A DNA stretch of 64,000 nt, from positions 2,170,001 to 2,234,000 of the forward strand of contig NZ_CP123229.1 in assembly GCF_029855125.1 (NCBI RefSeq), given 5' to 3'. This document shows positions 1-64,000 of the stretch, piece by piece (within the stretch, counting starts at the first letter, position 1; every line of letters begins with the position of its first letter). The notes under the pieces were generated by a model. That model did no database searches, was not told where the DNA came from, and saw nothing but the letters and a program-made list of their open reading frames with translations. The stretch is from Methylocapsa sp. D3K7 (GTDB taxonomy: Bacteria; Pseudomonadota; Alphaproteobacteria; Rhizobiales; Beijerinckiaceae). The translations under genes were made by a program, and so were the position numbers.

Positions 1-49
1 CGATGCTCCAGATTTTGGGTTTCCGGTGACTGTCGCGCCGGACTTGCCG

Positions 50-718
50 TTAGTGGAGGGGCGCGGATGCGTTTTTGCCGCGCGCAAGTTCGATTTCGGT
101 AATCGCGACGAGCACGTCCGCCCGCCGTTTGAGATCCCGCGCCTCGAGCAGTGCCTGTTTTTCCTTGGGACTGCAAGGGCTCATCATGGAGAGCGCGTTG
201 ACAAGCGCCTCGTTCGGCGCGCTGTTGATACTCTTCCAGTCGACTTGGAGATGGTTGGTCTCGGCAAAATCGCGCAACGTGCGCAGGACGCCATCCCGGT
301 CGACCTGATCCTCGCCCACGCGGGGACTGAAATCGGTGGTGAAGGGGCTGAAATCGGGGCGGCATTGGCGGTATGGCGTCGTCCCGGCAAGTTCCTCGGC
401 GATCTTGAACCTAGCAATCCCCGTGAGCGTGATCAGATAGCGCCCGTCCCCGGATTCGGCGAATTGGGTGATCCGGCCGGCACAGCCGACCGGAAACAGC
501 ACCGGCGCGCCCAAGCCGGCGCCAGCCTCGGGATCTGGTTGGATCATGCCCACGATCCGATGGCCTCTAAGGGCGTCATCCACCATGGCAAGATAGCGAT
601 CCTCAAATATATTGAGAGGCAGTTCGCCGCGCGGCAGCAGCAAGGCGCCCGCGAGCGGAAAGATTGGAAACGCCCCCGGGAGTTCGTCCAGGCCGCTATA
701 AGCATGGTTCATGCTCAT
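50..718 (-). CDS. LON peptidase substrate-binding domain protein
   Basis: A 222-residue stand-alone LON N-terminal (substrate-binding) domain protein without the AAA+ or protease parts of Lon. The signature FPLAGALLLPRGELPLNIFE lies at about residues 19–38 and the domain fills most of the protein. The frame is open upstream to 883, but ATG 718 is chosen because a GGAGGAGGA ribosome-binding site (726–734) sits 7 nt before it and the extra N-terminus does not look like the family. Single LON-domain proteins of this length are common in Alphaproteobacteria and their precise role is unknown. The family call is firm; the function is not. Confidence 0.88.
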   Translation of the reverse strand: MSMNHAYSGLDELPGAFPIFPLAGALLLPRGELPLNIFEDRYLAMVDDALRGHRIVGMIQPDPEAGAGLGAPVLFPVGCAGRITQFAESGDGRYLITLTGIARFKIAEELAGTTPYRQCRPDFSPFTTDFSPRVGEDQVDRDGVLRTLRDFAETNHLQVDWKSINSAPNEALVNALSMMSPCSPKEKQALLEARDLKRRADVLVAITEIELARGKNASAPLH

Positions 719-940
719 GGTCCAATCCTCCTCCGGCCTATTCGGACGATCACACGACTCATTTAACATCATCCTATTTAAACCCACAAATTGCCGGGTC
801 CAGCCTCCGGAAAAGGAAAATACAGCTTTGTCACGAAGTCGCAGTCTTAATTTGACCTCGTTTCGGTTCATCTTTGTAACCAACAGCCCTCTTATTGAGC
901 ATATGCCTAATATATAAGCATTCAGATTTGCCCATAAAGC

Positions 941-2140
941 TTAAGCTGTACTGCGTAAGCGCGCGAATCCAGCGTCGAGATCGGCCTTGAGATCCTCAAT
1001 GTCCTCAAGCCCCACGGAAAAGCGCAAGGCGGGTCCTGGCGGATCCCACTCCGTCACGCTGCGATAGCTCCGGCAATCAAAGGGAATGACAAGGCTTTCA
1101 AAGCCGCCCCAAGAGAAGCCCATACCAAACAATTTCAGCCCGTCGAGCATTGCCGCGAGGGCGGCGGGGGAACAAGGCTGCAAAAGGACTGAAAATAATC
1201 CGGACGAGCCGAGAAAGTCCCGTTTCCAATAAATATGACCTGGACAGGAGGGAAACGCCGGATGCAGAACCTGGGCAACTTCCTTGCGCGCGGCGAGCCA
1301 GCGGGCGAGGTCGAGTGCCTGCCGTTCGGCTTCCTTGAGACGAAGTTCAAGCGTGCGCAAGCCGCGCAAGCTCAAGAAGACGTCCTCCGGCCCGGCGCAC
1401 ATCGAAAACGCGTCAAACGTCGCCCGGAGCCTTGGAAACCAATCCGCGTTGGCGGATACGAGCCCTATCAAAAGGTCGGAATGGCCGCCGAGATATTTGG
1501 TCCCGGCCTCGACCGCCATATCAGCACCACGCGTGTGCGGCGGAAACAGCAAGGGCGTCGCCCACGTATTATCGAGAATCAGGCAAAGCTTTTTGGCCCG
1601 CGCCAATTCAGCAATCGCGGGAACGTCCTGAACTTCGAACGTCTGGGAGCCCGGTGTCTCGACGAAGATCACGCTGGTGTTCGGCCGGATCAAGGATTCG
1701 ATCGCGGCCCCAAGCGCTGGATCATAATAGGTCGTCTCGACTCCCATCCGGCGCAAAACCGTATCGCAAAAGATACGGGAGGGGCGATAGACCGCGTCCG
1801 TCACCAGAATATGGTCACCGGCTTTGACCGCCGCGAACAGCGCGAGGGTAATCGCGGCAAGGCCCGACGGGGCAAGCACGGTTCCAGCGGCACCCGACAA
1901 TTCCGTCCACGCCGTTTCCAGCGCCGCTGTTGTCGGGGTCCCCTGCGTGGCGTAGGTGAACCGTGCCGTACGCTTCGAAAAAGCCTCCACGGTCGGAAAG
2001 AGCACGGTGGATCCACGATAGACCGGCGTATTGACGAAGCCGTGCTGGTCGCTCGGATGGCGTCCGGCGTGAACGAGTTTCGTGCGGGTTTTCAGATGAC
2101 GGCGGTCTTCCGGCGTGGTCTCGATCATTGTGCGTCCCAT
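941..2140 (-). CDS. metC: cystathionine beta-lyase (PLP-dependent)
   Basis: A 399-residue Cys/Met-metabolism PLP enzyme that splits cystathionine into homocysteine, pyruvate and ammonia in methionine synthesis. Seen in the sequence: the predicted Schiff-base lysine in TKYLGGHSD (about K215), the PLP-ring aspartate in LILDNTWATP (about D190) and the N-terminal YATQGTPT segment (about 63–70). The frame extends to 2332, but the extra 64 residues look unlike the family and overlap the start of the divergent gene at 2312. ATG 2140 follows AAGG; ATG 2128 is an alternative. Cystathionine gamma-synthase and gamma-lyase share this fold, but the sequence style fits alphaproteobacterial MetC. Confidence 0.9.
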   Translation of the reverse strand: MGRTMIETTPEDRRHLKTRTKLVHAGRHPSDQHGFVNTPVYRGSTVLFPTVEAFSKRTARFTYATQGTPTTAALETAWTELSGAAGTVLAPSGLAAITLALFAAVKAGDHILVTDAVYRPSRIFCDTVLRRMGVETTYYDPALGAAIESLIRPNTSVIFVETPGSQTFEVQDVPAIAELARAKKLCLILDNTWATPLLFPPHTRGADMAVEAGTKYLGGHSDLLIGLVSANADWFPRLRATFDAFSMCAGPEDVFLSLRGLRTLELRLKEAERQALDLARWLAARKEVAQVLHPAFPSCPGHIYWKRDFLGSSGLFSVLLQPCSPAALAAMLDGLKLFGMGFSWGGFESLVIPFDCRSYRSVTEWDPPGPALRFSVGLEDIEDLKADLDAGFARLRSTA

Positions 2141-2311
2141 CAGCCCTTGTTGCGCTGCAAACTGGAGGCTTGACCGGCGTTTCGTCAAGTCCGGGAATGA
2201 AATCCAAGCCAAAAGACAGCCAAATTGTCCGGCGTTTTGGGTGAAACCAGGAACGGGCTTGCCGGACTTCGCCGTTTTGGGCAAAGTCCGGGTTCGACTG
2301 AAGCGGCCGGC

Positions 2312-3139
2312 ATGGGAGAACCGCGCGTGCATATCTTGCGGCTCGTGCTTTTGGGCCTTGCCGCCCTCGCTGGGATCGTCGCCGGCGCCGCCTTACTCCA
2401 AAAGGCGTTGCGGTCCGAAGATCACTACTCCCCAACCTTGACCGCAGGCAGTGGCGCGCCGGACGCCGAAATCGCCGCGGCGCGGCATGGACTGGAGGCA
2501 AAACTCGCGGCGGCGCCTGACTACGCCGCTTTTTTTGAACATCTAAAAAGCGTCTTCCCGGCCGATTATGAGGCCTTCTTGGCAACTTACGCAAAGCGCC
2601 TTGCCGCGAATGACGAGCCTCGAAGCCCAGATGGCTTGGTGGAGGAAGCTAGCCGTTTTCTGCGCCGGACGCGCGGCATTCTTGCCGCCAAGGCCGGCAG
2701 TCCGGCGCTGGAACACATCTTTGAACTGCAGGCCTCCATGCTACGGGCGCTCTCCAGCAAGGACCCGCATCTCTGCGTCAGTTTTCTCAATCACGCCGAA
2801 AGTCCCGGCCTCTATGAATTCTCGGCGCAAAACCGTGGCCTAGTGACCGCCTTGGGGATCGCCGGCATTGACGCCATTCATGATGGCGAAGTGAAACAGG
2901 TGGACCGGCCGGCGCCAACCGACCGGGATTTCGCCGAACTTGAAAAGGCGTTGCGCGGCAATGGTCTTGGCACCCCGGAGATAGAGGCGCTGCTCGATGG
3001 AAAGGTGAGTGAACCGCCTCTCGCCGACGAAAAACTGTGCCAGGCCGGGCAAATCTATCTAGAAACGCTCGCCGCCATGCCGGAGCCAAGCCGGGTGCGG
3101 ATTTATGGTTTCGCCATCGGACTTATGGCGCGATCGTGA
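2312..3139 (+). CDS. membrane-anchored hypothetical protein
   Basis: A 275-residue protein starting with one hydrophobic helix (about residues 8–25, LVLLGLAALAGIVAGAALL), so probably inner-membrane anchored or secreted with a periplasmic helical domain. No catalytic motif is recognised. ATG 2312 is preferred to an upstream start at 2225 because the transmembrane segment then lies at the N-terminus; the ribosome-binding site is weak. It is divergent from metC with about 170 bp between the chosen starts. The length and codon usage look real, but the function is unknown. Confidence 0.7.
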   Translation: MGEPRVHILRLVLLGLAALAGIVAGAALLQKALRSEDHYSPTLTAGSGAPDAEIAAARHGLEAKLAAAPDYAAFFEHLKSVFPADYEAFLATYAKRLAANDEPRSPDGLVEEASRFLRRTRGILAAKAGSPALEHIFELQASMLRALSSKDPHLCVSFLNHAESPGLYEFSAQNRGLVTALGIAGIDAIHDGEVKQVDRPAPTDRDFAELEKALRGNGLGTPEIEALLDGKVSEPPLADEKLCQAGQIYLETLAAMPEPSRVRIYGFAIGLMARS

Positions 3140-3283
3140 GGATAGCCGCTGACGCGTTACGGGTTGCGGGGTTCGCCTCGAACAGCTTTGCCGTACTACC
3201 GCCGCAAGCTCGGTGTCTGATCACTTTCGTTCGGCGGCAACGCGCAGTTGCGCGTGCCCCGGCAAAAGACCGGGGGAAACCAG

Positions 3284-3505
3284 ATGCCGCACGATCCTCA
3301 CACGCGCCGCCGCCAAATCAAAGCCCGCCTCGAAAAAGCAGAAAAAACACTTTCGGCAACACGCAGTTCAGCGGGCGGCCACAGCCGCGCCGTGCTGCTG
3401 CATCTTGAACGGGAGATTCATGCGAGCAAGAAGGATTTGGCCTTGTTGGACACGCCGCCGGGTGACTCCGGCAGCATCCCGCCATCCCCCGACGGGAAAC
3501 ACTAG
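3284..3505 (+). CDS. small hypothetical protein
   Basis: A 73-residue, highly charged, Arg/Lys-rich protein with a predicted helical middle (RRRQIKARLEKAEKTL) and a proline-rich tail. ATG 3284 follows the purine-rich GGGGGAAACC. It lies 144 bp after the preceding gene on the same strand. It is not recognised; the composition suggests a nucleic-acid or charged-surface binder, but this is weak and the ORF could be spurious. Confidence 0.4.
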   Translation: MPHDPHTRRRQIKARLEKAEKTLSATRSSAGGHSRAVLLHLEREIHASKKDLALLDTPPGDSGSIPPSPDGKH

Positions 3506-3616
3506 AAAAGCGGTGGCTGGTCAAATTGAAGTACGCTTGCAGACCATCGATGGCACATAAGGCGTTGCGCGGCGCCTAAATTCCCTCCCTGCCGGGGTCA
3601 ATTGGTCCGGAGGGCC

Positions 3617-3721
3617 CTATCGATTGTAACTGACACTACTCCTGATCAGGGGACGCAAAGCAACTGGTTTGGTGGCAATCAAACCGGGCCATGCGGCGTT
3701 TTTTTTAGGGAGTGATTAATC
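3617..3721 (+). promoter_or_regulatory. structured 5' leader of the secreted protein gene
   Basis: The leader contains GGGGACGCAAAGC (about 3651–3663) followed by a strong hairpin, GGTTTG–loop–CAAACC (about 3668–3689), then GCC and a run of eight Ts just before the ribosome-binding site. GGGACGCAAAGC matches a conserved part of c-di-GMP-I (GEMM) riboswitches, but the equally conserved GCAAACC that should lie on the 5' side of the same helix was not found. This is recorded as a possible regulatory leader only. Confidence 0.25.
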
Positions 3722-4177
3722 ATGAGAAATTTCCCAAGACGATTTTTCTTCACAGCAGGCGCGGCTGCTCTTGGTTGCGCCTTTTGGGCGACACCATCAT
3801 TCGCCGACCCGGGCCGGGGCGCGAATGTGATGTGCTATGCCTGGGCAAATAATGCTTCGCCAACGATCAACGTACCTTACGAGCCCAGCCCGACTTATTC
3901 GTTTAACGCGCAGAATAGAGCCGGAGGTATCAGCGTTACCAAGACTGCGACCGGCACCTATACGGTCACATGTACGGGTGTCGGCGGCGGCAGTCAGTGG
4001 GGCGCCGGCGGTCACGTGCAAGTCTCGGCATATGGATTTGGTAATAATGGTTCCTGCCATGTCGCAGGCTGGGGCACCGGCGGAGCGGATTTCTCCGCGA
4101 CGGTCAACTGCTATGGCGGTGGCGGCACAGGAGGCGTGCTTAAAGACAGCGCGTTTGATCTGCTTTTCGTTTGGTAA
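3722..4177 (+). CDS. secreted small glycine-rich protein
   Basis: A 151-residue exported protein. The N-terminus MRNFPRRFFFTAGAAALGCAF has two arginines followed by a hydrophobic core and a likely cleavage after PSFA (about residue 29), so it goes to the periplasm or outside. The mature part is rich in Gly, Asn, Thr and aromatics, with paired cysteines (VMCYAW, VTCTGV, GSCHVAG, VNCYGG), suggesting a small disulfide-bonded beta protein. AGGGAGTGATTAATC before the ATG is a good ribosome-binding region. No family is recognised. Confidence 0.75.
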   Translation: MRNFPRRFFFTAGAAALGCAFWATPSFADPGRGANVMCYAWANNASPTINVPYEPSPTYSFNAQNRAGGISVTKTATGTYTVTCTGVGGGSQWGAGGHVQVSAYGFGNNGSCHVAGWGTGGADFSATVNCYGGGGTGGVLKDSAFDLLFVW

Positions 4178-4192
4178 GCGAAGCCAGCAAGC

Positions 4193-4220
4193 TGCCCACC
4201 CGGCTTGTTCTGGGTGGGCA
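4193..4220. terminator. hairpin between convergent genes
   Basis: A perfect 9-bp inverted repeat, TGCCCACCC (4193–4201) and GGGTGGGCA (4212–4220), lies between two convergent stop codons and is followed by the palindrome TCTCGCGAGA. There is no clear T tract, so it may be a weak bidirectional terminator or an mRNA-end stabiliser. Confidence 0.5.
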
Positions 4221-4278
4221 TCTCGCGAGATCTTCAAGCAGCGACTTTCCGCGACTGTATGTGGCCGCCCGACTTGTT

Positions 4279-5949
4279 CTACTGAAAAATTTTTGCGGCG
4301 TTCTCAAGCGTCTTCCACACGCCCCAGGCAAGTGGGATTCCAACCGCCGCCCAAGCCAAGCCCGCTTTCGCATCAATGCCGCCCCGGCCAATTCCATAGG
4401 ACTTGAACGCCACCTTTGCGCCCGCGAGCGCCGTTTGCGGGGTGTTGTCCTTCATATACCATTTGGGAGAGACTGGACGAATCAGCGCGTTGCACACGAA
4501 CCCCACGGCCAGCAAAGCCGCCAAAACATAAAAGATATAGGGGTACACATGGTCGCGCGGAACGCCTTCCGCCACCCGCGTATCATGCAGATAGTTGACG
4601 ATAACCGGACCGACGATGCCAGCGGTCGACCATGCGGTGAGCAAGCGGCCGTGAATCGCGCCGACATACCGCGTGCCGAACATATCGGCGAGATAGGCGG
4701 GCACCGTCGCAAAGCCGCCGCCATACATGGACGCAATGATGCAGAACGCCGCGGCAAAAATCCCGACCGCCTTAAGGCCCGCCAGCGTTGGTGCGGCTGA
4801 ATAGCAAAGGATGCCAAGGACAAAGAAGGCAAAATAGGTTGTCTTGCGGCCAATCTTGTCGGAGAGCGTTGCCCAGAAAAACCGGCCGCCGATGTTGAAC
4901 AAGGAGAAGAGGCCGACGAAGCCGCCACCGATCGCCGCCGCCAAAGTCTTTTGCGCGTCCGTGAACTGGCTGAAACCAACCGAGGGATCACGGAACAAAG
5001 TGCCGCCGAAGGTTTCCTGAAGCATCGGCGAGGCGGCGCCGATGATGCCGATCCCGGCTGACACATTGAGGCACAGCACACCCCAGATCAACCAGAACTG
5101 GGGAGTCTTGTGGGCGTCCTTGAGATCGACGTTGTGTGACGTGATCATCGCCTTTTGGACCGTGGATGGAGTCCAGCCGTCAGGGCGCCAGCCGTCTGGC
5201 GGCAGCCGGTACCCGAAGGCGCCCGCAAGCATATAGATGAAATAACCAACCCCCAGGACCACAAAGGTTTGCCAGACCCCGACCGAGGTTGGAGTCTTAA
5301 AATAATTCATCAGCAAGGTCGCCAGCGGCGAGCCTATCATGGCGCCGCCGCCAAACCCCATGATCGCCATGCCTGTCGCCATGCCGCGCCGGTCCGGAAA
5401 CCATTTGATGAGGGTCGAAACCGGCGAAATATAGCCAAGCCCAAGTCCGATGCCGCCGATGATGCCCGAACCGACCCAGAGCATCCACAGCTGATGGAAG
5501 TTGACCCCGACCGCCGAGATCATCAAGCCGCCGCACCAGCAAAGCGCCGCGTAAACGCCCGCCTTGCGGGGACCAACCCGCTCCAGCCAGCCGCCCCAGA
5601 TCGCGGCGGAGGAGCCGAGCAAAACAAAGAACAGCGTGAACATCCAGCCAAGATCAAATTGAGTCCATTCGCAATCCCTGGCCGTCAGCGCGTGCAGGGT
5701 TCCGGCGGTCTTGTCCCAAAACGTCGTCGCCGCGCCGGCGCAAGCTGCCACTTTGGCTCCCGTCGCGGTCCCGACCGCACGCGACAGCGGCAGCCAGAAA
5801 ACGCTGAACCCATAAGCCATGCCGATACACAAATGGATGGCGAGCGCGGCGGGAGGCACGAGCCAGCGGTTGAACCCGGCCTTGGCGATAATTCTATCCC
5901 GTTCAAGAATACCTGGCGATGCCGCAGCGATTGACGTGCTCATGCTCAT
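4279..5949 (-). CDS. OFA-family MFS transporter (oxalate/formate antiporter-like)
   Basis: A 556-residue major facilitator superfamily protein with at least twelve hydrophobic segments and the OFA-family layout: an N-terminal helix ending GMAYGFSVFWLPL, the GGIGLGLGYISPVSTLIKWFPDRRGMATG segment after helix 4 (written here across its two halves), and a C-terminal extension with another membrane segment. OFA members exchange oxalate/formate or related monocarboxylates at the inner membrane, but the substrate cannot be fixed from sequence. ATG 5949 (ATGAGCATG, after GGGG) is preferred because upstream residues to 6102 are not family-like. Isocitrate lyase and TCA genes elsewhere in the window make an organic-acid substrate plausible. 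Confidence 0.85.
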   Translation of the reverse strand: MSMSTSIAAASPGILERDRIIAKAGFNRWLVPPAALAIHLCIGMAYGFSVFWLPLSRAVGTATGAKVAACAGAATTFWDKTAGTLHALTARDCEWTQFDLGWMFTLFFVLLGSSAAIWGGWLERVGPRKAGVYAALCWCGGLMISAVGVNFHQLWMLWVGSGIIGGIGLGLGYISPVSTLIKWFPDRRGMATGMAIMGFGGGAMIGSPLATLLMNYFKTPTSVGVWQTFVVLGVGYFIYMLAGAFGYRLPPDGWRPDGWTPSTVQKAMITSHNVDLKDAHKTPQFWLIWGVLCLNVSAGIGIIGAASPMLQETFGGTLFRDPSVGFSQFTDAQKTLAAAIGGGFVGLFSLFNIGGRFFWATLSDKIGRKTTYFAFFVLGILCYSAAPTLAGLKAVGIFAAAFCIIASMYGGGFATVPAYLADMFGTRYVGAIHGRLLTAWSTAGIVGPVIVNYLHDTRVAEGVPRDHVYPYIFYVLAALLAVGFVCNALIRPVSPKWYMKDNTPQTALAGAKVAFKSYGIGRGGIDAKAGLAWAAVGIPLAWGVWKTLENAAKIFQ

Positions 5950-6140
5950 TACCCCGTAACGCGTTGATAAGGCTACGCCCGGCCGAGACGCCGTGCGGAA
6001 AAAGTCGATATTTAGTAATTTTGCATAACGAGGGTCACGACGCGCGTAACACCTCGCTCTCCCCCACGCCAAAATCTTAACCAATGCGCCATTCAAACAC
6101 AACCGGCGGCTATCGGCGGGAATGTTGGGGAACTGAATGT

Positions 6141-6420
6141 CTACGCGTCGATCTTGAGAACCACACGGAAGCGCGCCTTGCCGCTCATCATCCGGTCGTA
6201 GGCGGCCTGGGCTTCTTCAAGCGGGAAAATCTCATTCATCGAGGCGATCTTGTTGAACTGACTGAATGAGAGCGTATCTTCGGAGTCGGCCGCAGTGCCC
6301 GAATACCAGCCCCGCACCGAAGCGCGTTTCCGCGTGCCGCCCGGGGTCGGGAAGATCGCGCTCCACCATGCGGAACCGCCCGCCGGGTTCTGGAACGATC
6401 ATTGCGCGCATCTTCACCAT
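6141..6420 (-). pseudogene. internally deleted Zn-dependent alcohol dehydrogenase remnant
   Basis: The 5' part reads MVKMRAMIVPEPGGRFRMVE, the N-terminus of a zinc alcohol dehydrogenase, with GGAGG before its ATG. The 3' part, in a different frame, reads SEDTLSFSQF and then FPLEEAQAAYDRMMSGKAR...VVLKIDA-stop, a typical C-terminus of the same family. Only about 90 codons remain of about 340: the catalytic-zinc and NAD-binding middle is missing and the frame changes near 6310. It lies just downstream of the DUF190 gene in the fluoride-associated operon and so was probably once its last gene. Confidence 0.82.
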
Positions 6421-6443
6421 TATGGCCTCCACTGCGGATTCGA

Positions 6444-6794
6444 TCAGCTTCCCTGCGTCTTGGCGGTCGAGCCATATTGCAGGACTTGCACCTTCTCCAA
6501 GGTGACCAGCCCGCTCGCCATCATGGAGTCCAGCACCGGCAGAAAGGCGTTGATCTTATCCTCGCTGTCGACGATCTCGATGACGAACGGCAGATCCTCC
6601 GAAAGCCGGAGAATCTTCGTGGTGTGCACCCGGCTCGAATGACCAAAGCTCATCGGCCCGCGCAACACGGTGGCGCCGGCCAAATGCATCTCGCGCGCCT
6701 TCATGACAATCGCCTCGTACAGCGGCTGATGGTCGTGGCGGTCGTCCTCGCCGATAAAGATCCGCAGCAGCATGGCATCGCGCGGGATTTGCAT
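6444..6794 (-). CDS. DUF190 (PII-like) protein
   Basis: A 116-residue DUF190 protein, a small PII/CutA-like ferredoxin-fold family often linked to CrcB fluoride channels and potassium/proton antiporters. Family-like segments are LLRIFIGEDDRHDHQPLYEAIV near the N-terminus (shown in part) and PFVIEIVDSEDKINAFLPVL in the middle. ATG 6794 follows GAGGAG by 9 nt. It starts 13 nt after the UspA stop, so it is cotranscribed with the antiporter and UspA genes. A regulatory role for the antiporter is an inference from context. Confidence 0.85.
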   Translation of the reverse strand: MQIPRDAMLLRIFIGEDDRHDHQPLYEAIVMKAREMHLAGATVLRGPMSFGHSSRVHTTKILRLSEDLPFVIEIVDSEDKINAFLPVLDSMMASGLVTLEKVQVLQYGSTAKTQGS

Positions 6795-6807
6795 TTCGTT
6801 AAACTCC

Positions 6808-7230
6808 TCACTTCGCGATGAGCACCGGGCATGGTGCAAGGTGCATGATGCGATCCGCGCGGCTTCCGACCAGCCGCTCATACAACGCGGAATGACCTCT
6901 GGCTCCGATAATAAGCAATTCCACCTTGAGATCGCCAGCAAGCGTGACAATACTACGCACCGGGTGCCCGGCGATCACATGAGTCGTGAGTTTCACCTGG
7001 CTTTCGTCCGCCATCGCTCGGGCACGCTGGAGAACGCTGTGGAAGCGCCGCGCGGCGCTTCCTGTTTCTTCCCGGACTTCTTCAACGAATTCCGGCATAT
7101 AATCGATTTCTTCGACCGAGACCATGTGAAGGGACGACTCATTTTGTTTGGCGATCGCAATCGCGAGGGTGAGCGCGTGAAACGCATGTTCCGAGCCGTC
7201 GTTGGCGTGCAGGATTCTGCTGAACATCAA
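6808..7230 (-). CDS. universal stress protein (UspA family)
   Basis: A 140-residue single-domain UspA protein. It starts MMFSRILHANDGSEHA (the nucleotide-binding Asp is in this segment) and ends with the ATP-binding pattern GARGHSALYERLVGS followed by CPVLI, at about residues 109–138, so an ATP-binding type is expected. Its ATG overlaps the antiporter stop by 4 nt (ATGA), indicating translational coupling. UspA genes are among those reported downstream of fluoride riboswitches, which fits this operon. Confidence 0.92.
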   Translation of the reverse strand: MMFSRILHANDGSEHAFHALTLAIAIAKQNESSLHMVSVEEIDYMPEFVEEVREETGSAARRFHSVLQRARAMADESQVKLTTHVIAGHPVRSIVTLAGDLKVELLIIGARGHSALYERLVGSRADRIMHLAPCPVLIAK

Positions 7231-8465
7231 ACGCCTCCCGGATCAACCGATTTACCGATCCCATGCTGGATCGGAACAACGCCCGCCTGTCTGGCTGGTG
7301 TATCCTCCGCCTCGCTGCTGGGCCTGAGATGGTGCGGCAGATAAAATGCATTGGCAATCACCGTCGGGATGACAGCGCTTGCAATGACGGTTGCGACAAG
7401 CGCCGAGTATTGGCTCTTGTCGATGATCCCATGGGAGAGGCCAAAGAGGGATGAGATTGTCCCAAAGGTTAGTCCCGTGGACATCAGGAGGGTCGTGTAC
7501 ATCGCCTCCTGGTTCGGAGAGCCAAAGAGCCGCGTGACCGGATATACGCCGATGACTTTGGTGGCGATCTTGATAATCAGGAAAAAAAAGAAAGCAGCGG
7601 GTGCAGCGATCAGCGCCGGGATCGAAACAAAGGAACCGGCGCGGATAAAATAGAACGGCGTCAGCAGGCCGAACGTTAGCGTGCGCAAGCGCCGGACCAA
7701 TGCGTGATCTTTGCCGACGGTTCCGGCAAGCACCATTCCGATGAGATAGGCGGGGAGTACCGCTTCGCTGTCGGCCCAGGCGGCGAGCGCGCCCATACCA
7801 AGCAGGCAAAACAGCAGAAATTTTGTCTCAAGCTCGGAAGGCCGGCCACCATACCGTTTGAAGAAGCGCGGCGTGAGCCACGGAAGCACGGTGAAGACAA
7901 CGGCGCCCACTCCAAGGAAGATCAATGTTTTAATCGTGAACGGAGCAAAGATGAGACCAAGCGCGACGACCGTCCCGAGGTCGGTCACAAAGCATGCGGC
8001 CAAAATCGTCTTACCATATTCGGTGGTATTGAAGCCGAATTCCAGCATTACGGCATAAACGACGGCCACCGAGGTCGTCGACATGGCGACCCCGGCAAGC
8101 CAGCTCGGCATGACGTTCCAGCCGAGCAAATAATGCGCCGCAGCCGCGCATCCCAGAAATGGGAATAAGAAGCTCGCGAGCCCGATCGTGGCCGCTTCCT
8201 TCCATTTCAGTTTGAAAACCTGCGGGTCGAGTTCGGCGCCCGCGAGAAACGTCAAGACAATTGCGCCTATTCCCGAAAGAAACTTGACCCAGGACTCGTC
8301 GGTCCCAAGCACGGCCGAGCCAACGACGGCGCCAATGATCAATTGCGCGACTGTTCCAACAATGATTTCGGACAGCGCCGTCGAGACGCGGAACCAGATC
8401 GAAAACAGGCTCGCGATCAGCGCGAGACCTAGCCACAGGGATGCGAGTGCCCAAACGCCAGTCAT
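7227..8465 (-). CDS. cation:proton antiporter (CPA2/Kef-type, membrane domain only)
   Basis: A 412-residue polytopic Na+/H+ exchanger-domain protein with about twelve hydrophobic helices. LAACFVTDLGTVVALGLIF (around residues 155–173) carries the acidic residue expected in the ion-binding helix. There is no C-terminal TrkA-N/RCK domain, unlike KefB/KefC; the separate UspA and DUF190 proteins encoded downstream may supply regulation. The ATG is preceded by GAGGGTGAATC. It is the first gene after the fluoride-type riboswitch, so expression is probably fluoride responsive. The ion specificity is unknown. Confidence 0.88.
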   Translation of the reverse strand: MTGVWALASLWLGLALIASLFSIWFRVSTALSEIIVGTVAQLIIGAVVGSAVLGTDESWVKFLSGIGAIVLTFLAGAELDPQVFKLKWKEAATIGLASFLFPFLGCAAAAHYLLGWNVMPSWLAGVAMSTTSVAVVYAVMLEFGFNTTEYGKTILAACFVTDLGTVVALGLIFAPFTIKTLIFLGVGAVVFTVLPWLTPRFFKRYGGRPSELETKFLLFCLLGMGALAAWADSEAVLPAYLIGMVLAGTVGKDHALVRRLRTLTFGLLTPFYFIRAGSFVSIPALIAAPAAFFFFLIIKIATKVIGVYPVTRLFGSPNQEAMYTTLLMSTGLTFGTISSLFGLSHGIIDKSQYSALVATVIASAVIPTVIANAFYLPHHLRPSSEAEDTPARQAGVVPIQHGIGKSVDPGGV

Positions 8466-8599
8466 GATTCACCCTCGCGCTTGAAGGGGTGACGAGCACA
8501 CGGCACGCAGGCCCTGGCGACCCGAAAGCCTTGGCCTTCGGACATCGGCATGAACGAAAAAGCCGGAAATTCCACAATAAGTGAGAGACACACAGCAAT

Positions 8600-8665
8600 C
8601 TCCTGCCCGTTGTTGCGTGGCAGGAGTCATCAGCCTCTTCGGCAATTTTGGGGGACTCCATCCCC
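8600..8665 (-). ncRNA. fluoride riboswitch (crcB motif)
   Basis: On the minus strand the 8665–8619 segment runs GGGGATGGAGTCCCCC, an A-rich joint, then GCC-GAAGA-GGC and CTGATGACTCC. This matches the crcB RNA layout: helix with ATG in its loop, A-rich joint, short hairpin, CUGAUG, and a 3' strand whose ACTCC (8627–8623) pairs with GGAGT (8659–8655) as the pseudoknot. It then overlaps a competing 8-bp hairpin, CTCCTGCC (8626–8619) with GGCAGGAG (8607–8600), which would break the pseudoknot: a plausible expression platform, though without a T tract. It lies 135 nt before the antiporter gene and downstream of crcB. Confidence 0.88.
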
Positions 8666-8770
8666 GTTCGAGGACGCAATTCTAACCGAGAATCGATCCG
8701 TGGCAAGGTTTAGATATTTCCGTACAAGCAAGCGGAACCTGCAGCGGAAATCTCTTGGATTTGCATCGCG

Positions 8771-9166
8771 TCAACCTCCCTTCATTTGGTTCAAAAAGGT
8801 TGCGAGGATGTGGCCGAGCCACACCGCCAAAAAACAAAGGGTCAGCGAGAGAACCGCATTGGCCCCGGCCCGCAACCATTCGCCGTCCCGGGTGAGGTTG
8901 AGCGTTTGCAAACTGAAGGACGAAAAGGTCGTATAGCCGCCGCAAAGGCCGATCATCACGAATTGCCGGGCCGTGGTGCCGATCAACAGGCGGCCATCGG
9001 GGCCGGTCAGTGCGGCGAAGAAGCCGATGACAAACGAGCCGGATATGTTGACGAGCATCGTGCCCCAGGGAAAGGTTTCCCCGATGCGGTTTGCGACAAC
9101 GCCCGAGACCCAGTAGCGCGCGGCGCCCCCCAGCGAGCTTCCCAGCATGATCCATAGATAGAGCAT
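8771..9166 (-). CDS. crcB: fluoride ion channel CrcB/Fluc
   Basis: A 131-residue Fluc/CrcB protein with four membrane helices; dual-topology dimers of this family form fluoride-export channels in the inner membrane. Seen: GGAARYWV (13–20), GTMLVNISGSF with the conserved Asn (35–45) and GYTTFSSFS, the fluoride-track motif with its Phe residues (77–85). ATG 9166 is chosen because the frame upstream (open to 9481) overlaps mobB and is not family-like; AGGA lies 10–14 nt before. It is upstream of, not behind, the riboswitch at 8600–8665; a hairpin GCGGGC-GTT-GCCCGC (9188–9202) precedes it. Confidence 0.93.
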   Translation of the reverse strand: MLYLWIMLGSSLGGAARYWVSGVVANRIGETFPWGTMLVNISGSFVIGFFAALTGPDGRLLIGTTARQFVMIGLCGGYTTFSSFSLQTLNLTRDGEWLRAGANAVLSLTLCFLAVWLGHILATFLNQMKGG

Positions 9167-9278
9167 CGGCGGCCATTCCTCTAGGCTGCGGGCGTTGCCC
9201 GCTGAATCCGTATTGACCCTGGTAGAGCCAGGACGGCGGCGCACGCCGGCGGGATGGAAGTTCGAAGCTCCCTCAGCC

Positions 9279-9809
9279 TCACGCCCCGGCGATGCGCGAA
9301 AGCGTCTCCTCGACTGGGCGGGCAAGCGCCAGCAGCAAACCCGCGATGGCTTGGATATCGTCAAGGTGCGCATGCGGCAAGTGCGTGGGAGCGCCTTCCC
9401 GCGCGTCGGTGGCAACGGCGGCGATGCTGTTGTCCTCGGGGTAGAGCCAGGGTTTCCCATTCTCTTCCCGGTGGACTTCAATTTTGACGTGCGGGTCGCG
9501 CTTGTAGCCCTCGATAAGAACGAGATCGGCTGGGCTCATGCGCCGCAAGAGTTCGGCGAGTGCCGGTTCCGGAGCGCCACGCAATTCATGCATCAAGGCA
9601 AAGCGCTTGTCCGAGGCGACAAGAACCTCGCGGGCACCCGCTTCCCGATGCAGATATGAATCCTTGCCCGGCTGATCGACATCGAACGCGTGATGCGCGT
9701 GTTTGAGCGTCGAGACGGAAAAGCCGCGTTCGCAAAGAAACGGAATAAGCTTGACGATCAAATGCGTCTTGCCCGCGCCGCTCCAGCCCGCAAGACCGAT
9801 CACCCGCAT
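9279..9809 (-). CDS. mobB: molybdopterin-guanine dinucleotide biosynthesis adaptor MobB
   Basis: A 176-residue P-loop GTPase of the MobB family, which assists MobA in making the guanine dinucleotide form of the molybdenum cofactor. The Walker A GWSGAGKT is at residues 8–15; LKHAHHAFDVDQPGKDSYLH (the switch-like segment) and LVLIEGYKRDPHVKIEVHR are family hallmarks. ATG 9809 follows CGGAG; the frame is open to 9851. No other molybdenum-cofactor genes are in the window. Confidence 0.9.
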   Translation of the reverse strand: MRVIGLAGWSGAGKTHLIVKLIPFLCERGFSVSTLKHAHHAFDVDQPGKDSYLHREAGAREVLVASDKRFALMHELRGAPEPALAELLRRMSPADLVLIEGYKRDPHVKIEVHREENGKPWLYPEDNSIAAVATDAREGAPTHLPHAHLDDIQAIAGLLLALARPVEETLSRIAGA

Positions 9810-10061
9810 GATTGCAAACTCCGTAAGGCGTGGCTTTGCCCTGTCTCGCATGATCTTATTGCATGCTCCACCTCTTTAGTAGCTCAAGCGATTTTTTATG
9901 AGGTCCAGTGATCAGGAGGCGGCCAATGGCCTCTTTATATTTCACATCAAGCGTGGCAAGGGATGCGGGACATAAGCGCGGATAGCCCGGCGCCACGCTC
10001 GCGCGCCCCATCGCTGTTCCGTCATACTGCTCAATCCCATGCCTGCCAGGAGAGCCGCCGG

Positions 10062-11384
10062 GTGACCAACGAAAAAACCTTCCCCGCCCCGGCGTTCACG
10101 CCGCACGCGTTGCGCGGCCGAGTTCTCGCCGAACTCCATGCGCGGCCGTTCGTACCCATGACGGGCTCGAAACGCATCCTGCACTTTGCCTTCATGACCG
10201 ATCCGGCCGCCGCTGCCAAGGCACGCCAGGCGCTTGCGGCTTTTTGTCTGGACCGTGCCAGTCCCGTGCCTGTCCCGGATGCAAAACAGCATTGGGTCGA
10301 ATTGCCAACGGCCATCTTGCGCTGGGAGCATCATGGCGAGTTCATGACCTATACCTGGGACCTTCCGCAAGGCGCGGGCAAGGCAAATCCGGACGGCAAG
10401 CGGCGTCTGGCGTTCGAGCCGGGAGCCGATGAACTTTCAAGCTTCATGCGTCTATTGCCGCAGCCGGGTCCGTTGCTCGTTGCCGCCGATCTGCATCTTT
10501 TGCCGGAAGGCCAATGCGATGAGCAATGGCACTCACTGTTCGATCCGAGCCGGTTGGCGGCGTCCGAGGTCGTAGATGGCGCCGCCATCGCCGCCACGGA
10601 TTTTCATCCCGACGCCTTCGGGTTCGTGCGTTTCCTCGTGCTCGACCAGCGATTGACGCCGGGCGAAGCCGGAATGCTGGTGCGCCGGCTGCTCGAAGTT
10701 GAAACCTACCGCACGCTCGCGCTATTGGGACTTCCGGAAGCTGAAGCGGCCGCCCCCGCCATCCGCGGCATCGAAATGCAGCTGCCGCTTCTCGTCCAGC
10801 GAATCCAGGAAGGGGAAGGATTGGAGGCGAGCCGCGAGTTGCTCGGCCAATTGACCGCGCTTGCCGCCGAACTCGAGGCGGGCGCCGCGCAAAGTCTCTA
10901 CCGGTTCGGGGCGACCCGCGCCTACTACGAGCTTGTCAGTCTGCGGCTCGACGCGCTCGACGAAGTGGCATTGCCGGACTTGCCGACCTTGAAAGCCTTC
11001 CTGACCCGCAGGCTCACCCCCGCGATCCGCACCTGCGCCTCGACCGAAGAACGCCAGGAAAATCTCTCCCGCAAGCTGGCCCGGGCGGCGCAACTCCTGC
11101 GGACCCGCGTCGATATTGAACTCGAAACTCAAAACAAGGATCTTTTGAGCAAGATGAACGACCGGTTCCGCTTGCAGCTAAAATTGCAGCAGGCCGTCAA
11201 GATCGTCTCGATCGGCGCCATTTCCTATTATGTCCTCGCCATCCTGCATCTCGTTTTCGAGGGGCTGCACCGGGAAATCGATATGCTCGACCCGGTCCTC
11301 GCGACAGCGATCTCGGTGCCTTTCGTCATCGCGGCGTTTTTCTGGATATTCCGCCGCCGCCGCGACCAATCGGCGGAGCCTTGA
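10062..11384 (+). CDS. DUF3422 family membrane protein
   Basis: A 440-residue protein of the DUF3422 family found in many Proteobacteria. A large cytoplasmic, charged alpha-helical part is followed by two C-terminal membrane helices (about 385–408 and 413–433) and an RRRRDQ tail. GTG 10062 is chosen because AGGAGAG sits 7–13 nt upstream; the longer frame to 9963 begins with residues that do not look like a domain. The function is unknown; a membrane-bound sensor or structural role is only a guess. It is a single gene followed by gshB. Confidence 0.82.
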   Translation: MTNEKTFPAPAFTPHALRGRVLAELHARPFVPMTGSKRILHFAFMTDPAAAAKARQALAAFCLDRASPVPVPDAKQHWVELPTAILRWEHHGEFMTYTWDLPQGAGKANPDGKRRLAFEPGADELSSFMRLLPQPGPLLVAADLHLLPEGQCDEQWHSLFDPSRLAASEVVDGAAIAATDFHPDAFGFVRFLVLDQRLTPGEAGMLVRRLLEVETYRTLALLGLPEAEAAAPAIRGIEMQLPLLVQRIQEGEGLEASRELLGQLTALAAELEAGAAQSLYRFGATRAYYELVSLRLDALDEVALPDLPTLKAFLTRRLTPAIRTCASTEERQENLSRKLARAAQLLRTRVDIELETQNKDLLSKMNDRFRLQLKLQQAVKIVSIGAISYYVLAILHLVFEGLHREIDMLDPVLATAISVPFVIAAFFWIFRRRRDQSAEP

Positions 11385-11473
11385 GTTTCTCAGGACGCAT
11401 CTTGACGAATTAGGCTGACCATGCGCCATGCGCCAGCAAGGAACTGCCGCCGCTCCGGCAGGGGAGAGTTTCG

Positions 11474-12523
11474 ATGGCTTTGAGTGTCGCCGTCCAGATG
11501 GACCCGATCGACAGGATCAATATCGCTGGCGATTCGACCTTCGCACTGCTGCTGGAAGCCTGTGCTCGTGGCCATAAGCTGCTCTATTACACTCCCGACA
11601 AGCTTTCGCTGAGCAGCGGCCGGGTGGTGGCAAGGGCGGCGCCGGTCGAGGTCCGCGATATCCCAGGCGACCATTTTACCCTGGGAAATGTCAAACCGGT
11701 CGATCTCGCCTCGCTTGATGTAGTGCTTTTGCGGCAGGACCCGCCCTTCGATCTTGCTTATATTACCTCGACGCATCTGCTTGAGCAGCTGCAGCCAAAG
11801 GTCCTCGTCGTCAATGATCCAGCGAGCGTGCGCAACGCGCCGGAAAAGCTGTTTGTCATGAATTTTCCGCAGTTTATGCCGCCGACTCTGGTCACCCGCG
11901 ATAGGGATGCCATCGACGCGTTCCTCGATGAGCATGGCGAAGCGGTGATGAAGCCCTTGCATGGACATGGCGGCGCGGCGGTGTTCAAGATTACCCGACG
12001 CGACCCGAATTTGGGCTCGCTTTTCGATCTTTTCGCGGCGACATTTCGCGAGCAATGGGTGGTCCAGCGCTTTTTGCCGCAGGTGGCGGAGGGCGATAAG
12101 CGAATCGTCCTCGTTGATGGCGTCGCGGCTGGGGCGGTCAACAGGGTTCCGGCCACCGACGATATCCGCGCCAATCTGGTGCGCGGCGGCGCCGCGGAAG
12201 CGGCGGCCCTCACGCCGCGGGAACATGAGATTTGCTCTGTGCTTGGCCCCGAACTCAAACGGCGCGGCTTGCTTTTCGCAGGCATCGACGTGATTGACGG
12301 CTATTTGACCGAAATCAACGTGACCTCGCCCACGGGCATCCGGGCGATCAGAAAACTTGGCGGCCCGGACCTCGCGGTCGCGATCTGGGACGCAATCGAA
12401 GCGAAATTGCGCGCGGGCTTGCCATCCAGCGCAGCTGCGCCCACATTAGGCCAGGGAAAAGAGGTTCCGGAAACCCCGGAGAAGCCGGGGAATTTTCGCT
12501 CCTCCCCATCTGTTCGGACTTAA
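11474..12523 (+). CDS. gshB: glutathione synthetase
   Basis: A 349-residue ATP-grasp ligase that joins gamma-glutamylcysteine and glycine to make glutathione. Visible marks are the N-terminal [21 protein letters not shown] segment (in part), the ATP-grasp loop [14 protein letters not shown] (about 160–173), [10 protein letters not shown] and the metal-binding [10 protein letters not shown] (about 278–287). AGGGGAGAG precedes the ATG. The C-terminal 30 residues are low complexity. Its stop shares one base with the start of glnD, so the two are coupled. Confidence 0.95.
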
Positions 12524-15372
12524 TGAACGCATTGCTTGATACACAGTCGCCGGTCCGGCATCGGCGCCAACGGATAAGCTTGCCGCAAGGAGCCTACTTC
12601 CCGCGGGCGGTGTTGCACGTCAAAATCGCCACGCTCCACGCGGAGGGTAAGCCGCCCCAAGACGTGCGCAAGCAAGTGGTTGCTCTCTTTCGCGAGGCCT
12701 TGGATCACGGGCGCAAACTGGCCCAGACTGCGTTTCTGGCGGACGGCGGCGGCCTCGCCTGCGCTACCCGTTTGGCGCAAATCGAGGATGCTCTGATCCG
12801 CGAAATTTTTGATTATGTCACCACTTACGTTTATCCAGCGCCGGCGAGCCCCGCCCCGGAAGATTTCGTGATCGCGGCAGTTGGAGGCTATGGCAGGGCC
12901 ACCCTCGCGCCAGGATCGGACATCGATCTTCTGTTTCTCCTATCCCCAAGTTCGCGTCAGTGCGGCGAACGGATCGCCGAGGCGATTCTCTATATGCTTT
13001 GGGATCTTGGTCAAAAAGTCGGCCATTCGACGCGCACGGTCAAGGAGTGCTTGGCTCAGGCACGCGACGACATGACGGTCCGCACCGCGCTCCTCGAAGC
13101 CCGATTGATCCTCGGGGCGCCGCCTTTATTCGAAAGCATGCGGGCACGCTTCGAACGCGAGATCGTGCAATCGACGGCAAGTCAATTCGTCACGGCCAAA
13201 CTCGCCGAACGCGACGCCCGCATCGCCCTGGCGGGCCGCTCCCGCTATCTCGTCGAGCCAAATGTCAAAAACGGAAAAGGTGGCCTGCGCGATCTCAATA
13301 CTCTGTTTTGGATCGCCAAATATGTCTACCGGCTGCGGGAAGCGACCGATCTCGTTGGCGCTGGCGTGTTCTCCCGTTCCGAATACCGGTTGTTCCGCCG
13401 TTGCGAGGAGTTTTTGTGGAGAGTGCGCTGCCATCTGCATTTTCTGACGGGCAGACCGGAAGAACGGTTGAGCTTCGACCACCAGCGCCAGATCGCCGGA
13501 CTCCTCGGCTATTCGGAGCGCAGCGGACTGGCAAGCGTCGAACGGTTCATGAAACATTATTTTCTGGTCGCCAAGGATGTCGGCGATCTGACCGCGATCG
13601 TCTGCGCGGCACTCGAGGAAAGGCAAGCAAAGCCTTCCCCGAGATTGGCCCGATTTTCGCCCTTCCGGCGCAAGCAGGAGGCCATCGCAACCGGCGATTT
13701 CGAAGTCGAAAATGGCCGCGTCACGGTCACCGGGCCGGAGGTTTTTGCCCGCGATCCCATCAATCTGATCCGGCTATTTTCGGTTGCCGACCGCAATGGT
13801 CTTGCCATTCATCCAGACGCGACCCGGCACGTCACGCGCGCCCTCAAGCTTGTCAACGCGAAGCTTCGCGCCAACCCGGAAGCCAACCGCCTGTTTCTCG
13901 GCATATTGACGTCCCGCAACGAGCCGGAAATCGTTCTGCGGCTGATGAATGAAGCCGGCGTGCTTGGCCGCTTCATTCCCGAATTCGGGCGCATCGTCGC
14001 GCTCATGCAATTCAACATGTACCATCATTATACGGTCGATGAGCATCTTTTGCGCGCCGTCGGCAATCTCGCTGAGATCGAAGCGCAACGAGTTGCCACC
14101 GAACTTCCTTTGGCGAGCGAGATTTTGCCAACGATCGCCAACCGGAGAGCGATGTTTCTTGCGCTGTTCCTGCACGATATTGCCAAGGGGCGATTGGAAG
14201 ACCATTCGAGCGCCGGGGTCGCGGTTGCGCGGACGCTTTGCCCGCGTCTCGGCCTCACGGAAGCGGAGACCGAGACCGTGGCCTGGCTGGTCGAGAACCA
14301 TTTGGTCATGTCGGACACCGCGCAGCGGCGCGATCTGAGCGACAGCAAAACCATCGCGACCTTCGCCAGTCTCGTGCAGACACTTGAACGGCTCAAAATG
14401 CTGTTCGTTTTAACCGTCTGCGATATCCGTGCCGTGGGTCCTGGTGTCTGGAACAATTGGAAGGCCGAACTGCTTCGCACCCTCTATTGGGAGACCGAGG
14501 TCGTGCTTGCCGGCGGCCATTCGGCGATCGACCGCAAGGAGCGTGTCGCGAAAGCGCGCGAGCAATTGCGCCAGGCGTTGCCGGAATGGTCAAGCCTCGA
14601 TTTCGATGCCTATGCGGCGCGGCTGCCGCAAGCCTATTGGCTCAAGGCAACTTTGGAACAGAAGCTGCTGCACGCCAAAAATTTGAACATGACGGAGGTG
14701 GAGGCTCCAGCCCCGATGACCCACATCCGCACCGATCCCGAGCGGGGCGTTACGGAACTCACGATCATCGCCCCCGACCACGCCCGGCTGTTGTCGATTA
14801 TCGCCGGGGCCTGCGCCGCGACGGGAGCCAATATCGTTGACGCGCAGGTGTTCACGACCGCCGACGGCATGGCCGTCGACACCATCTTCGTGTCGCGGGC
14901 TTTTCGCTATGACGAAGACGAATTGCGGCGGGCCGGAAATATCGTTCTGGCAATCGAGCGCTCGCTGAGCGGACAAGTCCGGCTGCAGGACCTGATTGCC
15001 GCCCGGACGCCGCAGGCCGGACCCGACCGCAGCGTGTTTCGTATCCATCCAGAAGTCTCAATCGACAACACGCTGTCCAACCGTTTCACGGTTCTTGAAG
15101 TCACCGGGCTCGACCGGCCCGGCCTGCTTTATGAATTGACCGCGATTTTGTCGAGGCTCAGCCTGAATATCGCCTCGGCCCATATCGTGACATTCGGCGA
15201 AAAAGCCGCCGACGTGTTTTATGTGACGGATTTCACGGGAGAAAAAATAACCTCCGCGCAGAAGCAAGAGTCGATCCGCCGGTCAATCTTGCGAATTTTC
15301 GAGCCGGCAAGGGAGGCCCGCCCGGCCCCCGGCATGGGGGCGGGCGGGCCGTCGCGCCCCAACACCCATTGA
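12523..15372 (+). CDS. glnD: [protein-PII] uridylyltransferase / uridylyl-removing enzyme
   Basis: A full-length GlnD of 949 residues, the glutamine sensor that uridylylates and deuridylylates PII proteins. Domain order: nucleotidyltransferase with GGYGRA and GSDIDLLFL (about 121–139), a helical GlnD domain, an HD phosphohydrolase with LFLHDIAKG (about 546–554), and two ACT domains (about 745–825 and 855–930). The last codons contain a GC-rich inverted repeat (15315–15323 with 15342–15350), possibly a transcript-end hairpin. It overlaps gshB by one base. Confidence 0.97.
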   Translation: MNALLDTQSPVRHRRQRISLPQGAYFPRAVLHVKIATLHAEGKPPQDVRKQVVALFREALDHGRKLAQTAFLADGGGLACATRLAQIEDALIREIFDYVTTYVYPAPASPAPEDFVIAAVGGYGRATLAPGSDIDLLFLLSPSSRQCGERIAEAILYMLWDLGQKVGHSTRTVKECLAQARDDMTVRTALLEARLILGAPPLFESMRARFEREIVQSTASQFVTAKLAERDARIALAGRSRYLVEPNVKNGKGGLRDLNTLFWIAKYVYRLREATDLVGAGVFSRSEYRLFRRCEEFLWRVRCHLHFLTGRPEERLSFDHQRQIAGLLGYSERSGLASVERFMKHYFLVAKDVGDLTAIVCAALEERQAKPSPRLARFSPFRRKQEAIATGDFEVENGRVTVTGPEVFARDPINLIRLFSVADRNGLAIHPDATRHVTRALKLVNAKLRANPEANRLFLGILTSRNEPEIVLRLMNEAGVLGRFIPEFGRIVALMQFNMYHHYTVDEHLLRAVGNLAEIEAQRVATELPLASEILPTIANRRAMFLALFLHDIAKGRLEDHSSAGVAVARTLCPRLGLTEAETETVAWLVENHLVMSDTAQRRDLSDSKTIATFASLVQTLERLKMLFVLTVCDIRAVGPGVWNNWKAELLRTLYWETEVVLAGGHSAIDRKERVAKAREQLRQALPEWSSLDFDAYAARLPQAYWLKATLEQKLLHAKNLNMTEVEAPAPMTHIRTDPERGVTELTIIAPDHARLLSIIAGACAATGANIVDAQVFTTADGMAVDTIFVSRAFRYDEDELRRAGNIVLAIERSLSGQVRLQDLIAARTPQAGPDRSVFRIHPEVSIDNTLSNRFTVLEVTGLDRPGLLYELTAILSRLSLNIASAHIVTFGEKAADVFYVTDFTGEKITSAQKQESIRRSILRIFEPAREARPAPGMGAGGPSRPNTH

Positions 15373-15484
15373 TGAGATTTCCCGAAAACTGCCGCATTGC
15401 AGCGTTCGGCCTTGATTTTGGCGGCGGGAAAACGGATATCCACGCCATGCGAGTTATCGAAATCCGCCAGTTAACAGAGTGATC

Positions 15485-16105
15485 ATGAACGACAGAAAAA
15501 AGCCTGAACTTGATCCCGCCGCGACGATCCAGAATGACGCCTTTAGCGATGTGGAGACGGCGGGCGCGGCCCCGCAAGCCACGACTTCCGACCCAGATGC
15601 TTTCGCGGTCTTGGAAAAGCTGCGGCAGGAAAACGCGGAGTTGAAGGACAAGCTTCTGCGCACGCTTGCCGAAATGGAAAATCAGCGTCGCCGCACCGAG
15701 CGCGAAGTCGCCGACGCCAAAACCTATGGGGTGACCGCGCTCGCCCGTGATATGCTGACTGTCGCCGACAATCTGCACAGGGCCGCAGGAAGTGCCACGT
15801 CTGGCACTCGGGAGCAGCAAACATCCGCGCTGAAAACCTTGGTCGAGGGCGTTGAACTCACGGAACGGGATTTTCTGTCACGGCTTGGAAAATACGGCGT
15901 CAAAAAGCTTGAACCGCTCGGCGGGAAATTCGACCCCAATCTGCATGAAGCTCTTTTCGAGGTGCCCGACGAAAGCGTGGCGAATGGCACGGTCGTGCAG
16001 GTCATGGAGGACGGCTACGCGATCGGCGACCGGGTGCTGCGTCCAGCCAAGGTCGGGGTTTCCCGCGGCGGCCCAAAACCCGCAAACCAAAACGCTTCCG
16101 CCTAA
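15485..16105 (+). CDS. grpE: nucleotide exchange factor GrpE
   Basis: A 206-residue GrpE, the exchange factor of the DnaK chaperone. An acidic N-terminus precedes a long coiled coil (about 40–90, LRQENAELKDKLLRTLAEME) and the C-terminal beta domain ending with the signature VVQVMEDGYAIGDRVLRPAKV. ATG 15485 is chosen; a GTG two codons upstream (15479) is possible since neither has a strong ribosome-binding site. dnaK is not nearby. The stop codon lies in the loop of a terminator. Confidence 0.95.
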   Translation: MNDRKKPELDPAATIQNDAFSDVETAGAAPQATTSDPDAFAVLEKLRQENAELKDKLLRTLAEMENQRRRTEREVADAKTYGVTALARDMLTVADNLHRAAGSATSGTREQQTSALKTLVEGVELTERDFLSRLGKYGVKKLEPLGGKFDPNLHEALFEVPDESVANGTVVQVMEDGYAIGDRVLRPAKVGVSRGGPKPANQNASA

Positions 16106-16123
16106 CCGGCGGAAGCGTTTTGT
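16089..16123 (+). terminator. intrinsic terminator of grpE
   Basis: A perfect 14-bp inverted repeat, AAAACGCTTCCGCC (16089–16102) and GGCGGAAGCGTTTT (16108–16121), with a 5-nt loop that contains the grpE TAA. Because the stem starts with A and ends with T runs it can act on both strands, serving grpE and the convergent OmpW gene. Confidence 0.9.
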
Positions 16124-16196
16124 TCATTTGGCGGTGTGATAGTGAAACCGGCGAATCCGTTGGGGATCTGGCCGCCGGCTCTTCTGTTATTTGCGG

Positions 16197-16919
16197 TCAA
16201 TATTTGAACGTGATGCCGGCGCCCGCCGCCCATGGATCGAGCTGCACATGAGTGCGGATTGGGATACCCGCGTTCAAGAGATCGCCGCTGACGTCCGTCG
16301 AGTAAATCACTTTCTTGACGTCCACATAGACGCCCCAGTTTTGGGTCAGCATCCAGTCGGCGCCGGCTTGCATGACGAAACCGAAGTTTTGATCGACGGC
16401 GAGATTCGTCAAAATACCGTCGCTGATGTTGCCGAAATTCAGCACATAGGCGGCGCCAACACCAAGATACGGCTGGAAAGCGCCGAAATTGGTGAAGTGA
16501 TATTGGGCAATCAGCATGGCCGGCCCATACCGCACGCTTCCCAGAAGGTTCGTTCCCAAAGCGTTCGTCAAATTGAGGCCCGTAGCTTTAAGATGAGCGA
16601 CCGGAGGCACGCCAGCCGAGAGGGCGAGCGCGATATTGGGCGTGAGGAAATAACCCAATTCCAAGCCAAGTGTGTAATTTGGCCGGATGGCGACGTTCGA
16701 GATCTCGCCGCCAAAGACGGGCAAGAAATTAAAGAAGCCGCCGCCGGTCGATTGCGCGTCGGGCAGCGTGAAAACGCCCAGGGCGCCGACATGGACATAA
16801 AATAGAGGTGCGGGCGGCGGAAGCGGCTCCGGCACTGGAGTGAGATCCGCGGCATCAGCCCGCGTGATGGCGAGAGCTGCGATCAGCGCAGCGGCCCATA
16901 GTTTGATAGCACCGGTCAT
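16197..16919 (-). CDS. OmpW-family outer membrane protein
   Basis: A 240-residue outer-membrane beta-barrel. The signal peptide MTGAIKLWAAALIAALAITR ends at about ADA/AD (residue 24). The mature protein shows OmpW traits: alternating beta strands, NYTLGLELGYFLTPNIALAL, LIAQYHFTNFGAFQPYLGVGAAYV (in part) and a C-terminal aromatic, FKY. ATG 16919 has AGGAGGG 6 nt upstream; the frame to 17540 is an artefact overlapping copC. OmpW proteins form small hydrophobic channels; the substrate is unknown. Confidence 0.9.
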   Translation of the reverse strand: MTGAIKLWAAALIAALAITRADAADLTPVPEPLPPPAPLFYVHVGALGVFTLPDAQSTGGGFFNFLPVFGGEISNVAIRPNYTLGLELGYFLTPNIALALSAGVPPVAHLKATGLNLTNALGTNLLGSVRYGPAMLIAQYHFTNFGAFQPYLGVGAAYVLNFGNISDGILTNLAVDQNFGFVMQAGADWMLTQNWGVYVDVKKVIYSTDVSGDLLNAGIPIRTHVQLDPWAAGAGITFKY

Positions 16920-17183
16920 GAACTTCCCTCCTTGCTTTCTTGTGAGGTTAGGGTTCACGCGATCTTGAGTTTTTGTCAAACGATCGGTGCTTGTCTTGCG
17001 CGTTTGGATGCGCACTATGGTTTTTTTGCCACGCCGTAAAACCGCGCTTTTGCTGCCTAATACAAGCTTGATCCAGAACAATTCGCCGCATTTCTCAACA
17101 CGATAGTAAAAGCGTATAAGGCGTGAAACCGGGCTCTCCGGACGCGCCCGTAAAACAATGCCATCAACCCAAGGAGCCATCGG

Positions 17184-17585
17184 ATGAGACCCGCCATCAG
17201 CCCGCGAAAAAGGTGGCGCGCGCCACTTGTCTATTGCTTGCTCTTGCTGGGGCTTGGTTTCGGGATCACCGGCGCCTTGGCCCATTCGCGCTTGGTCCGC
17301 TCGGACCCAGCGGCGCGGGCGGTGCTCGATAGGGCGCCCAAGGAACTGAAGCTGTGGTACAATGAGGCTATCGAACCGGCCTTCGCGAAGGTATGGATTG
17401 TCCCCGCGCAGGGGCCGCAGATCCCCTTGACCACCAAAGCCGACCCGTCGGACCAGCGCGTTGTCGTCGTCACACTTCCTGACAATCTGCCGGCCGGGCC
17501 CGTGAATATCGGGTATCACGTCTTGTCCGTCGACGGCCACACGGTCGACGACAAGCTCACTTTCACGATCAAGGCTGCGCAGTAG
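17184..17585 (+). CDS. copC: copper resistance protein CopC
   Basis: A 133-residue periplasmic CopC-like copper-binding protein. The signal sequence (about 1–33) ends at ALA, leaving His as first residue of the mature chain (HSRLVRSDPA), the usual copper ligand, and a second conserved His in LSVDGHTVDDKLTF near the end. AAGGAG precedes the ATG. It is followed 12 nt later by the CopD fusion gene; the pair is expected to move copper across or into the inner membrane, possibly for cuproenzymes. Confidence 0.92.
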   Translation: MRPAISPRKRWRAPLVYCLLLLGLGFGITGALAHSRLVRSDPAARAVLDRAPKELKLWYNEAIEPAFAKVWIVPAQGPQIPLTTKADPSDQRVVVVTLPDNLPAGPVNIGYHVLSVDGHTVDDKLTFTIKAAQ

Positions 17586-17597
17586 GATGCTTCGCCA

Positions 17598-19637
17598 ATG
17601 ATCGATCCATTTGCGATTGTCCGGGCTGTCGGCACCTTCGGTGCGGCGATTGTCGTCGGTTCCGGGATTTTAATTTGGTACACCCGCGATGCGCTCGTGC
17701 CGGCGGGCGGCTCCATTTGGCGCCGCCGTGTGGTGTTGTCGGTTTTGGCGGCCGCTTTGGTCAGCGCCGCCGCGACGGTAGCGGGGGTGATCGGCGCCGC
17801 CACCGCCGCCGCTGAAATCGGCACCTTTTCCGTCAGTGGCACGCTCATTGGGACGTTTCTTCTTCGCACGGGCGTTGGGCGTATCACGATCGTCGAGATT
17901 GTCTTCGCTGCCGCGGCTTGCGTGCCCGCCATCATCGCCTGGCTGACCCTAAAAAATACCAAGGTTTCGGATGCGGCTCTTTTGTCCGCGGCGCTGATTG
18001 CTGCCGCCGGTCTTGCCACCGTGCCTTTTGCTAGCCATCCGACCACCCTAGACCAGCGGCTCATCGGCGTTGGCGCGGCCATCGCGCACCGCTGGGCGTT
18101 GAGCGTCTGGCTCGGCGGGCTGCCGGCGCTGCTCTTGTTGATCGGCGCTGGACCAGTCCCGGACGACACGCGGCGGGTGGCCGCTCTCGTCCTGCGCCGG
18201 TTTTCATGGCTCGCCACAATTGCGATGACCGTCATTCTGGTGAGCGGGAGTTTGTTGACCTGGTTCCTCGTCCGCAATTTTTCAAGCGCGATCGGCACGG
18301 ACTACGGGCGCCTGCTCCTTCTCAAGCTGACTTTGCTCGGCGGCGTCCTTTTCATTGCCAGCGGCTTGCAGCGCTCTCTCCTGCCACTGCTGGAATCAAG
18401 GCCGAGCGATCCGGTGTTCCGCGACTACGCCAACCGGGTCAAGATCGAGACGGGCCTTGCCATCTTCATCGTTGTCATCGCGTCCCAAATGGCGGGAATG
18501 GCGCCGCCCGAGCACGAAAATATTTTCTGGCCGCTGCCATTCCGTTTTTCCTTCGCGGCGACATGGGCCATTCCATGGGTTCCGGCGCGGTTTATTGGCG
18601 GTGGTGCCTTAGTTTTGCTTGGCCTCACAGTGCTCGCCGTCAGTTTTTTGCCAGCGCTCAGGCCGTCCTGGTTCCGGTTCGCGCGGAATGTCTCGCTGGG
18701 CGCGGCGGCTATCGCTTTGCTCGCTGGCAGCGGGCTCGCTTTCCCGGCGATCTCGGTGCAGGCCTATCCTGATACCTATCTGACAACCGACATTCCCTAT
18801 TCGGTGACGTCGATCGCCGCCGGTCTCAAGCATTATGAAGACAATTGCACCGGCTGCCATGGCGTCAGCGGCCATGGTGATGGTCCCGCGGCGGCAAGCA
18901 TTCCGATAAAGCCGGCCGATCTTTCGGCGCCGCACACAGCCTTGCATACGGCTGGCGATCTCTATTGGTGGATCACGCATGGGATCACCGGGTCCGCCAT
19001 GCCAGCCTTCGCCGACGTGCTGACCAATGATGATCGCTGGGACATCATCAATTTTCTCGGCGCCTTCGCGGTTGGCTATCAGGCACGTGTCATCGAACCC
19101 CGGATCCAGCCCGGCCAGCACTGGCTGGGACCGCCGGATTTCCAAATTACCGATGAAAACGGCACCACCAGCCTGCTCAGTGACTATCAACGCAAATCGG
19201 CACTTCTCGTGGTACTGTTTACTTGCGAAAAAGAAACTCTGGCGCAAGATACTGCGCGGCTTGAGCAGTTGCTGGCGGCGCGCGAGAAGCTAGCCAATCT
19301 CGGTGCGAAAATCGTCCTGGTGGCGCCAGGCCCCGCCTGCGAACCTTTGCGTGGCCTCGCCGCCGGCAAAATACTGATCGCGGACCGGGATACCGCCGAC
19401 GTCGCCGCGACTCTCGGCCTATTCACTCGTAGCTTTCACAACCGCCAGCAAAATGTGGTCCGTGTGCCGGAGATGCACGCGGAATTCTTGATCGATCGCT
19501 CAGGCTATATTCGCGCCCGCTGGCTGCCGGTAGAAGACGATCTCTGGAGCGATCCCGCCTTCATCGAAACCCAGCTCGAAATGCTCTCGCGCGAGCCTCC
19601 GGCGCCGCCACCTCCGGATGTTCACTCACAGCACTAG
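17598..19637 (+). CDS. CopD – cytochrome c – redoxin-like fusion
   Basis: A 679-residue three-part protein. Residues 1–400 are polytopic with CopD features (HRWALSVWLGGLPALLLL; RLLLLKLTLLGGVLFIASGLQ in part). A c-type haem domain follows with CTGCH (about 416–420) and the distal Met in GSAMPAF. The C-terminal ~170 residues resemble a thioredoxin/peroxiredoxin-like fold (PDFQITDENGTTSLLSDYQ...LVVLF) but lack a CxxC. CopD alone is usually about 300 residues, so this is a fusion linking copper handling to a periplasmic electron carrier. It is cotranscribed with copC. Confidence 0.85.
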   Translation: MIDPFAIVRAVGTFGAAIVVGSGILIWYTRDALVPAGGSIWRRRVVLSVLAAALVSAAATVAGVIGAATAAAEIGTFSVSGTLIGTFLLRTGVGRITIVEIVFAAAACVPAIIAWLTLKNTKVSDAALLSAALIAAAGLATVPFASHPTTLDQRLIGVGAAIAHRWALSVWLGGLPALLLLIGAGPVPDDTRRVAALVLRRFSWLATIAMTVILVSGSLLTWFLVRNFSSAIGTDYGRLLLLKLTLLGGVLFIASGLQRSLLPLLESRPSDPVFRDYANRVKIETGLAIFIVVIASQMAGMAPPEHENIFWPLPFRFSFAATWAIPWVPARFIGGGALVLLGLTVLAVSFLPALRPSWFRFARNVSLGAAAIALLAGSGLAFPAISVQAYPDTYLTTDIPYSVTSIAAGLKHYEDNCTGCHGVSGHGDGPAAASIPIKPADLSAPHTALHTAGDLYWWITHGITGSAMPAFADVLTNDDRWDIINFLGAFAVGYQARVIEPRIQPGQHWLGPPDFQITDENGTTSLLSDYQRKSALLVVLFTCEKETLAQDTARLEQLLAAREKLANLGAKIVLVAPGPACEPLRGLAAGKILIADRDTADVAATLGLFTRSFHNRQQNVVRVPEMHAEFLIDRSGYIRARWLPVEDDLWSDPAFIETQLEMLSREPPAPPPPDVHSQH

Positions 19638-19654
19638 CAGCGGCGGGTGGTTCT

Positions 19655-20650
19655 TTATAGCATCGCAGGCAACACCCGGTCGGGAGGCCGGTGGTTGTCC
19701 ATGAACGTCCGGATGTTGATGATGACCTTGTCACCCATGTCGATGCGGCCCTCCGCCGTTGCCGAACCCATGTGCGGCAGCAACGTGACCTTGCCGGCGT
19801 CGGCCAACCTGACAAGCTTTTGCGAGACCGCCGGCTCATGCTCGAAAACGTCGAGCCCCGCACCTGCCAGTTCGTCCGTCTCAAGCATGCGGGTGAGGGC
19901 TGTCTCGTCGATGATTTCGCCGCGTGCCGTATTGACGAGGATCGCGTCCGGGCGAAGATATTTTAACCGCCGCGCCGACAGCAAGTGATAGGTGGCGGGC
20001 GTATGGGGGCAATTGACCGAAACAATATCCATCCGGGCGAGCATCTGATCGAGCGATTCCCAATAGGTCGCATTGAGTGTTTCCTCAACCTGCGTGGCAA
20101 CCGGACGCCGGTTGTGATAGTGGATCTGCAGGCCGAAGGACTTGGCGCGCTGGGCAAGCGCCTGACCTATGCGGCCCATGCCCACGATGCCAAGCCGCTT
20201 GCCGCTGATTCGGCGGCCAAGCATCCAAGTCGGTGCCCAGCCGGCCCACTCCCCTGCGGGGATTATTTTTGCCCCTTCGACGATTCGCCGTGCCACGGCA
20301 AGGATCAGCGCCATCGTCATATCGGCCGTATCCTCAGTCAGGACGCCCGGTGTATTGGTGACGGTGATCCCCTTTGCCATGGCAGCGGTCACGTCGATAT
20401 TGTCGACTCCATTGCCAAAATTAGCGATGAGTTTCATCTGCGGCCCGGCGATCTCGATGAGCTCGGCATCGATCCTGTCGGTCACAGTGGGAACAATGAC
20501 CTCAGCAACGCGGAGGGCTTCGGCGAGGGCACCGCGCGGCATCGGCTTGTCATCGATGTTAAGCCGGGTATCGAAGAGCTCGCACATGCGGGTTTCGATG
20601 ACGCCAGGCAGTTTGCGGGTCACGATGACGAGCGGCTTTTTCCGGCTCAT
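19655..20650 (-). CDS. D-2-hydroxyacid dehydrogenase (glyoxylate/hydroxypyruvate reductase-like)
   Basis: A 331-residue NAD(P)-dependent D-isomer 2-hydroxyacid dehydrogenase. The dinucleotide motif GMGRIG is at 157–162. The catalytic set is visible: Arg in NTARGE (about 243), Glu in FEHEP (about 272) and His in LPHMGSA (about 293). Similarity is greatest to glyoxylate/hydroxypyruvate (D-glycerate) reductases, which would fit glyoxylate metabolism with the isocitrate lyase in this window. AAGGATATGAAG precedes the ATG. The substrate is not proven by sequence. Confidence 0.88.
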   Translation of the reverse strand: MSRKKPLVIVTRKLPGVIETRMCELFDTRLNIDDKPMPRGALAEALRVAEVIVPTVTDRIDAELIEIAGPQMKLIANFGNGVDNIDVTAAMAKGITVTNTPGVLTEDTADMTMALILAVARRIVEGAKIIPAGEWAGWAPTWMLGRRISGKRLGIVGMGRIGQALAQRAKSFGLQIHYHNRRPVATQVEETLNATYWESLDQMLARMDIVSVNCPHTPATYHLLSARRLKYLRPDAILVNTARGEIIDETALTRMLETDELAGAGLDVFEHEPAVSQKLVRLADAGKVTLLPHMGSATAEGRIDMGDKVIINIRTFMDNHRPPDRVLPAML

Positions 20651-20939
20651 TCTTCATATCCTTCAGACTCACTGGATGCCATGAAAAAAAAATTCCGGAG
20701 CCCCCGAATTGACCCATTTCCCTTGCTGCGGAGCGGCCTGCCAAAAGTCTAATCGCGGCTCCTTGGCAGGCTGCTCTTCACCTAGCGTTAACGGTGAGGC
20801 GGCACAGAAGAAGCAAGAATTTGTTTTACATCGCATCGCCCGGCCTCTGTAACAGATGGCAGTCCAAAGACAAGAATGCCTGCGGCGGCTGATGCGCATT
20901 GATACCGGCCATGATAGAGTTTGCGGCGCCGCAACAGGA

Positions 20940-21482
20940 ATGAACCCTCGGACGATGAGCAAAAATGTTTCGCGCCGTTTCAGACTTGTCATCGCGGTTG
21001 TTTTTTTCGCTTGGAGCGGCGGCGAATGTGCGCTTGCCGAGCAAAAAGGGTCGGCGAGCGGCTTACCCATTCCGCGTTATGTGAGCCTCAAATCAGATCG
21101 CGTGAACCTGCGCGAAGGCCCCTCCAAGGACCATCGGACAACCTGGGTCTTTCAGAGAGCGGGACTGCCGGTCGAGATTACTGGGGAGTTTGAAATTTGG
21201 CGGAAAGTCCGCGATTCGGAGGGAGCGGAAGGCTGGGTCCTTCATTCGCTTCTGTCCGGGCGGCGCACAGTCCTCGTCGCGCCATGGAAAAAGGGCGTTA
21301 ATTCGATCCTCTTTAATAAAGCGAGCAACAAGGCGGCGCCGGTCGCCAAGCTGCAACCCAATGTGATCGCGAGCGTCCGCGGCTGTGATGGCACCTGGTG
21401 CCGCATCACAGGCGAAGGCTTCGATGGCTATATCAGCCAGTCGGATCTGTGGGGGGTCTATCCTAACGAAAAGATTGAGTAG
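20940..21482 (+). CDS. exported SH3-domain protein
   Basis: A 180-residue exported protein: signal sequence about residues 10–30 (LVIAVVFFAWSGGECALA), then two bacterial SH3 repeats, the first around VSLKSDRVNLREGPSKDHRT with WRKVRDSEGAEGWVLHSLLS and the second ending CDGTWCRITGEGFDGYISQS. Such SH3 proteins are usually periplasmic and bind cell wall or proteins. ATG 20940 follows ACAGGA; 20955 is an alternative. It is divergent from the hydroxyacid dehydrogenase with 289 bp between. Confidence 0.85.
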   Translation: MNPRTMSKNVSRRFRLVIAVVFFAWSGGECALAEQKGSASGLPIPRYVSLKSDRVNLREGPSKDHRTTWVFQRAGLPVEITGEFEIWRKVRDSEGAEGWVLHSLLSGRRTVLVAPWKKGVNSILFNKASNKAAPVAKLQPNVIASVRGCDGTWCRITGEGFDGYISQSDLWGVYPNEKIE

Positions 21483-21848
21483 CGCCTCCCCGTTCCCGGG
21501 ATCGCTTCCGTTTGCCCCGCACCGCCCGAGTTTGTCCAAACGGGCTTTGATCCCTCCCCGGGGGCAGTCCAGCAATGGCTGCTTGCCTTGCAGCTTTGCT
21601 TATGAATTTCAAGCCCAGGTGCCAGATCAGGGAACGGAATTGCCATTGTCGCGTTCTTCCCAGGCGGAACCAAGAGGGTGAGCGAGAGTACGCCCCCTGT
21701 AAAGGCCACAAACATAGCAAAGCCAATGCCTGAATCTCAGGCGAAATACCTTTACCAGGACTGGAATCTGGGAGGTTCCCTAAGTTTTTGACCAACCAAT
21801 ACAATTTTACCCGGAGTGACAATTGTCCAAGCCGATCATGGAGCTACA

Positions 21849-22133
21849 ATGACAACAGAGACATTGCAACGCGAGGTCCGGTCGTCGGCAGAGCTTCAAG
21901 ATGTTTGCCTGCGGACCTTAAAGCAATGCCCAGGATTTGAGCGGGTCGATACAATATTAATCCAACCCCGCGAAAATGCGGAAGGCGCAGCAAATTGGAC
22001 CGTGGCGGCGGTCAGGCCGCGAGTCGACAACCGGTCTTTGCGCGGGGCCCGTGAGATGATCAGTTTTCTACAGAAAACCTATGAATTACACCCCGAGGAT
22101 GCACTGAATCGAAACTGCAAACGCCGCGCTTAG
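21849..22133 (+). CDS. small hypothetical protein
   Basis: A 94-residue soluble protein. ATG 21849 is preceded by GGAGCTACA; the frame also extends to a GTG at 21816. The middle reads like a compact alpha/beta fold (RTLKQCPGFERVDTILIQP ... NWTVAAVRPRVDNRSLRGAR). A Cys pair (CLRTLKQC) is seen. It is not recognised; similar small proteins are common in Rhizobiales. The context gives no clue. Confidence 0.6.
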   Translation: MTTETLQREVRSSAELQDVCLRTLKQCPGFERVDTILIQPRENAEGAANWTVAAVRPRVDNRSLRGAREMISFLQKTYELHPEDALNRNCKRRA

Positions 22134-22694
22134 CCTAGAGAACAATCCCAACAATCTAGAGGATAATCCTAATAATAAAGCCGGCGATTTATTGCCACCA
22201 AGCGGGGATTCCCAGCTGGAAACCCCCTCGAAGCAAATAAGCTCAAACAAGAACGAACAAGAATAGATCGCCGCCAAACAACTGCGCGCGGGCGGGCGCT
22301 GTTTACTCTTCAGTAACCTTGTTTTTCTATAATCTTGCCGTGGATCGATCGAGGCCCCACGCGGCCGGTTTCTGTGTGGGGCGTTCATCCGCGCGAATAT
22401 GACGCGGCTAATCTCATTTATTTCAAAATGTAAACGAGTGTTGATGGTTGCCCCCATCTTCTTGCAGCAGATCTGGCCGCCGTGGCTAGCGCAACCTTGG
22501 ATTTGGGCTTATCCGGTTGAAGATGCCGGCAATACTGCGGGCACCCCGAGTGTCTTCCTGTCCCATCCAAACGAGGATCGAACGAGAAACGCTCGAAATC
22601 ATAGAGTTGGAGCGTGCCGGACAGGCAGAGGCCAAACGCCTGTCTGGGTACATGCTCTAGGTCTCCATTGCCTTGGCAAAAAGGAGCCCCTGTT
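22134..22694. other. 561-bp intergenic region with hairpins and a REP-like repeat
   Basis: No convincing gene. It holds a TATAAT (22328–22333), then a 7-bp hairpin GCCCCAC/GTGGGGC (22354–22382), which together could mark a small RNA, though no good -35 box is seen. Near 22588–22620 there is an inverted repeat, ACGCTC...GAGCGT, separated by ATCATAGAGTTG, and at 22650–22660 the word ACATGCTCTAG. Both resemble a dispersed repeat family; ACATGCTCTAG recurs at 47321–47331. Confidence 0.4.
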
Positions 22695-23678
22695 TTGATC
22701 AACGCGCATGTACTGGGGACGGGCGGCTACGCTCCAAAGCGGGTTTTGACAAACCAGGATCTCGCGGAGATGGTCGATACGACCGACGCGTGGATCACTG
22801 GCCGCACCGGCATCAAGCAGCGGCGGATCGCAGCGGAGGGCGAAGTCACCTCGGATATGGCGGTGATCGCGGCGCGCCATGCGCTGGCGATGGCGGGAAC
22901 GGCGGCCGAGGATCTCGATATGATCATCGTCGCCACGGTCTCGGCCGACATGCCGCTGCCGTCTTGCGCCGTCATCCTTCAAGCCAAGCTTGGCGCCCGC
23001 CGGGCGTTTGCTTTTGATGTCTCGGCGGCATGCGCCGGTTCGCTGTACGGATTGAACATTGCCGCGCAATTCATCAAAACGGGGCAGGCGCGGCGTGTGC
23101 TCGTCATCGGCGCCGAACTGTTGAGCCGCCTCGTCGATTGGAGCGACCGCAACACATGTGTTTTGTTCGGTGACGGGGCAGGCGCGATGGTGGTTGGACC
23201 ATCGCCTGGGCCCGAGGCCGGCATCCTCTCGATGCATCTTCATTCGGACGGCACCGCCGCCGGGATTCTGACGATCCGGGGCGGCGGCAGTCAATATCCG
23301 CAATCCGAGGACGTGCTTGCCCGGAAGATGGACAAGATTACGATGAACGGGCGGGAAATATACAAATTCGCGGTCCGCGTATTGCCCGAAGTCATCCTCG
23401 AAGCGCTCGAGGCGAACGGCCTTGAGGTCACCGACATCGACCATATCGTCCCCCATCAAGCCAATGCCCGGATTGTCGAATCGGTTCTGGGAAGGCTCGG
23501 CATCCCGATCGAGAAATGCTGGCTCAACCTCGACCGCTATGGCAATACGTCAAGCGCTTCGCTGCCGATCTCCCTCGACGAAGCCAATCGGGCAGGCCGT
23601 CTGAAAAAAGGCGATCTCATCGCAATGATGGCAATCGGAGCCGGCATGACCTGGGGCAGCGCCTTGATGCGCTGGTAA
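22695..23678 (+). CDS. fabH: 3-oxoacyl-ACP synthase III (FabH-like)
   Basis: A 327-residue beta-ketoacyl-ACP synthase III, which condenses an acyl-CoA with malonyl-ACP to start fatty-acid synthesis. The catalytic triad is visible: Cys113 in SAACAGSLYGL, His in VPHQANARIV (about 253) and Asn in YGNTSSASLP (about 283). The start is taken as TTG 22695 because AAGGAG lies 8 nt before and the chain then begins INAHVLGTGGYAPKR as in the family. It is not beside plsX, unlike the usual fabH, so it may be a second copy with another acyl specificity. Confidence 0.9.
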   Translation: MINAHVLGTGGYAPKRVLTNQDLAEMVDTTDAWITGRTGIKQRRIAAEGEVTSDMAVIAARHALAMAGTAAEDLDMIIVATVSADMPLPSCAVILQAKLGARRAFAFDVSAACAGSLYGLNIAAQFIKTGQARRVLVIGAELLSRLVDWSDRNTCVLFGDGAGAMVVGPSPGPEAGILSMHLHSDGTAAGILTIRGGGSQYPQSEDVLARKMDKITMNGREIYKFAVRVLPEVILEALEANGLEVTDIDHIVPHQANARIVESVLGRLGIPIEKCWLNLDRYGNTSSASLPISLDEANRAGRLKKGDLIAMMAIGAGMTWGSALMRW

Positions 23679-23767
23679 CGCGCGGACTGACAGTCCACGC
23701 CATCCTTTCATCCGGGACCCTACTTTCACGCGGACCTTGGCCTGGCGGTCCTTTGGAAAGCGCGGGT

Positions 23768-24634
23768 TTATTGGGCGACGATAACCTTGCTGGCGGCGGC
23801 GACGACGGCTTTCTTGAACGCCCCCTCGATGGTCACCACGAAATTATAATGGGACTTGGAGAACGGCGCCGAACGGAACGGCTTGTTGCTGCGCCAACCG
23901 ACTAGGATCGCGCCGATGGCGAGTTTGTTCGGCGTCATCAGCAGCGCGCCGCCGGAGGCGCCGTCTCCTGTTTCGCAATCGAACGAAAACTCCCGGGTTC
24001 CTTCCGCGCCGACCGACAATTGGTCGTGCATGGCGCATTTTTCCATCGACAATTTGCGCCCCTCGCCCCAATCAATATGGCCGCGTGCGACAAATTCGAC
24101 AGGCGAATTGGGAGCCGCCGGATCAGCCAGACTAAAAGGCGTTGCACCTTCAACCGGATGGGTCAGCTTGGCGACCGCCCAGTCATGAACCGCGGCGATT
24201 GCGTAAGGGTCCTTGCTTCCAGCAACGATTGAGCTGAGATCGATCGGGACACGCAGGTCCTTGCCGTGGATTTCCACCGAGAAGAAACAGGTCTTCGCGC
24301 GGGGTGCACCTTTTTCATCGAAAAACACATGCGCCGCGGTGGTAATCACATCAGAGGCGAGCGTCAGCTGACCGGCGCCATGCGCGTCGCCGCACTCAAC
24401 AAGCCCTGAGCCCGCGAATCGAGCGCGAAGATCGGCCGGGTTCAACTTCTCTCCGGCCGCGAATTCTTCGACGCCGCGCCGGCTATTTCGGCCAAAAACC
24501 ACAACCGGAACGATTTGGGAGGGTGCCACCTCTGGCAAACCATGCGAGAAAACCGGACCAGCGGATACCTGAAGGGACGTTCCAAAAAGGAAGACGCAAA
24601 CAGCGGCGGCGTGCTTTCCACCCTTTTGAGGCAT
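23768..24634 (-). CDS. exported trypsin-like serine protease
   Basis: A 288-residue protein with an N-terminal signal sequence (about 1–26, ending VSA/GP) and a chymotrypsin-fold domain. The catalytic triad is clear: His102 in TTAAHVF, Asp151 in HDWAVAKL and Ser227 in GDGASGGALL. Cysteine pairs (81, 116, 200, 220) may form disulfides. It is therefore probably an active periplasmic or secreted protease; the substrate is unknown. No PDZ domain, so it is not DegP-like. Confidence 0.85.
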   Translation of the reverse strand: MPQKGGKHAAAVCVFLFGTSLQVSAGPVFSHGLPEVAPSQIVPVVVFGRNSRRGVEEFAAGEKLNPADLRARFAGSGLVECGDAHGAGQLTLASDVITTAAHVFFDEKGAPRAKTCFFSVEIHGKDLRVPIDLSSIVAGSKDPYAIAAVHDWAVAKLTHPVEGATPFSLADPAAPNSPVEFVARGHIDWGEGRKLSMEKCAMHDQLSVGAEGTREFSFDCETGDGASGGALLMTPNKLAIGAILVGWRSNKPFRSAPFSKSHYNFVVTIEGAFKKAVVAAASKVIVAQ

Positions 24635-24927
24635 CGGTTTTCTCCTATCGGACGGGCAGGGGATTAGCTTAGATCGCCCTGCGGTCGTTAATCAAGCTGG
24701 ACCGGTATCGTATTTTGCCAATGCGAAAACAAAAAGGCAGGATCCGGGCGAATATGGTTCTGGGTGAATCGTCAGTCCTTTGTGTCATTTACGGCACACC
24801 CCCACGCCCAGAATCAGGGCAGAAGAAGCCTAGCTGCCGATCCTGTTGCGAGGCTCGCGCGGCGCGCCGGGCTTGCGTTTTCCGGCATAATTAAGACAAA
24901 ATGCCGCGCGCACTCGTAGCGCGTTAA

Positions 24928-26148
24928 ATGTCCAATGTGCCGGGCCCCTCAACGCCAGGCCTTGTCCGGGGCCGGGCTGGCGTGACTCTTCTCGATCAGT
25001 ATAAAGATGATGTCGCCGCCGGTCTTATCGAGCGGGACGCCTGTCAGGAAGAGGTGGCGCATCAGCTGGACAGCCTGCGGCTCGCGCTCGCGGACGGCGC
25101 GGCGCGGACACAAGGCGTTCTTGGCTGGCTCACCGGTTCGGGGCGCAAACCGGCACCGGTGCGCGGTCTTTACATCTGGGGCGATGCCGGACGCGGCAAG
25201 ACGATGCTGATGGATTTGTTTTTCGACGGGACTCCCGTCGAGCGCAAATCCCGCATGCATTTTCATGCGTTCATGGCGAGTGTCCATGCCTTCATCCACG
25301 AGTGGCGCCAGTACCGGCACAAGAGTTCCGTCAAAGGCGACGACCCGGTCGCGGCGGTGGCGGATTCCATCGCGCAAAAATCGTGGCTCCTATGTTTTGA
25401 CGAGTTCAGCGTCACCGACATCACCGATGCGATGATTCTCGGCCGCCTTTTCGCGGCTCTGTTCGATCGTGGCGTGGTGATCGTCGCGACCTCCAATGTG
25501 CGGCCGGACCTGCTCTATCAGGACGGTCTCAACCGTGCGCTTTTTGTGCCCTTCATTCAGATGATCGAAGAGCGGATGCAAATTGTCCACCTCGATGCCC
25601 GCCACGACTTCCGGCTGCAAAAACTAAGGGAGCACAACGTTTATTTCGTGCCCGCGGATGCAAGCGCGGCGGCGGCGCTGACCGCCGCGTTTCAGCGGCT
25701 CACCGGTAAGCCGCGCGGTGCGCCAATAACCCTCGACGTGCTTGGCCATGCGGTCCATGTGCCACAGGCATGCGCCAATGTGGCGCGCTTTGCCTTCGAC
25801 GATCTCTGCCGGCTGCCGCTCGGCCCCGCCGATTTCCTGGCTCTCGCGCGCCGTTTTCATACCGTGGTTGTCGATGCCATCCCGGTTATTGGCGCGGACC
25901 GGCGCGACGAAGCCAAGCGGTTTATCACGCTGATCGACACTTTCTATGACATGCATGTCAAGCTTCTTGCGTCCGCCGATGCGGAACCGGCGGAACTTTA
26001 CCTGGGGACCGGCGGCTTTGTGGCGTTCGAATTCAAGCGAACCGTTTCGCGTCTTATCGAAATGCGCTCAATGGAGTATCTCGCCCTGCCGCAAGGCGCG
26101 GTGACATCCGTGGGCTCCGGCAATACCAGCGGCCTCGTGGAAACCTAA
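24928..26148 (+). CDS. zapE: cell division protein ZapE (AFG1-like ATPase)
   Basis: A 406-residue AFG1/ZapE ATPase. Walker A GDAGRGKT is at 85–92 and the Walker B region WLLCFDEFSVTDITDA at about 151–166, followed by TSNVRPDLLYQDGLNR, all typical. ZapE destabilises FtsZ rings in enterobacteria and AFG1 acts in mitochondrial protein quality control. Gene order zapE–mdh–suc is conserved in Alphaproteobacteria, supporting the call. No strong ribosome-binding site is seen before ATG 24928. Confidence 0.92.
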   Translation: MSNVPGPSTPGLVRGRAGVTLLDQYKDDVAAGLIERDACQEEVAHQLDSLRLALADGAARTQGVLGWLTGSGRKPAPVRGLYIWGDAGRGKTMLMDLFFDGTPVERKSRMHFHAFMASVHAFIHEWRQYRHKSSVKGDDPVAAVADSIAQKSWLLCFDEFSVTDITDAMILGRLFAALFDRGVVIVATSNVRPDLLYQDGLNRALFVPFIQMIEERMQIVHLDARHDFRLQKLREHNVYFVPADASAAAALTAAFQRLTGKPRGAPITLDVLGHAVHVPQACANVARFAFDDLCRLPLGPADFLALARRFHTVVVDAIPVIGADRRDEAKRFITLIDTFYDMHVKLLASADAEPAELYLGTGGFVAFEFKRTVSRLIEMRSMEYLALPQGAVTSVGSGNTSGLVET

Positions 26149-26309
26149 AGTCATCCCAGACGCAAAACGGCTTTTCCCCAAGCCGAAAAAAAACAACATG
26201 CTCCATCGCGCCGCCGGGACCGGTTTTTGCTTAAGCTCCAGAAGAATGGCGCCGGGGTTGCATAAATCCCCGGCTTCCCGCAGACATCATGCCAGTCGTC
26301 ACCTGATAA

Positions 26310-27302
<993 letters not shown>

Positions 27303-27605
27303 CCATTCCCGGCCAAGCTCAAGCGCCTGATGCTTCCACTGTTTCCGGCTTAGCGGCCCCCTGGCAGCGGAAAAAATTCCCTAAAAGGCGGCGGTCCCTT
27401 ATGCGTAAAAGAAAAGTTCATACGGCTCTGTTAGCGATGGGTTCTGTCTCAATGGGCGCGAGACACTCCGGCGGCACTCCCGCCACACGGCCATTTTCCT
27501 GTGCCTCCTCTCTTGCCGTCTTCCTTGAAAACCGTGTTGAACTGGCGTGAAACCTGCTTCCTTAACCGTTAACCTCCAAGGGACCTGCCGGAAAAAGAGA
27601 CGGCC
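27303..27605. other. intergenic region between mdh and sucC
   Basis: 303 bp without a convincing gene. A small frame beginning at 27401 (MRKRKVHTALL) has no good ribosome-binding site and no domain. No clear intrinsic terminator was found, so mdh may be read through into sucCD or a promoter may lie here. Confidence 0.4.
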
Positions 27606-28802
27606 ATGAATATTCACGAGTATCAGGCAAAAGCGGTCCTCAAGGAGTTCGGTGTCCCGGTTTCGCGCGGAATAGCGGTGTTGCGCACGGTCGATGCCGT
27701 CACGGCGGCCGAGGAGCTGGGCGGTCCGGTCTGGGTCGTGAAGTCGCAAATCCACGCGGGCGGCCGCGGCAAGGGCAAGTTCAAGGAGCCGGAGGCTGGT
27801 TCCCAAGGAGGGGTGCGGCTCGCCAAATCGGTGGCCGAGGTTGAGACCTATGTGGGTCAAATGCTCGGGCGCACCCTCGTGACCGTGCAAACCGGCCCCG
27901 TGGGCAAGCAGGTCAACCGGATCTACCTTGAGGAAGGCGCCACAATTCTTAAGGAATTCTATCTGTCCTTGCTCGTCGACCGGACTGCGAGCCGGGTTGC
28001 TTTCGTTGTTTCGACCGAAGGCGGCATGGACATCGAACAGGTGGCGCACCAGACCCCGGAACGGATCACAAGCTTCACGGTCGATCCGGCAACGGGGATC
28101 ATGCCGCACCACGGCCGCACCGTCGCCAAGGCCCTCGCCCTTTCCGGCGATCTCGCCAAACAGGCTGGAAAACTTGCCACGCAGCTCTATACGGCCTTTG
28201 TCGCCAAGGACATGGCGCTGCTCGAAATCAATCCGCTGATCGTCTCGTCGGAAGGGCGCCTCAAATGCCTCGATGCGAAAATGTCGTTCGATTCAAGCGC
28301 CCTTTACCGGCATCCCGAAATCGCCGCCTTGCGCGACGAAAGCGAGGAGGACGCACGGGAAATCGAAGCCTCGAAGCATGACCTCAACTATATCGCGCTC
28401 AACGGCACCATCGGCTGCATGGTGAATGGCGCCGGTCTTGCCATGGCGACAATGGACATCATCAAGCTCTATGGCGCCGAACCGGCGAATTTCCTCGATG
28501 TCGGTGGCAGCGCCACCAAGGATCGCGTCGCGGAAGCCTTCAAGATCATCACCGCCGATCCCCAAGTCAAAGGCATTCTCGTCAATATTTTCGGCGGCAT
28601 CATGAAATGCGACGTGATCGCCGAAGGGGTCGTCGCGGCGGTCAAGGAAACCGGTCTCGAAGTGCCGCTCGTCGTGCGGCTCGAAGGCACCAATGTCGAT
28701 CTCGGCAAGACCATCATCGCGCAATCGGGCTTGAACGTCATCCCTGCCGACGATCTCGACGATGCGGCGCTGAAAATCGTTGCCGCGGCGGGGAAGGCCT
28801 AA
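27606..28802 (+). CDS. sucC: succinyl-CoA synthetase beta subunit
   Basis: A 398-residue ADP-forming succinate–CoA ligase beta chain. The N-terminal [20 protein letters not shown], the ATP-grasp lid [13 protein letters not shown] (about 54–66) and the C-terminal [16 protein letters not shown] are hallmarks. It pairs with SucD encoded 4 nt downstream to make the TCA enzyme that converts succinyl-CoA to succinate with nucleotide triphosphate formation. Confidence 0.98.
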
Positions 28803-28806
28803 CATC

Positions 28807-29691
28807 ATGGCGATCCTCGTTGACAAGGATACGAAAGTTATCTGCCAGGGCTTTACCGGCAAGAACGGAACCTTCCATTCCGAGCAGGCGATCGCCTATG
28901 GCACGAGGATGGTCGGCGGCATCTCGCCGGGCAAGGGCGGCGCCACCCATCTTGGCCTTCCGGTCTATGATACCGTCGCCGATGCCCGCGCGGCGACCGG
29001 CGCCGAGGCCACCGTCATCTATGTTCCGCCGCCCGGCGCGGCGGACGCCATCTGCGAGGCGATTGACGCGGAAATCCCCCTCATCGTCTGTATCACCGAG
29101 GGCATTCCGGTGGCGGATATGATCAAGGTCAAGCGGGCGCTCTCGGGGTCGTGCTCGCGCCTTATCGGCCCGAACTGCCCTGGCGTCATGACTGCTGGTG
29201 CGTGCAAAATTGGCATTATGCCCGGCAATATCTTCCTGCCGGGCTCGGTCGGCATCGTCTCACGTTCGGGAACCTTGACCTATGAGGCGGTCTTTCAGAC
29301 AACCCGCGAAGGGCTTGGCCAGACGACGGCGGTCGGCATCGGCGGGGACCCCGTCAAGGGCGCTGAATTCATTGAGATTTTAGAAATGTTCCTCGCCGAC
29401 GAGGTCACCACTTCGATCATTATGATCGGCGAAATTGGCGGCTCGGCCGAGGAAGACGCCGCCCAATTCATCGCGGACGAGGCCAAACGCGGCCGCAAAA
29501 AGCCGATTGTCGGCTTTATCGCCGGGCGCACCGCCCCGCCCGGCCGCCGGATGGGCCATGCGGGAGCGATCATCTCTGGCGGAAAAGGTGCCGCCGCCGA
29601 CAAAATTGCCGTGATGGAAGCGGCTGGGATTGCGGTGTCGCCCTCTCCCGCGAGGCTCGGCAAAACCCTGGCCGAAGTCCTCCGGCGTTGA
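28807..29691 (+). CDS. sucD: succinyl-CoA synthetase alpha subunit
   Basis: A 294-residue CoA-binding and phosphohistidine subunit. [15 protein letters not shown] (about 16–30) lies in the CoA-binding fold, and [10 protein letters not shown] contains the active-site His (about residue 250) that is phosphorylated during catalysis. ATG 28807 is chosen over an upstream in-frame start inside sucC. It is coupled to sucC with a 4-nt gap; 230 bp separate it from sucA. Confidence 0.98.
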
Positions 29692-29921
29692 CCGGGACCT
29701 TGAGAAAAGCGCGCAGCGTCCGCATGTAAGGAGGACGGGGTTTTTGGGTGCGGCGGGAGGCCGGACTTAGTTTTACAAACTCCCTTTTGACAGGGCAAAT
29801 GGCCCAGGCTTGACCTGCCTGGACAAGGATTAAAAAGCTTGACCGCCAAAATTCCGTCGCGGGTTTTTACGGGTGGAGTGCACGCCCGGAAATATAAATT
29901 CGCGGCGATCCGAAGGAGACG

Positions 29922-32900
29922 ATGATGGCGCGCAGAGACACGAACGGACATGCGAATGGCTCGGGTGGCGGCGCGAGTGCCCGCAGCGTGCCGAACGCAA
30001 GCTTCGCGCGCACCGCCTTTCTCGATGGCGGCAATGCCGCCTATATCGAGCAGCTCCAGGATCGCTATCTGAATGATCCGGCGTCGCTCGACGCGTCCTG
30101 GCGGGAATTTTTCGCGCAATTGGAAGACGACGGTGCCGCCGTCGCGAAGGCGGCGCAAGGGCCTCGCTGGAAGCGGCCCGGCTGGCCCGCTGCGGGCACC
30201 GACGACCTGGTTTCCGCGCTCGATGGCAATTGGGCGGCGGTCGAGACTCGGATCGGCAGCAAGCTCAAGACGCAAACCGGCGAAGCAGGTTCGTTTTCGC
30301 AAGAGGATCTGCTTCGCGCGACGCGCGACTCAGTCCACGCCCTAATGATGATCCGCGCCTATCGCATGCGCGGTCACCTGCACTCCAATCTCGATCCGCT
30401 GGGCTTGGAGGCACCGAAGGACCGGGAGGAACTGCATCCGGCGACCTATGGATTTTCGGAAGCCGACTATAGCCGTAAAATCTTCATCGACGGTGTGCTA
30501 GGGCTGCAATACGCCACCGTCCCCGAAATGATAAAGATATTGCAACGGACCTACTGCGGGACCATTGGCTTCGAATTTATGCATATTTCGGATCCGGCCG
30601 AAAAGAGCTGGCTGCAGCAGCGGATCGAGGGCCCCGGCAAGGAAATCACCTTCACCAAGGAAGGCAAGCGGGCGATTTTAACGAAGCTCGTCGAGTCGGA
30701 GGGATTCGAGAAATTTCTCGACGTCAAATATACTGGCACCAAGCGTTTCGGCCTCGATGGGGCCGAGGCAATGGTCGCGGCGCTCGAACAGATCATCAAG
30801 CGCGGCGGCGCCTTGGGGGTCCAGGACATCGTCCTCGGCATGGCGCACCGCGGCCGCCTCAATATCCTGTCCCAGGTCATGGGGAAACCGCACCGGGCGA
30901 TTTTCAATGAATTCAAGGGCGGCTCCTTCACGCCCGACGATGTCGAAGGGTCCGGCGACGTCAAATACCATCTCGGGGCTTCGTCCGATCGCGACTTCGA
31001 CAGCAACCGGGTTCATCTTTCGCTGACCGCCAATCCTTCGCATCTTGAGATTGTCGATCCCGTCGTGCTCGGCAAGGTGCGAGCCAAGCAGGACCAATTG
31101 CATGATATTGTCGAGCGCACCAAAGTGTTGCCGCTGCTCATCCACGGCGACGCGGCGTTCGCCGGTCAAGGCGTCATTGCCGAATGTTTCGGTCTTTCGG
31201 GTCTGAAGGGATACCGGACCGGAGGCTCGATCCATTTCATCATAAACAATCAGATCGGCTTCACCACGGTGCCGCGCCATTCGCGGTCATCGCCCTATCC
31301 GTCGGACAGTGCCAAAATGATCGAGGCGCCGATCATTCATGTCAACGGCGACGATCCCGAAGCTGTCGTCTATGCCGCGAAGATCGCGATCGAGTTCCGG
31401 CAAAAGTTTCACAAGCCCGTCGTCATCGACATGTTCTGCTACCGGCGCTTTGGCCACAATGAAGGTGACGAGCCCTCGTTCACCCAGCCCCTTATGTACA
31501 AGCAAATCCGCGCCCATAAGACGACGCTGCAAATCTATACCGAGAAACTCGTCGCCGAAGGGGTGTTGACCGATGGCGAGGTCATGAAGCTGCAAGCCAA
31601 TTGGTGGCACCATCTTGAAACCGCGATGCAGGCGAGCCAATCCTTCAAGCCCGGCAAGGCCGATTGGCTCGATGGCCGCTGGTCCGGCCTGCGGGCGGCA
31701 GCGTCCGGTGCCGAGGAGGATCGCCGCGGCCGCACTGGCATCGACCGTGCGCGGCTCACCGAAATCGGGCGCCGCCTCACCACGGTTCCAGAGGGTTTCC
31801 ATCTCCATCGCACCATCAAGCGCCTCGTCGAAAACCGGCGGAAAATGATCGAGACTGGCGAGGGCATCGATTGGTCGATGGGTGAGGCGCTTGCTTTCGG
31901 GGCGCTCGTCGATGAAGGCTATCCGGTCCGCCTGTCCGGCCAGGACAGTGAGCGCGGCACGTTTTCGCAGCGCCATTCGGTGCTGATCGATCAAGAGACG
32001 GAAGCGCGCTACATCCCCTTGAACAATATCCGCGATGAGCAGGCGCATTTCGAAGTCATCAACTCGATGCTGTCGGAAGAGGCCGTGCTCGGCTTTGAAT
32101 ATGGGTATTCGCTCGCCGAGCCCAACGCGCTTGTCTTATGGGAAGCTCAGTTCGGCGATTTCGCCAATGGCGCGCAAGTCTTGTTCGACCAGTTCATCTC
32201 CTCGGGCGAACGCAAATGGCTGCGCATGTCGGGTCTCGTCTGTTTGCTGCCGCATGGTTTTGAGGGCCAGGGGCCGGAACATTCTTCGGCACGGCTCGAG
32301 CGCTATCTGCAACTTTGCGCCGAAGACAATATGCAAGTGGCCAATTGCACGACGCCCGCCAATTATTTTCATATTCTGCGGCGCCAGTTGAAGCGTGACA
32401 TCCGCAAACCGCTGATTTTGATGACGCCTAAATCGTTGCTCCGCCATAAGCGGGCAGTCTCGCGGCTTGACGAATTCGCGATCGGCGCTTCGTTCCACCG
32501 GATATTGGCGGACGATGCCGAACATGCCTCCGACGGAACCGTCAGCCTCACCCAGGATGCCAACATCCGCCGGGTGGTGCTCTGTTCCGGAAAGGTTTAT
32601 TATGATCTTTTCGAGGAACGCGAGAAGCGGGGTATCAATGATGTGTATCTCCTGCGCGTCGAGCAGCTTTATCCTTTCCCGCTCAAGGCGCTGATCTCGT
32701 CGCTGGCGCGGTTCCCGCAGGCGCAGATCTACTGGTGTCAGGAAGAACCGAAAAACATGGGCGCCTGGAACTTCGTCGATCCCTATCTTGAATGGGTGCT
32801 CTCGCAGACGGGCGGCAAAAGCAAGCGCCCGCTTTACGCGGGCAGGCCCGCCGCCGCATCGCCCGCGACCGGGATGCTGTCAAAGCATGTAACGCAAATG

Positions 32901-32933
32901 ATGGCCTTCATGGATGAGGTCTTCGCGGCTTGA
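29922..32933 (+). CDS. sucA: 2-oxoglutarate dehydrogenase E1 component
   Basis: A 1003-residue thiamine-diphosphate E1 of the 2-oxoglutarate dehydrogenase complex. The N-terminal E2-docking segment contains NAAYIEQLQDRYLNDPASLD; GMAHRGRLN (about 306–314) and IHGDAAFAGQGV (about 407–418) are the cofactor and active-site motifs; the transketolase-like C-terminal half includes HGFEGQGPEHSSAR. AAGGAGACG precedes ATG 29922. Together with sucB and lpd it forms the full complex that makes succinyl-CoA. Confidence 0.98.
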   Translation: MMARRDTNGHANGSGGGASARSVPNASFARTAFLDGGNAAYIEQLQDRYLNDPASLDASWREFFAQLEDDGAAVAKAAQGPRWKRPGWPAAGTDDLVSALDGNWAAVETRIGSKLKTQTGEAGSFSQEDLLRATRDSVHALMMIRAYRMRGHLHSNLDPLGLEAPKDREELHPATYGFSEADYSRKIFIDGVLGLQYATVPEMIKILQRTYCGTIGFEFMHISDPAEKSWLQQRIEGPGKEITFTKEGKRAILTKLVESEGFEKFLDVKYTGTKRFGLDGAEAMVAALEQIIKRGGALGVQDIVLGMAHRGRLNILSQVMGKPHRAIFNEFKGGSFTPDDVEGSGDVKYHLGASSDRDFDSNRVHLSLTANPSHLEIVDPVVLGKVRAKQDQLHDIVERTKVLPLLIHGDAAFAGQGVIAECFGLSGLKGYRTGGSIHFIINNQIGFTTVPRHSRSSPYPSDSAKMIEAPIIHVNGDDPEAVVYAAKIAIEFRQKFHKPVVIDMFCYRRFGHNEGDEPSFTQPLMYKQIRAHKTTLQIYTEKLVAEGVLTDGEVMKLQANWWHHLETAMQASQSFKPGKADWLDGRWSGLRAAASGAEEDRRGRTGIDRARLTEIGRRLTTVPEGFHLHRTIKRLVENRRKMIETGEGIDWSMGEALAFGALVDEGYPVRLSGQDSERGTFSQRHSVLIDQETEARYIPLNNIRDEQAHFEVINSMLSEEAVLGFEYGYSLAEPNALVLWEAQFGDFANGAQVLFDQFISSGERKWLRMSGLVCLLPHGFEGQGPEHSSARLERYLQLCAEDNMQVANCTTPANYFHILRRQLKRDIRKPLILMTPKSLLRHKRAVSRLDEFAIGASFHRILADDAEHASDGTVSLTQDANIRRVVLCSGKVYYDLFEEREKRGINDVYLLRVEQLYPFPLKALISSLARFPQAQIYWCQEEPKNMGAWNFVDPYLEWVLSQTGGKSKRPLYAGRPAAASPATGMLSKHVTQMMAFMDEVFAA

Positions 32934-32998
32934 GAGGCGGCGCTTTCATTTCCGGTGTGACAACTCCAGAAAAAGCCGGATGGCTTTGAGCAGGACAA

Positions 32999-34231
32999 AT
33001 GGCAACTGAAATCCGCGTGCCGGCCTTGGGCGAATCGGTCACCGAAGCAACGATTGGGCGCTGGTTCAAGAAACTCGGTGACCCCGTAGGGGCAGACGAG
33101 CCGATCGTCGAACTCGAAACCGACAAGGTGACTCTCGAAGTCAATGCACCGGCCTCGGGTGTTCTCGCCGAGATTATCGCTAAGGATGGCGAGACGGTCG
33201 GCGCCGGGGCGCTTCTCGGCCAAATCGGCGATTGTGCTGGTGCCGCGCCATCGAAGTCCGAGGCTGAGCCGCAAACCAAGCCAGTTCCGTCGCCAGCACC
33301 GCCCAAAGCCGCATCCCCGGCGCCAGCTCCTGCCGCGCCAGCTCCCGCGATGCCAGCCTCGCCCGCCGCTGCGAAAATCGCCGCCGATCACGGGATCGAC
33401 GCGGCCGCCGTCGAAGGATCCGGCAAGCGCGGTCAGGTATTGAAGGGCGACATCCTCGAGGCGATCGCAAAGCCCCTAGCTCCCGCCCCCGTCCCCGTGG
33501 TGCTGCGGGCTCCGGCGCCCGCCATCGCCGAAGAACGCGAGGAGCGGGTGCCGATGACGCGGCTGCGCCAAACCATCGCCCGGCGCCTCAAGGACGCGCA
33601 GAACACCGCCGCCATGCTGACGACCTTCAACGAGGCCGACATGAGCGGCGTCATGGCCTTGCGCGCGCGGCACAAGGACGCCTTCGAAAAGAAGCATGGC
33701 ACCAAACTCGGCTTCATGGGATTTTTCGTCAAAGCTTGCGTCGGCGCGCTGAAAGAAGTGCCGTCCGTCAACGCCGAGATCGACGGCGCCGATATCATCT
33801 ATAAGAATTACTATCACCTCGGCGTCGCGGTCGGCACCGACAAGGGCCTCGTCGTGCCGGTCGTGCGCGATTGCGACAAGCTCTCCGTCGCCGAGATCGA
33901 AAAGACGATCACGGATTTCGGCCAGCGCGCCCGCACCGGCCAGCTCAAGATCGAGGAGATGCAGGGCGGCACTTTCACCATCACCAATGGCGGCGTCTAT
34001 GGCTCGTTGATGTCGACGCCGATTCTTAACGCGCCGCAATCGGGCATTTTGGGGATGCACAAAATCCAGGAGCGTCCGGTCGCCATCAGCGGCAAGATCG
34101 AAATCCGCCCGATGATGTATCTCGCGCTCACCTATGATCATCGTCTCGTCGATGGCAAGGAAGCGGTGACGTTCCTGGTCAGGGTGAAGGACGCGCTGGA
34201 AGATCCGGCGCGGCTGGTGCTGGATATTTGA
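32999..34231 (+). CDS. sucB: dihydrolipoamide succinyltransferase E2
   Basis: A 410-residue E2 core of the 2-oxoglutarate dehydrogenase complex. One lipoyl domain with the lipoylated Lys43 in ETDKVTLEV, an Ala/Pro-rich linker (about 85–118), a peripheral subunit-binding domain (about 121–150, [13 protein letters not shown]) and the catalytic acyltransferase domain with the HRLVDG active-site His near residue 380. It follows sucA by 65 bp. Confidence 0.97.
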
Positions 34232-34256
34232 GCTTATAGGCTGAGAAAGTGTTGCG

Positions 34257-34508
34257 GTGCCAACATTCGCGATTGTCGATGGTGTGAAAATCCAGTTCTA
34301 TTTCGACGAACATCCGCCGCCGCATTTTCACGCTGTCTTCGCTGAAAGCGTGGCGCAGATCCAAATCGATCCAACGCAAGTCTTGCGGGGATCGCTGCCC
34401 CCCGCAAAGCTCTCCATGGTGCTCGCTTGGGCAGCGAAGAACCGTGCCGGGTTGATGAACGCCTGGGCGGCCGTCGCCGCCGGTCAGAAGCCAATGAGGC
34501 TGCAATGA
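34257..34508 (+). CDS. DUF4160 protein
   Basis: An 83-residue DUF4160 protein, signature FYFDEHPPPHFHAVF (about 14–28) with several histidines. The start is GTG 34257. Its stop overlaps the next gene, a DUF2442 protein; these two families often occur as a pair and have been suspected to act like a toxin–antitoxin module, although their function is unproven. The pair interrupts the sucB–lpd interval, so it is an insertion into a housekeeping block. Confidence 0.85.
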   Translation: MPTFAIVDGVKIQFYFDEHPPPHFHAVFAESVAQIQIDPTQVLRGSLPPAKLSMVLAWAAKNRAGLMNAWAAVAAGQKPMRLQ

Positions 34509-34795
34509 GCGAGATTGTTCGCATGAAATCTGTCGAGTCCGTTCTCCACGGAGTCGTGAAAATCGTCTGGCTGGACGGCTACGAGGCCATCGTTGATTTG
34601 CGTCCCGTCCTTGCCGAAGGCGAGGTTTTTGAATCCCTCCGCGACTCGCCTGAACGTTTCAACTCCGTCAAGCTTGCTGAATTCGGACACGCAATCACCT
34701 GGCGCGACAGCCACGACGATGAGATTGATTTCGGTTCGGACCAGCTTCGCCGCCGCGCGGAACGCCAGGCCGAAATTCTTCGGCTTGCTAGCTAA
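34505..34795 (+). CDS. DUF2442 protein
   Basis: A 96-residue DUF2442 protein (WLDGYEAIVDLRPVL, FNSVKLAEFGHAITW are typical). The ATG overlaps the DUF4160 stop by 4 nt (ATGA), showing translational coupling. The C-terminus is rich in Arg/Glu. Partner of the preceding DUF4160 gene; function unknown. It ends 15 nt before the chosen lpd start, so transcription of lpd may run through the pair. Confidence 0.85.
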   Translation: MSEIVRMKSVESVLHGVVKIVWLDGYEAIVDLRPVLAEGEVFESLRDSPERFNSVKLAEFGHAITWRDSHDDEIDFGSDQLRRRAERQAEILRLAS

Positions 34796-34810
34796 TGTAT
34801 GAAAGCTCCT

Positions 34811-36208
34811 ATGGCCTATGATCTTATCATTATCGGAACCGGCCCCGGCGGCTATGTCTGCGCGATCCGGGCGGCGCAGCTCGGCCTCAAGGTCGCGGTT
34901 GTCGAAAAGCGCAAGACGTTTGGCGGAACCTGCCTCAACATCGGCTGCATCCCCTCGAAGGCACTGCTTCAGGCTTCGGAAAAGTTTCACGAAGCCGCGC
35001 ATGATCTTGCCGGGTTCGGTGTCATCATCGACACGCCGCAGCTCGACCTTGCTGCGATGATGAAGCACAAGGACGACACCGTTGCAGCCAACGTCAACGG
35101 GGTCGGCTTTCTCTTCAAGAAGAACAAGATCGACTCATTCTTCGGCACCGGGACGATTACCGCGCCGGGCGTTGTCGAAGTTGCGGCGAGCGATGGGTCC
35201 ACCCAAAAAGTCGAGGCAAAAAATATCGTCATCGCCACCGGCTCCGATGTCGTGCAACTTCCAGGCATCGCCATCGACGAGAAAACCATCGTCTCCTCGA
35301 CCGGCGCGCTATCGCTGGAGCGCGTCCCCAAAAAGCTTCTCATCATTGGCGCCGGCGTGATCGGTCTCGAACTCGGCTCGGTCTGGGGCCGGCTTGGCGC
35401 CGAGGTGACCATCGTCGAATTCTTGGACCGGATTTTGCTGGGCACCGACGCCGAAGTCGCCAAACAGTTTCAGCGCATGCTGGAGAAACAAGGGTTTCAT
35501 TTCCATCTCGGCCACAAGGTGATCAAGGTCGAAAAAACCGCGGCGGATCTTTCCGTCCACATCGAGCCTTCGACGGGGGGCGATGCCACCGTGCTCGCGG
35601 CCGACAGCGTGCTCGTTGCGATCGGCCGGCGGCCTGTCACCGACGGGCTTGGCTTGGAGGCAGTTGGTGTCGCGCAGGAGCGGGGGCGGGTCATCATTGA
35701 TGATCATTTCGCGACCAACGTCCCCGGCATTTACGCCATCGGCGATGTCGTGCGCGGCCCGATGCTCGCCCATAAGGCCGAGGATGAAGGCATCGCCGTC
35801 GCCGAGATCCTCGCGGGCCAACATGGGCACGTCAATTACGGGGTCATTCCGTCCGTCGTCTATACCGTGCCGGAGATCGCCTCTGTCGGCGCCACCGAGG
35901 AAGATCTCAAGGCCAAGGGCATTGCGTATAAGTCAGGAAAATTCCCGTTCACCGCCAATGGCCGCGCGCGGGCGATGCGGCATACGGAAGGCTTTGTCAA
36001 AATCCTCGCCGACGCGGCAACCGACCGCGTGCTTGGTGTCCACATCATCGGTGCCGCGGCGGGCGAATTGATCGCCGAAGCCTGCGTGCTGATGGAATTC
36101 GGCGGCTCGGCGGAAGATCTTGCCCGCACCTGCCACGCCCATCCGACGCTCTCGGAAGCCGTCCGCGAAGCCGCACTCGGGGTGGACAAGCGGTCGATCC
36201 ATATTTGA
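34811..36208 (+). CDS. lpd: dihydrolipoamide dehydrogenase E3
   Basis: A 465-residue FAD/NAD pyridine nucleotide-disulfide oxidoreductase that reoxidises the lipoyl groups of SucB. GTGPGG (9–14) binds FAD, the redox disulfide is CLNIGC (41–46), [10 protein letters not shown] binds NAD, and the C-terminal HAHPTLSEA contains the catalytic His–Glu. ATG 34811 gives the usual family N-terminus; ATG 34799 is possible. It directly follows the inserted DUF pair. Confidence 0.97.
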
Positions 36209-37102
36209 ATGGGCAGTCCCATGACGAAAACCGGAATTGATGCGATTCGCGAGCTTTTGCGCTCGAAGCCGAGGCCAGTGGGTCTCGGCGAGCGGCGGGA
36301 GCGCCTCGATTCCATCGGCTCCGTTCATCCAATCGCTTCCGATATTTCAATCGAGGCGGGGCACGCCGGAGCCGTTCCCATTGAGTGGTCCTTGGCGCCG
36401 GGCAGCGATCCCTCGCGCGTTCTTCTTTATTTTCACGGCGGCGGTTATATATCGGGCTCTATCGTCAGCCATCGCGGCATGGTCGTGGAGGCCGGACGGG
36501 CGGCGGGCGTGCGAACATTGGCCGTCGGTTACCGGCTCGCACCGGAACACCCATTTCCGGCCGCGCTTGAAGATGCTCGCGCGGCCTATGACTTTCTCCT
36601 TGCGCAAGGCATTGCCCCTCACCACATCGCCTTTGCGGGAGACAGCGCCGGTGGTGGACTTTCGCTGGCGTTGCTGACCACGCTGCGGGATGCCGGTCAA
36701 CAATTGCCAGGATGCGCCTGGCTTGTCTCCCCCTGGGTCGATCTTGAAATGAGGGGGGAAAGCCTCAAGACCAAGGCCGATGCCGATCCGCTGATTCAAA
36801 AGCCCTATCTCGAGGAACTCGCCGCCGCCTATCTTGGCGGCACGGATCCGGCAAACCCACTCGTCTCCCCGCTACGCGCAGACCTCTCAGGGCTGCCGCC
36901 GCTGCTGGTGCAGGTGGGCTCCGCCGAGACCCTGCTCGACGACGCTGTCCGCATCTCATCTCGCGCGGGCAGTGCCGATGTCCAGGTAACACTCGAGATT
37001 TGGCCCCACATGATTCATGCTTGGCATCTTTGGGCCGCCGAACTCGAAGAGGGGCGCCTGGCGCTTGACTCGGCCGGCCGCTTTATCAAAGCTAGGCTTT
37101 GA
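36209..37102 (+). CDS. alpha/beta hydrolase, hormone-sensitive lipase family
   Basis: A 297-residue esterase-type hydrolase. The oxyanion motif HGGG is at 76–79, the nucleophile Ser146 in GDSAGG, and likely Asp244 (TLLDDA) and His270 (PHMIHAWH) complete the triad. Substrates are probably short-chain esters. ATG 36209 directly follows the lpd stop; ATG 36221 is an alternative. Its 3' end overlaps the convergent LuxR gene by 88 bp. Confidence 0.88.
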   Translation: MGSPMTKTGIDAIRELLRSKPRPVGLGERRERLDSIGSVHPIASDISIEAGHAGAVPIEWSLAPGSDPSRVLLYFHGGGYISGSIVSHRGMVVEAGRAAGVRTLAVGYRLAPEHPFPAALEDARAAYDFLLAQGIAPHHIAFAGDSAGGGLSLALLTTLRDAGQQLPGCAWLVSPWVDLEMRGESLKTKADADPLIQKPYLEELAAAYLGGTDPANPLVSPLRADLSGLPPLLVQVGSAETLLDDAVRISSRAGSADVQVTLEIWPHMIHAWHLWAAELEEGRLALDSAGRFIKARL

Positions 37103-37848
37103 GCCAGACTTTCGGCGCGATCAGTCGGTTGTGTTGGCATCTCCATGAGCGCCATAGTGCCAAATTCCTTGCCTTTGGTGTCCCCATACTTAGGCAGTGT
37201 CACTTCGTAAAAAAGTTTCACAAGCTCGGCCTGCCGGTGGGCGCCCGTCTTTTCCATAATGTGGGTCAGATGCGACCGCACCGTCGATTCGGCAATATCG
37301 AGTCGAGCCGCGGCTTTTCCCAGGCCGTGGCCGGACACCAGTTGGGCGACGACCCGCGCTTCTCCAGACGTCAAGGCGAAGAGCTCCGCAAAGACCTTGA
37401 TCCGATCGGTCGTCTTGAGCCGCCAGTCGGCGATGATGAGACCCGCCACGGGGCGGTCATCGCCCGTTTCAGGATCAGAATGCGGGCCAAGCGGAATCAC
37501 ATGCACGACGAGTGAAGGCATGCCTTCGCAATCGCGGAGGATAAGCGCGCCTCCTTGTCCCGGCGTATCCGTGTGCCGGGAAGCGGATTCGATCAGCGAT
37601 TGCAATTTTTTGGCCATTCTTGGATCGTCGGCGCCAAGGACGTTATGCTCGCACCGCAGGCCGCCGCCCGCATGCAAAAGAGTCCGCCCTGAATCATTGG
37701 CGTAAAAAATGGTCCGGTCCGCCGCGACGAGGACCAAACCGAAGCCGGCACAAGCCATCACTCGCCCCAAGAGTTTCGCTTGCGCCCTATCCTCGTTGTC
37801 GCGGTCCCTGACGAAGATGGGGTGTTTGAAAGGACTCATCATGTGCAT
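37015..37848 (-). CDS. LuxR-family transcriptional regulator
   Basis: A 277-residue regulator. The N-terminal half resembles a PAS-like sensor (LGRVMACAGFGLVLVAADRT; FYANDSGRTLL), and a LuxR helix-turn-helix lies at about 158–212 (LTSGEARVVAQLVSGHGLGK; IAESTVRSHLTHIMEKTGAH). ATG 37848 has CTGGAG nearby; the frame is open to 37911. The long low-complexity C-terminus (about 230–277) is coded within the 3' end of the convergent hydrolase gene. The signal and targets are unknown. Confidence 0.85.
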   Translation of the reverse strand: MHMMSPFKHPIFVRDRDNEDRAQAKLLGRVMACAGFGLVLVAADRTIFYANDSGRTLLHAGGGLRCEHNVLGADDPRMAKKLQSLIESASRHTDTPGQGGALILRDCEGMPSLVVHVIPLGPHSDPETGDDRPVAGLIIADWRLKTTDRIKVFAELFALTSGEARVVAQLVSGHGLGKAAARLDIAESTVRSHLTHIMEKTGAHRQAELVKLFYEVTLPKYGDTKGKEFGTMALMEMPTQPTDRAESLAQSLALIKRPAESSARRPSSSSAAQRCQA

Positions 37849-38146
37849 GTCTAACTCCAGCAGTGGCAGCAGAGTCTTCCTCACTGATCCCGGTGTTCCG
37901 GATCCCTGCAAGAAGGTTGAGATTGACTCACTTTTGCCTCGCCGCGCGCCCCCTTTTCAGGGGGTGTGGGCCGCGCACTTCGAACGAGGGGGAAGGTAGA
38001 CGACGCTGCAACCTCATTAGCTCTGATGAAGCTGCACCGTTTTGCGGATTTGCAATGACGTCCCTTCAGGTCTGGTGCGGCAGCCGTGTCTGGGCTGTCC
38101 GATCAACACTGGCGAAAGGCCACCGTTTGCACACCGGTGGCACCCA

Positions 38147-38554
38147 TTACAACTTCGCGGCAATCTCAACGCCAGCCCCGGCGATCTGTCCGTCCTGCGA
38201 GGATTGCACGCCCGAGACGCCAATCGCGCCGACGACCTGGCCCTTGTTCAATAATGGCAGCCCGCCTTCGATCGGTGTCGCGCCGGGCAGGGTCAGCATC
38301 ACCAGGCGGCCACCCGCGACAATTTCCTCGATCGCTTTCGTCGGCCGTTTAAACAAAAGCGCGGTGCGCGCCTTTTCCTGCGCAACAGTGACAGAGCCTA
38401 GTGGCGCGTCGTCGAGCCGCTGCAGGTACAAAAGATTGCCGCCGTCATCGAGCACGGCAATCGTCACGCTCCATTTGTTCTTCAGCGCTTCGGCCTCCGC
38501 AGCGGCGGCGATCTGCTTGGCATCGGCGAGGGTCAGGGCGTTTTTCACAAACAT
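38147..38554 (-). CDS. GlcG/HbpS-type haem-binding family protein
   Basis: A 135-residue GlcG/HbpS protein (DUF336). Typical segments are LTLADAKQIAAAAEAEA near the start, VAVLDDGGNLL-like IAVLDDGGNLLYLQRLDDAP, and GGLPLL...VVGAIGVSG towards the end. The family includes haem-binding HbpS and GlcG of glycolate loci. AAAGGAGACCTGA precedes the ATG. It lies 49 bp downstream of the ScfR-like regulator on the same strand and is probably cotranscribed. Confidence 0.88.
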   Translation of the reverse strand: MFVKNALTLADAKQIAAAAEAEALKNKWSVTIAVLDDGGNLLYLQRLDDAPLGSVTVAQEKARTALLFKRPTKAIEEIVAGGRLVMLTLPGATPIEGGLPLLNKGQVVGAIGVSGVQSSQDGQIAGAGVEIAAKL

Positions 38555-38603
38555 TCAGGTCTCCTTTGAGGCGCAGCCCAATTCTGTGCTGGCGGCATAA
38601 ACC

Positions 38604-40040
38604 TCACACGTCCTTGAATGTAAAGGGCGAGATGCTGCGCATCGATTCGTCGACGCTGAGCGGGCGGAGCGCCGGGGGCGCCGCGCGCTGCGGGCAGGCG
38701 GGGCGGTCGCAGAGACGGCAGTTGATCCCAATCGGCGCCGCCTCAATCGCATTGACATCGAGCCGCTTGGCATAGACGAGCCGCTTGGCATATTTGATCT
38801 CGCAGCCAAGCCCGATCGCAAAGCGCGGCGCGATTGCGCCGAAGGGGCTGAGCGAACGCCGCACCGTGCGGGCGATCGAAAACCATTGCGAGCCGTCGGG
38901 AAGTTCGATCGCCTGCGTCAAGATTTTGCCGGGCTCGGTGAAGGTCGCATGGACATTCCACAAGGCGCAGGTGCCGCCTGAGTTGGCGAAGGGAAACCGG
39001 CTCGACGAAAACCGTTTCGAAACATTGCCGGCCATGTCCACGCGAATGAGAAAAAACGGCACCCCGCGGGCGCTGGCGCGGCCGAGCGTCGTCAAGCGAT
39101 GTGCTACCTGCTCGAAACTCGCGCCAAAGCGCGCCGCCAGAATCTCGACGTCATAGCCCGCGAGCTCGGCGGCTTCCTGGAAGCGGCCATAGGGCATCAT
39201 CAGCGCCCCAGCGAAATAATTGGCAAGCGTGATCCGCAGCAAGCGGCGGCTCATTTCGTCGGCCGGCTCAAGCCGCAGGGAAATCCCGTTCAACAATTCG
39301 CCGAATTGGCTGAAGGCGAGCTGATAGGCTGCCTGAAACGTCCGGCCCGGCGGCTCGACGGCTTCCGACATCATCAATTGGCGGCGGTGATGATCGTACC
39401 AGCGAAGCCGGTCGCCCATGACGTCAATCGGCAGCACACGCACGCGGATGCCGTAACGGCTCCGCAAATGCTCGGAAAGGAAAAGGAACAGATCGCCTCC
39501 GGTCGTTGGAAGCTCTGAGGCAAAGGTTTCGGCGGCGTCTTCCAGTTCTGGGAAATGGTTGCGCGCCTCCTGCAGGATGGCACGGTTGCGGTCGATCGGG
39601 CTCTCGCCCAGAACGGGTTCGGCGCGGTCGCGGTCGCTCGCCGCCGTGGCGCCCGCCTCGGTGGCTTCCCGCGCCGCCGAATAGGCGCGGTAGAGACGGG
39701 CCATCGCCGCAAGGAGGGCGGGCGAGTTCTCGGCCGCGTCCCGCACCTCGGCGCGCGGAACCCCGGCCTCGCGAAACAGCGGATCGGCGAGAATTTGCTC
39801 CATTTCGCTGACGGACTGCTCGTCCTCCATCTCCATGAAGTCGCGCGGGTCGACGCCATAAACGTCGGTCAGCTTGATCAGCACCTGGACGGTGATCGGG
39901 CGCTGGTTGCGCTCCATCAGGTTCAAATAGCTGGGCGAAACGTCAAGCTCGGCCGACATCGCCGCTTGGGTCAGATGGCGGTCCCGGCGCAGCCTCTTGA
40001 GGCGGGGGCCAGCGAAAATTTTCCGGGGGGCATTGGCCAT
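38604..40040 (-). CDS. ScfR/RamB-type short-chain acyl-responsive regulator
   Basis: A 478-residue regulator: XRE helix-turn-helix at about 10–65 (LTQAAMSAELDVSPSYLNLME in part), an ImmA/IrrE-like domain in the middle (TTGGDLFLFLSEHLRSRYGI), and a C-terminal DUF2083 region with clustered cysteines CRLCDRPACPQR. RamB and related proteins control acetate and glyoxylate-bypass genes; here it is divergent from the isocitrate lyase gene, which strongly suggests it regulates that gene. ATG 40040 is chosen for the usual N-terminus, although its ribosome-binding site is weak. Confidence 0.88.
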   Translation of the reverse strand: MANAPRKIFAGPRLKRLRRDRHLTQAAMSAELDVSPSYLNLMERNQRPITVQVLIKLTDVYGVDPRDFMEMEDEQSVSEMEQILADPLFREAGVPRAEVRDAAENSPALLAAMARLYRAYSAAREATEAGATAASDRDRAEPVLGESPIDRNRAILQEARNHFPELEDAAETFASELPTTGGDLFLFLSEHLRSRYGIRVRVLPIDVMGDRLRWYDHHRRQLMMSEAVEPPGRTFQAAYQLAFSQFGELLNGISLRLEPADEMSRRLLRITLANYFAGALMMPYGRFQEAAELAGYDVEILAARFGASFEQVAHRLTTLGRASARGVPFFLIRVDMAGNVSKRFSSSRFPFANSGGTCALWNVHATFTEPGKILTQAIELPDGSQWFSIARTVRRSLSPFGAIAPRFAIGLGCEIKYAKRLVYAKRLDVNAIEAAPIGINCRLCDRPACPQRAAPPALRPLSVDESMRSISPFTFKDV

Positions 40041-40084
40041 GGAGGGGTCCAGGATTGAAAATTCTTTACATCTATACAGCATTG

Positions 40085-40169
40085 CACTGTAGTGATGTTA
40101 CATCGCAACTTCAATCCGTAAACAAGCTGTTGCACCTCCAGGCATTTTCTCCAATATGTCACACTACAG
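40085..40169. promoter_or_regulatory. candidate operator between scfR-like gene and aceA
   Basis: The 187-bp divergent interval holds CACTGTAGTG (40085–40094), itself an interrupted palindrome, and a CACTACAG (40162–40169) that is the reverse complement of CTGTAGTG (40087–40094). The two half-sites are about 75 bp apart, an arrangement suited to a regulator bound at both promoters. TTGCA words also occur (40083–40087 and 40131–40135). Assignment to the ScfR-like protein is an inference. Confidence 0.35.
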
Positions 40170-40227
40170 TAGAAAATTTCCGCCCGGATGACATGTTTTG
40201 TCAATCCCTGTGAATAAGGCGCGCCCA

Positions 40228-41850
40228 ATGAATTATCAAAGCCCGATCGCCCAGCCGAACGAATATCAAAGCCATATTGCCGAGGTGAAGCAGCTCGTCA
40301 AAAGCAAGAACGGCACCTGGGACGCCATCAACGCCGAATCCGTGGCGCGGATGCGCCTGCAAAACCGTTTCCAGACGGGTCTCGACATCGCCCGCTATAC
40401 GGCCGCGATCATGCGCAAGGACATGGCGGCCTATGACGCCGACCCGGCCCTTTACACCCAGTCGCTCGGCTGCTGGCACGGGTTCATCGGCCAACAGAAG
40501 ATGATCTCCGTCAAGAAGCATTTTGGCACGACCGACCGACGCTATCTGTATCTCTCCGGCTGGATGGTCGCCGCGCTGCGCTCCGATTTCGGCCCCCTGC
40601 CGGATCAGTCGATGCATGAGAAAACCTCCGTGCCGGCGCTGATCGAGGAGCTTTACACCTTTTTGCGCCAGGCGGACGCCCGCGAACTCGGCGGCATGTT
40701 CCGCGCGATCGACGCCGCCCGCAAGGCCGGCGACGCCGCCAAGGAAAAAGAATTGCTGGCGGCCGTCGACAATTATCAGACCCATGTCGTGCCGATCATC
40801 GCCGACATCGACGCGGGCTTCGGCAATGCGGAAGCGACCTATCTGCTCGCCAAGAAGATGATCGAGGCGGGCGCCTGCGCGCTGCAGATCGAAAACCAGG
40901 TGTCCGACGAAAAGCAATGCGGCCACCAGGACGGCAAGGTCACCGTCCCGCATGAAGTGTTCCTCGCGAAGGTGCGCGCCTGCCGCTACGCCTTCCTGGA
41001 ACTCGGCGTGGAAGAGGGCATTATCGTCACCCGCACGGACTCGCTCGGCGCCGGTCTCACCCAGCAGATCGCCGTCAGCCACGAGCCGGGCGATCTCGGC
41101 GACCAATACAATGCCTTCCTCGACTGCGAGGAAGTTGCGCCTGGCGATGCCCGCAACGGCGACGTCATCCTCAACCGCAACGGCAAACTGCTGCGGCCGA
41201 AGCGTCTCCCCAGCAACCTCTATCAGTTCCGCTCCGGCACCGGCGCGGACCGTTGCGTGCTCGACTCCATCACCTCGCTGCAGAACGGCGCCGACCTCCT
41301 ATGGATCGAAACCGAAAAGCCGCATGTGGAGCAGATCGCCAGCATGATGGACAAGATTCGCGCCGTCATTCCCAACGCCAAGCTGGTGTACAACAATTCG
41401 CCGTCCTTCAACTGGACATTGAATTTCCGCCAGCAGGTGTATGATGCCTGGAAAGCGAGCGGCAAGGATGTGTCGAAATATGACCGCGCGGGTCTGATGA
41501 GCGTCGATTATGACGGCAGCGATCTCGCCGCCGAGGCCGACGAGCGCATTCGCACCTTCCAGGCGGACGGTTCGAAGCGGGCTGGCATTTTCCACCACCT
41601 CATCACGCTGCCGACCTATCACACGGCGGCGCTGTCGACCGACAATCTGGCGAAGGAATATTTTGGCGCGCAGGGCATGCTCGGCTATGTCAAAAATGTT
41701 CAGCGCAAGGAAATCCGTGAGAGCATCGCGTGTGTGAGACATCAGAACATGGCGGGCTCCGACATGGGCGATGATCACAAGGAATATTTTGCTGGCGAGG
41801 CGGCCCTCAAGGCCGGCGGCGCCCACAACACGATGAACCAGTTCGGTTAA
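40228..41850 (+). CDS. aceA: isocitrate lyase
   Basis: A 540-residue isocitrate lyase of the larger subclass (about 530–550 residues, as in Pseudomonas). It cleaves isocitrate to glyoxylate and succinate. The signature with the catalytic Cys is KQCGH (about 229–233), where many members have KKCGH; DIDAGFGN and IENQVSDEKQ are also visible. ATG 40228 follows AAGG; a TTG at 40198 is less likely. No malate synthase is in the window. A strong terminator follows. Confidence 0.96.
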   Translation: MNYQSPIAQPNEYQSHIAEVKQLVKSKNGTWDAINAESVARMRLQNRFQTGLDIARYTAAIMRKDMAAYDADPALYTQSLGCWHGFIGQQKMISVKKHFGTTDRRYLYLSGWMVAALRSDFGPLPDQSMHEKTSVPALIEELYTFLRQADARELGGMFRAIDAARKAGDAAKEKELLAAVDNYQTHVVPIIADIDAGFGNAEATYLLAKKMIEAGACALQIENQVSDEKQCGHQDGKVTVPHEVFLAKVRACRYAFLELGVEEGIIVTRTDSLGAGLTQQIAVSHEPGDLGDQYNAFLDCEEVAPGDARNGDVILNRNGKLLRPKRLPSNLYQFRSGTGADRCVLDSITSLQNGADLLWIETEKPHVEQIASMMDKIRAVIPNAKLVYNNSPSFNWTLNFRQQVYDAWKASGKDVSKYDRAGLMSVDYDGSDLAAEADERIRTFQADGSKRAGIFHHLITLPTYHTAALSTDNLAKEYFGAQGMLGYVKNVQRKEIRESIACVRHQNMAGSDMGDDHKEYFAGEAALKAGGAHNTMNQFG

Positions 41851-41889
41851 AAGACCAGCTCTTTCATCATTGCACCATTCGGAATGGAG

Positions 41890-41922
41890 ATCGCGGCCCT
41901 CTCACCGGGCCGCGATTTTTTT
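41890..41922 (+). terminator. intrinsic terminator of aceA
   Basis: ATCGCGGCCC (41890–41899) pairs with GGGCCGCGAT (41907–41916) around a 7-nt loop and is followed by a T run (to 41922). A classic rho-independent terminator 40 bp after the aceA stop. Confidence 0.93.
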
Positions 41923-42019
41923 GAGGGTGCAAATCGTTTGTGCCGGGGGCAAGTCGCGGCTTACTCGCTCCTAATTGATCGACGGTCGCCATCATGACGG
42001 ATGGCATTGGGCGCTACTA

Positions 42020-43822
42020 CTATACCGTTTTCGAAGGCACTGCCGCTGCAGGTGATGGATTGAAGGGTGTCGGCGATGCAGACATTGTGGCAGCAGCTTT
42101 GAGTTTAGCGTAATCATCGAGCACGGTTTCGATACGCGTGAGAAGTGGATCAAAGCCCGAAAAGTCGATGGTGCCCGCTTGCAGCCGCACAACGCGGTCG
42201 GCAAAGATGACTTTGCCGTACTCGCCAGAGGCCTCGTGCTCCTTGTCAGCGTTGAAGGTCTTGCCGTTGATTTTTGTTGCAAGCAGAGCTTGATCGAAAA
42301 AATCTTCCGGGCGGGACTTGTTGTCGGGCCCCCTGGTTGGCGTCTTTATTAGATAGAGCGGGCCGCCTAGATAGTAGAATGGCAGGTCCGTCGCGTGATT
42401 AATGGTAATGCCGAACTTCTTGCTCTGAAGCAGTTTGAAAATCTGCGTGGCACCATCGTCGTTGTCGATAAGCACGATCACCGGGTGCTTCATCGGACGG
42501 TGCCTGTATTTAGCTAAGTTGTCCTTCCACGCTTCAAGAAAAAATTTGAGGTCAGAGGAACCGCCTCGTAGCTGCAGAAGGTCTTTCGATTGCTTTGAAT
42601 ATTTAAAAAAGTTCACGTTGATAGAAAGCTTGCCTTCATTGGACGACGCGAGCTTCGGGTGTCCTGTCGCCAGCTTGCGGATCGCGCTCTTAAGATAGAT
42701 CGGATCGGTAGGTCCTTCGCAGATGATGAGCGGTTTGGGCGGATCGATGAAGTGTTTGAAGAATACGAGCCGACAGTAGACGAGGCGAATGGCTGAGGGA
42801 TACTCATTTTTTTGTTTAGTACGATCAGTGTGCAGCTTGTGCTGTTTTTCCTTGTTCTTTTCAGCTTCAATCTCAAGATCAGTTTGTCGTTCTCGGATGT
42901 GATAGATATGGTTAAGAATGCCCTCTAGGCGTTGCACGGAAGTGTCATCCACGCCGCCGCGCTTATAGGTGCCGGTAGTGAGAAATGAATTTGTCATCGC
43001 ACGCGCAAGTTTGTAGTAACGCTGCGGCACGTTGACCTTCTCGTTGACCGTGAGGCCTGTCACGGTTTGACGGCTACCTCGCACCTGCATGCGGGTTTTG
43101 GCATCGTTGATGGTGAAGCCCCCATCCTCGATGCGCGATTTTAACTCATCACCCAGCACCCAGGCTTCGCCTATCGCTACTGCCAAGGCCGTAGGAAATT
43201 TCTCCTGACTAGTCGACAAAGTGATGTCGTCCGCATAGCGGGTGTAAGCACATTTGTTTCTTGCGGCCAGCTTGACCAGTCGCATATCGAGAAAATGGGT
43301 TAGTAGTTCGGACAGGATAGGAGAGCATGGGCTTCCCTGCGGCAAGACCCCATCATTGCAAGCGATTTGGGCGAGGACGGTCGCAACCGGTTCCGCCAGC
43401 CTAAATTGATTGTTATTGATAAAGAAGCCGCGCACACGACCGAAGTGCAAACTCGGAAAGAAATTCTTCAGGTCGAGATTCAGCACATACCGGCGCGATT
43501 TGTGCGCTTTCGCATTTGTGATGATCGAATAGTCCCTGCGAAACGCGTGCGACAACTTGTTCTCGCGTTTCTCGGATTCTTCAAGCTCGTGCAGGCATTC
43601 GTAAAGAACGTCGGCGAACCGCTTCTGCAAGCCCTTGAGCATCGGAATCGGCGCGTCGATGCGGCGGTCGCCGCCGCCTTTCTTTTTGATGTCGAAGCTC
43701 GTGTATTTCGCCGCCTTCGGAATTTTATAGACGATGAAGGAGAGGGCGCTCGGCTTGTAGCCAAGCAGCGCCGCAACATCATATCGGGTTTTTGCTGTGC
43801 GAACGGCGTTAAGTATCGACAA
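42020..43822 (-). CDS. retron reverse transcriptase with C-terminal TOPRIM-like domain (Ec67-like)
   Basis: A 600-residue protein. The RT domain (about 40–300) has LDLKNFF (116–122), GVRGFF-type NFGRVRG equivalent HFGRVRGFF, LPQGSPCSP (160–168), YADD (196–199) and the retron-typical VTGLTV (254–259). The C-terminal part has TOPRIM marks: Glu369 in ICEGPTD and the acidic IDNDD (452–456). From memory, the order and motifs match retron Ec67 (Eco2), an anti-phage retron whose RT carries a fused TOPRIM. The start is TTG 43822, giving SILNAVRTAKTRYD as in that family. The msr-msd lies 22 nt upstream. The gene is visibly more AT-rich than its neighbours, suggesting transfer. Confidence 0.93.
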   Translation of the reverse strand: MSILNAVRTAKTRYDVAALLGYKPSALSFIVYKIPKAAKYTSFDIKKKGGGDRRIDAPIPMLKGLQKRFADVLYECLHELEESEKRENKLSHAFRRDYSIITNAKAHKSRRYVLNLDLKNFFPSLHFGRVRGFFINNNQFRLAEPVATVLAQIACNDGVLPQGSPCSPILSELLTHFLDMRLVKLAARNKCAYTRYADDITLSTSQEKFPTALAVAIGEAWVLGDELKSRIEDGGFTINDAKTRMQVRGSRQTVTGLTVNEKVNVPQRYYKLARAMTNSFLTTGTYKRGGVDDTSVQRLEGILNHIYHIRERQTDLEIEAEKNKEKQHKLHTDRTKQKNEYPSAIRLVYCRLVFFKHFIDPPKPLIICEGPTDPIYLKSAIRKLATGHPKLASSNEGKLSINVNFFKYSKQSKDLLQLRGGSSDLKFFLEAWKDNLAKYRHRPMKHPVIVLIDNDDGATQIFKLLQSKKFGITINHATDLPFYYLGGPLYLIKTPTRGPDNKSRPEDFFDQALLATKINGKTFNADKEHEASGEYGKVIFADRVVRLQAGTIDFSGFDPLLTRIETVLDDYAKLKAAATMSASPTPFNPSPAAAVPSKTV

Positions 43823-43844
43823 CGCGAACCACCAGAAGGAATGG

Positions 43845-43975
43845 GCTTACAGGCACTCCTACGCGTCGCATAGGTCATAGGTCATTGGTCATATGCATCG
43901 AGCACCGTATAGGGAGCAGCGCCCCTAACATTGGATCATATATCGCGAATCACGATAACAAATCTGCCTGTAAGC
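43845..43975 (-). ncRNA. retron msr-msd non-coding RNA
   Basis: On the minus strand, GCTTACAGGCA (43975–43965) and TGCCTGTAAGC (43855–43845) form a perfect 11-bp inverted repeat: the expected a1/a2 helix of a retron RNA. A G follows a1 directly (43964), a candidate branching guanosine. The msr part contains a small hairpin, TATCG–loop–CGATA (about 43957–43941), and an AGGG/CCCT stem (about 43925–43910). The msd part forms a long hairpin with CCTA/TAGG at its base and GCATA/TATGC higher up, its loop holding three ATGACC repeats. Size, strand and position just before the RT fit Ec67-type retrons. Confidence 0.88.
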
Positions 43976-44202
43976 TTGTTGCCAGTGTAGCGACGAACTT
44001 GATCGATGCAATCCACCAGGTCCAGCGTGTCGTGTTTATCCACATAACCGGGGGCTCCCGAAGAATTTGGATGTCGCCGGCCAATCCGTCCTCCGCCATG
44101 TGGTGGAAGAGGACTGTAAAACGGCACGGGCATCGGCCACTCAGGCGGCCAACTGCATGTCGGCCGCCCTAAAGATTTTCGCTTCTCTTGGCCGTCGCCG
44201 TG
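43976..44202. other. flank upstream of the retron, no gene recognised
   Basis: 227 bp between the msr-msd and the phosphoesterase stop. Frames on both strands run through it (for example minus 44133 to 43936), but they overlap the retron RNA, lack ribosome-binding sites and match nothing known. The retron promoter should lie here. It may contain a boundary of the inserted segment. Confidence 0.4.
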
Positions 44203-45984
44203 TCAGAACTTGAAGAAGTTCATGAGATCGCCAATGGCGGGAGAGTTTTTAGGCACATAAGCGTTTCCACGTTCAGCGACCGGGTTTGGCAATCTGTCGC
44301 GGCTCAGACGCGAAATGGGGGGCAGAGTCCAGTTCTTCTCGATGAACTTCAACAGCGAGACATGGTCGTAATAGGTGTGATCGACATATCCCCTTTTCGC
44401 AAAGGGCGACACCACAATGAAGGGAATGCGCGTCCCGTCGCCAAAGAAATCGAGCGGCTGGATATAGCCTGAATCATAATAACCGCCGCCTTCATCGGTG
44501 GTGATGAAGATGGCCGTCGAGGCCCAAAGTGTTGCGTTGCTTTTGACTTGCTCGATCAACGACTGGAGGAAAAGCTCGTAAAGGTCGGTGGTCGAATCGG
44601 CGGGATGTCCGGCCAAGGCCTCGAACGGACGAACAAAAGACACAGCGGGCAGCGTCCCGTTCTTCACATCGTTCAAGAACGCACCGTAATTTTGTAATTT
44701 CGCTTCCTCCGACGGATTTTTCATGATGCTCAAATAGCCGGTGAGCGGATCACAAATACCGCAGTAGGAATGGAACAGCAAAGGCACGCCATCGACCGAA
44801 GTGGCGAAGTTGGTGGGATCGTCGCCGCGATCGCCGCTGTAATATTTCCACGATACGCCTTTCGCGGTCATGACATCGGCGATGGTCGGGATGCTCTGCG
44901 GCGGCAAAGTGAAAGACGCCGGACCGAGAGTCCTTGGGTTGCTGCTCGTCTGGTTCCAATACATATTGTAGTTGTTGACCAGATAATAATGGTTCGGGGC
45001 GCAGTTGGTGCTGGCACCGGCGCGAAGGTTCTGTACGCTCACCGCGGCAACGCCTGGCGCCCTCGAATCGGAGCAGTTCACATAGGAACCGCCGCTATAG
45101 CCGTCTTGGGTGTAGTAATTGTTGGTTCCGGCGACCGGATCTGGATTTTCGATCTGATTGCTGAACGGCACGGCGGCGGTGCCGTCGAGATTGGTGTTGG
45201 TGAAGAAGGCTGCATGGCCTGAAACGAGCGCCTGAAAATTGGCTCCCGTGCCGCCCATGATCGCTTGGTGGCAATTATCGCTGATCGCATATTGGTCGGC
45301 GAGCGATTTGAAGATGGCCGCATCGCCAGGCTGCGCTTTGCCAGTGGCATCGGTAAAAGGGTTCATATTGTAGAAGCCCATCGAGATGGCGCCTTCCATG
45401 GGATTGAACCCTCCGGCCGGGGGAGGCGCGCCGTTCGATCCGGTGCCGATGGTTTCCTCGACCCAAACGAATTTGTCGAGCTTGCCGCCATCATAGTCCT
45501 GCCACATCTGAAAGAAGCGATGGACAGGATCACCCGTATAGGCGGAGTAAGGCACATATTTGCTAATCTGATAGGGACCGTTCGGCAGATTGGCGGGAAA
45601 CCGCGTATCGAGAACGCCTTGCGGCAACCCGAGGCCATAGGTCGTATAGGGCTGCGGCAGCGTCGCGTAGGCGCCGGTCGTAACGGTCTTCGTACTGTAA
45701 TGAATCTCGTCGCGTCCGATCGCCTGTTTCGCCTTATCGAAATGCGGGCCAGGCGTACCGTCGGCATTGACGATGCCTTTGCTTATGAGATTGTCGATCG
45801 TTTGGCCGGCCGCCGGCTTATAGGTGCCGAAGAGATTGTCGAAGGTGTGATTTTCGCCGACAATGATGATCACATGCTGGATCGGCGTTGTTGGGAGCGG
45901 CGTTGCGAGAACCGGCGTGAATATCTGCGTGCAAAACGCGCTCGTCGCAAGGCACAGCGATTTGAAAAGCGGCTTCGATGTCAT
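44203..45984 (-). CDS. phospholipase C-like phosphoesterase
   Basis: A 593-residue exported protein of the phosphoesterase family (bacterial phospholipase C / acid phosphatase type). The signal peptide is about residues 1–28. The metal-binding start of the domain is HVIIIVGENHTFDNLFGTY (about 37–55), with later TTDEGGGYYDSG and a C-terminal DHTYYDHVSLLKFIEKNW, all typical. ATG 45984 follows AGAGGAC. It would hydrolyse phosphate esters or phospholipids in the periplasm or outside. Specificity is unknown. Confidence 0.88.
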   Translation of the reverse strand: MTSKPLFKSLCLATSAFCTQIFTPVLATPLPTTPIQHVIIIVGENHTFDNLFGTYKPAAGQTIDNLISKGIVNADGTPGPHFDKAKQAIGRDEIHYSTKTVTTGAYATLPQPYTTYGLGLPQGVLDTRFPANLPNGPYQISKYVPYSAYTGDPVHRFFQMWQDYDGGKLDKFVWVEETIGTGSNGAPPPAGGFNPMEGAISMGFYNMNPFTDATGKAQPGDAAIFKSLADQYAISDNCHQAIMGGTGANFQALVSGHAAFFTNTNLDGTAAVPFSNQIENPDPVAGTNNYYTQDGYSGGSYVNCSDSRAPGVAAVSVQNLRAGASTNCAPNHYYLVNNYNMYWNQTSSNPRTLGPASFTLPPQSIPTIADVMTAKGVSWKYYSGDRGDDPTNFATSVDGVPLLFHSYCGICDPLTGYLSIMKNPSEEAKLQNYGAFLNDVKNGTLPAVSFVRPFEALAGHPADSTTDLYELFLQSLIEQVKSNATLWASTAIFITTDEGGGYYDSGYIQPLDFFGDGTRIPFIVVSPFAKRGYVDHTYYDHVSLLKFIEKNWTLPPISRLSRDRLPNPVAERGNAYVPKNSPAIGDLMNFFKF

Positions 45985-46333
45985 TGGATGTCCTCTGAAC
46001 AATTGCGGCGAGGTTTTTCACGCAGAAGCAAAGAGTGACTTCGCCCTGCGGCAATCAAACCTGAGCGCCCCATATATCGGCGGCCGCAATTTCAGGCTGA
46101 TGTCAGGTGCAATGCAGTTTTATGAAGCGCCTTCGCCCACCGGGATAGCCAGGGCGCACCGAGGATTTGGACCCACAGGGACAAACCGAGCCGAATGGAC
46201 CCGCGTCCAGGCCCGCCCTCCGCGACTTTCCGCCTCTCCTCCGCTGAGCAAAAGCCACAAATCCGGTCACCCTTCTGCTATATTGCTGCGCCAGTTACCC
46301 TTCCAAATCGCGGCTTGCCACTCTGGGGGATTG
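45985..46333. other. intergenic region between divergent phosphoesterase and galU
   Basis: 349 bp without a supported gene. A plus-strand frame is open through it into galU, but no start with a ribosome-binding site or family-like sequence exists before 46334. It must hold the promoters of both divergent genes. No repeat or hairpin stands out. Confidence 0.4.
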
Positions 46334-47218
46334 ATGACGAAACGCATACGCAAGGCTGTTTTTCCAGTTGCCGGTCTTGGAACCCGATTTCTGCCGGCCA
46401 CCAAATCGGTGCCGAAGGAAATGATGACCGTCGTCGACCGGCCTGTCCTCCAGCATGTCGTGGATGAGGCGCGCGAGGCCGGAATCGAGCATTTCATCTT
46501 CATCACCGGGCGCAACAAAGGCGTCATCGAGGATCATTTCGATATCGCCTATGAGCTGGAGGAGACCTTGCAAAGGCGCGGCAAGCTCAAGGAGTGGGAG
46601 GCGCTCAAGGCCGATCTTCCGGCGGCGGGCGCGACGAGCTTCACCCGCCAGCAGGAGCCGCTCGGACTCGGCCATGCGGTCTGGTGCGCACGGGAGATCG
46701 TTGGCGACGAGCCTTTCGCGGTGTTGCTCCCCGACATGGTGACGATGGCTTCGGAACAAGGCCGCTGTCTCGCGCAATGCGTGGACGCTTATGAAAAACA
46801 CGGCGGCAATATTATTGCGGTCGAGGAAGTGGCTTCGGACGAAACCCACCAGTACGGCGTTGTTGCGATTGGCAAGGATTCCGGCCACACCTTCGAGATC
46901 ACCGGCATGGTTGAAAAACCGCCCAAGGGGACAGCCCCTTCCAACCTGATCATTTCAGGACGCTATATTCTGGGTCCGGAAATCTTTTCCATTTTGGAAA
47001 AAGGCGAGAAAGGGGCGGGGGGTGAAATTCAACTCACCGATGGCATGAAAATCCTCGCCAAGAGTCAGAGCTTTCACGGCGTGCGCTTCGACGGCAAGAC
47101 CTATGATTGCGGCGCCAAACTGGGGTTTCTCGCCGCCAATATCGCCTTTGGCCTCGCCAATCCCAACTTGGCTCCGCTGCTTCTGGCCGAACTGAAAAAA
47201 CTAACCAGCGGCCTCTAG
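46334..47218 (+). CDS. galU: UTP–glucose-1-phosphate uridylyltransferase
   Basis: A 294-residue nucleotidyltransferase making UDP-glucose for polysaccharides and glycolipids. The N-terminal GLGTRFLPATKSVPKEM (about 14–30) is the nucleotide-binding signature, and QEPLGLGHAVWCAR with VLLPDMV lies in the active site. GGGGGATTG precedes ATG 46334. It is followed by two small palindromes. Confidence 0.96.
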   Translation: MTKRIRKAVFPVAGLGTRFLPATKSVPKEMMTVVDRPVLQHVVDEAREAGIEHFIFITGRNKGVIEDHFDIAYELEETLQRRGKLKEWEALKADLPAAGATSFTRQQEPLGLGHAVWCAREIVGDEPFAVLLPDMVTMASEQGRCLAQCVDAYEKHGGNIIAVEEVASDETHQYGVVAIGKDSGHTFEITGMVEKPPKGTAPSNLIISGRYILGPEIFSILEKGEKGAGGEIQLTDGMKILAKSQSFHGVRFDGKTYDCGAKLGFLAANIAFGLANPNLAPLLLAELKKLTSGL

Positions 47219-47226
47219 AGTGCTTT

Positions 47227-47321
47227 CCGATCAGATGGACTCATCTGATCGATAAGAAATCGCTCCGATTCAAAGAGATGGAGCCTGTTCTGATCGAAAA
47301 AGTCGCGCAACTTTTTCGGAA
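47227..47321. repeat. paired palindromes downstream of galU
   Basis: CGATCAGAT-GGACTC-ATCTGATCG (about 47233–47256) is a perfect 9-bp stem, and CGAAAAAGT-CGCGCA-ACTTTTTCG (about 47297–47320) is a second one. The segment ends in GGAACATGCTCTAG, a word resembling a dispersed repeat family and shared in part with 22650–22660. It may act as terminator or mRNA stabiliser between the convergent genes galU and the OYE reductase. Confidence 0.6.
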
Positions 47322-47335
47322 CATGCTCTAGCAGC

Positions 47336-48439
47336 TCACGGCACTTTCAGCTCGTCGAGCGCCGGATAATCCGTGTAGCCTTCAGCACCGCCGCCATAAA
47401 AGCTTTCTTGCTTGGGCGTGTTCAGCGGCGCGTTCTTGCGCAGCCGTTCCACGAGATCGGGGTTGGCGATGAAGAGTTTACCGAAGGCGATCAAATCCGC
47501 CTGACCCTTTTGCAAGGTGTCGATCGCAAGATCGCGCGTATAGTCGTTGTTGGCGATATAGGCGCCAGCAAACGCCTTGCGCAGCCCCAAAAAATCGAAC
47601 GGCACATTGTCGCGCGGACCGCCGGTCGCCCCTTCGATGACATGGATATAGGCGAGTTTCCGGGCGCTCAACTGCGTGGCCAAATAGCCGAAGGTCGCCG
47701 CCGGCTTGTTGTCGATCGCATTGTTGGCCGGGCTCACCGGCGAGAGGCGGATGCCGACGCGGCTCTTGTCCCAAACGGTCAAAATCGCATCGGTCACTTC
47801 AAGCGCGAAACGGGCACGGTTCTCGATCGATTGGCCATAGCGATCGGTGCGCTGGTTCGTCCCATCCTTCAAGAATTGATCGATCAAATACCCGTTCGCG
47901 CCATGAATTTCGACACCGTCAAAGCCGGCCCGCTTGGCGTTCTCGGCCGCTTTCACGTAGTCGGCAATGATGCCGGGAATTTCCTCAAGACTCAGGGCGC
48001 GCGGCTCCGAGGTCTCCGCAAAGCCAGATTCGATGTAGGTTTTCGTGTTCGCGGCGATGGCCGAAGGTGCCACCGGCTTTGCCCCGCCCGGCTGCAAGGA
48101 GACATGCGACACCCGCCCGACATGCCAAAGCTGAATAAAAATTCTGCCGCCCGCGCTATGCACGGCATCCGTCACTTTCGTCCAGCCCGCGACCTGCGCC
48201 TCGGTGTAAATCCCCGGCGTCCAGATGTAACCCTGACCCTGTTGGGAAATTTGCGTGGCTTCCGAGATGATCAAACCGGCGCTCGCACGCTGCCGGTAAT
48301 AGCGGGCGTTGAGATCATTCGGCGCATCGGTGCCCTTGGTGGCCCGGTTGCGGGTCAAGGGCGCCATGACGAGGCGGTTGTTCAACACAAGGTCGCCGAG
48401 CTGAAAGGGCGAAAAAAGAATGCTGGCATCTCGCGTCAT
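47336..48439 (-). CDS. old yellow enzyme family alkene reductase
   Basis: A 367-residue FMN-dependent OYE/NemA-type reductase. Seen: MAPLTRNRA near the N-terminus (flavin binding), QLWHVGR, the substrate-binding HGANGYLIDQFL (about 183–194) and FGKLFIANPDLVERL near the C-terminus. It reduces activated C=C bonds or nitro groups using NAD(P)H, probably in detoxification. GGGGACC lies before ATG 48439. Confidence 0.93.
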   Translation of the reverse strand: MTRDASILFSPFQLGDLVLNNRLVMAPLTRNRATKGTDAPNDLNARYYRQRASAGLIISEATQISQQGQGYIWTPGIYTEAQVAGWTKVTDAVHSAGGRIFIQLWHVGRVSHVSLQPGGAKPVAPSAIAANTKTYIESGFAETSEPRALSLEEIPGIIADYVKAAENAKRAGFDGVEIHGANGYLIDQFLKDGTNQRTDRYGQSIENRARFALEVTDAILTVWDKSRVGIRLSPVSPANNAIDNKPAATFGYLATQLSARKLAYIHVIEGATGGPRDNVPFDFLGLRKAFAGAYIANNDYTRDLAIDTLQKGQADLIAFGKLFIANPDLVERLRKNAPLNTPKQESFYGGGAEGYTDYPALDELKVP

Positions 48440-48817
48440 CGCGCAGGTCCCCGCTGATGTGGAGTGAACACGGCGGGAAGGCGCCGCGTCCTCTTTATAT
48501 GTTAAGGACCGGCTGATTGTGCAGATGCGAACAAGGAAATTTGAACCGGCCGCCCGGCCTCAGTGAGGCCATAAATACGGCGCCGTGGGTGGCGGAGGAG
48601 CGGAGGGGTGACCATGCCAGCAAGGGCAGCGTGGATTCGGGGCCGGAGGCAGCGAGCATCTTTTTTGGATTTCGACTTCCATGCGGGCGATTTCGCCAAG
48701 TTCAAGCGCGCCCGTCATGAGGATCCCGTAAATCGCGGTAAGACTGATGCGGTGCCCCCCGGCAGCCTGCACATTCAGCCTCCTATCGGCACCCATAGCG
48801 CTAAGCTCCGTCAGTGG
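48440..48817. other. intergenic region with a possible decayed winged-helix fragment
   Basis: 378 bp without an intact gene. On the minus strand one frame from 48796 reads LTAIYGILMTGALELGEIAR and, after an A6 run near 48657–48662, another frame reads LAGMVTPPLLRHPRRRIYGL followed by TEAGR to a stop at 48502. Together they resemble a frameshifted winged-helix regulator, but the match is weak and no start with a ribosome-binding site is assured. Confidence 0.25.
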
Positions 48818-49150
48818 TCAGTGAGGCCTGGACTTTCCATCAAGATGGTGGGGTGATGCAAGCTCTTTGTATTCCTCAGCGGCCGTCCAGCGGCAAATTT
48901 CCTTGCCGTTCTGATCGACGAGCCGCACGGCCTCGGCGCTGACCTCCCGCGACACACCATCGACGAGGATCTGCTCGCGTTTGGGATGTTCAGCGCGGTA
49001 AAAGCTCCGGACTCCAACGTGGGCTAGACCACGGAAATAGTCAACATCCGGCTCGGGAGACCAGAACGGAAACCGTTCGAGAACCTCTGGACGCGCGCCG
49101 TGCGCGGGCCAGATATACTCGATAAAGCAGTTTCCAAGCGGGGATTGCAT
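48818..49150 (-). CDS. hypothetical protein
   Basis: A 110-residue soluble protein, MQSPLGNCFIEYIWPAHG at the start and a middle with YRAEHPKREQILVDGVSREV. ATG 49150 is preferred because GGGGGAGGA ends 6 nt before it; an ATG two codons upstream has no spacing. The alternating charged and hydrophobic stretches suggest a small beta-rich domain. Not recognised. Confidence 0.6.
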   Translation of the reverse strand: MQSPLGNCFIEYIWPAHGARPEVLERFPFWSPEPDVDYFRGLAHVGVRSFYRAEHPKREQILVDGVSREVSAEAVRLVDQNGKEICRWTAAEEYKELASPHHLDGKSRPH

Positions 49151-49379
49151 AGGCATTCCTCCCCCTTTCAAAGCCACGTAATCTTCGTGAGGGTAGAGTC
49201 AAGGGGGGAACAAAAATAATAATTTTAATGGCTAATCAGAGGGAAGAACGGTCGCGGCACAAATGCTAAGCCGCCGAATTGCGATTTCTGGCCACGCTGG
49301 TCATTGGAATTCAACGACCAGCTCAATGTTCTATCTCTAAAGGACCGCCTTCCGTAGGGCGCCGGCGGTCCGTGGAGCG

Positions 49380-49478
49380 CTATTTTGCGGGTTTAACCGA
49401 CGAGTAAATCAAATAGGTGACCAAGGAAGCAACCAAGGCTCCAGCACCCATCATGATATAGAGTGTATGCGGACCCAT
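49380..49478 (-). CDS. 32-residue single-helix membrane peptide (copy 1)
   Basis: A short gene: GGAGAATGAA before ATG 49478, 32 codons and TAG. The peptide begins MGPHTLYIMMGAGALVASLV, has one membrane helix (about 6–26) and a lysine-containing tail. It is clearly related to the 34-residue peptide at 49794–49898: both start MGPxxLYI, have GAxVASL in the helix and end in lysines. Conservation between copies, both with proper ribosome-binding sites, supports real expression. Function unknown; small subunits of respiratory enzymes look similar in size. Confidence 0.7.
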   Translation of the reverse strand: MGPHTLYIMMGAGALVASLVTYLIYSSVKPAK

Positions 49479-49598
49479 TTCATTCTCCATTCAATGGTTA
49501 CGATGGGATCGGATAGCACACAATGGAGCGAAGAACTGGTCAAAATTGCTCAAGTCTCTATGTGCAGCGGGATTCGAGCATCGGAGTTGGTCCGGATC

Positions 49599-49662
49599 AC
49601 CTTCAGCCGCCAGCAGACAAACTCCAGCTGATTTAGGGCCTTGTAACGTAGACGCGAGCCAG
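49599..49662 (-). pseudogene. decayed duplicate of the parB 3' end
   Basis: Read on the minus strand this segment encodes SRLRYKALNQLEFVCWRLK, nearly the same as the ParB C-terminus LRLRYKTLDQLEFVCRRLKG (bases 50051–50111). The copy continues past the ParB stop position and has no domain upstream, so it is a non-functional fragment. It lies between the two small membrane-peptide genes, giving the order parB–peptide–parB tail–peptide, as left by tandem duplication. Confidence 0.85.
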
Positions 49663-49720
49663 CTTTCTCTCAGCGATGATTTGGTGGAATACTTTGCACG
49701 CTCCGCCGGTGTCTCTTGGA

Positions 49721-49757
49721 CAAAATAAAAACGGGTATCGGCAAGCCGAGACCCGTT
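49721..49757 (-). terminator. intrinsic terminator after the parB–peptide unit
   Basis: On the minus strand AACGGGT and ACCCGTT form the outer stem, TCGGC and GCCGA the inner one, with single mismatches between (49730–49757), followed by TTTTTATTTT (49729–49721). It ends the rsmG–parA–parB–peptide transcript 37 bp after the second peptide stop. Confidence 0.92.
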
Positions 49758-49793
49758 GTGAAACAATAAAACCCAAAAAAGAGCGTCGAGAAA

Positions 49794-49898
49794 TTAGCTA
49801 ACTTTAGGTTTCTTGAAAATATTGTAGCCAATAAAAGCCGCCAAACTCGCGACAATGGCTCCGGCTGCGTAGATAATATATAAGCTATTTGGGCCCAT
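49794..49898 (-). CDS. 34-residue single-helix membrane peptide (copy 2)
   Basis: AAGGA lies 8 nt before ATG 49898; 34 codons end at TAA. The peptide starts MGPNSLYIIYAAGAIVASLA, has one membrane helix (about 5–25) and a basic FKKPKVS tail, so the C-terminus is probably cytoplasmic. Paralogue of the gene at 49380–49478. It follows parB by 146 bp on the same strand and is closed by a terminator, so it may be the last gene of the partition operon or have its own promoter in the AT-rich gap. Confidence 0.75.
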   Translation of the reverse strand: MGPNSLYIIYAAGAIVASLAAFIGYNIFKKPKVS

Positions 49899-50044
49899 GG
49901 ATTTTTCCTTTCAGTTTTTTATTTAGTCTCGAAGGTTTGCTAGCAGACAATTAACAAAAGACCTAGCGTTAAATGGTCGCAGTTTAAAAGACTTACCGAA
50001 AGGCACCGGCGGAAAGGCTTCAGCGCGGCGACCCTGGCAGCGCA

Positions 50045-50947
50045 TTATCCCTTCAGCCTCCGGCAGACAAACTCCAACTGATCCAAGGTCTTGTAACGCA
50101 GGCGCAATTCGCCAGCCTCGGTGGCGCTCTGAGCTATGATCGCCTCAATCCCCAGCGCGTCTTTCAGGCTCTTTTCCAGGGCCCGTGTATCGGCCGGCTT
50201 TTCCTCAGGCTCGCGTTTGCGCGGTCCCTGGCCCTTGGCGCGGACGGGTTCCGGCGCCGGCTCCAGCATTTGCTCGACGTCGCGGACAGATAAATTTTGC
50301 GCAATTATCTTGTCTGCTAGCAAATCGGGCTCTTGGGATGTCAAGAGCAAGCGCGCATGACCCGCCGAAAGCTTGCCTTCCCGCAGCAGGATTTTCACAC
50401 GGTCGGGAAGCCTCAAGAGCCGCAGGCTGTTGGCGACATGGCTGCGGCTCTTGCCGATGATTTTGGCGAGATCCGTCTGACTATAATTGAACTCGTCGAG
50501 AAGCTGCTCATAGCCCGCCGCTTCCTCGAGCGGGTCGAGGTCGGTGCGCTGGACGTTTTCAATGATCGCCAGCGCCAGCGCCTCGCGGTCGTCCGCCTCG
50601 ACGCTGTGGATCGGCACCTCATGCAAACCGGCGCGCTGCGCCGCCCGCCAGCGGCGTTCTCCGGCGATGATTTCGAACATGCCCGCTTGACCGGCCGCCG
50701 GCCGCGCGAGAATTGGCTGGATAATCCCCTTTTCCTTGATGGATGCCGTTAGCTCCGCGAGTTCCTCCTCGCCAAATTGCCGGCGCGGATTGCGCGGATT
50801 GGGGCGGAGAAATTCGATCGGCAATTTTTTGGGCGCGCGGGAGGCTCCCATCCCACTTTCGGCTTGCGTCTCGGCGCCGCCGAGAAGCGCGGCGAGCCCT
50901 CGCCCGAGCCGCGGCCGTGCCTCTTCGGCCGGTTTGTTTGCTTTCAT
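50045..50947 (-). CDS. parB: chromosome partitioning protein ParB
   Basis: A 300-residue ParB/Spo0J protein. RLGRGLAALLGG (about 13–24) is the start motif contacting ParA; the CTPase/nuclease-like domain contains GERRWRAAQRAGL (GERRxRA, about 93–105); the helix-turn-helix for parS is around YSQTDLAKIIGKSRSHVANS; and a C-terminal dimerisation domain ends the chain. It binds the two parS sites found at 54457 and 54740. It follows parA by 54 bp. Confidence 0.97.
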   Translation of the reverse strand: MKANKPAEEARPRLGRGLAALLGGAETQAESGMGASRAPKKLPIEFLRPNPRNPRRQFGEEELAELTASIKEKGIIQPILARPAAGQAGMFEIIAGERRWRAAQRAGLHEVPIHSVEADDREALALAIIENVQRTDLDPLEEAAGYEQLLDEFNYSQTDLAKIIGKSRSHVANSLRLLRLPDRVKILLREGKLSAGHARLLLTSQEPDLLADKIIAQNLSVRDVEQMLEPAPEPVRAKGQGPRKREPEEKPADTRALEKSLKDALGIEAIIAQSATEAGELRLRYKTLDQLEFVCRRLKG

Positions 50948-51001
50948 TCTAGGTTTTCCAATCTCGGCACGTTTTTGTTACATCACGCATCCGCCTCGGG
51001 A

Positions 51002-51820
51002 TCAGGCCGCGCGTTGCTGACGCTCGCGCTGAATAACCTCCGAGGCCAATTTCAAATAGGCCTGGCTGCCGCTACATTTAAGGTCATAGAGCAGCACCGG
51101 CTTCCCATGCGATGGCGCTTCGGACACCCGGACATTGCGCGGAATGACCGTTTCATAGACCTTGTCGCCCATGAACCCCCGCACATCGGCCACGACCTGC
51201 ACGGCGAGCGAGTTGCGTTGATCGAACATGGTCAGAACGATCCCGTGGATGGTCAGTCCAGGATTTAGCGTGTTCTTGACTTGTTCCACGGTGCTGAGAA
51301 GCTGCGATAAGCCTTCCAGCGCGAAAAACTCGCATTGCAGCGGGACCACCACGCTATCGGCGGCCGCCATCGCGTTCATGGTCAGCAAATTGAGGGACGG
51401 CGGGCAATCGACCAGCACATAGGTCAAGCGCTCTTCAATGGGTCCGCCGCGCTGCTCTTCCGCCAGCGATGTCAGGGCTTTCTTGAGACAAAAAGCGCGG
51501 TCTGGCCGTGCCGCGATCTCAAGTTCGAGACCGACGAGATCAATCGTCGAGGGAGCGATGAACAAACGAGGAACACCCGTTTCGCGGAGGACGGCCGCGA
51601 GCGACTGTTCCCCGGTCAAGACATCATAGGTCGAGAATTCACGCTCGGCACGCCCAATCCCGAGGCCGGTGGAGGCATTGCCCTGCGGATCGAGATCAAT
51701 GATGAGAACCCGCTCGCCCATCGCGGCGAGCGCCGTGCCGAGGTTGATCGCGGTCGTCGTCTTGCCAACGCCGCCCTTTTGATTGGCAAGCACGAGCACG
51801 CGCATCTCGGCGGCCGCCAC
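51002..51820 (-). CDS. parA: chromosome partitioning ATPase ParA
   Basis: A 272-residue ParA/Soj ATPase driving origin segregation. The deviant Walker A KGGVGKTTTA and the switch LVDCPPSLNLLTMNA are clear. The start is taken as GTG 51820, with AGGAG 6 nt upstream; ATG 51805 is the other choice, but lacks a good ribosome-binding site. Upstream sequence to 51958 overlaps the rsmG 3' end and is not family-like. Confidence 0.96.
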   Translation of the reverse strand: MAAAEMRVLVLANQKGGVGKTTTAINLGTALAAMGERVLIIDLDPQGNASTGLGIGRAEREFSTYDVLTGEQSLAAVLRETGVPRLFIAPSTIDLVGLELEIAARPDRAFCLKKALTSLAEEQRGGPIEERLTYVLVDCPPSLNLLTMNAMAAADSVVVPLQCEFFALEGLSQLLSTVEQVKNTLNPGLTIHGIVLTMFDQRNSLAVQVVADVRGFMGDKVYETVIPRNVRVSEAPSHGKPVLLYDLKCSGSQAYLKLASEVIQRERQQRAA

Positions 51821-51912
51821 ATCGCTCTCCTCGACAACGTCTAAGGTATTGAATCTACGAGCTTTAAAGCGGAAATCGGTAGCCAAGACAGATCCATCCA
51901 AACCGCAGCGAT

Positions 51913-52560
51913 TCAGCTCTCGCTCCGCTGGACCAGCACCAAGCGCGCCGTCGCGCATGTTTGGCTTTGCATGGTCGTGATAAAATATTTACCGGCCGTT
52001 AACGAGTCGGTCAATTCACTCTCGAATTGTTTCCCCTTGGAAAAAACCCCCGTCGCGCCATTTTCGATGAATTTTTTTGCGTGGCTCAGAAGGACGTCCA
52101 TCGGCGCCAAGGCGCGGGCACTGACCGCGTCGATGGGCTCGTCGAAAGCCGGCAGAATCGTTTCGAGTCTGCCGCAATGAAGGATGGCAGGCGCCGATGT
52201 CTCGCGGATGACGGTTTGCAGAAAGGCGCATTTGCGGCGGTCCGACTCGATGAGATGCACGCGCGCCTCCGCGTTCCCCGCATATTTGATCGCCGTGACG
52301 AGCCCCGGAAATCCGGCGCCCGAGCCAAAATCCAGCCAGCGACGCGCTTCCGGCACCGCATTCGACACCTGCAGGGAATCGGCGAAATGCCGGACCCACA
52401 TGTCGGCGAGGGTGGAGGGCCCCACCAAATTGAGCGACTTCTGCCATTTTTCGAGGAGATTTGCGTAGATGTGCAAGCGCCGCAGAGTCTCGTCCGGCAG
52501 CTGGGCCAAGAGCGGATGGGCGAAGCGGATGGACGCGTGAGCGGGAGAGCTCTTTGGCAA
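51913..52560 (-). CDS. rsmG: 16S rRNA (guanine-N7)-methyltransferase RsmG
   Basis: A 215-residue SAM-dependent methyltransferase (GidB) modifying G527 of 16S rRNA. The SAM motif LDFGSGAGFPGLV is at about 76–88, and SARALAPM and FSKGKQFESE are typical. No ATG fits; TTG 52560 is used and lies 3 bp after the mnmG stop, which indicates translational coupling. Confidence 0.93.
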   Translation of the reverse strand: MPKSSPAHASIRFAHPLLAQLPDETLRRLHIYANLLEKWQKSLNLVGPSTLADMWVRHFADSLQVSNAVPEARRWLDFGSGAGFPGLVTAIKYAGNAEARVHLIESDRRKCAFLQTVIRETSAPAILHCGRLETILPAFDEPIDAVSARALAPMDVLLSHAKKFIENGATGVFSKGKQFESELTDSLTAGKYFITTMQSQTCATARLVLVQRSES

Positions 52561-52563
52561 GGA

Positions 52564-54432
<1,869 letters not shown>

Positions 54433-54447
54433 CTATTTTAGAACCTG

Positions 54448-54477
54448 TCTAAAAACGTTTCACGTGAAACACTTTGG
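54448..54477. promoter_or_regulatory. parS centromere site 1
   Basis: GTTTCACGTGAAAC (54457–54470) is a perfect palindrome matching the core of the ParB-binding consensus TGTTTCACGTGAAACA (15 of 16 bases over the full site). It is preceded by the hairpin TTTTAGA-ACCTG-TCTAAAA and lies between mnmG and the small membrane gene. The 30 bp 54448–54477 recur exactly at 54731–54760. Confidence 0.93.
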
Positions 54478-54485
54478 CACTCGGC

Positions 54486-54704
54486 TCAATGCAAAGCCAC
54501 GCGCCGCCAGCGCCGAAGGGCGACCAAAGTCCATACACCTTCGACCAGTCCAAACGGCCACGCGCCTTGCAAAAAGCCATAGGCCGAACCCAACGCGCAG
54601 GATCCGGCAAAAGCAAGAATGAACCAAGGACTTCGCTGTTCAAAAGCATAGGTAACGAGCATGGCGGTCACGGCGAGGAGGCCGAAGAGGGTCAGTCTGT
54701 CCAC
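54486..54704 (-). CDS. small two-helix membrane protein
   Basis: A 72-residue protein with two membrane helices (about 5–20 and 27–45) and an Arg-rich C-terminus (RRWRRVALH). It sits between mnmE and mnmG and between the two parS sites on the same strand as both. No family is recognised, but codon use, clear helices and position suggest a real gene. Confidence 0.65.
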   Translation of the reverse strand: MDRLTLFGLLAVTAMLVTYAFEQRSPWFILAFAGSCALGSAYGFLQGAWPFGLVEGVWTLVALRRWRRVALH

Positions 54705-54730
54705 GGATCGTCCGACTTGTTTAGAGCTTT

Positions 54731-54760
54731 TCTAAAAACGTTTCACGTGAAACACTTTGG
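54731..54760. promoter_or_regulatory. parS centromere site 2
   Basis: Second copy of GTTTCACGTGAAAC (54740–54753), inside a 30-bp segment identical to 54448–54477 and likewise preceded by a small hairpin, TTTAGA-GCTTT-TCTAAA. It lies 14 bp after the mnmE stop codon. Two sites 283 bp apart would let ParB spread over the mnmE–parB cluster. Confidence 0.93.
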
Positions 54761-54766
54761 GCGCTC

Positions 54767-56083
54767 TTACTTCCCGATGCAAAAGCGCGAAAAGATTTCG
54801 CCCAAAATATCTTCCACGTCCACCACGCCGGTTAGTCTTTGCAACGAGAACATCGCCGCGCGCAAGTCCTCCGCCAGCAATTCCGCCGGGGCCTCGGGAT
54901 TGTCCAAGATCCGCGCCAGAGCGGATGCCGCAGCCTCGAAGCTTTTGCGGTGGCGTTCGCGCGCGATCAAGCCCGTATGGCCGCCGCCCACCGCGTCACG
55001 GGCGAAATCTTCCATCCTCTTGATGAGCACATCGATATTTTCGCCGGTTTCGGCGCTGATGCAGAGATCTTGACATAAGCTTTGCTTTTTTCCCTCCGGG
55101 ACAAGATCGCTCTTGGTGAAGACGGGCCAGACCTCGCCGCCTGTCACACCGGACGGCACGGGGTCCCGAGCCTCGGAGAGCCACAGAACGAGATCGGCGG
55201 CCTGGGCTTTTTCCCGGGCCCGGAGAATGCCGATTTGCTCGGCTGCATCCGTGCTTTCCCGCAGGCCCGCCGTGTCGATCAAAGTCACCGGGCAGCCGCC
55301 GAGATCAAAATGTAATTCTATTATATCACGTGTAGTCCCCGCAAAGGGCGTGACGATCGCCACGTCGCGATGGGCGAGCGCATTGACCAGCGTCGATTTC
55401 CCGGCATTGGGCGGCCCGGCGATGACGATGGTGACGCCCTCCCGTAGCCGCTCCCCAGCGCGGGCCGTCGCGAGTTCCGCTTTCAGACCGGCAAGCACGG
55501 GCGTGAGGATTTCACAGACGCGGCGGCCGGACGCGCCCGGCACATCTTCCTCCTCGGGGAAATCAATCTCGGCCGCGAGGAGCGCCGATGCCTCAAGCAG
55601 TGCGCCCCGCCAGATCGCGGCCTGGCGTCCAAGCACGCCGTCCGACTGGCGCAAGGCGGCGCGGCGCTGCCACTCGGTTTCGGCGTCGATGAGATCGGCG
55701 AGCCCTTCGACCTCCGCCAAGTCCATTTTGCCGTTGATGAGCGCGCGGCGGGTGAATTCCCCCGGCTCGGCGGGCCGCGCGCCGCTGCCGCCCAGCGCCT
55801 TGACCATCGCGGCAACCACGGCGCGGCCGCCATGACAAAAGAATTCCGCATAGTCCTCGCCGGTAAAACTCTTTGGCGCGGGGAAAAAAGTTACGAGCCC
55901 TTTGTCGATGGCGTCACCTGTGGCGGGATCGCGGAAGGTTGCGAGCGCGGCGGAGCGGGGGGCGGGCAGTTTGCCGGCAATGCTTTCGACAATGACCCGC
56001 GTCGCCGGACCCGAGAGACGCAGAACCGTGATCGCGGCGCGCCCCGCGCCCGAGGCGATGGCAAAGATCGTGTCGTGATCCAT
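54767..56083 (-). CDS. mnmE: tRNA modification GTPase MnmE
   Basis: A 438-residue TrmE/MnmE GTPase, partner of MnmG. An N-terminal tetrahydrofolate-binding domain (DTIFAIASGAGRAAITVLRL), helical domain, an inserted G domain with GPPNAGKSTLVNAL (about 220–233) and FAGTTRD, and the C-terminal FCIGK whose cysteine is catalytically important are all visible. It starts the tRNA-modification cluster. Confidence 0.97.
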   Translation of the reverse strand: MDHDTIFAIASGAGRAAITVLRLSGPATRVIVESIAGKLPAPRSAALATFRDPATGDAIDKGLVTFFPAPKSFTGEDYAEFFCHGGRAVVAAMVKALGGSGARPAEPGEFTRRALINGKMDLAEVEGLADLIDAETEWQRRAALRQSDGVLGRQAAIWRGALLEASALLAAEIDFPEEEDVPGASGRRVCEILTPVLAGLKAELATARAGERLREGVTIVIAGPPNAGKSTLVNALAHRDVAIVTPFAGTTRDIIELHFDLGGCPVTLIDTAGLRESTDAAEQIGILRAREKAQAADLVLWLSEARDPVPSGVTGGEVWPVFTKSDLVPEGKKQSLCQDLCISAETGENIDVLIKRMEDFARDAVGGGHTGLIARERHRKSFEAAASALARILDNPEAPAELLAEDLRAAMFSLQRLTGVVDVEDILGEIFSRFCIGK

Positions 56084-56185
56084 CGGTTATCTATATTTAC
56101 TTTTTTGTCTAAAGACATGGTGTTAACGATTGTATCGGCTCAAACGATGTGGCCATATTGGGGATTGAATCAAGCGGAGGAAAAT

Positions 56186-56383
56186 ATGGCGCATGAGCTG
56201 AATAAATTGCTTGAAGCTGCCAAACGCATCATTCCTTCGAATGAGCAGCGCGAGGAGCAAAGGCGCAGCTTTGCCTATGGCAACACGGCAATCGAGAACG
56301 ATCTGATTACGCGCGAGATGATTGACGCGGAGGCGGAACGGCTCGACCAGGAAAAGCATGAGCGATCAGCCAAACCGGCGTAA
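56186..56383 (+). CDS. VbhA-like Fic antitoxin
   Basis: A 65-residue acidic helical protein; GGAGG precedes ATG 56186. It contains NTAIEN (about 33–38), which resembles the Fic-inhibitory motif (S/T)xxxE(G/N) except that Asn takes the first position. It overlaps the Fic gene by 26 bp, the usual layout of a class I antitoxin such as VbhA. It should block the ATP site of the toxin. Confidence 0.8.
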   Translation: MAHELNKLLEAAKRIIPSNEQREEQRRSFAYGNTAIENDLITREMIDAEAERLDQEKHERSAKPA

Positions 56384-57020
56384 CACACGTGCGCTTGAAC
56401 CGGCGCTTATCACTGACCCAATCGAGCTTGCGAAGGCGGAGGCGCGCAACGGCCTCAAGCAATATGACGCAGGCGTGCAAGCAGCTCAAACTGCCATCGA
56501 ACGAGGTGGCTTCAAGCTGCGGCCATCCTTGATATGTTCGCTGCACCGGGAAGCGCTTGATGGCTTGAGTTCATATGCCGGAATTTTTAGGCCGGGCGGG
56601 GTAGAAATTGGAAAGAGCAAGCACGAGCCCCCTCCAGCGCATCTTGTGCCCGAACTTGTCGAGAATCTATGCGATTATGTGAATAACAATTGGGAGCGGA
56701 GTACCGCGCTTCACCTTGCCGCTTATGTCATGTGGCGGTTGAACTGGATACACCCATTCGCTGATGGCAATGGCAGAACGTCGAGGACGGTTTCCGATGT
56801 CGTTCTTTCCATTCGAGCCGGATATGTCCCGAGCGGGTCGCCGTCGATACCCGATCAAATCGTCAAAAATCGCACGCCGTACTTTGAGGCGCTCGAAGCC
56901 GCCGACGAGGCATGGAAACAGAACATCCTCGACTTAAGCAAGATGGAAAGTTTCTTGGAAACGCTGCTCGCACGTCAATTGAGGGCTTTTTTCGAGAGCG
57001 TTGGCGGCAAACTGCCGTAA
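56358..57020 (+). CDS. Fic-domain protein adenylyltransferase (toxin)
   Basis: A 220-residue Fic protein. The active-site loop HPFADGNGRTSR (about 132–143) agrees with HPFx(D/E)GNGR, so the enzyme should be able to transfer AMP to a target. No own inhibitory motif is obvious at its N-terminus, consistent with a separate antitoxin (upstream gene). ATG 56358 follows AGGAAA. Target unknown; known class I toxins modify topoisomerase subunits. Confidence 0.9.
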   Translation: MSDQPNRRNTRALEPALITDPIELAKAEARNGLKQYDAGVQAAQTAIERGGFKLRPSLICSLHREALDGLSSYAGIFRPGGVEIGKSKHEPPPAHLVPELVENLCDYVNNNWERSTALHLAAYVMWRLNWIHPFADGNGRTSRTVSDVVLSIRAGYVPSGSPSIPDQIVKNRTPYFEALEAADEAWKQNILDLSKMESFLETLLARQLRAFFESVGGKLP

Positions 57021-57066
57021 GACCTTTGATAGTCCTTTGGCGGGTGGGAGAGGACCGGTTGCCGGT

Positions 57067-59307
57067 TCACTTCTCTTTTTTCGATGCCGGAGAAGGCGCG
57101 ATTTCTATCTCTGTCTTTTGCTTGATTTCCAGCAGCGCCGCCTTGTCATCGTCGGTAAGCGAGACGGAAACTGGACAATCCTTGGTAGTAATAAAATTCA
57201 CGATCTCTGCGGCCTCAGGTCCTGCCACTTGAAGGAATTTTGACTGTATGATGCCACGCAAAATATAAACCGCACTGACATCTTTTACGCATATGAGGCC
57301 CCTCAGCTCCTTGGCGAGAGCTTTTGCATAAGTCGAGTAATCGACACTCGTTCGCGCGAGCTTCTTTTTCCAATACAAAACGTCCTGCGGAAGTTTGGCG
57401 GCAGGATCGCATGAGGCCAGAGACTTATCTTTACTTGTGCAGTCGAGCCGTTCGATTCGCATCAATGCCTCGTCCCTCATCTTGCCTTCGGGAATGGTGT
57501 TCATCAAATTCCGAAGGTCGGCATAGGCATTGGCGTCCCAGGGCTTAACTTTGAGGGCGCCCCAAAAATCAGCCAAAAGAAAAAATGGTAATAATTTATC
57601 CCTGGGCTTCCACGCGGAATTCCAAGTCACACCCTCGAGCCGGATCGCTCCAAGTTCCACTGGGTCTGGCTCTGACCAGGACCAGTGTGTGCGCCATAGA
57701 ATGGCGTCCACAAAGTCGGTTTGATTGATCGTCGCGCCGTCAAGCACCGCACCCTGAAGGCGTGCCGAATGGAGCACCGCGCCTTCAAGATGTGCCCCTT
57801 CAAGCGTCACGCCCTCAAGTTCCGCGTGCAAGAGCGACGTGTTCTGAAGCTCTGCTAACCAGAGGGTCGCGCCCTGAAATTCCGCCCGATCGAGCTCCGC
57901 GAGCTGAAGCTGCGCCTGGTTGAGCGACGCGCCCTGAAGCTGCGCCTCTTTGAGGGAAACGCCCTGAAGCCTCGCCTTGTCGAGCGACGCGCCCTGGAGT
58001 TGCGCCTCTTTGAGCGACGCACCCTGAAGCCGCGCCTCTTTGAGGGATGCGCCCTGGAGCCGAGCCTCATTGAGCAACGCGCCCCGGAGCTGAGCCTCAT
58101 TGAGCAAAGCGCCCTGGAGCTGAGTCTTCTGTAGTGACGCGCTGTCCAAAAATGCCCCGGTCAAATCGGCCTTGGTGAGATCGGCACCGTCCAACACGGC
58201 TTTTTCCAAATGGCGTCCGCGAAGATCAAAAAGATGTTCCTTCCACGTTAGCTTTTTCGGATCGTCGATTTTCAGCGCCTCATAAATGTTGAAGCCCGGC
58301 AAGACCAGGGTGTTCGAAAATAGGCTCTTTCGCCTTCGCGTTGTTTCGTCCACGTCGCCCGCGAACAAGAACTTTTGAGTCCACATTGCCGCGTTATCCG
58401 CTAGCCGCCATTGCGACTGATCGATGACGGAGGGCGTCGATTCCGGCCATTCGCCGGGAATGGTGGCGACCACGATGGAAAACCAAATCACCAAGAAGCT
58501 TGTGACAACCTCGAGAAAAAATCCGGAGCCCTTCATTCCCCAAACGAGGGCACGAGAGTACCCAGATCTTTCACCACTCAAACCAGCGAAAACTGGCGGG
58601 CGGAGCAGCCATAACAGCACAATGTCAAGAAATAGCGCAACGCGCTGTGCCCAAGTGATCGTCACATGGTGAAACGGCAGGAATTGAATCTGCAACAAAA
58701 GCAGCAGCAGAACCGGAAAGACCACGAGCGTCGTCAGGGCGATGAGTTTGAGCAGAAGCCCAAAAATCCCGCCACGCAATTCCGGCGGACCGGCGAGGAT
58801 TTGGACAAAAATGTTGCTCGGCAGAAGGCGGCGCAGCTTGTCACGGATGGCCTTGTTTTCTTGGTCCGCCACGGCGCCGTCCAGAGCATCGGGAAACTGG
58901 CGCTTCAACTCGGCATGAAAGCGCGAGGCTTTTTTGCCGAGCATGATGAAATGCATCAGCGCATAGGCGTGGATGATGAGGACGATAAAAGGCGCCAAAG
59001 CAAAAAAGGCGAGGAGTGGCAGTTCGATATTGAGGAAGGGCAGTTTGACGGCGCGCTCCAGTAACAGATCTTCATGGGTGACGGCGCCCGCCGCGATCGC
59101 CACATAGAAAAGCACAAAGAGATAGGAGAGCCAGAGCCCGCCGCTGACGGCGGCGGCGTCCTCGACCGATTTTTTGATCTCCGCGAGATCGTCGGCTTTT
59201 TCAGCGATGGCGGGCAGACCCGCCGCGACCGGCGGGAGCGCAGTTTGGCGCTCGGACCGCTTTGCCGCCTTGGCCAGCCGCCATGCGCGCAATCTTGGCT
59301 GCTGCAT
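57067..59307 (-). CDS. membrane protein with pentapeptide repeats
   Basis: A 746-residue protein. About five hydrophobic segments occupy residues 55–290, then a soluble part contains pentapeptide repeats (about 375–560), with units such as LQGAS–LKEAQ and ALLNE, which fold as a right-handed quadrilateral helix. A C-terminal region of about 180 residues follows. GGGGGGAAG precedes ATG 59307. The repeat DNA is nearly tandem on the minus strand (around 57900–58120), so copy number may vary. Function unknown; a membrane-anchored scaffold is likely. Confidence 0.85.
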   Translation of the reverse strand: MQQPRLRAWRLAKAAKRSERQTALPPVAAGLPAIAEKADDLAEIKKSVEDAAAVSGGLWLSYLFVLFYVAIAAGAVTHEDLLLERAVKLPFLNIELPLLAFFALAPFIVLIIHAYALMHFIMLGKKASRFHAELKRQFPDALDGAVADQENKAIRDKLRRLLPSNIFVQILAGPPELRGGIFGLLLKLIALTTLVVFPVLLLLLLQIQFLPFHHVTITWAQRVALFLDIVLLWLLRPPVFAGLSGERSGYSRALVWGMKGSGFFLEVVTSFLVIWFSIVVATIPGEWPESTPSVIDQSQWRLADNAAMWTQKFLFAGDVDETTRRRKSLFSNTLVLPGFNIYEALKIDDPKKLTWKEHLFDLRGRHLEKAVLDGADLTKADLTGAFLDSASLQKTQLQGALLNEAQLRGALLNEARLQGASLKEARLQGASLKEAQLQGASLDKARLQGVSLKEAQLQGASLNQAQLQLAELDRAEFQGATLWLAELQNTSLLHAELEGVTLEGAHLEGAVLHSARLQGAVLDGATINQTDFVDAILWRTHWSWSEPDPVELGAIRLEGVTWNSAWKPRDKLLPFFLLADFWGALKVKPWDANAYADLRNLMNTIPEGKMRDEALMRIERLDCTSKDKSLASCDPAAKLPQDVLYWKKKLARTSVDYSTYAKALAKELRGLICVKDVSAVYILRGIIQSKFLQVAGPEAAEIVNFITTKDCPVSVSLTDDDKAALLEIKQKTEIEIAPSPASKKEK

Positions 59308-59577
59308 CTTCCCCCCGCGTCACGGCGCAATTTGACCCGAGAACGCCACGGACTGCAAGCGGGAGGTCCAGAATTGCTCTTTGGCCCAAATCCCACCAGC
59401 GCCCATCAAACTTATGTTCCTGGACGAGAGCTGTTCCCCCTTTAAAACCTCACACGGAGCCCCCTATTGGCCGCAATCGCCACACTCTTAACGCGATAGG
59501 CGTGTAGCTGCGGGCCTCTCCCGGAGGAAACGCGTCACCTCGGGCCGATCGACTCTATTGAAAACCGGAGACACGCT

Positions 59578-60807
59578 ATGATGGCGAGTTTTGCTGACCT
59601 CATTGAAGAAATCGACAGGCGGTACAGTCCCGGTCCCAAGGCGCCCCAGCTTGTCCAAGAGACCTTCCGCTGGGTGATGGAGCAACCCGGCGGGGCCGAG
59701 GGTCTGTTGGAGAGATGCAGCGCGGCGGGCCTTGCCGCCGAGGTTGCATCCTGGGTGGACGGATTGGCTCCCGTGCCTCTGTCCGGGCAAGAGGTCGAGC
59801 AAACCCTTGGCGCCGAGACTCTTGGCGCCTTCGCCGAGAAGACCGGCCTCAATCCCAATTTTGTCAGAACGATTTTGGGCTATGCCCTTCCCGAAATCAT
59901 CATGCTGGCGAAAAGCGGTGCCGTCCCGCCTGAAATTCCGGTTTTGAACGCCGACGAACCCGCTGTTGCGCTTTCGCCGTCCCCGGCCGAACCCTTTTCG
60001 CCAGAGGACACAGCGCCCATGCAGGCGGGCGACAGGATATTCCTTCCCGCTCCCGCACCAAGGGTGCCGCCGCGTTTCAAAAAATTCGCCACTTCAGGTT
60101 CGGTGCTGGCGCTTGCTCTTTTTGGTTTGGCCTGGGCGGGGTGGCATTTTTCCGGTGGTCCCGCATCACGGGAGAGTGCCGGGCGGACAGAGACGCACAT
60201 GGCCGAGGACATCCGGGCCCTCAAAGCGAGCGTTGAGGCTTTGCGCGCCGCCCAGAGCCAGTCACAGACAGATGCCACAACGCTTGCCGATCTGAAGTCG
60301 CGGCTCGATGCGGCGAAGAGCGAGACGGCGGCGTCGATCGCCGACGTTGCAGGGAAGGTCGCGCAGCTACGGGATTCCGAGACGAAAGTGTCGCAACTTT
60401 CCGAGCGGCTGGATCGCCTCGAACATGAGATCGCGGGCCCCGCTGCTTCCGCACCCGGCGCCACCCCGGTCCAAGGCGCCGCGAGCGGCCGGAAGCCGGC
60501 GCAAATGGCCGCCGCGCTGCCCAGGCCGCCAGCCTTCGACCCGTCCCAAGATTCCGGCGGCCCAGGATCGCGCCGAAGCCGGCCGCAATTGATCACGAAT
60601 TGGGTTGTCCGTGCCGTTTACGATGGGATCGCGCTCGTCGAAGGTCCGCATGGCTCCATCGAGGTCGCGCCGGGCGAGCCAATTCCTGGCGCCGGCACGG
60701 TGATCTCGATCGAACGGCGTGGCGCCGGCTGGATTGTGATCACCAACCGCGGACTCGTCGATTCGGCGCCCGGCGGATTCCCGTCAAGGGACCAGCCGCG
60801 CTTTTAG
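59578..60807 (+). CDS. YidB-like (DUF937) protein with membrane helix and coiled coil
   Basis: A 409-residue protein. The N-terminal ~105 residues match the YidB/DUF937 pattern (EVASWVDGLAPVPLSGQEVE; LGAETLGAFAEKTGLNPNFV). A single membrane helix lies at about 178–194 (GSVLALALFGLAWAGW), followed by a coiled coil (about 205–285) and a C-terminal domain with IEVAPGEPIPGAGTVISIER. Possibly a cell-envelope protein. The 3' end is 9 bp from the convergent HU-like gene. Confidence 0.75.
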   Translation: MMASFADLIEEIDRRYSPGPKAPQLVQETFRWVMEQPGGAEGLLERCSAAGLAAEVASWVDGLAPVPLSGQEVEQTLGAETLGAFAEKTGLNPNFVRTILGYALPEIIMLAKSGAVPPEIPVLNADEPAVALSPSPAEPFSPEDTAPMQAGDRIFLPAPAPRVPPRFKKFATSGSVLALALFGLAWAGWHFSGGPASRESAGRTETHMAEDIRALKASVEALRAAQSQSQTDATTLADLKSRLDAAKSETAASIADVAGKVAQLRDSETKVSQLSERLDRLEHEIAGPAASAPGATPVQGAASGRKPAQMAAALPRPPAFDPSQDSGGPGSRRSRPQLITNWVVRAVYDGIALVEGPHGSIEVAPGEPIPGAGTVISIERRGAGWIVITNRGLVDSAPGGFPSRDQPRF

Positions 60808-60815
60808 CCTTTTTC

Positions 60816-61205
60816 TTAAGGCAAAGCGGCAGATTTCAATTTCGACAGCGGGCGGATCTTGACGCGGATGCTCGCGGGTTTCGCGGCTGCCTTGACCAAC
60901 TGGCCGGTGGCGGGATTGCGGACGAGCGTTCCAGCCCTGCGGGCCGGCACTTTGCGAAGGGTGACTTTCAGCAGTCCCGGCAAAGTAAATTCGCCAACGC
61001 CGCGTGGATGCACCGATCCCAAACACACATTTTCCAAGGTTGCGTAGACACCTACAGCGGTCTTACGAGGAATATCGTTCTGCTCGGCAATCAGGTTGAT
61101 CAGCGCCGACTTGGTCAGGGTTTCTTTGACCGGGCGAACCGCCGCTGCTTCGGGTTTGCTCGCTTTTTTCCTCGCCGCGGGCTTGCCGGTTTTTGCCTTA
61201 GCCAC
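60816..61205 (-). CDS. HU/IHF-family DNA-binding protein
   Basis: A 129-residue nucleoid protein. A basic Lys/Ala-rich N-terminal extension (about 1–28) precedes an HU-type domain (LTKSALINLIAEQNDIPRKT; KVPARRAGTLVRNPATGQ). Classical HU is about 90 residues, so this is an extended type. The start is GTG 61205, with AAAGGAG 8 nt before. It probably bends or packs DNA. Confidence 0.9.
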   Translation of the reverse strand: MAKAKTGKPAARKKASKPEAAAVRPVKETLTKSALINLIAEQNDIPRKTAVGVYATLENVCLGSVHPRGVGEFTLPGLLKVTLRKVPARRAGTLVRNPATGQLVKAAAKPASIRVKIRPLSKLKSAALP

Positions 61206-61354
61206 AAGCGTTCTCCTTTGATCGAATCATTTTCTTCCAGCCGGGTCATAGCCCAAAGCATCTTCGGGTTGCTAGCCATCTTGCGGGCGATGCGCAACCT
61301 TCGAACGGGTTTGCGGGAAAGACTCAACAGATTAATTGCTCTGGCGCTGGGCTC

Positions 61355-61732
61355 CTACCCCCCCTCCAGCCAAGGCTTTCCGTAAAGCAGGGCAAGCCCC
61401 AGCAAGCCTTGCAGACTGAGGCTGCCAAAGCTGAGAGCAAGCAAAAGCAGGAGAATATGGGAAACGGAACGCTCTTCTATGATGATGAAATTATACACAG
61501 CCAAAGCAAAGAATATGGCCCCAAAGCAGAGAGGTATCGCTCCGTAGAGATAGGCTTCCTCCTTGGAGAGGGGCAGGACGTTGAGCGGGCTGACAAGAAA
61601 AAGGAAGAGAATATGGGCCAAAAAGCTCAAGGCCGTCAGGACCGAGCATATGAAAAGCGCTCTTTCGGGAGGCCAGGGAAAGGGCGAGGGTTTCCCCGGC
61701 CCCGATACGGCGCCGTTGTCCAGCTTCGTCAT
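61355..61732 (-). CDS. small polytopic membrane protein
   Basis: A 125-residue protein with three or four hydrophobic segments (about 27–50, 61–85 and 92–115). The N-terminus is Pro-rich. No family is recognised. The plus-strand frame over the same region reads as a shadow of the downstream GST gene extension and looks artificial, so the minus-strand gene is preferred. Confidence 0.6.
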   Translation of the reverse strand: MTKLDNGAVSGPGKPSPFPWPPERALFICSVLTALSFLAHILFLFLVSPLNVLPLSKEEAYLYGAIPLCFGAIFFALAVYNFIIIEERSVSHILLLLLALSFGSLSLQGLLGLALLYGKPWLEGG

Positions 61733-61849
61733 CGCATCCTCCCAGTTTCGCGAAGACAGGCCGTCAGTTTGGCCCAGATTGGCTTTTTGGCAAGGCTGGC
61801 ATTAGGGTCGGCACGCCAACGGACAGCCGGTCCTTCCCAAGGCCTCGCG

Positions 61850-62542
61850 ATGCTGACCCTTTATTCCTACCCGGATCTTTTTGGCGTTGCCGACAACAAT
61901 CCGTATGGATTGAAGGTCTATGCTTTCCTGAAGCTGTGCAAGCTTGCCTTCCGGCACGAACATATCCTCGATGCGGAGAAGGCGCCGCGTGGGCAGCTAC
62001 CCTATCTTGAGGACAATGGCGAGGCCATCGGCGATAGCGACACGATCATCGCCCATCTGATTGCGCGCTACACGCTGCCAATCGACGATGGTTTGACGGC
62101 AAGCCAGCGCGATACGGATCATCTCATCCGGCGGATGCTCGATGATCTCTATTGGGTGATGTCTTATTCGCGCTGGAAAGACCCGCGCTTCTGGCCGCTG
62201 TTCCGGGATGCGCTTTTGCGCACCCATCCCGGCCTCACGAAAGCCGCACTGGACAAGGCGCGGGACTATAATTTCAAACGTTATTATTATCAGGGTATCG
62301 GGCGCTACGAGCCGGAGGCGGTTTACGACAGGGGGGTTGCCGACCTGCGGGTGCTGGCGCACCTCGTCCCCGAGGGAGGATTCCTGTTTGGGGCAAAACC
62401 GTCCAGCGGCGACGCGAGCATTTACGGATTTACCGCCAATATCTATTTTTACGAGATCGACACGCCGCTCAAGGAGTTTTTGATGTCCCGGCCCAATCTC
62501 GTCGCGCATTGCCGGGCGATCCATGCCGCGCTCGCGGGATGA
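61850..62542 (+). CDS. glutathione S-transferase-like protein
   Basis: A 230-residue protein with a thioredoxin-like GST N-terminus (YSYPDLFGVADNNPYGLKVY; GQLPYLEDNGEAIGDSDTII) and a helical C-terminal domain ending FGAKPSSGDASIYGF. This matches the failed-axon-connections/metaxin-like GST group. ATG 61850 follows AAGG. Its stop overlaps the pcs start (ATGA). Substrates unknown. Confidence 0.85.
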   Translation: MLTLYSYPDLFGVADNNPYGLKVYAFLKLCKLAFRHEHILDAEKAPRGQLPYLEDNGEAIGDSDTIIAHLIARYTLPIDDGLTASQRDTDHLIRRMLDDLYWVMSYSRWKDPRFWPLFRDALLRTHPGLTKAALDKARDYNFKRYYYQGIGRYEPEAVYDRGVADLRVLAHLVPEGGFLFGAKPSSGDASIYGFTANIYFYEIDTPLKEFLMSRPNLVAHCRAIHAALAG

Positions 62543-63231
62543 AACCCATGCCCCCCTTTGCCGCCGGGTTTCTTGTGCATTGCTTCACCGCCAGCGGCGC
62601 GGCGCTGGGGCTCGCGGCACTGTTCGCCGCCGCCGATGGGCGGTTTGCCGCGATGTTCGCTTTTCTGGGCGCGGCGCTGGCGATTGATGCCGTGGACGGC
62701 ACCTTGGCGCGGCGGGCCAAGGTCGCGGAGAGCGTGCCGCATATCGACGGCGTCATGCTCGACCTCGTTGTCGATTTTCTGACCTATGTGGTGGTGCCGC
62801 TCGTCGCCGTGTGGCGTTCAGGCCTCCTCGCGCCGCCGCTCGCGGTCCTTGTTTGCTGCGTGGTCTGCGCGGCTTCGGCGCTTTATTTCGCCGACAAGCG
62901 CATGAAGACCCACGATCTCTGGTTTCGCGGATTTCCGGCGATTTGGAACGTGCTGGCGTTTTATTTGCTGGTGTTCCGGCCGGGGCCAATGGTTGCCACG
63001 GCGGTTGTCATCGCCGCTGCTTGCTTGATGTTCGCGCCGGTTGTCTTCGTGCACCCGTTGCGCGTGGTGCGTTTGCGCCTCGCGACAATGACGGCGACGG
63101 GGGCCTGGAGTGCCGCCGCAATCGCCGCCGTGGACCAGGGTCTCTCGCAGGCGGATTTCGGCATCAAGGCTGTGCTCCTCGGGGTGGGGGTGTATTTTCT
63201 GATCTTGCCGCTGTTCCGCAACAGCCCATAG
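62539..63231 (+). CDS. pcs: phosphatidylcholine synthase
   Basis: A 230-residue CDP-alcohol phosphotransferase that makes phosphatidylcholine from CDP-diacylglycerol and choline, an enzyme typical of host-associated and soil Alphaproteobacteria. The motif DAVDGTLARR...GVMLDLVVD (D-x2-D-G-x2-A-R...G-x3-D-x3-D, about 59–90) is complete. Pcs-specific flanks VHCFTASGAALGLAAL and FPAIWNVLAFYLLVF are present, with several membrane helices. It starts inside the GST stop codon. Confidence 0.92.
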   Translation: MKPMPPFAAGFLVHCFTASGAALGLAALFAAADGRFAAMFAFLGAALAIDAVDGTLARRAKVAESVPHIDGVMLDLVVDFLTYVVVPLVAVWRSGLLAPPLAVLVCCVVCAASALYFADKRMKTHDLWFRGFPAIWNVLAFYLLVFRPGPMVATAVVIAAACLMFAPVVFVHPLRVVRLRLATMTATGAWSAAAIAAVDQGLSQADFGIKAVLLGVGVYFLILPLFRNSP

Positions 63232-63312
63232 TCGGGCGGAGCTGGACACCCGCACAACTTTTGCATTGATACGGACTTGCGCCTCCCTGCCTCGAACCAA
63301 GGCCAAACCCTC

Positions 63313-64000
63313 ATGTCGGCAAATGGACACAACGAACTTGGGCAAGCCGCGAGCCCGTATCTTTTGCAGCATGCCAACAATCCAGTGCATTGGCGGATGT
63401 GGGGCGAGGCGGCGCTCACGGAAGCGCAAGCCTCGAACAAACCCATCCTGCTGTCCGTCGGCTACGCGGCCTGCCATTGGTGCCATGTGATGGCGCATGA
63501 GAGTTTCGAGGACGTGCCGACCGCCGCCGTCATGAACGAGCTTTTCGTGAATATCAAAGTTGATCGCGAGGAGCGGCCGGACATCGATCACATTTATATG
63601 TCGGCGCTGCATGCGCTTGGTGAGCGCGGCGGCTGGCCGTTGACGATGTTTTTGACGCCTGAAGGCGAGCCCTTTTGGGGCGGCACGTATTTTCCGAAGG
63701 ACTCCAACTACGGCAGGCCCTCTTTCGTCAGCGTCTTGAAGACGGTTGCCGAGGCGTTCCGCAAGGAGCCCGCGCGGATCAAGCAAAATACCGAAGCGAT
63801 CGGCCGCGCCCTCTCCAGGGTGGCGCCGGGCGGCGGCGATGGGGTTCTGGGTCTTTCGCAATTGGACGCCCTCGCGCCGCAGATCGTCCCGATCATCGAT
63901 ACGGTTGCGGGCGGCTTGAATGGGGCGCCGAAATTTCCCAATACGCCCATCCTCGAACTGCTCTGGCGTGCGGGTGGCCGGCTGGGGAAGGAGCCTTATC
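63313..64000 (+). CDS. DUF255 thioredoxin-domain protein (YyaL/SSP411 family), partial
   Basis: The first 229 codons of a gene that runs off the window. SPYLLQHANNPVHW (about 14–27), the redox motif CHWC (Cys54–Cys57) in YAACHWCHVMAHESF, and KVDREERPDID are characteristic of the DUF255/YyaL family of about 670 residues, where a thioredoxin-like domain precedes a six-hairpin glycosidase-like domain. ATG 63313 follows AAGG. Function is poorly known. Confidence 0.93.
   Translation, partial: MSANGHNELGQAASPYLLQHANNPVHWRMWGEAALTEAQASNKPILLSVGYAACHWCHVMAHESFEDVPTAAVMNELFVNIKVDREERPDIDHIYMSALHALGERGGWPLTMFLTPEGEPFWGGTYFPKDSNYGRPSFVSVLKTVAEAFRKEPARIKQNTEAIGRALSRVAPGGGDGVLGLSQLDALAPQIVPIIDTVAGGLNGAPKFPNTPILELLWRAGGRLGKEPY

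Follow-up and report, generated by a model that had tools for sequence, protein, structure and literature searches.

A probable complete type I-C (Ec67/Eco2-family) retron with a covarying msr-msd RNA in Methylocapsa sp. D3K7

The stretch of DNA analyzed here (the window) comprises 64,000 nucleotides of Methylocapsa sp. D3K7 (contig NZ_CP123229.1, positions 2,170,001 to 2,234,000). On its minus strand lies a gene for an RT-Toprim fusion protein, preceded by a noncoding RNA (ncRNA) region and located between an isocitrate lyase gene, aceA (PF00463), and a phosphoesterase gene (PF04185), the two neighbors that the first-pass annotation had named. The AT-richness that it had noted is likewise seen, the GC content being 51.9% for the RT and 49.6% for the ncRNA, versus 59.4% for the window and 61.2% for aceA. 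The features of the locus are as follows:

42020..43822, minus strand: RT-Toprim fusion gene, 600 amino acids, TTG start, stop included (NF038237, PDLC02966, PDB 9i2f, alignment to Eco2)
42722..43822, minus strand: RT part, about residues 1-367, with Pfam RVT_1 at residues 45-258; boundary taken from the Eco2 alignment
42104..42721, minus strand: Toprim part, about residues 368-573, with E369, D373, D453, D455 and E506 aligned with Eco2
43845..43975, minus strand: msr-msd noncoding RNA, a1 through a2, 131 nt (match to the blind covariance model at E=5.3e-12; covariation)
43965..43975, minus strand: a1, 5' arm of the inverted repeat (repeat search; helix 1 of the aligned ncRNAs)
43845..43855, minus strand: a2, 3' arm of the inverted repeat (repeat search; helix 1 of the aligned ncRNAs)
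43964, minus strand: predicted branching guanosine, next base after a1, CAGA context
43941..43957, minus strand: msr hairpin, 7 bp with a 3-nt loop (fold, alignment and pair counts)
43857..43929, minus strand: predicted msd template for an msDNA of about 73 nt (alignments, and Eco2 msd limits from the available text of PMC12405507)
43869..43893, no strand assigned: 7-bp tandem repeat, 3.6 copies, within the predicted msd (tandem-repeat search)
43984..44011, minus strand: promoter-like TTGCAT-16-TACACT, ending 8 nt before a1, with a like layout in relatives

The RT-Toprim frame is open with no stop, and the host genome carries one copy. The NCBIfam model retron_Ec67_fus (NF038237) scores 670.1 bits (cut-off 450) over residues 5-571 of the protein, the two top PADLOC models are both RT-Toprim_I-C (719.4 bits for PDLC02966, and 709.5 bits), and the best PDB matches are entries of the Ec67 protein, with E=1e-124 (9i2f, residues 2-573) and E=2.7e-124 (residues 2-572). 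Against Retron-Eco2 (Ec67) of E. coli S10 the protein shows 40% identity (229 of 579 columns). The retron RT motifs, named NAxxH, YADD and VTG in the available text of PMC12405507, are all present in the window protein, as read from an alignment of seven proteins (A2), namely as NAKAH at residues 103-107, YADD at 196-199 and VTG at 254-256; the aromatic residue F43 corresponds to Eco2 F46. Pfam reports only RVT_1 at residues 45-258 and no separate Toprim match; the fusion of a Toprim part to the RT C-terminus is seen in the reach of NF038237 to residue 571 and of the Ec67 alignment to residue 573. The RT with YADD and VTG and the TOPRIM-like C-terminus that the first-pass annotation had read from the letters are both borne out, and the search against retron HMMs that it had proposed points to the Ec67 family.

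An RT with an RVT_1 fold, which is common to these RTs, might instead be part of a group II intron or a diversity-generating retroelement (DGR). However, the group II intron maturase model TIGR04416 scores only 41.6 bits where its cut-off is 300, the RT is fused to a Toprim part, and an msr-msd is present upstream. The RT tree places the protein elsewhere as well. In this tree of 29 rows, the window protein groups with its relatives from Bradyrhizobium campsiandrae (locus L001) and Arboricoccus pini (L003) with support of 100/99, and the nine rows that we labelled as Ec67 family, these included, lie on one side of a single branch (support 88/68). Five of the 33 candidate loci (L046, L030, L032, L036 and L044) were dropped from the tree, having no open frame of at least 250 amino acids with a motif. 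The tree held no named group II or DGR rows, and closeness to retrons rather than to group II introns was also taken from the HMM scores. Given the PADLOC and NCBIfam scores and the covariance-model match described below, the group II intron or DGR reading is considered already refuted and retains practically no probability.

The Toprim part was compared with the Eco2 active site, given in the available text of PMC12405507 as E374/D460/D462, D378/S513/E515 and K562. Eco2 residues E374, D378, D460, D462 and E515 align with E369, D373, D453, D455 and E506 of the window protein, and these five are invariant in all seven aligned proteins. Eco2 S513 aligns with R504, a serine being found at the neighboring position 503, and the S513-equivalent position also varies among the relatives in A2. 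Eco2 K562 has no placeable counterpart since residue 562 of the Eco2 protein from E. coli S10 is an aspartate, and the K562 printed in PMC12405507 is probably a numbering slip; K537 (Eco2 K546) is a lysine that is invariant in the seven aligned proteins. The Eco2 trimer-loop residue R332, whose change to alanine abolished Eco2 defence according to the same text, aligns with H328 in a poorly conserved and poorly aligned stretch.

Upstream of the gene, the two arms a1 and a2 are 11 nt each, 100% complementary and separated by 109 nt, with 22 nt (43823-43844) between the msr-msd and the TTG start. This reproduces the layout first reported, i.e., a 131-nt region on the same strand flanked by perfect 11-bp inverted repeats, and position 43964, next to a1, is indeed a G on the minus strand. 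By itself the inverted repeat is weak evidence, because mononucleotide shuffling of the 400 nt upstream gave a perfect 11-bp repeat with arms 60-200 nt apart in 34 of 5000 trials; it becomes strong evidence because it is conserved and covaries in relatives. The same layout lies directly upstream of the RT in nine relatives, and these were aligned with the window into a set of ten ncRNAs (A1), from which L002 (a near-copy of L001), L018, L019, L020 and L021 were left out. Helix 1, formed by a1/a2, spans 14 column pairs with 100% of cells paired in the ten sequences; for a1/a2 and the msr hairpin together, 97.9% of cells are paired and both sides have changed in 15 of 21 pairs. The covariation score is 0.582 versus 0.281 for shuffled alignments, none of 500 of which scores as high, and it falls to at most 0.137 when the pairing is slid. 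The slid control is the weightier of the two because the shuffle control can be inflated by relatedness among the sequences. Further pair types are no more numerous than in shuffles (272 of 500 as high).

A covariance model (A3) was built from the seven distant relatives in A1, leaving out the window, L001 and L003. Over the whole 64 kb it returned one match up to E=10, at 43843-43977 on the minus strand, with 62 bits and E=5.3e-12. Rfam detected no family at the ncRNA, neither over the window at the gathering threshold nor over 43700-44200 at E up to 5. The single Rfam match of the window lies elsewhere and is a fluoride riboswitch (RF01734, 49.6 bits, E=9.7e-11) at 8614-8674 on the minus strand, with an open reading frame for a Na_H_Exchanger protein (PF00999) downstream on the same strand (7227-8465). 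In the 27 other sources searched, A3 matched L001, L002, L003, L018 and L020. At the divergent locus L019, whose RT-Toprim protein exceeds the NCBIfam cut-off, it gave only 13.9 bits (E=0.76), and it missed L021, whose protein scores 308 bits, below that cut-off; the sequence of L004 begins inside the RT gene. With the Eco2 locus coordinates taken from the available text of PMC8934634, the model also found Eco2's own RNA upstream of the Eco2 RT (E=6.4e-11). The family models, the end-to-end match to Eco2, the RT tree and this blind covariance model agree in making the locus an Ec67/Eco2-like retron, as had been suggested.

The model was further applied to viral contigs, in which the best 80 of 182 relatives fall into 78 loci: 42 of these (L098-L139) are matched to at least residue 426, into the Toprim part, and 36 (L140-L175) are matched over the RT part only, ending by residue 348. 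Among these best 80, A3 matched at E <= 1e-4 in 40 of the 42 RT-Toprim loci and in none of the 36 RT-only loci. The two RT-Toprim loci without a match, L124 and L134, have no upstream DNA, since their sequences begin at the RT match or 24 bases before it. Several of the 40 matched loci are identical, and the 52 matches correspond to 42 distinct sequences, for which the covariation is 0.776 versus 0.315 in shuffles, in an alignment fitted to the A3 model. Because most RT-Toprim loci are separated from RT-only loci in this way, the model can help to mark the ncRNA in the RT-Toprim family, which Rfam misses at the window locus. At three loci (L046, L018 and L020) the RT-Toprim frames look interrupted (two tblastn pieces or internal stops) and the upstream ncRNA is still recognisable.

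Within the ncRNA, the base after a1 stands in the CAGA context that the available part of the review PMC6868368 gives for the branch G of Retron-Eco2. Both ends of the msd are placed by analogy with Eco2 and are to be taken as approximate. Folding, another check that had been proposed, gives z = -3.80 versus shuffles for the whole ncRNA, and z = 0.10, no better than shuffles, for the predicted msDNA; a strong msd hairpin was looked for in the window by folding and alignment and was not found. The weak fold was considered as a peculiarity of the window and dropped: with mononucleotide shuffles and approximate msd ends, z lies above -2 in 35 of the 42 distinct family sequences, window included, and since only 7 of 42 reach -2 or lower, the weak fold is not special to the window. 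The msd interior is little conserved across the family, and a search of the ncRNA regions of L001 and L003 returned no tandem repeat at the score of the heptamer array. There is an outside chance that such an array, set in a largely unstructured msDNA and lacking in the two nearest relatives, varies in length between strains and so tunes what the retron senses, while the effector would be kept in check solely by the msr and the conserved 5' end of the msDNA (TCCTACGCG...).

A strict sigma-70 scan found no consensus promoter. A looser pattern, TTGNNN, 16-18 nt, and TANNNN or CATAAT, ending 6-8 nt before a1, is present in nine of the ten aligned sequences, window included; 2000 shuffled sets hold it in 0.18 sequences on average and in three at most, a comparison that is optimistic because the pattern was written after the sequences were seen. 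The lack of a strict promoter, the changed S513 equivalent in the Toprim metal site, the TTG start and the weak msd fold would all fit a retron whose sequence is intact but which the host leaves silent or which is partly impaired there. Such impairment is nevertheless improbable, as the frame is open without a stop, the covarying stem is kept, the promoter-like layout recurs in nine of the ten sequences, and the S513 position varies in relatives too.

The host genome contains one match to AMO/pMMO (349.8 bits), and two matches to PQQ alcohol dehydrogenase exceed the cut-off; these genes fit a methane oxidiser, in line with the methylotroph-like host that had been presumed. None of the 14 congeners, of which one is 77% complete, has a match to the retron protein. 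A match of any kind occurs in six of the 60 genomes searched, the host's own among them, and in the five others it is confined to RT residues. In a sample of 385 genomes of the class, the NF038237 cut-off is exceeded in six, own included. The aceA gene is strongly matched in 12 of the 14 congeners; among the ten congener stretches compared, galU follows aceA only in genome G010 (the stretch of G006 ends 1.2 kb past aceA). The aceA-galU gap measures 0.95 kb in G010 and 4.5 kb, with the retron and the phosphoesterase, in the window. The G010 junction holds a gene for a ParE-type toxin (PF05016) and a small upstream open reading frame (L085, 3238-3776, plus strand). The sequence comparison indicates a gain or a loss at this junction. 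In view of the occurrence among genomes and the low GC content, gain is the more parsimonious of the two, and the retron was probably gained. Of the recent gain that had been proposed, the absence from all 14 congeners and the retron-free junction of G010 speak in favor, whereas the extent is less certain: the gained stretch may exceed the retron because the phosphoesterase is also missing in G010.

No exact repeat of at least 9 nt that could be a target-site duplication exists between 41840-42030 and 43976-44205, and one 9-nt match of 41840-42030 with 46003-46334 was taken as chance. Nor was a defence island apparent among ten window proteins (a subset of the genes at 29.9-59.3 kb), seven of which have no PADLOC match and three only weak matches (at most 37.1 bits; an HTH regulator, ParB and a LeoBC-like protein). 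ParB and MnmG/GidA genes, which usually lie near the replication origin, stand close together at 50045-54432 on the minus strand, about 6 kb from the retron.

Mobility of the RT-Toprim retron family elsewhere is plain from sequence comparison. The DNA of L001 (Bradyrhizobium) is 99.9% identical to that of L002 (an Afipia MAG) over 8.8 kb and 99.97% identical to that of L004 (Ancylobacter) over 3.5 kb, reflecting recent horizontal transfer or, for the MAG, possibly contamination. Matches were found in 187 plasmid records, of which 17 cover at least 80% of the protein (best identity 44%), and in 53 phage records, of which one does so.

Judged from its sequence, the locus holds an intact RT-Toprim gene whose motifs are conserved, preceded by an msr-msd that is typical of the family and in which the a1/a2 stem and the msr hairpin covary. 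It is best explained as a complete type I-C (Ec67/Eco2-family) retron that works in the general Eco2-like way, with a probability of about 0.87. The transcript would start near a1, and the RT would prime from the 2'-OH of G43964 and copy about 73 nt into msDNA, which would keep the RT-Toprim protein assembled in an inactive state. Damage to the msDNA by phage nucleases would then release the Toprim RNase, and the freed RNase would shut down the infected cell, stopping phage growth. For Eco2, the available text of PMC12405507 describes msDNA and RT-Toprim as a self-inhibited trimer and proposes that msDNA damage by the phage nuclease DenB frees the RNase. The effector role of the window Toprim is carried over from this work, and the specific RNase and nuclease-trigger step is reasonably probable by analogy. 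It is rather unlikely that the Toprim acts on a different substrate, such as DNA or tRNA, or that the trigger is not a DenB-like nuclease, a view that overlaps the Eco2-like explanation by accepting the retron and disputing the last step only. Toprim effectors do vary in target (Gabija and PARIS, as mentioned in PMC12405507) and the msd interior is little conserved in the family, but the E, the D, the DxD and the second-metal Glu are kept as in Eco2.

The locus falls within an established class of anti-phage defence, whose single protein both produces a short DNA linked to RNA and bears a toxic nuclease, and is an ordinary addition to a well-described family already in NCBIfam, PADLOC and PDB. 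With it, a methane oxidiser joins the hosts of Ec67-type retrons with a convincingly located msr-msd; a literature search on retrons and methanotrophs returned no title about a methanotroph retron.

The nearest relatives, L001 and L003, have RT-Toprim proteins 64% and 63% identical to that of the window, identical 11-nt a1/a2 arms and nearly the same msr, whereas their genomic neighbors are unlike those of the window. L001 lies near an OLD-type ATPase-Toprim gene beside a UvrD-like helicase gene (5875-8729, minus strand), a pair that we take to be Gabija-like. A retron on a plasmid of Sinorhizobium meliloti GR4 (L045), annotated as retron Ec67 family, is 47% identical to the window protein and, unlike the window retron, sits on a mobilizable plasmid. 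Retron-Eco2 (type I-C; E. coli S10; PDB 9i2f, 9lm3) adjoins a phage portal gene, whereas the window retron has no phage gene among the neighbors examined and is carried by a methanotroph's single contig of 4.15 Mb. Eco2 S513 and R332 align with other residues in the window protein, R332 in a poorly aligned stretch, the window msd interior differs from that of Eco2 and carries the heptamer repeat, and the Eco2 msDNA is described as a single long hairpin, in contrast to the predicted window msDNA with no fold beyond shuffles. In both systems, however, a single RT-Toprim protein is encoded, with the key Toprim acidic residues in common; the msr-msd lies just upstream of the RT and is matched by the A3 model; the branch G stands in CAGA; there is one msr hairpin with a 3-nt loop; and the window msr hairpin resembles the single short hairpin that the available text of PMC12405507 gives for the Eco2 msr.
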